Below, piece after piece: positions 1-32,068 of a stretch of DNA of 32,068 nt. The notes beneath the pieces were generated by a model that ran no database searches, was not told the DNA's origin, and saw only the letters and a list, made by a program, of their open reading frames with translations. Numbering within the stretch: the stretch's first letter is position 1; each line of letters begins with the position of its first letter. Origin of the DNA: Chitinophagales bacterium (GTDB taxonomy: Bacteria > Bacteroidota > Bacteroidia > Chitinophagales > Chitinophagaceae); assembly GCA_026931325.1 (NCBI GenBank), contig JAIXLO010000035.1, positions 1 to 32,068 on the forward strand. The letters run 5' to 3'. The translations under genes and the position numbers were made by a program.

Positions 1-13
1 AAACCTGTCGTAG

Positions 14-361
14 GATTTAACAACAAAAAGTGTCAACTATTTTCAGGACGAGGCACTTGGTAAACGACTAAAAGACCATACAACAGACAGGCTTGCTGGA
101 CGTTGGGACAGATTTAGTTGGTTTGGCTTTTATCCAGTAACGGAAGATGCAAAATTGAACTTAAACGTAAAGTTCAAAGAATTTACGATTCAAAACTTAG
201 GCGATATTTTAGAAGCAATACTGATTGAAAGCATTGAACCAAGACAAAATAGGAAACAAGGAAATTCATTTGTTGGACTTGAGTATTTGCAACAAGAAGC
301 ACCTGAAATTAAAAAGAAATTGAAACAACAAATAATACAAGAATTAACAGACAAATTATAA
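14..361 (+). pseudogene. GIY-YIG nuclease remnant, 5' truncated
   Basis: The frame read from position 14 gives a peptide that looks like the C-terminal two thirds of a small GIY-YIG family nuclease. Recognisable parts are EALGKRLKDHTTDRL, then GRWDRFSWFGFY, then an acidic/basic helix with EAILIESIEPRQNRKQGN, where the Glu would be the family metal ligand. The GIY and YIG strands and the catalytic Arg region are absent. An in-frame TAG lies at 11-13 and no continuation is visible in the other frames of the first 40 bases. A TTG at 155 could start a 68-residue ORF, but the similarity extends upstream of it, so it is not the native start. The similarity seems to begin near position 47, which suggests a rearrangement junction there. 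The family call is from motif memory only. If the missing part lies off the left edge in another frame, this is a frameshifted rather than truncated gene. Confidence 0.55.
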
Positions 362-377
362 AACTTAAATACTCTTT

Positions 378-728
378 GCCTTGGTTCGTGTCTTCCCTAA
401 TAAAGACAATCGCTTAAATTAAGTTGAGGATTGTTTCTTCTATGACTTTCAATTACGAGGAGGTAGATTATTTCGTTAATAACTGTGAGTTTAATCACTT
501 TTTTTTCGTCATTGCGAGGGCTTTTGCCCATAGCAATCAAGTGAAGCTAATGTTATTGAAGATTGCTTCGCCTTTGGCTCGCAATGACGAGATGTAGATG
601 ACTCACAATAACAAGGAGGTAGATTATTTCGTTAATGGCTGTGAGTTTAATCACTTTTTTTTTTGTCATTGCGAGGGCTTTTGCCCGAAGCAATCTTTAC
701 CTTGTTTCGTGAAGACACGAACCAAGGC
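378..728. repeat. 351-bp intergenic repeat element with 18-bp terminal inverted repeats
   Basis: GCCTTGGTTCGTGTCTTC at 378-395 is repeated exactly as its reverse complement at 711-728. Inside are two near-identical direct copies, 459-529 and 615-686 (period 156 bp). Each starts GGAGGTAGATTATTTCG, passes through a T run and ends in CATTGCGAGGGCTTTTGCCC. An inverted copy of the CGTCATTGCGAG core (507-518) sits at 578-589. No convincing ORF is present. The layout resembles a palindromic intergenic repeat or a small non-autonomous element. No target duplication could be identified at its ends. The rest of the 362-942 gap holds only AT-rich sequence and the fic promoter. Confidence 0.6.
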
Positions 729-913
729 TGTGGAATTTGGGCTTGGGCAAAAAATTAAATTAACAATACAATAAAAGTAGCTATTCAGTAGAAATTTATC
801 ATCAATTTACTACGCTATAATCAAGCTAAAATTATAAATAAAAAGAAAATCAAACATTTTTATATGCGGTGAAAAAAAATAACAATAACCGCATTTTTGC
901 GTTGAATAATTTG

Positions 914-921
914 TAAATTTG
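914..921 (+). promoter_or_regulatory. Bacteroidota -7 promoter box for the first fic gene
   Basis: TAAATTTG matches the TAnnTTTG consensus and lies 21 nt before the ATG at 943. The in-frame TTG at 919 falls inside this box, which argues for ATG 943 as the start. A clean -33 TTG at normal spacing is not seen. Confidence 0.55.
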
Positions 922-942
922 TCGCAAATTTGGTTTCTTACT

Positions 943-2049
943 ATGCTTAAATATATATATGAATACAAAAATTGGACTGATTTTATTTGGCAAGATAAAA
1001 CCATAAATTCTGTATTTGGAGAAGTACGTTTAATGCAAGGAAAGATTATTGGGCAAATGAATGCTTTAGGATTTTCTGCCAAAGAAGAAGCAACTCTTAC
1101 CTCCTTAACTTTAGACATAGTAAAATCTTCTGAAATTGAGGGCGAACTACTCAATTATGAACAAGTACGTTCTTCCATAGCAAGGCATTTAGATATTAAC
1201 ATAGCAGGGCTTGTACCTAGTAATCGCCATATTGAAGGTATTGTAGAAATGATGCTTGATGCAACACAACGTTATGATCTTCCTTTAACTGAAAAACGCT
1301 TGTTTGGCTGGCATGCAGCACTTTTTCCTACAGGTTACAGCGGGCTAAATAAAATAAAAGTAGGTAAATATCGTACAGGCGAAATGCAGATAATTTTTGG
1401 TGCAATAGGTAAAGAAAAAATTCATTACGAAGCCGTTGCCCCAAAATTGGTAAAAGAAGAAATGGATAAGTTTTTAAAATGGTTTAATAATGAAAAGCAA
1501 CTTGATCCAGTACTAAAAGCAGCAATTGCTCACTTTTGGTTTATAATTATTCACCCATTTGATGATGGTAATGGGCGTATAGCCAGAGCTATAACTGATA
1601 TGTTATTAGCAAGTGCAGAAAATAGTGGTGAACGTTTTTACAGTATGTCAAGCCAAATTTTAATAGAATGTAAACGTTACTATGAGGTTTTACAAAAAAC
1701 ACAATACAGCTCAGGTGATATAACTGAATGGTTAGAATGGTTTTTGAGTTGTCTTAAAAATGCAATGCTTGCTACGGAACATACAACGCAAAAAATATTG
1801 AGTAAAGCTGAATTTTGGAAACTAAACGAACATACACCAATCAACGAAAGACAAAGAATGATTTTAAATATGCTATTTGATGGATTTGATGGTAAATTAA
1901 AAACAAGCAAGTGGGCAAAAATTACTAAAGTATCAACTGATACAGCATTACGAGATATTAAAGATTTAATAGAGAAAGGTATTTTGCAAGAGACTAAGGA
2001 AGGAGGACGAAGTACAAATTATGAGCTAACAAACTTTAAGGGCAAATAA
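943..2049 (+). CDS. Class II Fic family protein with C-terminal winged helix
   Basis: Fic enzymes mostly transfer AMP from ATP to hydroxyl side chains of target proteins. This 368-residue protein carries the full core motif HPFDDGNGRIAR (His about residue 204). It also has the N-terminal inhibitory motif SSEIEGE (about residues 62-68), which places it in class II, where a helix before the Fic core blocks ATP. The N-terminus (YEYKNWTDFIW) resembles the DUF4172-type domain found in such proteins. The C-terminus (RQRMILNML to GILQETKEGGRSTNYEL) looks like a winged helix-turn-helix, as in SoFic-like proteins. An ORF extends upstream to TTG 919, but that codon lies in the promoter box, so ATG 943 is preferred. 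A second, differently built fic gene lies downstream. No separate antitoxin gene is visible, as expected for class II. The target protein is unknown. Confidence 0.88.
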   Translation: MLKYIYEYKNWTDFIWQDKTINSVFGEVRLMQGKIIGQMNALGFSAKEEATLTSLTLDIVKSSEIEGELLNYEQVRSSIARHLDINIAGLVPSNRHIEGIVEMMLDATQRYDLPLTEKRLFGWHAALFPTGYSGLNKIKVGKYRTGEMQIIFGAIGKEKIHYEAVAPKLVKEEMDKFLKWFNNEKQLDPVLKAAIAHFWFIIIHPFDDGNGRIARAITDMLLASAENSGERFYSMSSQILIECKRYYEVLQKTQYSSGDITEWLEWFLSCLKNAMLATEHTTQKILSKAEFWKLNEHTPINERQRMILNMLFDGFDGKLKTSKWAKITKVSTDTALRDIKDLIEKGILQETKEGGRSTNYELTNFKGK

Positions 2050-2130
2050 CTGATGCTTATAACTTGCACTTTGTAAAACACACAATCAATAGAAAGGAAG
2101 CTGATAATTTTAAAAATAAGTCTAAAATAA

Positions 2131-2213
2131 ACAAGAGTAAATTTTACCTCTATTTATTGAACAAGAGTAAAATTTTCATATTTTTACCCTCGTATAAAAA
2201 ACAAGGGTAAAAA
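2131..2213 (+). promoter_or_regulatory. Operator-like repeats in the original fic2 upstream region
   Basis: The sequence ACAAGRGTAAA occurs at 2131, 2161 and 2201. Each copy is followed by a partly complementary TTTTAC(C)CTC half. The last pair forms a perfect 10-bp inverted repeat, 2181-2190 (TTTTTACCCT) with 2204-2213 (AGGGTAAAAA), 13 nt apart. The block ends about 15 bp before the ancestral fic2 start at 2229. Repeated inverted motifs next to a start suggest an operator. That the Fic winged-helix domain binds here is only a guess. Confidence 0.45.
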
Positions 2214-2234
2214 TTATACTCGATTAAAATGAGT

Positions 2235-2243
2235 AATTTTAAT
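2235..2243. repeat. Left target-site duplication of the IS4 element
   Basis: AATTTTAAT here is identical to 3622-3630 and directly abuts the left terminal repeat of the IS. It corresponds to codons 3-5 (AAT TTT AAT) of the pre-insertion fic2 gene. Confidence 0.88.
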
Positions 2244-2337
2244 CATTATTGTCCGACAAATGTTCGATTTGCTGAATAAGTGTCGCTACACACCTTGATA
2301 TTGCTGTATTTTGTTTTTATTTTTCAATAGCAGGGGG

Positions 2338-3540
2338 CTATGAAGAATTGAACATAGTAGTTTGATTAGTTTTTGCTGGCTTCTTTTTCTTGTATTCAGT
2401 CAGTAGTTGCTTGATGCTGATATAGTTGAACAAGTGCAGTTTAAAGATTGTTACAAACACACTAAAAGCCATCTTGGTTTTATTGTTTTGGTGTATCACT
2501 GATAGTAATAGTAGTGCTATTAAAGCCATCCAAATTTGAATCTCAATAGCGTTTTGATTGTCTCCAACAAAGTATTGCAAGGGAAAGTTTTGCTTTAACT
2601 TCTTAAAAAACAATTCAATTTTCCATCTGTATTTGTATAATAAAGCTATCGTTTCAGCATCCAATTCAAAGTTGTTGGTAATAAATTCATAGCTTCTATT
2701 TTGCTTTTCATCATACCAAGCAATACGCCTCAACTTCAATGTTTGTGGGTTGTTTAACTCGTCTTTATAAGTTTGTGTGATGATGGTTTCTTGTAAAATA
2801 TTAGATGAAGTGCTGTTATCGTGCAAACATTCTATGGCAATATCATACACAGCATTTTCTTTTTGTCGAGTAACAAAAAAAACACCTTGCTCTGTAAGTT
2901 TTGCATACTGTTTGTAGTTGTTGTATCCTTTATCAAACACCAAATAAGAACCTTGTGGTAGCTGTAATTTACTGTAAATATTTTGGTCATTATCGGCTGC
3001 TGCCGAAAAGTCTATAAAGTGGGGCATTAATGAGGTGCCGTGCAAAACAGTATTCTTTTTAATACCACCTTTCTTTTTTCCATTATCACTATGCCTCCCA
3101 TTGGTTTTAAGAATGGCTTTAAAGAGTCCGAAAACAGTAGCATCCATTAAAAACAGCTTGTCTAAGATGGGTTTTGATAAAGTGCTGTCCGAGAAATTTG
3201 GTTTGTATAAAGCATACAGGGCTTCATAAATAGATTTGAATACACCGGCTGGTCTATTTTTATTGCCATCGCTTAAAGTGCTACGAGGTGGCACATAATC
3301 AATACCTAAATGATTCATCTTGCCTTGGGCAATGCCAAGCCCAGCTTCAATCTCACGAAGTGAAGTGCTACCTGTAACCACACAATAGAGCATTGCTACA
3401 AAATGTTCGTAAGTCTTTAAGTGTTTGTAGTAATGATTGGCTTTGCACTTTGCTATTACTGGGCTTAAAATAGACTTGTTGCACAAAGAAATTAACTGAG
3501 AAAATAAATGCTGTCCGAAATAATTGTTACTTTGATTCAT
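2338..3540 (-). CDS. IS4-family transposase (DDE)
   Basis: This 400-residue protein is a DDE transposase that cuts and pastes the surrounding IS. The N-terminus (MNQSNNYFGQHLFSQLISL, then TGSTSLREIEAGL) is of the DUF4372 type common in Bacteroidota IS4 transposases. The first catalytic Asp is probably in FLMDATVF and the second in YLVFDKGYNNY. The third catalytic residue is the Glu in YKYRWKIELFFKKLK, which fits the IS4 signature Y-x2-R-x3-E-x6-K exactly. The ORF can be extended eight residues to a TTG at 3564, but ATG 3540 gives the usual family start. No frameshift or internal stop is present. The stop lies 94 bp inside the left end of the element. Confidence 0.93.
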   Translation of the reverse strand: MNQSNNYFGQHLFSQLISLCNKSILSPVIAKCKANHYYKHLKTYEHFVAMLYCVVTGSTSLREIEAGLGIAQGKMNHLGIDYVPPRSTLSDGNKNRPAGVFKSIYEALYALYKPNFSDSTLSKPILDKLFLMDATVFGLFKAILKTNGRHSDNGKKKGGIKKNTVLHGTSLMPHFIDFSAAADNDQNIYSKLQLPQGSYLVFDKGYNNYKQYAKLTEQGVFFVTRQKENAVYDIAIECLHDNSTSSNILQETIITQTYKDELNNPQTLKLRRIAWYDEKQNRSYEFITNNFELDAETIALLYKYRWKIELFFKKLKQNFPLQYFVGDNQNAIEIQIWMALIALLLLSVIHQNNKTKMAFSVFVTIFKLHLFNYISIKQLLTEYKKKKPAKTNQTTMFNSS

Positions 3541-3571
3541 AGTTTTAAAGCGTAGTAACTTCAAAACAACA

Positions 3572-3607
3572 AAAAGGGTAACAGAAATGCTACCCTTTTA
3601 TTTTTTT
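3572..3607 (+). terminator. Hairpin with T run at the right end of the IS
   Basis: AAAAGGGTA (3572-3580) pairs with TACCCTTTT (3591-3599) around a 10-nt loop, followed by A and seven Ts. On the plus strand this is a plausible intrinsic terminator 12 nt before the fic2 start. On the minus strand the stem is followed by T-rich sequence and could shield the transposase from outside transcription. Confidence 0.6.
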
Positions 3608-3618
3608 GTCGGACAATA

Positions 3619-4701
3619 ATGAATTTTAATAAAAATATACCTTACAACAACCTGCCACCATTACCACCAAATGCAGATATAGAAACAAAGAAAATACTTC
3701 GTAAAGTTATTTCAGCAAGTAGAGTATTAGCTCAACTCAATGGAGCTTTGAAAAACTTACCAAATCCAACTTTGTTTTTAGATACTATTTATCTTCAAGA
3801 AGCAAAATCAAGCTCTGAAATAGAAAATATTATTACAACAAATGATGAGCTTTATAAATCATTGGTTGCTGACAAAAAAATTGAAAATCCAGCTACAAAG
3901 GAAGTTTTGAGTTACAAAGAAGCTCTTTGGTTAGGTATAAAACAACTGAAAAAAAAGCCTTTCATCACAACTAATCTTTGTATTAGTATTGTTCAATGTA
4001 TTAAACAAAATTCTGCTTCAATACGCACTACACCTGGTGCAACTTTGAGTAACACAAAAGGTGAAATTATTTATACACCCCCAAGTGGTGAAAATATCAT
4101 TCGTAAAAAATTTGCAAACTTAGAAAAGTTTATCAATGAAGATAACACTATTGATCCATTGATAAAAATGGCATTAATGCACTATCAATTTGAAGCAATT
4201 CACCCATTTGCAGATGGTAATGGAAGAACAGGGAGAATTTTATTATTACTGTATCTCAAACTTTCAGGTTTACTTGATACACCAGCTATTTATTTGAGTG
4301 AATACATCATTAAAAATAAAACAGATTATTATAAAAGTTTGCGAAATGTAACAGAAAAAAATGATTGGGAAACTTACATTTTGTATATGTTGGATATGAT
4401 TGAAAATACTTCAAATAGAGGCTTGGAGCGTTTAAATAAAATTACAAAAGTTATAGATAAAACTACAGAGGAAATAAAAACGAAGTTGCCAAAAATTTAT
4501 TCTAAAGATTTGGTTGAAATTTTGTTTCATTTGCCTTACACCAAACGCCAACACTTGATTGATGAAAATATTGGAAATCCAAAAACAGTTGGAAATTATT
4601 TAATAGCACTGGAAGAAAACGGATTTTTAAAATCAGTAAAAGTTGGTAAAGAAAAATTGTATTTGAATAAACGATTATTGAAAATTTTAGAAACCAAGTA
4701 A
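3619..4701 (+). CDS. Class II Fic family protein whose start codon is supplied by the IS
   Basis: This is a 360-residue Fic enzyme, probably an AMP transferase. The N-terminus (NIPYNNLPPLPPNADIETKKIL) is the Fic_N type. The inhibitory motif SSEIEN (residues 65-70) precedes the core, and the catalytic motif HPFADGNGRTGR starts at His195. The C-terminus (YTKRQHLIDENIGNPKTVGNYLIALEENG) is a winged helix. The ATG at 3619-3621 is the last three bases of the upstream IS. Joining the flanks without the IS and one duplication gives ATG at 2229 followed by AGT AAT TTT AAT AAA, so the native protein would begin MSNFNKNIPY instead of MNFNKNIPY. The ORF therefore survived with one residue lost. Its original promoter region is now about 1.4 kb away behind a terminator-like hairpin, so expression is doubtful. 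Confidence 0.9.
   Translation: MNFNKNIPYNNLPPLPPNADIETKKILRKVISASRVLAQLNGALKNLPNPTLFLDTIYLQEAKSSSEIENIITTNDELYKSLVADKKIENPATKEVLSYKEALWLGIKQLKKKPFITTNLCISIVQCIKQNSASIRTTPGATLSNTKGEIIYTPPSGENIIRKKFANLEKFINEDNTIDPLIKMALMHYQFEAIHPFADGNGRTGRILLLLYLKLSGLLDTPAIYLSEYIIKNKTDYYKSLRNVTEKNDWETYILYMLDMIENTSNRGLERLNKITKVIDKTTEEIKTKLPKIYSKDLVEILFHLPYTKRQHLIDENIGNPKTVGNYLIALEENGFLKSVKVGKEKLYLNKRLLKILETK
3622..3630. repeat. Right target-site duplication of the IS4 element
   Basis: This is the second copy of AATTTTAAT, in frame as codons 2-4 of the present fic2 ORF. Confidence 0.88.
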
Positions 4702-4879
4702 AAAAATAATTTTTCAGAATAAACTTATCTAAATCTGTGTTGCTTAAACCACTGAAAATTTTCATTTCATCCTTACATAAAAAATCTAAAGAGAATAACT
4801 TGTTTGTAGTTATTTTTGAAAAAACAAATTCTAAAGAATACATATAATGCCCCTTTTTATAAACTAAAATTTCTTCACA

Positions 4880-5761
4880 ATGAAAAATTTAAAATTAAAA
4901 ATTAGTTTTTTCTTACTAATAACTATAATGTTTATTAGCTTTTCAGCATTAGCACAAACAAAACCATCTAATTCAGGACCAACTACAACAATTTCTTCTA
5001 AAATAACAGGAAAAAATTATCAGTTATTTATTTCACTACCAATGGGCTATAACGCTAAAACTGATATAAAGCATCCTGTACTTTATGTAATGGATGGTGA
5101 AATTTATTATCCTATCATTAATACTTCAAGAATGATTATGGATTTTAATAAAGAATTAGAAAGTTTAATTATTGTTTCAGTAGGTTGTGGAACTGATTTA
5201 GCTTCATGGATGATTAATCGTTCATATAATTTTACACCAACAAATGATGCAGAAAGCAATAAAATATTAGATAAGTTTTATGGCTTACCTGCTGGTTCTA
5301 TTAAAACAGGTGGAGCAAAAGAATTTTTAAATGTTCTAACACAGGAAATTATTCCTTACATAGATAGTCATTATAAAACAAACAATGATCGTGGAATTTA
5401 TGGACATTCATTAGGTGGTTTATTTGCTTCATACTGTTTTATTCATAGTAAAAATGTTTTTACAAGATATAGTATTAATAGTCCTGCAATTGACTTTAAT
5501 AATAATGAAGGCCTTAAAGATGCACTTAAATTTTTTAATGAACATGAAACTTTAGATATTCCTCCTACAAAAGTTTTTGTAACTATTGGTAAAATGGAAG
5601 GTATTGAAGGAGTTCCTCAAATGGTTGAATTTAGTACAACTTTAGAAGCTAAAAAATATAAAAATATACAACTTAGCTGGCAAATATTTGATGATGAAAC
5701 ACATTTTTCAGTTATTCCTATTTCTTTAGCAAGAACACTTAGTGTTTTATATAGAAAGTAA
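4880..5761 (+). CDS. Secreted alpha/beta-hydrolase, esterase D/Fes-like family
   Basis: This 293-residue protein begins with a clear signal peptide (hydrophobic stretch to about residue 25, cleavage after SALAQ). The mature part is a putative esterase of the PF00756 type. It has an oxyanion-side strand HPVLYVMDGEIYYP, the nucleophile elbow GHSLGG with Ser177, and a likely catalytic His275 in DDETHFSVIP. Related proteins hydrolyse S-formylglutathione, siderophore esters or feruloyl esters, and the substrate cannot be chosen from sequence. It acts outside the cytoplasm, probably in the periplasm. The 178 bp before it, after fic2, contains no recognisable gene. Another exported hydrolase follows 178 bp downstream on the same strand. 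Confidence 0.85.
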   Translation: MKNLKLKISFFLLITIMFISFSALAQTKPSNSGPTTTISSKITGKNYQLFISLPMGYNAKTDIKHPVLYVMDGEIYYPIINTSRMIMDFNKELESLIIVSVGCGTDLASWMINRSYNFTPTNDAESNKILDKFYGLPAGSIKTGGAKEFLNVLTQEIIPYIDSHYKTNNDRGIYGHSLGGLFASYCFIHSKNVFTRYSINSPAIDFNNNEGLKDALKFFNEHETLDIPPTKVFVTIGKMEGIEGVPQMVEFSTTLEAKKYKNIQLSWQIFDDETHFSVIPISLARTLSVLYRK

Positions 5762-5916
5762 AATTAATTGTATAAATGTTTTTAATAACTAATTATTTTT
5801 TTATTAAAAGTCATCAAGACTCTTTTATGATTTTCAAAAAAATGCAAAACTTTTGGTATCAAATTTGACTTTAATAAAATAATTTGTTGAAGTATTTACC
5901 AATAAATCAGAATAAT

Positions 5917-5924
5917 TATTTTCG
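5917..5924 (+). promoter_or_regulatory. Possible -7 box before the phosphodiesterase gene
   Basis: TATTTTCG differs by one base from TAnnTTTG and lies 15 nt before the ATG at 5940. No -33 element at a good distance was found, so the call is weak. Confidence 0.35.
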
Positions 5925-5939
5925 TAAAAAATAAATACA

Positions 5940-7211
5940 ATGTTAAGTCAGTTCTTAAAAAGATTTTTTGCTTGTGCATTAGTACTTTTAGTTGCTAAAA
6001 ATATCAATGCACAAGATACAACGCAATATAAAGTTGAAGGTCGAAAAAATGCTGAATCTCAGTATAATAAACCTTATGTAATTCTTATTTCAGCTGATGG
6101 TTTTAGATACGATTTAGCAGATAAATACAATGCAACTTTCTTAAAGAAAATGAGTAATGAAGGTGTTAAAGCTGCTTCTATGAAACCATCATTTCCTTCA
6201 CTTACATTTCCTAATCATTATTCAATAGTTACAGGTTTATATCCTGCACATCATGGTATTGTAGATAATACTTTTTTTAGTAAAGAAAAAAATAAAGTTT
6301 ATAGTATTGGCAATAAAAAAGCAGTTAAAGATTCGTCTTGGTATGGAGGAACTCCATTGTGGGTATTATCAGAAAATAATCAATTAATGAGTGCTTCATT
6401 TTACTGGGTTGGCTCAGAAACAAATATTCAAGGTGTGCATCCTTCATACTATTTTAATTATAACGAAGCAATCCCTATTGATAGAAGAATAGCTATTGTA
6501 AAAGAATGGTTACAATTGCCTGATAGTATTAGACCTCATTTCATTACCTTTTATTTTCCTGAAGTAGATCATGCAGAACATAAGTATGGTACTGAATCTA
6601 AAGAAACAGAAGAAGCAGTAAAATTTGTAGATGAATCTATGAGTAAGTTGTATGAAGCATGTATGCAAACTGGTCTACCAATTAATTTTATTTTTCTATC
6701 AGATCATGGAATGTCAAATATGGATACTCAGAATCCAATTAAAATTTCTTTAAAGCCAGATTCTACACAGTTTAAAATGACTTATGGAACATCAACAATT
6801 CATTTATATGCAAAAGATGAAAAATTCATTGAACCTATGTATAATGAATTAAAAAAAGATGCTAAAGAATATCAGGTTTTTCTAAAAAAAGATATACCAG
6901 AAACTTGGCATTATGGTGTTAAAGATGATTGGTACAATAGAATTGGTGATATACTTTTAACTCCAATTGCTCCACCAAAAGGATTTGGATTTAATAATAG
7001 AAAACCTCCAATGGGCGCTCATGGCTTTGATAATTCTTTACCAGAAATGCAAGCAACATTTTATGCTTGGGGGCCATTATTTAAACAACATTATACAATT
7101 CCAAGTTTTGAAAATATCAATGTGTATCCTTTAGTAGCTCATATTTTAGGACTTCCAATCACACAAAAAATTGATGGACGTTTGGAAGTGTTACAATCAA
7201 TATTAAAGTAA
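5940..7211 (+). CDS. Secreted nucleotide pyrophosphatase/phosphodiesterase (NPP, alkaline phosphatase superfamily)
   Basis: The 423-residue protein starts with a signal peptide ending near NINAQ. All zinc and catalytic positions of the NPP family appear: Asp53 (SADGFR), nucleophile Thr89 in PSLTFPNHYS, Asp210 and His214 in PEVDHAEH, Asp255-His256 in LSDHGMSN, and His361 in GAHGFDN. Members hydrolyse phosphodiester or pyrophosphate bonds, such as those in nucleotides or lipid head groups, using two zinc ions. The protein should be periplasmic, and the exact substrate is not evident. The transglutaminase-like gene starts only 20 bp after its stop, so the two are likely co-transcribed. Confidence 0.9.
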   Translation: MLSQFLKRFFACALVLLVAKNINAQDTTQYKVEGRKNAESQYNKPYVILISADGFRYDLADKYNATFLKKMSNEGVKAASMKPSFPSLTFPNHYSIVTGLYPAHHGIVDNTFFSKEKNKVYSIGNKKAVKDSSWYGGTPLWVLSENNQLMSASFYWVGSETNIQGVHPSYYFNYNEAIPIDRRIAIVKEWLQLPDSIRPHFITFYFPEVDHAEHKYGTESKETEEAVKFVDESMSKLYEACMQTGLPINFIFLSDHGMSNMDTQNPIKISLKPDSTQFKMTYGTSTIHLYAKDEKFIEPMYNELKKDAKEYQVFLKKDIPETWHYGVKDDWYNRIGDILLTPIAPPKGFGFNNRKPPMGAHGFDNSLPEMQATFYAWGPLFKQHYTIPSFENINVYPLVAHILGLPITQKIDGRLEVLQSILK

Positions 7212-7231
7212 TTTTTAAAAGTTGTTGTAAT

Positions 7232-7843
7232 ATGAAATTAACATTGGAATTAGAGAGTAATAATATTGAAGATTATTTAAAAGAAATACCTCCAATTGTT
7301 TTATTTAATACTCCTTTAGTTCAAGAGCAAATAAAAAACATAGAACATCAAAGTAATTCAATAACAGAAAGAGCAAAAATTGCTTTTGAATTTGTAAGAG
7401 ATAAAATTTCTCATTCATTTGATACACAAAGTGGAATAATAACCATTAATGCAGAAGATGCTATTGCTAAAAAAGAAGGAATTTGTTTTGCAAAGTCTCA
7501 TTTATTAGCAACACTATTAAGAGGAATGAATATTCCTACAGGTTTTTGTTATCAAAGAGTTTTAAGAAAAGGAACAATAGATTCTGGTTATGCTTTACAT
7601 GGATTAAATGCAGTTTATTTAAAAGAATATGGTTGGTTTAGATTAGACCCAAGAGGCAATAAAGTTGGTATAGATTCTCAATTTTCAATTGAAGAAGAAA
7701 AATTAGCCTATCCTATTAGGGCAGAATTAGGAGAAATAGATTATCCAAATGTTTTTACAACTCCTTTAAAATCTGTTATAAATGCTATGAGAGAATCTGA
7801 AAACTGTCAAACTTTATTTTATAAACGGCCCGAAAATTTGTAG
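7232..7843 (+). CDS. Transglutaminase-like domain protein
   Basis: This 203-residue protein carries the transglutaminase/protease core with a full catalytic triad: Cys85 in KEGICFAKSHLLATLLR, His123 in ALHGLNAVYL and Asp139 in WFRLDPRGNK. Bacterial members of this superfamily are more often cysteine proteases or amidases than crosslinking enzymes. No signal peptide is seen, so the protein is probably cytoplasmic, which is odd beside two exported enzymes. It follows the phosphodiesterase gene by 20 bp and probably shares its transcript. Its physiological role is unknown. Confidence 0.85.
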   Translation: MKLTLELESNNIEDYLKEIPPIVLFNTPLVQEQIKNIEHQSNSITERAKIAFEFVRDKISHSFDTQSGIITINAEDAIAKKEGICFAKSHLLATLLRGMNIPTGFCYQRVLRKGTIDSGYALHGLNAVYLKEYGWFRLDPRGNKVGIDSQFSIEEEKLAYPIRAELGEIDYPNVFTTPLKSVINAMRESENCQTLFYKRPENL

Positions 7844-7923
7844 CTTATTGACTTTTTTACTTCTAAAAACTAGGTTTTAAATATTTTTTTAGTAATTTAT
7901 TTCAATTTTCAATTAAACACTCT

Positions 7924-7931
7924 TATTTTTG
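7924..7931 (+). promoter_or_regulatory. -7 promoter box for rpsT
   Basis: TATTTTTG matches TAnnTTTG and lies 27 nt before the rpsT ATG, in an AT-rich leader. Confidence 0.6.
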
Positions 7932-7958
7932 CACTCCTTATAAAAAATAAAAATAAAT

Positions 7959-8207
7959 ATGGCAAACCATAAGGCTACAAAAAAGGACACTCGTCAAGCA
8001 GCAAAACGCAGAGAAAGAAATAAGTATTATGGCAAAACAACACGTAATGCTATTAGAGATTTAAAATCTTTAACAGATAAAACTGCTTATGATGAGAAAA
8101 TGCCAGGTGTAGTATCTATGATTGATAAATTGGCAAAACGTGGTGTAATTCATAAAAATAAAGCAGCTAACTTAAAAAGTAAATTAGCAAAAAGAAAAAC
8201 TGCTTAA
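7959..8207 (+). CDS. rpsT: 30S ribosomal protein S20
   Basis: This is an 82-residue, very basic protein starting [21 protein letters not shown], the typical S20 N-terminus. It continues as an all-helical protein with the conserved [19 protein letters not shown] tail. It binds 16S rRNA early in 30S assembly. Length and composition are normal for the family. The gene is a single-gene transcription unit with its own -7 box upstream and an intrinsic terminator 27 bp downstream, and it converges with the glycosyltransferase gene. Confidence 0.97.
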
Positions 8208-8234
8208 TATTATAGTAGGTTAAAAAATTTATAG

Positions 8235-8263
8235 CCGATTGAACACTTTTCAATCGGTTTTTT
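8235..8263 (+). terminator. Intrinsic terminator of rpsT
   Basis: CCGATTGA (8235-8242) pairs perfectly with TCAATCGG (8250-8257) over a 7-nt loop, followed by six Ts. The T run overlaps the stop codon of the convergent glycosyltransferase gene. Confidence 0.88.
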
Positions 8264-9359
8264 ATTGGTTAAAGTTTTTACTCCAAAAGTCAATTAATTT
8301 TTTTTCTTCATTTTCCCAGTGTAAATGTTCTCTTGCTTTTAAACAATTTTGTTGAAGTTGGGTATATAATTCTTTATCATTTAAAAGCATATTCATTGCT
8401 TGTACCAAAGTAGTTTCATCAACATCATTTATTAATAATGCAATATTGTATTCATCATTTATCAATTTATATTCAGGATAACCAACACAAATTTGTGGTA
8501 TGCCTGCCATGATATAATCAAAAAAACGATTAGATAAAGAGTAGTATTGATTTAACCCAGTTCTTTCAAAGAGTGTTAAACCAAATAAAGCAGTTGGAGT
8601 AATTTTATTTAACTCTGTTGGATTTACATAACCTCTTAATTCTATTTTGTTTTGTAAATTAAATTGACTAATTAATTGTTTTGTTCGTTCAAAAAAATTT
8701 CCTTCACCACAAATCAATAATTTACAATCAACATATCTCATAGCAGGAATAAGGGTTTCAAAACTTCTTCCTTCATTTACTGCTCCTTGATAAATGATAA
8801 ATTTTTCTTGCTGATTATTTTCTATAATTGAATAATCTTTTTTTATTGGAATATTTCTAATAACCTCATACTCTACCCTATACCTTCTTTTTAATTCTTC
8901 TTTAATAAAATTATTTACGGTATAACCTTTTTTAAAAAGTGGTACAAAAATTTTTTCTATAGTTATCCAAACAAAATGAATGATAGGTCTTGTAATAACT
9001 TCTTTTTGTTCAGAAAAAAGTTCATGTGCATCATAAACTCTTTTTCTTCCTTTTAAAATTGATACAAAATAGTTTGGAATTATTGTATCTAAATCAATAG
9101 CACAATAACAATGATAATTATGAAACAATAAATAAAAAAACAACCTGATATTGTATTCTGTGTAAAACAAAAAGCCTTTATTAAACCAACAGCTTAGTCT
9201 TTGAGTGCTAAAATTAAATTGTGGTAAAGGTTTTGAAGTTTTAAGTTGCCTGCCTATTAAAGTAACAACATAACCTTGCTCTGACAAAGAATTACAAATT
9301 CTTTGCATTCTTTGATCATAAGATAAATCGTTGGTTACTGTAAAAGCTATCTTTTGCAA
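8262..9359 (-). CDS. GT-B fold glycosyltransferase (family 4-like)
   Basis: This 365-residue protein transfers a sugar from an activated donor, probably onto a polysaccharide or glycolipid precursor at the cytoplasmic membrane face. The N-terminal half starts KIAFTVTNDLSYDQRMQRI and contains YDAHELFSEQKEV. The C-terminal donor domain has LLICGEGNFFE, KIELRGYV and the E-x-n motif region LFERTGLNQYYSLSNRFFDYIMAGIPQI, typical of GT1/GT4 enzymes. The start is a TTG: the nearest upstream ATG (9364) is out of frame and stops at once, while homologous N-termini begin right at this point. No other polysaccharide genes are adjacent, so its pathway cannot be named. Confidence 0.85.
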   Translation of the reverse strand: MQKIAFTVTNDLSYDQRMQRICNSLSEQGYVVTLIGRQLKTSKPLPQFNFSTQRLSCWFNKGFLFYTEYNIRLFFYLLFHNYHCYCAIDLDTIIPNYFVSILKGRKRVYDAHELFSEQKEVITRPIIHFVWITIEKIFVPLFKKGYTVNNFIKEELKRRYRVEYEVIRNIPIKKDYSIIENNQQEKFIIYQGAVNEGRSFETLIPAMRYVDCKLLICGEGNFFERTKQLISQFNLQNKIELRGYVNPTELNKITPTALFGLTLFERTGLNQYYSLSNRFFDYIMAGIPQICVGYPEYKLINDEYNIALLINDVDETTLVQAMNMLLNDKELYTQLQQNCLKAREHLHWENEEKKLIDFWSKNFNQ

Positions 9360-9383
9360 AACATTTATTAATTGAAAATTTTA

Positions 9384-9411
9384 AAATGGCTGTCATTTCT
9401 GACAGCCATTT
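9384..9411 (-). terminator. Terminator hairpin after the M3 peptidase gene
   Basis: AAATGGCTGTCA (9384-9395) pairs perfectly with TGACAGCCATTT (9400-9411) across a TTTC loop. It lies 23 bp downstream of the peptidase stop and before the glycosyltransferase start, so it should separate the two minus-strand genes. The T tract is short, and the hairpin could act in either direction. Confidence 0.7.
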
Positions 9412-9434
9412 ATTTCCATCAAAAAACAAAAAAA

Positions 9435-11552
9435 TTATTTTATAAATCCTCTGCTTCTGAGCAATGGTTTAATATCAGCTTTATGGCCTGTAAATTCTTT
9501 AAAAGCTTCGTTCAAATCTTTTGTATTGCCTATTGACAATATATATTCTCTAAATCTATCACCATTTTCACGTGTCATTCCTCCATGATCTTTAAACCAC
9601 TGATATGCATCTTGATCCAAAATTTCTGACCATATATAAGCATAATAACCTGCTGAATAACCACCTCCCCAAATATGATTAAAATAAGGAGAGTGATAAC
9701 GTGTTGGAACTTCATTAACTAATAACCCAAAATCAGTTAATGCTTTCTTTTCAAAACTTAAAGCATCGCCAATTTGATTTTCATCTGTAATGCTATGCCA
9801 AGCCATATCTAATGCAGCAGCAGCAGTTAATTCTGTTACCATATAACCTTGATTAAATGTTGCAGCTTTACTCATTTTATCTAACAATGCCTGAGGTATA
9901 GGTTCTTTTGTTTTATAATGTACTGCATAATTTTTTAGTACAGAAGGTTCTAAAGCCCAATGCTCATTTATTTGAGAAGGAAATTCAACAAAATCTCTTG
10001 GAACATTTGTGCCAGATAAAGTAGTATATTTTTGCTTTGCAACTAATCCATGAATAGTATGCCCAAATTCATGAAATAAAGTTTCAACATCATCAAAACT
10101 TATTAAAGAAGGATTGCCTGGTGCAGGCTTTTGATAATTATAAACATTTACTATTACAGGTTTTTGGCCTAATAAAGTTGATTGTTCTACATAATTATTC
10201 ATCCATGCACCACCTACTTTATTATCTCTTGCATAAAAATCTAAATAATAAATTGCCATAGATTTTCCATCTTTATCAAACACTTCATAAGCTACAACAT
10301 CAGGATGATAAACAGGTAAATCAGTACGTTTTTTAAATGTTACTCCATACATTTTTTCAGCAGCATAAAACACTCCTTTTTCTAAAACTGTACTAATTTC
10401 AAAATATGGTTTTATCTCAGATTCATCTAAATCATATTTTGCTTTTCTTAATTTTTCTGCATAAAAATTCCAATCCCATGGCTCTAATTTAAAGCCTCCT
10501 CCTTCAGCATCAATTAATTTTTGTAATTCTGCTGCTTCATTTTTTGCAGCATTCACTGCATAAAATGCAATTTGTTTCATCATTTCTTTTGCTGCCGAAG
10601 GAGTTTTAGCCATTTGGTCTTGCAATTTCCATGAAGCAAAATTTGGTTGACCTAATAACTTAGCTTTTTGTAAACGTAGTTTAGCAATTTGTTCAATAGT
10701 TTTTCTTGTATCATTTTCATCACCTTTTTCTGCACGTGTCCAAGATGCTTTAAATATTTTTTCTCTTGTAGCTCTATTCTTTAAATTTTGTAAGCATGGT
10801 TGTTGAGTTGTATTAATAAGTGCTATTAAATATTTTCCTTTTTGACCGGCTTTTTCTGCATCACTTTGTGCAGCTTTTAATTCTTCTTCACTTAAGCCAT
10901 CTAACTCTTTTACATCATCAAAAAGTACACCTCCATTTTTTCTTGCTCCTAATAATTGTGATGAAAATTTAGCTGTTAATGCAGCTTCTTCTTCATTTAG
11001 TTTTTTAAGTTTTGCTTTATCTTCTTCACTAAGGTTAGCACCTGCCATTTCAAATTTTTCAAAATAAACTTCTACCAATCTTTTATCTTCTGGCTCTTTT
11101 AAATTTTCTCTATTATCATAAACAGCTTTAACTCTGTTAAATAATTTTGTGTTTAAAAAAATGTTATCGCTATGAGTAGAAAACTTAGGTGCATATTCTT
11201 CTTCTAATTTAGAAATACTACTATCTTTATTAGCATCAGCAAAATTGTAAAAAACAATTTGAGCTCTTTTTAAAATTTCACCACTTGTTTCTAGAGGCAC
11301 AATTGTGTTTTCAAAAGTTGGAGCTTCTGTGTTAGAAACAATTTTTTCAATTTCAGCATTTTGCTGAATCATACCACTATCAAATGCTGGTTTAAAATGC
11401 TCAGATTTAATTTTATCAAACTCAGGGGCTTGATATTGTAATGAACTTTTTTGAAAAAATGGATTACTCATCTTAGAATTGTTTGATGAATTTTTACAAG
11501 CAACTATCAAAAGAGATGATGCAATAATTGCTAATGTCTTTTTATTTCTCAT
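9435..11552 (-). CDS. dcp: M3 family zinc metallopeptidase, Dcp-like lipoprotein
   Basis: This 705-residue peptidase most resembles peptidyl-dipeptidase Dcp/oligopeptidase A enzymes, which trim short peptides. The zinc motif HEFGH is at residues 494-498, and the third ligand is probably Glu523 in FVEFPSQINEHW. The C-terminal substrate-binding segment contains YHSPYFNHIWGGGYSAGYYAYIWSE. Unlike the cytosolic E. coli enzymes, it starts with a lipoprotein signal (LLIVAC, lipidated Cys19), so it should be anchored in an envelope membrane. The length matches the family (about 680-720 residues plus the signal). It is probably transcribed alone, since a hairpin follows its stop. Dcp versus OpdA specificity cannot be settled here. 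Confidence 0.93.
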   Translation of the reverse strand: MRNKKTLAIIASSLLIVACKNSSNNSKMSNPFFQKSSLQYQAPEFDKIKSEHFKPAFDSGMIQQNAEIEKIVSNTEAPTFENTIVPLETSGEILKRAQIVFYNFADANKDSSISKLEEEYAPKFSTHSDNIFLNTKLFNRVKAVYDNRENLKEPEDKRLVEVYFEKFEMAGANLSEEDKAKLKKLNEEEAALTAKFSSQLLGARKNGGVLFDDVKELDGLSEEELKAAQSDAEKAGQKGKYLIALINTTQQPCLQNLKNRATREKIFKASWTRAEKGDENDTRKTIEQIAKLRLQKAKLLGQPNFASWKLQDQMAKTPSAAKEMMKQIAFYAVNAAKNEAAELQKLIDAEGGGFKLEPWDWNFYAEKLRKAKYDLDESEIKPYFEISTVLEKGVFYAAEKMYGVTFKKRTDLPVYHPDVVAYEVFDKDGKSMAIYYLDFYARDNKVGGAWMNNYVEQSTLLGQKPVIVNVYNYQKPAPGNPSLISFDDVETLFHEFGHTIHGLVAKQKYTTLSGTNVPRDFVEFPSQINEHWALEPSVLKNYAVHYKTKEPIPQALLDKMSKAATFNQGYMVTELTAAAALDMAWHSITDENQIGDALSFEKKALTDFGLLVNEVPTRYHSPYFNHIWGGGYSAGYYAYIWSEILDQDAYQWFKDHGGMTRENGDRFREYILSIGNTKDLNEAFKEFTGHKADIKPLLRSRGFIK

Positions 11553-11671
11553 AATAGTTTAATTGTGATTAATAAAAAATATGGCTCTAAAATAGTTATG
11601 TATTTTTAAACAAGCTAAATAAAGCAGCTACTTATATTACTTTTATGTCTATTAGATAAAATTTCTACTCC

Positions 11672-11679
11672 GATATTTG
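11672..11679 (+). promoter_or_regulatory. Possible -7 box before the beta-barrel protein gene
   Basis: GATATTTG resembles TAnnTTTG with one mismatch and lies 32 nt upstream of the TTG start at 11712. The same octamer precedes sucA. Confidence 0.35.
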
Positions 11680-11711
11680 TATATATTGATTTTTACTTTA
11701 TAAAATTTTAA

Positions 11712-14700
11712 TTGAAGCGTTTATATTATATATGGGTAGTTATTTTTATGTTACTTAGTTCAGTAACTTATGCTCAGTTTAAAACTTCTTCTAATAAAAT
11801 CAATAAAAAAATTATTGTAAGAGATTCTGTTCAATTTGAAAAAAGAAGAATTGTACCTAATACCTTTTTTGTAAAAAATGTTGATACTTCCTTTTATTAT
11901 TTTAATTATCATACAAATACTTTAGTTTGGTTAAAGTCAATAAAATTTGATAGTGTAGAAATAGGCTATCGTTTTTTTAATTTCAATTTTAATACAAATG
12001 CAAAACGTTTTAACTACGATAGTATAAAAGATAATTTTATAGCAAAGCCAATAAACATAAAACATCAAACAGACGTTGGTGGAATATTTGGTGCAAATAA
12101 TGATATGCACTATAATGGGAGTTTTGGAAGAAGTTTAAGTTTTGGAAATAACCAAAGTGCTGTATTTAACTCTCAGCTTAATTTACAAATTAATGGAATG
12201 CTTGGCGATAGTATTGAAGTAGCAGCAGCTATTACAGATAATAATATTCCTATTCAGCCAGATGGTACAACACAACAATTAAATGAGTTTGATAGAATTT
12301 TACTTCAATTTAAAAAAAGAAATTGGCAAATAGATTTAGGAGATATTGATTTAAGAACTAATCAAAATTATTTTTTAAATTTTTATAAGAGATTGCAAGG
12401 CATATCTTATCAAAAAAAAAGTTTGAATGACAAACATAAATTGACTTTATCTGGTGCTATTGCAAAAGGAAAATTTGCAAGAAATATTTTTCAAGGGTTA
12501 GAAGGAAATCAAGGACCATACAGACTTAGGGGAAACAACAACGAATTTTTCTTAATTATTCTTGCTAATACTGAAAGAGTTTTTATTGATGGAGAAATGA
12601 TGCAACGTGGCGAAGACCAAGATTATATTATAAACTACAATACAGCCGAAATAACATTTACACCAAAAAGAATGATTACTAAAGATGCTCGTATTCAAGT
12701 AGAGTTTGAATATGCTGATAGAAATTATTTAAACTATATGTTGTTTGCATCTGATGAAATTAATTTAAATAAAAAATTGAAAATAAATATTGCAGCATAT
12801 AATAATACTGATGCAAAGAACTCTCCTATTAATCAGCAATTATCTGTAGAGCAAAAACAGTTTTTAGCAGACATTGGTGATAGTATCCAAAACGCTTTTT
12901 ATCCTTCAGCAATTATTGATAGTTTTTCAGTTACTAAAATCTTATATGCAAAAAGAGTAAACCCTGTAAATCCTTTATGGGATAGTATTTACGTTTATTC
13001 AACTAATCCTGATAGTGCAAAATACTTTTTAAATTTTGTAGATGTTGGTGTAAACAAAGGAAATTATATACCCCTTTTTAATGGTGCAAATGGAAAAGTG
13101 TATCAATACATTGCTCCTGTAAATGGAATATTACAAGGAAATTTTGAGCCTGCTATTTTTTTAGTTACACCAAAAAATCAACAAGTAGTTACATTAAGTG
13201 CAGTATATAACATTGATAGTAAAACAATTTTAACAACTGATATTGCACTAAGCAATTACGACAATAATACTTTTTCATCTAAACATAAAACAGATAATGC
13301 TGGTTTGGCTGGTAAATTTCTTTTACAAAAAATGGGAAGGTTAAATAAAAATAATCAATGGAATTCTTCTATTGGTTATGAGTGGGTAGATGAAAAGTTT
13401 AGACCTGTTGAAAGGCTTAGAACTGTTGAGTTTGCAAGAGATTGGGGTTTGCCAATTTTATTAAATTATGCTACTGAACATTTGCCTCAAGCATCTTTTG
13501 AAATTAAGAATAACAGCAACAATAACATTGTTCGTTATAACATTAATGGTTATTTAAGAAATGATGGATTTAATGCAATAAGAAATCAATTAATGCTGAA
13601 GAACTATTTGAAAGATGGAACGAATATACAATTTGATGGAAGTCGTACAGATAATAACACCAACAACGACAAAGGAAATTTTACTAAACTAAATATTGAG
13701 TTGAATAAAACTTTTAAAGCATTAAAAAACTATCAAACTGGTATTACGTACACTTTAGAAAGAAATATTCAAAGAAATAATTCTTTAGATACACTAACGC
13801 CATTGAGTTTTTCATTTGAAAATATTGGAGCATTTATTAAGAGCAATATTAATAACCCAAATCGTTGGACATTTCAATTTGTTACAAGAAAAGATGAATT
13901 GCCTTTTAAAAAAGAAATATTACAAACAGATAGGAGCTATAATTACCATTTAACTCTTGAGCTATTAAAAAATCAGCATCATAAATTTAAGTTTAATGTT
14001 AGTTATAGAGAGTTGATTGTAAAAAATAATTTTCTTACAAACCTTCAATCTGATAAAACTTTATTAGGTAGAGCAGAATATTTTATTAATGAATGGGATG
14101 GTTTTATTACTGGTACAACTTTATATGAAATTGGTACAGGGCAAGAACAAAAAAGAGATTTCTCTTATTTAGAAGTGCCTGCTGGTAGAGGTGAATATGC
14201 TTGGATTGATTATAATGGTGATGGTATTCCTCAACTAAATGAATTTGAAATTGCACTTTATCCTGATCAAGCAAAATATATTCGTATTTACACACCAACA
14301 AATGAATTTATTAAAGCAGCATATTTACAATTTAATTATACTATTAATATTCATCCAAAGGCATTATCTAATAACAATAATTCTAACCTTTGGAAAAATG
14401 TTATTTCAAAATTTATTTTACAATCATCTTTACAAATCAATAAAAAAACAATAGCTGCTACAACTCCTTTGCTCAATCCTTTTAAAGATAATATTGCAGA
14501 TACATCATTAATTAGCTTACAACAAAATACTATAAACACTATATCATTCAATCGTTTTAGTAGTAAATGGGGTGCAGATATTTCTAACATAAATTATACA
14601 GCAAAAGCATTACTAACTTATGGGTTTGAAAGCAGACAAAGAAATGAATGGATTTTAAGAACAAGAATAAATTTTAAAAGGCTTTATACTTTTGAGTTAG

Positions 14701-15164
14701 TGAATAAACTAAGCAACATTAATTTATATACTCCAAAGTTTGATAATAGAAATTATGAAATAAATAGTATTAGCATTGAACCAAAATTAACTTATACGTA
14801 TCTTACCAAATACAGATTACAATTTTCATATTCATACACTAAAAAACAAAATGCCATTTATTTTGGAGGAGAAAAAGCAATAAGCAATATTATTAATGCA
14901 GAAGCTAAAATAAATGTGCTAAACAATACAAGTTTACTAACTAAAATTAGTATGAATAATATTAGTTATATTGGAAAGAATGCAACAACTGTTAGCTATA
15001 TTATGTTAGATGCACTTTTGCCAGGAAAAAATTATTTATGGACTGTAGAACTAACCAAACGTTTGGGAAATAATTTAGAATTAACCATCAACTACGAAGG
15101 ACGAAAACCAGCAAATACACATATTATACATATTGGCAGAGCTGGTATAAGAGCATTATTATAA
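11712..15164 (+). CDS. Large putative outer-membrane beta-barrel protein, function unknown
   Basis: The 1150-residue protein has a signal peptide (MKRLYYIWVVIFMLL to TYAQ) and then long runs of alternating polar and aromatic residues typical of outer-membrane beta strands. It ends in a strand-like IHIGRAGIRALL. A conserved-looking core near residues 270-345 contains GPYRLRGNNNEFF, VFIDGEMMQRGEDQDYIINY and ITFTPKRMITKDARIQVEFEYADRNY. At residues 833-844 DYNGDGIPQLNE is a perfect EF-hand-type calcium loop, in a segment continuing EFEIALYPDQAKYIRIYTPT. I recall similar uncharacterised Bacteroidota proteins but no assigned function. The start is TTG: a stop codon directly precedes it in frame, and the next ATG (11748) would cut most of the signal peptide. 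It is transcribed divergently from the M3 peptidase gene. Confidence 0.75.
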   Translation: MKRLYYIWVVIFMLLSSVTYAQFKTSSNKINKKIIVRDSVQFEKRRIVPNTFFVKNVDTSFYYFNYHTNTLVWLKSIKFDSVEIGYRFFNFNFNTNAKRFNYDSIKDNFIAKPINIKHQTDVGGIFGANNDMHYNGSFGRSLSFGNNQSAVFNSQLNLQINGMLGDSIEVAAAITDNNIPIQPDGTTQQLNEFDRILLQFKKRNWQIDLGDIDLRTNQNYFLNFYKRLQGISYQKKSLNDKHKLTLSGAIAKGKFARNIFQGLEGNQGPYRLRGNNNEFFLIILANTERVFIDGEMMQRGEDQDYIINYNTAEITFTPKRMITKDARIQVEFEYADRNYLNYMLFASDEINLNKKLKINIAAYNNTDAKNSPINQQLSVEQKQFLADIGDSIQNAFYPSAIIDSFSVTKILYAKRVNPVNPLWDSIYVYSTNPDSAKYFLNFVDVGVNKGNYIPLFNGANGKVYQYIAPVNGILQGNFEPAIFLVTPKNQQVVTLSAVYNIDSKTILTTDIALSNYDNNTFSSKHKTDNAGLAGKFLLQKMGRLNKNNQWNSSIGYEWVDEKFRPVERLRTVEFARDWGLPILLNYATEHLPQASFEIKNNSNNNIVRYNINGYLRNDGFNAIRNQLMLKNYLKDGTNIQFDGSRTDNNTNNDKGNFTKLNIELNKTFKALKNYQTGITYTLERNIQRNNSLDTLTPLSFSFENIGAFIKSNINNPNRWTFQFVTRKDELPFKKEILQTDRSYNYHLTLELLKNQHHKFKFNVSYRELIVKNNFLTNLQSDKTLLGRAEYFINEWDGFITGTTLYEIGTGQEQKRDFSYLEVPAGRGEYAWIDYNGDGIPQLNEFEIALYPDQAKYIRIYTPTNEFIKAAYLQFNYTINIHPKALSNNNNSNLWKNVISKFILQSSLQINKKTIAATTPLLNPFKDNIADTSLISLQQNTINTISFNRFSSKWGADISNINYTAKALLTYGFESRQRNEWILRTRINFKRLYTFELVNKLSNINLYTPKFDNRNYEINSISIEPKLTYTYLTKYRLQFSYSYTKKQNAIYFGGEKAISNIINAEAKINVLNNTSLLTKISMNNISYIGKNATTVSYIMLDALLPGKNYLWTVELTKRLGNNLELTINYEGRKPANTHIIHIGRAGIRALL

Positions 15165-15167
15165 AAA

Positions 15168-15196
15168 TAAAAAAGGTCTGATTGTTCATCAGACCT
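15168..15196 (-). terminator. Intrinsic terminator of the minus-strand ncRNA
   Basis: AGGTCTGAT (15174-15182) and ATCAGACCT (15188-15196) form a 9-bp perfect stem with a 5-nt loop. On the minus strand the stem ends in a run of Ts (15173-15169 are all A on plus). On the plus strand no T run follows, so the orientation is minus. Confidence 0.85.
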
Positions 15197-15503
15197 GGTT
15201 GAGATTAAACCTGGTCTTTAGGGATTCTAGGAATTTTGGACTCATTGGTTTTTTCTTTTTAGAATATTGGTTTTCTTTTCTTGTAATTTAGGCTACAAGT
15301 ACCTTAGTTTTTCATTCATTGCATATTCAAAAACGGGTTTAGTCTTTCACTGGATTTTTGGATTGACTTAGTCTTTTTAATACACAGGGTTCTTTGTTTT
15401 GTTTTCTTAGGTATCAGATTTTGTTGTTGTTTTCGGATATTACTACTACTTAGTTTTTCTTGGATATTTGATTCAAAACGGGGCAACCCTTTGTATCAAA
15501 TTG
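15168..15503 (-). ncRNA. Candidate ~335-nt non-coding RNA of unknown family
   Basis: The minus strand has a complete transcription unit without a convincing ORF. A -33 TTG and a TATGTTTG -7 box (15510-15537) predict a start near 15503. The first 35 nt fold into a strong stem-loop: TTTGAT with ATCAAA, then CAAA with TTTG, then GGG with CCC (15467-15500). The body is A-rich and contains eight CTAA motifs. Near the 3' end an imperfect hairpin (CCAGG with CCAGG flanks around GGTT/AACC, about 15195-15215) precedes a perfect terminator (15174-15196). No tmRNA, RNase P or SRP signature is seen. The neighbours are the convergent beta-barrel gene and the divergent PspC gene. It could instead be a long leader, but nothing on the minus strand follows the terminator. 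Confidence 0.65.
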
Positions 15504-15509
15504 ACAGTA

Positions 15510-15540
15510 CAAACATACTAACATGTTATTCCCACAACAA
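15510..15540 (-). promoter_or_regulatory. Bacteroidota promoter of the candidate ncRNA
   Basis: On the minus strand TTG (complement of 15535-15537) is followed after 17 nt by TATGTTTG (complement of 15510-15517). This matches the TTG-N17-20-TAnnTTTG layout of Bacteroidota primary promoters. It is one of the best matches in the window. Confidence 0.7.
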
Positions 15541-15747
15541 GAGCAAAACTTCTCTTTTTTAGATATTCATTTTTCTGCAATTAAATAGTGAAATTGATAT
15601 TTTTCATATCGTAGAAACACTATTGAAAAATAGTAAATAGACCTTATTGTAGTAGTTTTAATTAAAAGGCAATTCGTTTAACTCTGTTTATAATATTTAA
15701 AAATAAAAAAGTATTTATCAGTTTATTATAATAGTAGTTGTATGGGT

Positions 15748-15778
15748 TTGAATTTTTTCAAAAAAAATCATATTTTGC
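15748..15778 (+). promoter_or_regulatory. Promoter of the PspC-domain gene
   Basis: TTG (15748-15750) is followed after 20 nt by TATTTTGC (15771-15778), a near match to TAnnTTTG, 26 nt before the ATG at 15805. Confidence 0.5.
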
Positions 15779-15804
15779 ATACGGAACTTATAAACTCATA
15801 AAAT

Positions 15805-16026
15805 ATGAATAGGTTGAGAGCTTTTTTAGAAATACAAGCATTTGGAGTTTGTTCTACCATTGGAGAAAAATTAGGAGTTGCAAGCTCACGAATAAGAATG
15901 TGGTTTATTTATATTTCGTTTTTAACTATGGGATCTCCTTTAATTATTTATATGATTTTAGCTTTTTGGTTAAATTTAAAAAACTATATCTATAGTGCTA
16001 AACGAAATCCATTGAAATATTTATAA
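15805..16026 (+). CDS. PspC domain membrane protein
   Basis: The 73-residue protein has the PspC layout: an amphipathic start with GVCSTIGEKLGVASSRIRMWFIYISFL, then one long hydrophobic segment (about residues 33-58), then a short basic tail. PspC-type proteins are inner-membrane proteins linked to envelope-stress responses. In Bacteroidota, small stand-alone versions are common and poorly understood. No other psp genes are nearby. The next gene, an AraC regulator, starts 57 bp downstream but has its own promoter-like box, so linkage is uncertain. Confidence 0.8.
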   Translation: MNRLRAFLEIQAFGVCSTIGEKLGVASSRIRMWFIYISFLTMGSPLIIYMILAFWLNLKNYIYSAKRNPLKYL

Positions 16027-16043
16027 TTTTTAAATTATATTTG
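16012..16043 (+). promoter_or_regulatory. Promoter-like site before the AraC regulator
   Basis: TTG (16012-16014, inside the end of the PspC gene) is followed after 21 nt by TATATTTG (16036-16043), an exact TAnnTTTG. It lies 40 nt before the TTG start at 16084. Confidence 0.5.
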
Positions 16044-16083
16044 ATATAGTTATTTAATAATTCACTAATACAATCTTAAATCT

Positions 16084-17055
16084 TTGCAAACATTTGAATA
16101 TACACATACTAACTTTGAAGAACTTCTAAAATATTTTGCTAAAAACTTTAATTCAAAAGTTAAAGGAAATAAAATTATCATTCCAGAAGATAAAGGAAAT
16201 GGTTATATCAAGTATATCAGTTTGGCAAATAGCTTACAAGTTTTAATTTCTAATTACACGCTTAAGCAAGATACTTTATTTCAAAGAAAGAAAACTCAAG
16301 ATGCTTTTTTTATTTTAAGATTTGAAGATATATCAATTGAAGATACTTCAAAAAACAATGAAGACGACCAATCAAAAAGTATTGCAGTATTAACAAGTAC
16401 AAAATTTGATTGGATGTTTTATGCTAAAGAAAATACACCTGTAAGAACAATCAATATACTTTTAAGTAAACAGTGGTTAGATAATTTTTTAGATACTGAA
16501 AAAAGAACTGAATATATAAAAAAATATCTCAGTCTTAAAATCTCTTCATTCAATTATGAGTCATTAGATTCAGAGTACAAACGTATTATGAACGAAATGA
16601 TGCAATGTAATGATGATACCCCTTTTGAGCATTTGGCTATTGCTAATAGAGCAATGCTTTTATTTGAAAGATTTTTTACACGTATTTATAATAAAATAAA
16701 TAACGAAACACATCAAGTAAAAGTTTCTGAGGACGATTTTCAAAGATTAGTAATTGTAGAAGCAGAATTGGTAAAAGATTTCTCAGAACCTGCTCCAGGA
16801 ATTCCCAAGCTTGCAAGAATGGCTGCTATGAGTTCTTCAAAATTAAAAATGATTTTTAGAGATATTTATGGATTACCAATCTATCAATATTATCAAAAGC
16901 ATAGAATGAATAAAGCTAAAGCTATGCTCCTATCTCAAAAATATACAGTAAGAGAAGTTGGGGAAAGTATAGGTTATAGCAACTTAAGTAATTTTGCAAA
17001 AGCATTTAAAAAATCTTTTGATCAATTACCAAGTGATTTATTGCACATGGATTAA
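16084..17055 (+). CDS. AraC family transcriptional regulator
   Basis: The 323-residue protein has the two-helix-turn-helix AraC DNA-binding domain at its C-terminus (about residues 235-320). The first HTH lies around KLARMAAMSSSKLKMIFRDIYG, and the second around YTVREVGESIGYSNLSNFAKAFKKSF, the family signature. The N-terminal ~200 residues form an unrecognised sensing domain with no transmembrane segment, so the effector is unknown. Translation appears to start at TTG 16084. No in-frame ATG is available near this point, and the sequence from here (MQTFEYTHTNFEELL) reads as a natural N-terminus. It converges with hutI with only 2 bp between the stops. Confidence 0.9.
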   Translation: MQTFEYTHTNFEELLKYFAKNFNSKVKGNKIIIPEDKGNGYIKYISLANSLQVLISNYTLKQDTLFQRKKTQDAFFILRFEDISIEDTSKNNEDDQSKSIAVLTSTKFDWMFYAKENTPVRTINILLSKQWLDNFLDTEKRTEYIKKYLSLKISSFNYESLDSEYKRIMNEMMQCNDDTPFEHLAIANRAMLLFERFFTRIYNKINNETHQVKVSEDDFQRLVIVEAELVKDFSEPAPGIPKLARMAAMSSSKLKMIFRDIYGLPIYQYYQKHRMNKAKAMLLSQKYTVREVGESIGYSNLSNFAKAFKKSFDQLPSDLLHMD

Positions 17056-17057
17056 TC

Positions 17058-18302
17058 TTAAGAAACAACTACTCCATTAATCATTACTTTATCTATTAAA
17101 TTACTACCAAAAGCATAAGGCATATAAGGCAATGATGATATAGGTTTGGTAAAAATAAGATTAGCTCTTTTACCAACTTTAATACTACCAACTTCATTTT
17201 CTAATTCCATAGCAAAAGCACCATTAATTGTTGCAGCATTTATTGCTTCTTCTGGCAACATTTTCATTTGCACACAACTCATAGAAACAACAACATTCAT
17301 ATTTCCACTTGGCGATGAACCTGGGTTAAAATCACTTGCTAATGCTATGGCACAACCATTATCAATTAATTTTCTTGCTGGCTGAAAAGGCATTCTTAAA
17401 AAGTAAGCAGCAGTTGGTAATAATGTACCTATTGTATTTGAGTTTGCAAGTAATGAAATAGTTTTATCATCCATTGTTTCTAAATGATCAACAGAAATTG
17501 CATTTAACTCAACACCTGCTTCTACTCCACCACTTAGGTTTAATTGGTTTGCATGAATTTTTGGTTTTAATCCAAATTGCAATCCAGCTTTACAAATTGT
17601 TATAGTTTCTTCTTTACTAAAAAAACCATATTCACAAAAAACATCAATATAATCAGCTAAATTTTCTTTTGCAATAATGGGTAGCATTTGCTGAATAATT
17701 AAATCAATATATCCTTGATGATTTTCTTTAAACTCTAAAGGATAAGTATGTGCTCCTAAAAAAGTTGCTTTAATAGGTATAGGAGATTTTTGTTTTAATG
17801 CTTTTATAACTCTCAACATTTTTATTTCAGCATCAACACTAAGTCCATAACCACTTTTAATTTCAATTGCTCCTGTACCCAATTGTATCAACTCTTGTAG
17901 CCTTTTCCAAGTGCTATCAAACAGTTCTCCTTCGGTAGCAACAGCCATTTTTTTTGCAGAGTTTAAAATACCTCCACCACTTGCTGCAATTTCTGCATAA
18001 GTTTTTCCTTTTATTTTATCTACAAATTCATTTTCTCTGCTTGCTGCAAACACTATATGTGTATGACTATCGCACCAACAAGGTAAAACAATTTGACCTG
18101 TAGCATCTATTACATCAGTAATAGTTTGTGTGTGATGAATTAAATTTTCCATTGCACCAAAAGCCACTATTTTTTGATGCTCAATAATAATAAAAGCATT
18201 TTGAATGGTTGGCAAATTGGCTAATTCTTGTCCACGAAGTAATCTATTTTCTTCTCTTGTATTTACTAATAATCCAATGTTTGTAATTAATGTAGCTGAC
18301 AT
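17058..18302 (-). CDS. hutI: Imidazolonepropionase
   Basis: HutI hydrolyses 4-imidazolone-5-propanoate to N-formimino-L-glutamate, the third step of histidine degradation, in the cytoplasm. The 414-residue protein shows amidohydrolase motifs: the metal-binding SHTHIVFAASRENEF, the central KIHANQLNLSGG, and DFNPGSSPSGNM, which is characteristic of HutI. An upstream extension of 13 residues (to 18341) is possible, but MSATLITNIGLLV from ATG 18302 is the normal family start. hutH, hutU and the formimidoylglutamase gene are not in the window, so the pathway genes are dispersed or lie elsewhere. bshB1 ends 83 bp upstream on the same strand. Confidence 0.95.
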   Translation of the reverse strand: MSATLITNIGLLVNTREENRLLRGQELANLPTIQNAFIIIEHQKIVAFGAMENLIHHTQTITDVIDATGQIVLPCWCDSHTHIVFAASRENEFVDKIKGKTYAEIAASGGGILNSAKKMAVATEGELFDSTWKRLQELIQLGTGAIEIKSGYGLSVDAEIKMLRVIKALKQKSPIPIKATFLGAHTYPLEFKENHQGYIDLIIQQMLPIIAKENLADYIDVFCEYGFFSKEETITICKAGLQFGLKPKIHANQLNLSGGVEAGVELNAISVDHLETMDDKTISLLANSNTIGTLLPTAAYFLRMPFQPARKLIDNGCAIALASDFNPGSSPSGNMNVVVSMSCVQMKMLPEEAINAATINGAFAMELENEVGSIKVGKRANLIFTKPISSLPYMPYAFGSNLIDKVMINGVVVS

Positions 18303-18385
18303 AAAACTACTTTTTAAAATGAATGTAGTTGCAAGATACAAAACAATAATGGCTAAAAATATTTTCTTAACAGAATAGAATTTTT

Positions 18386-19114
18386 TTAAGTTTCATTTTG
18401 TATGAAAGAATCAAAACTTTTAACTCCTAATGTTTTTTTAGAAATAAATCCTTCAGCATAATCAACACCAATTCTTTTTCCAAGCATCATTGCTCTTGCT
18501 TTGATAGATTCTAAAAATTGTGGATTAGAAATATAAGTTTGTGGTTCACTTAATTCTGGATTATAAAATTGTGTTGTATAACAAAGTACTGATTTAATTT
18601 TTGTATCATGAAAAGCTGAAATATCAATTACAAAATCAGGTTCAAAAAATCTATCCTGAATGTAATGAAAAACATATTTTGGTCGCCAAGCCTCTTGTTT
18701 TTTTCCTTCACAACTTGTAACAATTTTTCTTAACCCACTTAAAAAAGATGCATCACTTACCAATGCTGCACTTCTTCCATGATCTGGATGTCTATCTTCT
18801 GGTGAATTACAAATAATAATTTCTGGTTGATATTTTCTAATTACTTCTATTACTTTTAGCTGATGAGCTTCATCATTTTTAAAAAAGCCATCAGCCATAT
18901 TTAAATTTTCTCTTACATCAACTCCTAAAACTTTTGCAGCATTTGCAGCTTCTACTTTTCTTGTTTCAGCTGTGCCTCTTGTACCTAACTCTCCTTGAGT
19001 TAAATCAATAATACCAACTTTTTTTCCTTCTGCAATAGCAGCAAGTAAAGTTCCTGCACAACCTAATTCTACATCATCTGGATGAACGCCAAATGCTAAT
19101 ATATCTAATTTCAT
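18386..19114 (-). CDS. bshB1: Bacillithiol biosynthesis deacetylase BshB1
   Basis: BshB1 removes the acetyl group from N-acetylglucosaminyl-malate, the second step of bacillithiol synthesis, using zinc. The 242-residue protein has the two PIG-L/LmbE metal motifs: HPDD (His11-Asp14, in GVHPDDVELG) and HPDH (residues 109-112, in PEDRHPDHGRS). The internal LTQGELGTRGT segment is typical of BshB1 rather than mycothiol MshB. Length is normal. bshA and bshC are not nearby. Bacillithiol use is well known in Bacteroidota. A general LmbE-family N-deacetylase is the alternative. Confidence 0.92.
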   Translation of the reverse strand: MKLDILAFGVHPDDVELGCAGTLLAAIAEGKKVGIIDLTQGELGTRGTAETRKVEAANAAKVLGVDVRENLNMADGFFKNDEAHQLKVIEVIRKYQPEIIICNSPEDRHPDHGRSAALVSDASFLSGLRKIVTSCEGKKQEAWRPKYVFHYIQDRFFEPDFVIDISAFHDTKIKSVLCYTTQFYNPELSEPQTYISNPQFLESIKARAMMLGKRIGVDYAEGFISKKTLGVKSFDSFIQNET

Positions 19115-19133
19115 TTTTCTAAAAATTTAAGTT

Positions 19134-19141
19134 CAAAATTA
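19134..19141 (-). promoter_or_regulatory. -7 box for bshB1
   Basis: The minus strand reads TAATTTTG, an exact TAnnTTTG, 19 nt before the bshB1 ATG and just past the rpmE2 terminator. Confidence 0.45.
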
Positions 19142-19149
19142 AACAAATA

Positions 19150-19182
19150 AAAAATCCCGTTCTTTTCGGAAACGGGATTTTT
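19150..19182 (-). terminator. Intrinsic terminator of rpmE2
   Basis: AAAAATCCCGTT (19150-19161) pairs perfectly with AACGGGATTTTT (19171-19182) over a 9-nt loop. It lies 21 bp after the rpmE2 stop. The A and T arms allow termination in either direction. Confidence 0.88.
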
Positions 19183-19203
19183 AAAATAGCTTGAAAGAAA
19201 AAT

Positions 19204-19455
19204 TTATTTTTTCTTCTCGTAACGTTTTTTGAATTTATCAATACGTCCAGCTGTATCAACCATTACGTTTTTACCAGTGTAAAAAGGATGAGATGTATTT
19301 GAGATATCTAATTTAATTAATGGATACTCGTTACCATCTTCCCATTGAATGTTTTCTTTTGAAGCTGCTGTAGATTTTCCTAAGAATGTGTGTCCATTAC
19401 TCATATCTTTGAACACAACTAAACGATAATTCTCTGGATGGATACCTTTTTTCAT
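19204..19455 (-). CDS. rpmE2: 50S ribosomal protein L31, type B
   Basis: The 83-residue protein starts [21 protein letters not shown] and contains [11 protein letters not shown], as in L31 proteins. It lacks the four zinc-binding cysteines of the type A form and has the longer type B spacing and basic C-terminus ([11 protein letters not shown]). It bridges the two ribosomal subunits. As a zinc-free form it may be the only L31 in this genome rather than a stress paralogue, since Bacteroidota commonly keep type B. The gene is monocistronic with its own promoter, a structured leader and a terminator. Confidence 0.96.
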
Positions 19456-19475
19456 ATTTTATTTTTTTAAGGCAG

Positions 19476-19491
19476 CACGGATTTTGCCGTG
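19476..19491 (-). promoter_or_regulatory. Stem-loop in the rpmE2 5' leader
   Basis: CACGG (19476-19480) pairs with CCGTG (19487-19491) around a 6-nt loop, about 21 nt upstream of the start codon and inside the predicted transcript. Many ribosomal protein genes carry leader structures bound by their own product. Here only the hairpin itself is seen. Confidence 0.4.
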
Positions 19492-19513
19492 ACAATTAAA
19501 TAATAATGGGCGG

Positions 19514-19544
19514 CGAAGGTAAGTGTTTGAAATAAATTAACCAA
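19514..19544 (-). promoter_or_regulatory. Promoter of rpmE2
   Basis: On the minus strand TTG (complement of 19542-19544) is followed after 20 nt by TACCTTCG (complement of 19514-19521), one base from TAnnTTTG. The predicted leader is about 50 nt. Confidence 0.55.
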
Positions 19545-19633
19545 AATATTACTGAAAGTTGTTGGTTTGTGAAATTTTAATACATTATAATCTATTAGCT
19601 TAAAACTTTAGTTTTTTTATCCTTTCAAAAGCC

Positions 19634-19641
19634 GATATTTG
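19634..19641 (+). promoter_or_regulatory. Possible -7 box for sucA
   Basis: GATATTTG is one mismatch from TAnnTTTG and is embedded in GCCGATATTTGCC, 38 nt before the sucA ATG. Confidence 0.4.
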
Positions 19642-19679
19642 CCAACAATTTATAAATTTAAGATAACCTTAGTTTAATC

Positions 19680-22430
19680 ATGAAGGACTTTAGTTATATA
19701 ACCAACTCACACCCAAGTTTTATAGAAAATTTATACAAGGATTTTTTGAAAGATCCTAATAGTGTAGATGCTGATTTAAAAAAGTTTTTTGAAGGCTTTG
19801 ACTTTGCTTATAGTCAATTACAAAGTGGCACAATCTCTGCACCCTCTACATCAAGTATAACTACAACTGAAGGTATTGATTGGATGTATGAACTAAGAGT
19901 GTATAGATTAATTCTTGGCTATAGAAATAAAGGACATTTGTTAGCAAAAACAAACCCTATCAGACCAAGAAAAGACAGAGGTGCAAACCTTGAATTAAGT
20001 TTCTTTGGCTTATCTGATACTGATTTGGATAAAACATTTCAAGTAGGAAATTTGATTGGCTTAGGTGCTACCACATTAAGAAATATTTTAGCACATTTAG
20101 AAAAAGCTTATGCTTCTGAAGTAGGTATTGAGTTTAAATATATCAGCAAACAAGAAAAAATTGATTGGCTTACTAAAGAAATGGAACAAAACTTTACTTC
20201 TCCTCTTCCATTAAATAAAAAGAAAAGAATTTTAGAAAAGTTGAATGAAGGTGTAATGTTTGAAAAATTTCTTCATACAAAATTTATTGGACAAAAAAGA
20301 TTTTCATTAGAAGGTGGAGAAACAACTATTGCAGCTTTAGATGAAATAATAAATTCAGCAGCAAATGATAATGTAGAAGAAGTTGTAATAGGAATGGCTC
20401 ATAGAGGTAGATTAAATGTTTTAGCTAACATTATGGGTAAAACATACGAGCAAATTTTTAGTGAGTTTGAAGGCACAGGAGCAATAGACCAAACAATGGG
20501 AAGTGGAGATGTAAAATATCACATGGGCTATGGTAGTGATGTTACAACAGAAGATGGAAAAACAATGCACTTAAAACTAATGCCTAACCCATCTCACTTA
20601 GAAGCAGTAGATGCTGTTGTAGAAGGCTTTGCAAGAGCTAAAGCAGATGTTTTGTACAATAGTGATTATAAAAAAATATTACCTATTTTAATACATGGTG
20701 ATTCATCTTTAGCAGGTCAAGGAATTGTATATGAAGTTTTACAAATGTGTGGTTTAGAAGGTTATCAGACTGGTGGAACAATACATTTTGTTATCAATAA
20801 TCAAATTGGTTTTACTACTGATTTTGATGATGCAAGAAGTGCAGATTATTGTACTTCAATAGCTGCAATGGTTCAATCTCCTGTACTACATGTAAATGGA
20901 GATTCTGCTGAAGCTGTTGTTAAATGTGCAGATATAGCTACACGTTACCGTCAAAAATTTAATAGTGATATTTTTATTGATATGGTTTGTTATCGCAAGC
21001 ATGGACATAATGAAGGCGATGATCCTAAATACACTCAACCCAAACTTTATTCTTTAATTGAAAAACATCCAAATCCAAGAGAGGTTTATGTAAATTATTT
21101 ATTACAACATGGTGAACCTGATGCTCAAAATTTAGCAAAAGACATGGAAAAGAAATTTTGGGCAGATTTACAAGAACGTTTAGATGAAGTTAAACAAAAA
21201 CCTCTACCATACACATACCAACAACCAGAATTAGCTTGGAAAAGTTTAAAAAGAGCAAGTGCTGAAGATTTTGAAAAATCACCTACTACTGCTATTTCAG
21301 AATCAGAGGTTAAAAGATTGTTTGATGCAATTATGAAAATTCCTAACAATTTTCAACCACTGAAAAAAATTGAAAAACTTTTGCATGATAAGGTTAAACT
21401 ATTAGAAACTGAAAATAAAATTGATTGGGCTACTGCAGAACTTTTAGCTTATGCCTCTCTTGTTACAGAAGGCAAAATAGTAAGAATGAGTGGACAAGAT
21501 GTAAAACGTGGTACATTCTCTCATCGTCATGCTGTAATTAGAGATGAAGTAACTGATGAGTTTTACAACAGATTAAATTCCATTCAAGAAAATCAAGAAA
21601 AATTTAGAATTTATAATTCTTTATTAAGTGAATACGGCGTTTTAGGTTTTGAATATGGTTATGCTTTAGCAAACCCAAATGCTTTAACAATTTGGGAAGC
21701 ACAGTTTGGAGATTTTTGTAATGGTGCTCAAACAATGATAGACCAATTCATTTCTTCTGGAGAACAAAAATGGAATAGAATGAATGGTTTGGTTATGTTA
21801 TTGCCACATGGTTATGAAGGCCAAGGACCTGAACATAGTAGTGGAAGAATGGAAAGATTTTTACAACTATGTGCCGAACTAAATATGGTTGTAACAAACA
21901 TTACTACTGCTGCAAATTTCTTTCATGCACTACGCAGACAATTAGCATGGAATTTTAGAAAACCATTGATTAATTTTTCTCCAAAAGCTAATTTACGTTA
22001 TCATGGGAGTTATAGTATTATTCAAGAATTTTCAACTGATGGATTTAAAGAAGTAATAGATGATGAAACAGTAACAGATAGTGCATCAATTAAAAAAGTT
22101 TTATTCTGTTCTGGAAAAATTTATTTTGAACTTGCAGAGAAAAAAGCAACAGAAAATAGAAATGATATTGCCATTATACGTTTAGAGCAACTATATCCAT
22201 TACCAGAAAAACAATTAAAAGAATTGCACAATAAATATAATAAAGCAATTTGGTTTTGGGTACAAGAAGAGCCTTTAAATATGGGTGCAGCTACTTTTAT
22301 AAAAACTAATTTACATGCTATTAATTTTGGTATCATTAGTAGGCATGCAAGTGCAAGTACTGCAACAGGTTATACAAAAATTCATAAACAAGAACAAGCA
22401 GAAATTATTGATACTGCATTTTCTGTATAA
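19680..22430 (+). CDS. sucA: 2-oxoglutarate dehydrogenase E1 component
   Basis: SucA is the thiamine-diphosphate enzyme that decarboxylates 2-oxoglutarate and passes the succinyl group to the lipoyl arm of E2 in the TCA cycle. The 916-residue protein begins with the E1 N-terminal segment (FIENLYKDFLKDPNSVD). It then shows IGMAHRGRLNVLANIMGK, the ThDP region HGDSSLAGQGIVYEVLQM and RKHGHNEGDDPKYTQP. The C-terminal half has LLPHGYEGQGPEHSSGRMERFLQL and RLEQLYPLPE. Length matches E. coli SucA closely (933). sucB follows after 47 bp, forming the usual sucAB operon. The E3 (lpd) gene is not here. Confidence 0.97.
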   Translation: MKDFSYITNSHPSFIENLYKDFLKDPNSVDADLKKFFEGFDFAYSQLQSGTISAPSTSSITTTEGIDWMYELRVYRLILGYRNKGHLLAKTNPIRPRKDRGANLELSFFGLSDTDLDKTFQVGNLIGLGATTLRNILAHLEKAYASEVGIEFKYISKQEKIDWLTKEMEQNFTSPLPLNKKKRILEKLNEGVMFEKFLHTKFIGQKRFSLEGGETTIAALDEIINSAANDNVEEVVIGMAHRGRLNVLANIMGKTYEQIFSEFEGTGAIDQTMGSGDVKYHMGYGSDVTTEDGKTMHLKLMPNPSHLEAVDAVVEGFARAKADVLYNSDYKKILPILIHGDSSLAGQGIVYEVLQMCGLEGYQTGGTIHFVINNQIGFTTDFDDARSADYCTSIAAMVQSPVLHVNGDSAEAVVKCADIATRYRQKFNSDIFIDMVCYRKHGHNEGDDPKYTQPKLYSLIEKHPNPREVYVNYLLQHGEPDAQNLAKDMEKKFWADLQERLDEVKQKPLPYTYQQPELAWKSLKRASAEDFEKSPTTAISESEVKRLFDAIMKIPNNFQPLKKIEKLLHDKVKLLETENKIDWATAELLAYASLVTEGKIVRMSGQDVKRGTFSHRHAVIRDEVTDEFYNRLNSIQENQEKFRIYNSLLSEYGVLGFEYGYALANPNALTIWEAQFGDFCNGAQTMIDQFISSGEQKWNRMNGLVMLLPHGYEGQGPEHSSGRMERFLQLCAELNMVVTNITTAANFFHALRRQLAWNFRKPLINFSPKANLRYHGSYSIIQEFSTDGFKEVIDDETVTDSASIKKVLFCSGKIYFELAEKKATENRNDIAIIRLEQLYPLPEKQLKELHNKYNKAIWFWVQEEPLNMGAATFIKTNLHAINFGIISRHASASTATGYTKIHKQEQAEIIDTAFSV

Positions 22431-22477
22431 AACAAAAAAACAAGCTTATTATAATAATATTTTAGAAACAGTTTTTT

Positions 22478-23698
22478 ATGATAGACATTAAAGTTCCTCA
22501 AGTAGGAGAATCAATAACAGAAGTTACCATTTTAAAATGGACAAAAAAAGAAGGCAGCTATGTAGAACGTGATGAAGTAATTGCAGAGTTAGAAAGTGAA
22601 AAAGCAACCTTTGAAGTAAATGCTGAAGAAGCTGGCATTTTAAAACATAACGCAGCAGAAGGTGATACAATTTTAATTGGTAGCGTAATGGCACAAATTG
22701 ATGAAACTGCTGAAAAACCTGCTACTGAAACAAATGCACCAGAGCCAGAAAAAACAAAACCAGCCGAAACACCAACTTTTACTGCCCCTGTTACTTCTGT
22801 TCCTAACGATGTTAAAGCAACACCAGTAGCAAGTGCAATTATTGCTGATAAAAAAGTAGATGTAAAAACTATTGAACCAAGTGGCTTTGGAGGAAAAATA
22901 TTAAAGAATGATGTATTAGATGCTTTATCAAATCCTGGTAAAAAAACTTTTGGCAACAATGAATTATTTTCAAGAAATGTACGCAAAGAAAAAATGAGTA
23001 ATCTGCGTAAAACAATTTCAAGAAGACTGGTTGAGGCTAAAAATACTACAGCAATGCTTACCACTTTTAATGAAGTGGATATGGGTGCAATAATGGATAT
23101 TCGTAAACAACATAAAGATAAATTTAAAGAGTTACATGGCGTAAATCTTGGCTTTATGAGTTTCTTTGCTAAAGCTTGTGCTATTGCATTAAGTGAATGG
23201 CCTGCTGTAAATGCGTTTATTGATGGAGATGAATTAGTGTATCATGATTACGCAGACATTTCAATTGCTGTAAGTACTCCAAGAGGTTTAACAGTACCAG
23301 TTATAAGAAATGTAGAAAGCCTTAGTATGGCTGATATTGAAAAGAAAGTTTTAGAAGTAGCAGCAAAAGCAAGAGACAGTAAATTAACAACAGAAGACCT
23401 TACAGGTGGAACATTTACAATTACCAATGGTGGTGTATTTGGCAGCTTAATGAGCACACCAATTATTAATATTCCTCAAAGTGCAATTTTGGGTATGCAT
23501 AAAATTCAAGAAAGACCAATGGTTGTTAATGGTAAAATTGAAATAAGACCAATGATGTATTTAGCACTAAGCTATGATCATAGAATTATTGATGGAAGAG
23601 AAAGTGTTAGCTTTCTTGTTAGAGTAAAAGAATTATTGGAAAATCCTTCATTACTATTAATTGGTAAAGATCCAGTAAAAACTTTATTAGAGATATAA
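22478..23698 (+). CDS. sucB: Dihydrolipoamide succinyltransferase (2-oxoglutarate dehydrogenase E2)
   Basis: SucB forms the core of the 2-oxoglutarate dehydrogenase complex and transfers succinyl from lipoamide to CoA. The 406-residue protein has one N-terminal lipoyl domain with Lys42 (ESEKATFEV) as the lipoylation site. A Pro/Ala/Thr/Glu-rich linker follows (about residues 75-110). Then comes a peripheral-subunit-binding domain (about 115-150, ending [15 protein letters not shown]) and the catalytic domain with HRIIDG at His368/Asp372. One lipoyl domain and this length fit SucB. It follows sucA by 47 bp and converges with mtgA. Confidence 0.96.
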
Positions 23699-23716
23699 TT
23701 TAGTTTATACAATTGA

Positions 23717-24430
23717 TTATTTACTCTTTATAATCTGTTGTATATCTTCATCATCTTCTATCAAATTCATTTGTTGCAATATTTGAGGATAACGCCAAGC
23801 AACACGTTTGCTCATAGGTACAACTGTAAACTTTTTTGGATTAGGCAAACAAGCAATTATCATAGCAGCTTCTGCTCTTGATAATTTATTAGCTGGTTTA
23901 TGAAAATAATTTTGAGCTGCTGCTTCTATGCCAAAAATTCCTTTACCCATTTCAATTACATTTAAATAAACTTCTAAAATTCTTTTCTTACCCCATATCC
24001 ATTCAATCATTTGTGTAAAATAAAATTCAGGAATTTTTCTAATGTAGCCCCCTCCTTGCCATAAAAAAACATTCTTAGCTGTTTGTTGAGAAATGGTACT
24101 TGCACCGCCACCCAATGGTATTGTTGATTTTCTCTTCTTCCCTTTTTTGGGTTGAAAACTTTTTTGAATAGCATCCCAATCAAAACCATTATGTTCTGCA
24201 AATAATTGATCTTCGCTGGCAATAGCTGCTAACTTTATGTTGTAGCCCATTTCATTCCAACTTACATAATCTCTTTTCAATCCATAAATAAATGAATTAG
24301 TTAATTGTGTTATTGTTATTGGTGGATCTATCCATTTACAAATAATGATGTATAAAAAAGATGAAACAAATGCAAAAAGAAAAATTCTCTTAATCCATTT
24401 CCAAGTTTTTTTTAATAAAGGGTTACTCAT
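23717..24430 (-). CDS. mtgA: Monofunctional biosynthetic peptidoglycan transglycosylase
   Basis: MtgA polymerises lipid II into glycan strands at the outer face of the inner membrane. The 237-residue protein has one N-terminal transmembrane segment (about residues 14-32). A GT51 domain follows, with the catalytic Glu in AIASEDQLFAEHNGFDWDAI (Glu73), the motif GGASTISQQTAKNVFL, then KRILEVYLNVIEMG and the final AAMIIACLPNPKKF. No transpeptidase domain follows, which separates it from class A PBPs. It converges with sucB (18-bp gap) and diverges from oxyR across 146 bp. Confidence 0.95.
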   Translation of the reverse strand: MSNPLLKKTWKWIKRIFLFAFVSSFLYIIICKWIDPPITITQLTNSFIYGLKRDYVSWNEMGYNIKLAAIASEDQLFAEHNGFDWDAIQKSFQPKKGKKRKSTIPLGGGASTISQQTAKNVFLWQGGGYIRKIPEFYFTQMIEWIWGKKRILEVYLNVIEMGKGIFGIEAAAQNYFHKPANKLSRAEAAMIIACLPNPKKFTVVPMSKRVAWRYPQILQQMNLIEDDEDIQQIIKSK

Positions 24431-24576
24431 ACAAATAATATTATTACCAATCTTGTATATAAACTTTAAATAAAAATATTAAAAAAGAATAATTATCTGC
24501 AAAAAAATATAATACAAAGTAGAATCATTAAAATCAATTAATTTTAAGGGAATTTATAAAAAAAATCTATCTGCTT

Positions 24577-25527
24577 ATGACACTAACTCAATTAGAATAT
24601 ATAATAGCAGTTAACACTTTGAGGCATTTTGCAAAAGCTGCTGAGTATTGCCATGTTACACAACCAACATTAAGTATGCAAATTCAAAAACTAGAAGAAA
24701 CATTAAACTTAAAAATTTTTGATAGAAGTAAACAACCTGTAATACCTACAGATGTTGGTATTGAAATAATAGAACAAGCAAAAAAAATTCTTGCAGAAGT
24801 ACAAATAATGAACGAAATAATACAACTTAAAAAAGGGCAATTTGCAGGAGAATTAAAAATAGGTATTATACCTACATTAGCTGCATATTTATTACCTCTA
24901 TTTATTTCATCTTTCTCTAAAAGATATCCAAACATAAAATTAATAATACAAGAATTAACAACAAATAATATTATTCAAGCACTACTTGAAGACAGAATTG
25001 ATGCTGGCATTTTAGTTACACCATTAAAGCAAAATAACATTATAGAACATATTTTATTTTATGAAGAAATGGTGGCTTATATATCTAAAAATAGTTCTTT
25101 GTATAAAAAGAATTTTGTGTTGCCAAAAGACATTGCATTAGAAAAGCTTTGGCTTTTAGAAGAAGGTCACTGTTTTAGATCTCAAATAGAATATTTATGT
25201 GAATTAAAAAAACATAGTGAAGCAAACAGAAACTTTGAGTACGAAGCAGGAAGTTTTGAAACATTAAGGAAAATGGTAGATGTTAATGGTGGTATTACAG
25301 TTTTACCAGAAATGTCGATTAACGATCTTTCAGCAAAACAATTAAAACAAATTCGTTATTTTAAAAATCCAATTCCAGTAAGAGAGGTAAGTATTGTAAC
25401 ACATAGACATTTTGCAAAAAAGAGATTAGTAGATACTTTAAGAAAAGAAATTTTATCTGTACTTCCTGAAAAAATAATGAAAAATAAAAAAACGTTTATA
25501 GTGCCCATTGAAGTAAAGAAATTATAA
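24577..25527 (+). CDS. oxyR: LysR-type hydrogen peroxide sensor OxyR
   Basis: OxyR activates peroxide-defence genes when two cysteines form a disulfide. The 316-residue protein has the LysR winged helix at residues 1-60 (MTLTQLEYIIAV to TQPTLSMQIQKLEE). The effector domain carries LLEEGHCFRSQIEYLC, with the cysteines at residues 199 and 208, exactly the E. coli OxyR positions. This makes OxyR much more likely than a generic LysR regulator. mtgA is divergent, with 146 bp between the starts. No katA, ahpC or dps target is adjacent, so its targets lie elsewhere. Confidence 0.93.
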   Translation: MTLTQLEYIIAVNTLRHFAKAAEYCHVTQPTLSMQIQKLEETLNLKIFDRSKQPVIPTDVGIEIIEQAKKILAEVQIMNEIIQLKKGQFAGELKIGIIPTLAAYLLPLFISSFSKRYPNIKLIIQELTTNNIIQALLEDRIDAGILVTPLKQNNIIEHILFYEEMVAYISKNSSLYKKNFVLPKDIALEKLWLLEEGHCFRSQIEYLCELKKHSEANRNFEYEAGSFETLRKMVDVNGGITVLPEMSINDLSAKQLKQIRYFKNPIPVREVSIVTHRHFAKKRLVDTLRKEILSVLPEKIMKNKKTFIVPIEVKKL

Positions 25528-25576
25528 TTAAAATAAAACTACTTAAATAGCTTATTAATATTCCATAAAAATCCCC

Positions 25577-25584
25577 TACTTTTG
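25577..25584 (+). promoter_or_regulatory. -7 promoter box for fusA
   Basis: TACTTTTG matches TAnnTTTG exactly, in the context CCCTACTTTTGCCGCC. It predicts a leader of about 110 nt before the fusA ATG at 25702. Confidence 0.62.
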
Positions 25585-25597
25585 CCGCCTTAAAAAA

Positions 25598-25635
25598 GTT
25601 GCGTTTTATTCTTTTGCACAAGTGTGCGACGCAAC
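25598..25635 (+). promoter_or_regulatory. Stem-loop in the fusA 5' leader
   Basis: GTTGCG (25598-25603) pairs with CGCAAC (25630-25635), enclosing a second short stem GCAC/GTGC (25616-25619 with 25624-25627, 4-nt loop). The structure lies early in the predicted leader. A regulatory role is inference. Confidence 0.42.
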
Positions 25636-25701
25636 AATAGTTTAATTTTTAGAAAAAGCTGATTATAAAAAAATAAAACAATAACAATAAATACAAGCAT
25701 T

Positions 25702-27855
25702 ATGGCTGATTTGAAATTTCAACGAAACTTTGGTATTGCTGCTCATATAGATGCTGGTAAAACCACTACTACTGAACGTATTTTACGCTATACAGGTATG
25801 ATTCACAGAACAGGTGAAACGCATGAAGGTGGTGCTACTACAGACTGGATGGATCAGGAAAAAGAAAGAGGTATTACAATTACTTCTGCTGCTGTAAGTT
25901 GTCAATGGCAATTTCCTACAGAATTAGGAAAGCCAACTCCAGAATCTAAAAAATATTACTTTAATATTATTGATACTCCAGGTCACGTGGATTTTACTGT
26001 AGAAGTAGAAAGAAGTATGAGAGTATTAGATGGTTTGATTGCATTGTTTAGTGCTGTAGATGGTGTAGAACCACAATCTGAAACAGTTTGGCGTCAGGCA
26101 AATCGTTATGGTGTACCACGTATTGGATTTGTAAATAAGATGGATCGTGCTGGAGCTGATTTCTTAAATGTTGTAAAGCAAGTAAAAGAAATGTTAGGCT
26201 CTAAAGCTGTGCCATTGCAATTGCCTATTGGTGCTGAAGATAACTTTCAAGGAGTTGTTGATTTGATAAAAATGAAAGGTATTATTTGGGATGTAGCTAC
26301 AGAAGGAATGACTTATAAAGAAATAGATATTCCTGCTGATATGCAAGCAGAGGCTGAAGAATGGAGAGCTCATTTAGTAGAAGCTGTAGCTGAATATGAT
26401 GATGCTTTGATGGAAAAATTCTTTGAAGACCCAAATACTATTTCTCATGAAGAAATTCATTCAGCTATACGTAAAGCTACTTTAGATTTAAGTATTGTAC
26501 CAATGATGTGTGGTTCATCTTTTAAAAATAAAGGTGTTCAAACAGCATTAGATGCTGTATGTCGTTATTTACCTAGTCCTGTAGATATTCCAGATACTCA
26601 TGGTACAAACCCAGATACTGGAGAAGACGAATATAGAAAAGCAGATGTTAAAGAACCATTTTCTGCTTTAGCATTTAAAATTATGACAGACCCATTTGTA
26701 GGTCGTTTGGCATTCTTCCGTTGTTATAGTGGTCGTTTAGATGCTGGTTCTTATGTATTAAATGTAAGAAGTGGAAAAAAAGAACGTATTAGTCGTATTA
26801 TGAAAATGTTTGCTAACAAACAAAACCCAATTGATTTTATAGAAGCTGGTGATATTGGTGCTGCAGTAGGTTTTAAAGAAATAAAAACAGGTGATACATT
26901 ATGTGATGAAAAACATCCTATTACTTTAGAAAATATGTTTATTCCTGAGCCAGTAATTGCTATTGCAGTAGAACCTAAAACTCAGGCTGATGTAGATAAA
27001 ATGGGCATTGCAATTTCCAAGTTAATAGAGGAAGACCCAACATTACGTGTAAACTCTGATGAGGATACTGGTCAAACAATTTTACGTGGAATGGGAGAAT
27101 TGCACTTAGAAATTATTATTGAAAGAATGAAACGTGAGTTTAAGGTAGAAGTAAATCAAGGTGCTCCTCAAGTAGCCTATAAAGAAGCATTCCAAGCAAC
27201 AATAGAACATAGAGAAGTATTGAAAAAACAAACTGGTGGTCGTGGTAAATTTGCTGATATACAATTTGAAATTGGACCAGCTGATGAAGAATGGATAAAA
27301 GAAAATGAAGGAAAACATTTTCAGTTTGTAAATGACCTATTTGGTGGCTCTATACCTAAAGAATTTGTACCAGCAATTATTAAAGGTTTTGAAACTGCAA
27401 TGACAACTGGAGTATTAGCAGGTTATCCTGTAAATAATATGAAAATTCGTGTATTTGATGGTAGCTATCATGATGTGGACTCTGACTCTATGAGTTTTGA
27501 ATTATGTGCAAAAGCTGGCTTTCGTGAGGCTGGTAAAAAAGCAAAACCTGTTTTATTGGAACCAATTATGAAAGTAGAAGTTTTAACACCTGACCAATAC
27601 ATGGGTGATGTAACAGGTGACTTAAATAGAAGGCGTGGAATGTTGGAAGGAATGGACAGCCGTGCTAATTTACAAGTAATTAAAGCTAAAGTTCCATTAA
27701 GTGAAATGTTTGGTTATGTAACTCAATTACGTTCACTTTCTTCTGGTCGTGCAACATCTACTATGGAATTCTCACATTATTCTCCTGCTCCAAACAATAT
27801 TGCAGAAGAAGTAATTGCTAAGAATAAAGGTAAAGTAAAAGTAGAAGAAGAATAA
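25702..27855 (+). CDS. fusA: Elongation factor G
   Basis: EF-G is the GTPase that drives ribosomal translocation and, with RRF, ribosome recycling. The 717-residue protein shows all G motifs: [16 protein letters not shown] (G1), RGITITSA (G2), DTPGHVDFT (G3) and VNKMDRAG (G4). Domain IV contains [15 protein letters not shown] and domain V contains [19 protein letters not shown]. Length is slightly above the ~700 typical of EF-G. The gene stands alone: the rpsL, rpsG and tuf genes of the str operon are not adjacent. It has its own promoter, a structured leader and a terminator. It may be the only EF-G gene or a second copy. Confidence 0.96.
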
Positions 27856-27874
27856 TTTAGAATTTAATATATAA

Positions 27875-27912
27875 AATAGAATAGGGCTGCAATTTTGTAG
27901 CCCTATTCTATT
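27875..27912 (+). terminator. Bidirectional terminator between fusA and the small exported protein gene
   Basis: AATAGAATAGGGCT (27875-27888) pairs perfectly over 14 bp with AGCCCTATTCTATT (27899-27912), loop 10 nt. Flanking A and T residues allow use by both convergent genes. Confidence 0.85.
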
Positions 27913-27940
27913 TAGGTAAAGAGTTGAAAAAATTAAAGTA

Positions 27941-28144
27941 TTACATCTTTTCTTCTTTTTTCTTCTTATTGTCTCTTAACTTCTTAGCACCATAACCTAC
28001 TCCTGCTGCTAATAATAAAGTTATTCCTCCATCTACTGGTATATCATCTTCTGGTGGATCAAAATCATCTTGGGCTCTTACTGGCAAAGACAATACCATT
28101 ATTAATGACATTATTCCTATTAGCTTATACAATCTTGTTCTCAT
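27941..28144 (-). CDS. Small exported protein with PID-CTERM-like sorting tail
   Basis: The 67-residue protein has a signal peptide (MRTRLYKLIGIMSLIMVLSLPVRAQ). A short acidic linker (DDFDPPEDDIP) and the tail VDGGITLLLAAGVGYGAKKLRDNKKKK follow. That tripartite end (P-[IV]-D-G-G, then a hydrophobic helix, then a basic stretch) matches what I remember as the Bacteroidota PID-CTERM sorting domain. The mature protein is little more than the sorting signal, so it would sit in the membrane facing the periplasm. It lies 77 bp downstream of the giant T9SS gene on the same strand, with a hairpin between them. No molecular function is known. Confidence 0.72.
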   Translation of the reverse strand: MRTRLYKLIGIMSLIMVLSLPVRAQDDFDPPEDDIPVDGGITLLLAAGVGYGAKKLRDNKKKKEEKM

Positions 28145-28171
28145 AATTTTATTTTTTATTTTTTAAGTTAA

Positions 28172-28208
28172 ACTAACCCTTCTCTTTATTCCTTTAAGAA
28201 GGGTTAGT
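28172..28208 (-). terminator. Hairpin after the T9SS adhesin gene
   Basis: ACTAACCCTTCT (28172-28183) pairs perfectly over 12 bp with AGAAGGGTTAGT (28197-28208). It lies 13 bp past the adhesin stop. Only a weak T tract follows on the minus strand, so it may be a partial terminator or an attenuator before the small downstream gene. Confidence 0.6.
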
Positions 28209-28221
28209 ATGTTTTCTTATT

Positions 28222-31200
28222 TTAATTCTTTACTAATTTTTCTGTTGTTCTATTGCCTTTGCTGTCTATGATTTCTACAAAGTAAGTGCCTGTTGTTAGT
28301 CTATCAATAGTTAATTGGTGAGTGCCCGCATTTACTTTTTGTTGCATTACAACCTTGCCTGCTATATCGGTTACTCTTACATTGTAAACAATGCTATTAT
28401 CTGCTACCTGTGGTAACTCTAAGGTTACTTGTTTACTTGCAGGATTTGGATATAGCTTTATGATATTACTTACATATTCTGGATTAACTGTTCTATTGAA
28501 CACTACACTAAATCTTGTAGAACCCTTAGTTGCTGCATTGTCTTTATCTACACTAAACTCATATTTGTCATTTTGTTTTATGTTTTGCTCTGTACCTGTA
28601 TAATGGTCTTTTAAGATAATTTCTGTACCTCCAAAGTTTTCAAATTCACTAAAGCTTAATTGATATGTACCACTTGCTGTTGCTCCTATATTCAACCATA
28701 CTTCATCATTGCTTAGTGTTCTTAAATCTCTGGTTTGTACTACCATCTCTTTTCCTCCTTTTAAACTACTGATGTATGTTCCACTATTCATTGATGTTAT
28801 GTCTAATTTGCCCTTTTCTGTATTGCTTACTCCTGCATCATTTGCATAACGTATTACTACTTCATCTACTTTATTATTGTTTTGTAAGTAGCTTACTTTT
28901 ACTTTTTCATTAAACACTCTTGCAGGACGGAAATAGCCTGTATTTGTTTCTGTTGTTTTTAATTCTTCATTAAAGTTTAATGTAAGGTTGCCGGCTACAG
29001 ATGATTCTAAGAATACAGCTTGACCATTTGCTATAATATCTCCTGTTGCATCATCATATCCTGTGCCTCCTGTAAATTCTCCTGCATTATCATCCCAATA
29101 ACTATAAGTTCCTGGACTACTTGCTGGAACATAAATAGCATAAGTACTTCCTATTGCTGCAGCATTAACTCCTTGTAACGCACTAAAGCTTATAGCACTT
29201 GGATATGGATTACCAATAAATACATAGTTACCTACTCCATTATTTGGATATGTTATGCTAAAGCTTCCAAAGTTCTTTTGTGCAACACCTAATACTCCTG
29301 ATGCTTTTAAGGTAGTTGCTGTTGGTACTAATCCACTTTGTGAACCATCCAATAATTCACAACCCCTACTTCTGTCCCCTCTTACATTTACTCTAAAGCC
29401 TACTCCCTGACCTACATTAGTAGAATTTGTATTTGCTATTGATGCCCAACGACTTCCTTGTGCTTGAGATGCATCATATACATACATACTTGGTGCATTT
29501 GATACTGTAGCATCAAAGCCATTTGTATGGGCACTTAATGTTGGACATACTGTACCTCCTGTACCTGAACCTGTTACATGTATTTGTTGTTGCCAACTAT
29601 TTTGTACTGTTGAAGATAATGGGCTACTTAAGAATATCCATTTTCTTGATGCTTTAGCTGGTACAAAACGTTCTTGCATTACAGAGCCCGTTATTGTATT
29701 ACCACTATTTACGCCTCCATTAGTTATATCTGCTATTCTACCTGTACCTGTTGCTGTGGATTTTAATACTAAAAGACCACCAGTTTTAAATTCTCTACTA
29801 TCTACATTACCAAATTTGAAGTTACCACTCACATTTAAAAACCCTGAACCTGAAACAGTAATAGTGCCTAATGTATTATGTATTAAATCTCCTGTATTAA
29901 TAATTGATGTGCCTGCAGGTAATGAAATACTTGTTGCTCCATTTAAATTGATAACATCTGCATTTAGTTTACCATTGGTAACTGTTATTGATGTCCTAAA
30001 TGATGGAGAACTAATACCACCTGCAAAGGTTATACCACTTACATTGGTATTATTTACAGTTACTGGTCCAAAATTAGCTGTTGGTGAAGTTTGATTATCT
30101 CTAAATACTCCTGTACCACTGATTGTTTGAGCATTGGTACCTGCTACATTAGAACCATCTGTATATTTAGATAAATATAATGTAGATTGAGATGTAAATA
30201 TTCCATTATTTACAATATCCCCATTTACATACAAGCCATTATTATTAAAAAATTCCCCACTATTTATAGTTATATTTCCTCCTATTCTATTTGCAATTAA
30301 ATAATGAGTATATGCTCTGTTTATTCCATTACCTGCATCTACTGTTACATTATTTAATGCATAGAAAGAACCAGGGTAAGTATAGGTGTAAAATCCATTA
30401 CTATTACCTCCAGCATCTGTTGAAACACCATCGCCAAATTTAAAGGTATGTGTTCCTGTTGCAGAAAAATGACTACTTACATAAATATAAACAGAGTATG
30501 TAGCTGTTGCAGATGCATGAGGGTCAACAATGGTTATTGTACCACCAGATAAATTTAGTTTAGCTGGTGTTGCAGGATTAGATGAATTTCCTACCTGGAA
30601 TATATATGTACCACTTGGCACACTATTAGCAAGTACTCCAGCTGCATTACCATCTACTATAATATCTCCACCAGTTTGTATTATGCTTCCTGTTGCTGTA
30701 ATTTGAGAGTAATTACCATTTATGGTTAAACTTCCACTTGATACATTCAATGTACCATTATTAGTAAATGTTCTATCTCCTCCTCCAGCAGGACCTAAAT
30801 TAACAGTACCTCCAGCAACACCAAATACTGCTGCACTATTATTTGTTATACCTGAACCAATAGTGCCTGATAAATTTGTTGTACCTCCTGTTGTAGTAAA
30901 TACTCCAGTATTATTTATAGCAATAGCACTTAATGTATTGCCTGTTACTTGCAATGTACCCCCACCATTGATATTTATAATTCCTGCACTTGCTGCTGCA
31001 CCATTAATAGTTACAGTATGAGTTGTAGCAATTGTTACATCATTGCCGCTTGGTACTGCATTCATATCCCAAGTATTTGGATCTTCCCAAGCACCTGATT
31101 GTACTGAAACAAAAACTGATGTTGTGGTTGTATTATCATTTAATGGTGAAGCTGTTAAGTAAGCAATTCCTACACAGCCTGTATTATTATAAGAATAAAC

Positions 31201-32068
31201 ATAGAAAGAATAATTAGTTGCTGGTGTTAAACCAGTAGCTGTAAAGCTTGTAGAAGAACCACTTGCTACAATTACTCCTCCTAAAGCAGATTGTCCTGCA
31301 GTATAAGTTGTTCCATCAACAGGATCTGTTGGAGGAGTTCCATCTGTACGAACTACTAAATAACCATCAGCTACTGCAGCTGTAAATGAACCATCAACTG
31401 TTGTAGTACCTGGTGAAAGCGTTAACGAAGTTGGCTGTGCTACTGGTGCTGTACAAGCATCTGCTATTTGGAAATCATCAAATCCTAAATAATAATCTCC
31501 ACTAATCCAATTGCCTGTAATCTTAATTTTTACAACTTCTCCAGCATAAGGTGATAAATCATACGTTTTATTTTTCCAACCAGCAATACCATCATTTACT
31601 ACTGTTTCAAGTGTTGAATAAGTAGCTCCATTATCTGTAGAAATTTCTACCACAAAATTACCACTACCTGAAACTGGTGGATCATAAGGACCAGCGAAGT
31701 TAGCTGTTCTATATCTGAAAGAAAGGGCTTCGCTACCACTAACTACTCCAACATTTACTGTTGTGAAATAACCTGTTGGTTGAGAAGAATAAAGGTTCTT
31801 ATACATATAATTAGAAGTAGTACCTGAATTTAGTGCAGTTACTGTACTAGGACCACTATAAGAACTAACAGCCCAACCTGTAGGTAATGTAGCGGTAGAG
31901 AAGGTTTCACTCCAAGGAATAGCAGCTGGAGTAGTAAATGAAGCACTGGTTACCCATGCACTTGTATCGCCAACACTACATACAGAACGAACATGTAAAT
32001 AATATGTTGTATATGCAGTTAAACCACTTACAGAAGTTGATGTTCCTGCTTCTGCAGTACCTGAAACT
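28222..32068 (-). CDS. Giant T9SS-secreted adhesin-like protein, partial (5' end outside window)
   Basis: The frame is open from the right edge, giving about 1280 residues of the C-terminal part. Met at 31806 is internal, because coding sequence continues upstream with a fibronectin type III strand (SVSGLTAYTTYYLHVRSVC). Next comes a MAM/choice-of-anchor-like jelly-roll domain (PWSETFSTATLPTGW to DYYLGFDDFQIADAC), then another FN3-like unit (LTPATNYSFYVYSYNNTGC). A long Gly/Thr/Asn-rich beta-helix-like stretch follows (from GAWEDPNTWDMNAVPSGNDV). The end is a type A T9SS sorting domain (IIKLYPNPASKQVTLELP to GTYFVEIIDSKGNRTTEKLVKN). It should be exported by Sec, then T9SS, and attached to the cell surface. 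The binding target is unknown. Confidence 0.88.
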   Translation of the reverse strand, partial: VSGTAEAGTSTSVSGLTAYTTYYLHVRSVCSVGDTSAWVTSASFTTPAAIPWSETFSTATLPTGWAVSSYSGPSTVTALNSGTTSNYMYKNLYSSQPTGYFTTVNVGVVSGSEALSFRYRTANFAGPYDPPVSGSGNFVVEISTDNGATYSTLETVVNDGIAGWKNKTYDLSPYAGEVVKIKITGNWISGDYYLGFDDFQIADACTAPVAQPTSLTLSPGTTTVDGSFTAAVADGYLVVRTDGTPPTDPVDGTTYTAGQSALGGVIVASGSSTSFTATGLTPATNYSFYVYSYNNTGCVGIAYLTASPLNDNTTTTSVFVSVQSGAWEDPNTWDMNAVPSGNDVTIATTHTVTINGAAASAGIININGGGTLQVTGNTLSAIAINNTGVFTTTGGTTNLSGTIGSGITNNSAAVFGVAGGTVNLGPAGGGDRTFTNNGTLNVSSGSLTINGNYSQITATGSIIQTGGDIIVDGNAAGVLANSVPSGTYIFQVGNSSNPATPAKLNLSGGTITIVDPHASATATYSVYIYVSSHFSATGTHTFKFGDGVSTDAGGNSNGFYTYTYPGSFYALNNVTVDAGNGINRAYTHYLIANRIGGNITINSGEFFNNNGLYVNGDIVNNGIFTSQSTLYLSKYTDGSNVAGTNAQTISGTGVFRDNQTSPTANFGPVTVNNTNVSGITFAGGISSPSFRTSITVTNGKLNADVINLNGATSISLPAGTSIINTGDLIHNTLGTITVSGSGFLNVSGNFKFGNVDSREFKTGGLLVLKSTATGTGRIADITNGGVNSGNTITGSVMQERFVPAKASRKWIFLSSPLSSTVQNSWQQQIHVTGSGTGGTVCPTLSAHTNGFDATVSNAPSMYVYDASQAQGSRWASIANTNSTNVGQGVGFRVNVRGDRSRGCELLDGSQSGLVPTATTLKASGVLGVAQKNFGSFSITYPNNGVGNYVFIGNPYPSAISFSALQGVNAAAIGSTYAIYVPASSPGTYSYWDDNAGEFTGGTGYDDATGDIIANGQAVFLESSVAGNLTLNFNEELKTTETNTGYFRPARVFNEKVKVSYLQNNNKVDEVVIRYANDAGVSNTEKGKLDITSMNSGTYISSLKGGKEMVVQTRDLRTLSNDEVWLNIGATASGTYQLSFSEFENFGGTEIILKDHYTGTEQNIKQNDKYEFSVDKDNAATKGSTRFSVVFNRTVNPEYVSNIIKLYPNPASKQVTLELPQVADNSIVYNVRVTDIAGKVVMQQKVNAGTHQLTIDRLTTGTYFVEIIDSKGNRTTEKLVKN

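Follow-up and report, generated by a model that had tools for sequence, protein, structure and literature searches.

A noncoding RNA gene of Chitinophagaceae with tandem sites for a multicopy, FopS-like small RNA: a candidate multi-site sponge

The locus and its RNA gene

The window analysed here is a whole 32,068-nt stretch of contig JAIXLO010000035.1 from a Chitinophagaceae genome (assembly GCA_026931325.1; G000 below). As read from the sequence, its minus strand contains a noncoding RNA gene, from ∼15503 to 15167, equipped with a promoter and a terminator of its own. The RNA (15167–15503, ∼335 nt), a candidate multi-site sponge, matches our model R1 at 15167–15502 and aligns with homologues; its start at ∼15503 is deduced from the promoter position. 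Divergent from it on the plus strand is a 73-codon PspC-domain gene (15805–16026), after which comes an AraC-type regulator (16084–17055).

The promoter is of the Bacteroidota type, with TTG at 15540–15538, a 20-nt spacer and the −7 box TATGTTTG at 15517–15510 (minus strand), a box that is conserved in the homologue alignment. The original prediction had recognized a promoter of this kind with N17 spacing, which uses the next TTG; the −33 TTG (15538–15540) contained in the conserved upstream element GTTTTGCTCTTG (15538–15549, minus strand) is the better conserved one, which gives N20. Promoter and upstream 12-mer are conserved within the genus and also lie 5′ of similar RNAs in other genera. 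At the far end, the textbook terminator that had been proposed is indeed found, as an intrinsic hairpin (15174–15196, minus strand) with a U-tract reaching ∼15167; it is conserved in the genus, and one of its pairs shows changes on both sides in the consensus fold. Promoter, terminator and homologues together bear out the predicted transcription unit, and a recount of the A-rich body returned the same eight CTAA motifs.

A coding gene was rejected: only short frames occur in the RNA stretch, as the original prediction had held, the longest on the RNA's strand being a 56-codon TTG frame, and the homologue alignment is rich in indels. Also as predicted, the RNA belongs to no family that Rfam recognizes at threshold (6S, tmRNA, RNase P, SRP or any other), and ARAGORN together with the Rfam covariance models gave no tmRNA or other known-RNA match. 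The 6S model RF00013 found nothing in 39 relatives and was also silent in the Bacteroides control, hence its power is low; a 6S substitute was set aside after this search.

Distribution of the long RNA

The gene is conserved beyond this strain. BLASTN and a sequence model retrieve it from 8 of 10 genomes of the genus, five of which have two loci, the window's own genome included (contigs C5 and C140); the same searches did not find it in G004 and G005. Four contigs of G002 (C1, C17, C57, and C63) start or stop inside the RNA, as expected for two near-identical copies. Another genome, G009, has a second sponge-like stretch (L017, C65:32424–32463) ∼9 kb from the first, which shares TATCCGAAAACAACAACAA with the window RNA.

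The promoter pattern, allowing up to three mismatches, occurs in 65 of 394 Chitinophagaceae genomes and 37 of 101 genera, with 87 sites among the matches listed as compared to 11 for a backward control (both summed by hand). Among the promoter and motif loci listed, part of which were inspected by eye, promoter sites are often followed by A-rich DNA in which AUCCAAUAUCC and GAAAAACCAA recur ahead of a terminator. Rfam returned nothing at threshold in the 20 sources of related RNAs that were scanned. Sponge-type RNAs from several other genera (L066, L073, L101–L105, and L112) share a conserved 3′ domain, AAAUUUGUACCUAUUGAUGGCC...GUUGGUAAGGU..CGUACAAA, upstream of the terminator, which has no Rfam match in those loci scanned.

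Weak BLASTN matches outside the genus were of several kinds. By eye, L009 and L033 appear protein-coding and L011 and L029 are the small RNA (sRNA) gene described below in its opposite-strand reading, and these four were rejected; so was L030, which is the locus of L046, with a pairing z of only −1.5. L028 looks, again by eye, like a relative of the long RNA.

A probable partner family of small RNAs

When named genomes were scanned with one version of the repeated motif, at least 119 stretches bearing it were returned; few sponges were found there, and at many of the loci the reverse strand reads as a short gene. This sRNA gene (∼60 nt) has a TAnnTTTG-like box, a UUGGUUUUUCAUAGGAUAUUGGAUU seed, a few A and U residues, a hairpin, and a U-tract, and at several loci such genes are in tandem. 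In an alignment of 42 copies, chosen from 70 of which the rest were clipped short or not sRNA-like, seven of the nine hairpin pairs change on both sides, and the covariation score was reached by none of 500 shuffles. The 5′ end is unpaired as read from the alignment, whereas the RNAalifold structure places a weak 4-pair helix there. Both the sRNA alignment A3 and the covariance model R2 were built from exact-pattern loci, and seed invariance within A3 is by construction.

No Rfam family at threshold covers the sRNA. Covariance-model searches find it in all 10 genus genomes and in 260 of 374 Chitinophagaceae genomes, which represent 74 of 101 genera; a single genome carries as many as 14 copies. 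A class-wide search of 315 genomes, 8 of them Chitinophagaceae and 307 not as judged from the order of the 26 rows listed, gave matches in six, all of them Chitinophagaceae.

The window's genome has two copies, A and B, plus a weak third, C (L272, C153:13157–13214), which has an altered seed, UCGUUUUCAUAGGGUACGGAUU, and is also present in G006, G007, and G008. The two genomes in which the long RNA was not found, G004 and G005, have one diverged sRNA copy each. At the position where A carries AGGAUAUUGG, B carries AGAAUAUUGG. Upstream of B (L267 and other loci of the genus) is TGCAAC-N17-CGTC in six of the seven copies read, with CATC in the seventh, a form that we take to be typical of ECF sigma factors; many other sRNA copies have TAnnTTTG-like boxes instead.

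The sRNA is reminiscent of the FopS/GibS sRNAs of Bacteroides (Rfam RF04319). Like these it is multicopy, has a single-stranded 5′ seed followed by a terminator, the architecture described for FopS (PMC11697453), and may share their 5′ seed region: GUUUUUCAU, UAUU, and GAUU are common to both 5′ ends, in that order, and the score of the 5′-end alignment was reached by 2 of 5000 shuffles for A and 1 of 5000 for B. The FopS model gives the sRNA 19.7 bits against a gathering cut-off of 56, and at that cut-off retrieves nothing in the 10 genus genomes. With a permissive cut-off, all 16 A and B copies (orthologues, and not independent) are among 93 matches in the 10 genomes, and they are not the top matches (in G000 they rank sixth and seventh of 10); of 14 control genomes, 8 give matches too, one of them above the cut-off. 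In one small Rfam search of the sRNA, FopS (E-value 0.34) was outranked by ar15 (0.029).

Predicted pairing sites on the long RNA

Six sites for the sRNA are predicted along the minus strand of the window RNA, with energies of −17.9 to −22.3 kcal/mol for pairing with the genome's own sRNA A, plus one weaker site. From the 5′ end they are site 1 (15451–15481, −22.3 kcal/mol), the weak site (15425–15443, −11.8 kcal/mol), site 2 (15387–15423, −17.9 kcal/mol), which overlaps the 3′ arm of the closing helix described below by a few bases, site 3 (15340–15365, −21.8 kcal/mol), site 4 (CCGUUUUUGAAUAUGCAAUGAAUGAAAAACUA, 15305–15336, −20.9 kcal/mol), site 5 (15246–15276, −19.0 kcal/mol with A and −19.9 with B), and site 6 (15212–15244, −18.2 kcal/mol). 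Most of the CTAA motifs, which in many homologues are CCAA, lie at the end of or inside these ∼30-nt sites, and CUAA can pair with the sRNA 5′ UUGG through a G–U pair. Three RNAs were checked for internal pairing, and in these the bases of the sites are paired less than other bases. A stretch at 15421–15431 of the minus strand, AACAACAACAA, is conserved in most genus copies and is unexplained by sRNA pairing; it is perhaps a protein site.

The array stands out from its surroundings. Among 7118 overlapping 45-nt windows covering both strands of the 32 kb, the best seven for sRNA A all lie in the RNA; for sRNA B the five best lie outside it (minus strand 13790–13843 and 2765–2827), and the RNA comes sixth. 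The best four of 756 window tiles lie over the RNA. With the consensus seed, site energies add up to −155, a sum over seven sites of which one falls in the terminator, as compared to −37 ± 19 in dinucleotide shuffles, which account for the A/U bias by which an A-rich RNA and a U-rich seed raise the pairing baseline. All 11 genus RNAs deviate in the same way (z of −4.3 to −7.7), and for each of them none of 80 shuffled seeds reaches the observed value.

We also turned to 60 loci of other genera selected by promoter without regard to pairing, from which genus members, exact duplicates, and stretches below 250 nt had been removed. Summed site energies reach z < −2 in 41 of the 60 (19 fail), and in none of 36 upstream controls, the other loci being too short upstream; several of the loci are closely related.

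Part of this agreement is built in. The sRNA search pattern was drawn from the repeated motif, and up to 18 complementary bases of the core are partly by construction, while the exact search pattern is itself absent from the window. Construction does not explain why the sRNA gene has a promoter-like box and a terminator on the correct strand, its copy number and spread, why complementarity extends along most of the 5′ part, how many sites there are, the result for the promoter loci, which were chosen independently, or the B-type site. The last of these is in site 5, whose CCAAUAUUCU is exactly complementary to the AGAAUAUUGG of sRNA B. The correspondence is imperfect: sRNA B is also present in G001, G003, and G009, whose site 5 is AUAUCC (A-type), and sponge and sRNA covary incompletely, with a B-type site not strictly tied to sRNA B.

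Predicted structure: a long-range helix around the 5′ domain

The 336-nt strand folds better than its shuffles (z −3.11). Its main structural feature is a closing helix between 15506–15484 and 15392–15370 of the minus strand, favoured by the minimum free energy (MFE) fold, the consensus fold of 11 homologues, and an arm test. The 5′ arm, UGUCAAUUUGAUACAAAGGGUUG (15484–15506), is found by all three, and the true start of the RNA may fall slightly inside it, which would put its first bases upstream of the transcript; the 3′ arm, GAACCCUGUGUAUUAAAAAGACU (15370–15392), is found by the consensus fold and the arm test. In the consensus fold the 5′ UUUGAUAC pairs with a conserved GUAUUAAA ∼110 nt downstream. 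One compensatory pair occurs in the helix, in homologue L008, and its inward extension differs between homologues: AGGGUU/AACCCU in the window, CGGUU/AACCG in L006, and CGGUUC/GAACCG in L008.

For the window RNA the arm test gives −21.1 kcal/mol, and none of 100 shuffles is as good; for 10 of the 11 genus RNAs at most 5 of 100 shuffles are. Among the promoter-selected loci of other genera, the test is passed by 29 of 41 with sponge character as compared to 4 of 15 without, with 4 of the 60 (z between −2 and −1.5) placed in neither group. Arms there are of other sequence, e.g. GAAGUUGAUUGAU with AUCAGUCAACUUC in L106.

The original prediction had placed a strong local stem-loop (15467–15500) at the 5′ end. 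MFE, consensus fold, and arm test instead favour the long-range helix, and the local hairpin is, as the folds model it, secondary to the helix that closes the 5′ domain. For the second hairpin, proposed at about 15195–15215, the consensus fold offers only a rough counterpart, a small helix immediately 5′ of the terminator (alignment columns 315–338).

Function: a probable sponge, and its rivals

Taken as sequence evidence, these features make the window RNA, in our view, probably a trans-acting multi-site sponge, or decoy, for the multicopy FopS-like sRNAs. Seed complementarity is above chance, and the partner sRNA is encoded in the same genome (A, B, and the weak C). FopS sRNAs bind beside the start codons of susC-type mRNAs in Bacteroides and block translation (PMC11697453), and UUUUUCAU is the complement of AUGAAAAA; the sites may therefore be read as mimics of translation starts.

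The proposed mechanism would begin with a housekeeping-type promoter yielding an RNA of ∼335 nt, its 5′ end held in the long-range helix and its 3′ end in the terminator. Between these ends would lie about six ∼30-nt sites able to pair with the 5′ part of sRNAs A/B, every one of them resembling a translation start (AUCCAAUAUCC-n-AUGAAAAAC) that is presumed to be the target. A single sponge molecule could then capture several sRNAs, or expose them to cleavage, perhaps by RNase III, and repression would be lifted. We infer that the gene is transcribed, that pairing takes place in the cell, and that the sRNAs are titrated or degraded. By analogy with FopS, the sRNAs themselves would repress translation of outer-membrane or other mRNAs. 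Searches for such targets gave no signal: near-perfect matches across the 10 genus genomes numbered 3 outside sRNA genes as compared to 5 for the control, and pairing at 393 ORF starts showed no excess (energies of −18 or below in 7, as compared to 6 internal and 4 shuffled), the best of the 393 being the antisense of an sRNA gene.

The original prediction had suggested a protein-sequestering or a multi-target antisense RNA. Its reading of the repeated motifs as multiple binding sites is retained here, while the ∼30-nt pairing sites in the sequence favour a small RNA over a protein as the probable partner. A sponge for a protein or for Rho, considered for the C-rich, G-poor motifs, was set aside once the reverse-complement element was seen to resemble an sRNA gene. 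The protein explanation holds that single-stranded AUCC/ACCAA motifs titrate an RNA-binding protein, e.g. one with an RRM, as CsrB does CsrA. RRM_1 proteins are encoded by every one of the 10 genus genomes and by 34 of 39 genomes searched, RbpB, an RRM protein of Bacteroides, binds sRNAs at single-stranded stretches (PMC11697453), and a conserved AAC-repeat stretch is left unexplained by sRNA pairing. Such proteins are, however, also found in G004 and G005, which are without the RNA, and the ∼30-nt sites track the order of the sRNA over most of its 5′ part, beyond what short motifs would need; we regard this explanation as unlikely.

Distinctly less probable is a reversal or sharing of roles, in which the long RNA would regulate mRNAs or serve as a scaffold and the short sRNAs would be its antagonists (anti-sponges). 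Complementarity is symmetric, and the sRNA occurs in many more genomes, and in more copies, than the long RNA as detected; but it is the short RNA that has the architecture of, and resembles, FopS, a known mRNA repressor (PMC11697453), and many repeated sites per molecule suit a decoy better. We give very little credence to a base-pairing sRNA that acts directly on many mRNAs and is unconnected to the short sRNA: an A-rich, largely free strand, trans-encoded with its own promoter, would suit it, but it would not account for the six sites complementary to an sRNA family that the same genomes encode. Least credible of all is an artefact, i.e. a conserved intergenic repeat or decaying mobile sequence, as might be suggested by the two dispersed copies in several genomes, since conservation extends to the promoter, the closing helix, and the terminator alike and site energies are retained in all 11 genus copies.

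Returning to the sponge reading, on balance we favour its extension to a system of RNA-on-RNA control across the Chitinophagaceae, in which FopS-like sRNAs would be countered by long RNAs made of tandem mimics of start-codon targets and closed by a 5′ helix, with at least one sRNA copy under an ECF-type-looking promoter. Two RNA families found here without an Rfam entry would then form one circuit across this family of bacteria, for which our literature search found no such RNA work. It would suggest that FopS-type control, known from gut Bacteroides, reaches the Chitinophagaceae, and that an RNA antagonist supplements or replaces an RRM protein there. Site swaps and interactome sequencing could test the predictions that follow from the sponge reading.

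Comparison with known systems

Several known systems share parts of this design. Animal miRNA sponges such as the circular ciRS-7 likewise carry tandem sites for one small-RNA seed; they are eukaryotic, circular, and Argonaute-dependent. Closer are the bacterial sRNA sponges (chb–ChiX, SroC–GcvB, 3′ETS-leuZ, RbsZ, and AgvB), in which an RNA pairs with an sRNA and relieves repression, and which are generally described with one or two sites. Several of these are pieces of other transcripts, whereas the window gene strings together about six predicted sites for a single sRNA family, and similarly designed RNAs are found in several genera of the Chitinophagaceae. Having its own promoter is a trait that it shares with some bacterial sponge RNAs (PMC8383071).

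In the number of its sites the window RNA is more like CsrB/RsmZ, where many repeated sites in one RNA (∼18 in CsrB; PMC8383071) sequester a regulator. There the partner is a protein that recognizes GGA in hairpin loops or single strands, whereas here it would be an sRNA, with sites of ∼30 nt; by eye, the window RNA has no GGA at all, and it has no Rfam match at threshold. FopS/GibS offers the parallel for the sRNA side, with the differences that our sRNA falls well short of the RF04319 cut-off, belongs to another bacterial family, and would be countered by an RNA, while the antagonist reported in Bacteroides is the RRM protein RbpB, which counters FopS sRNAs there; the word 'sponge' is absent from the main text of that report (PMC11697453).

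Our literature search recognized nothing on the long RNA or its partner sRNA, and found no precedent for a bacterial multi-site small-RNA sponge gene. Sponges and FopS are themselves already known; what is new, as far as the literature searched extends, is a single gene with about six tandem sites, kept together with its sRNA across a genus and accompanied by like RNAs in other genera. Judged by its sequence features, the window RNA is best explained as working like an sRNA sponge with a CsrB-like multiplicity of sites.
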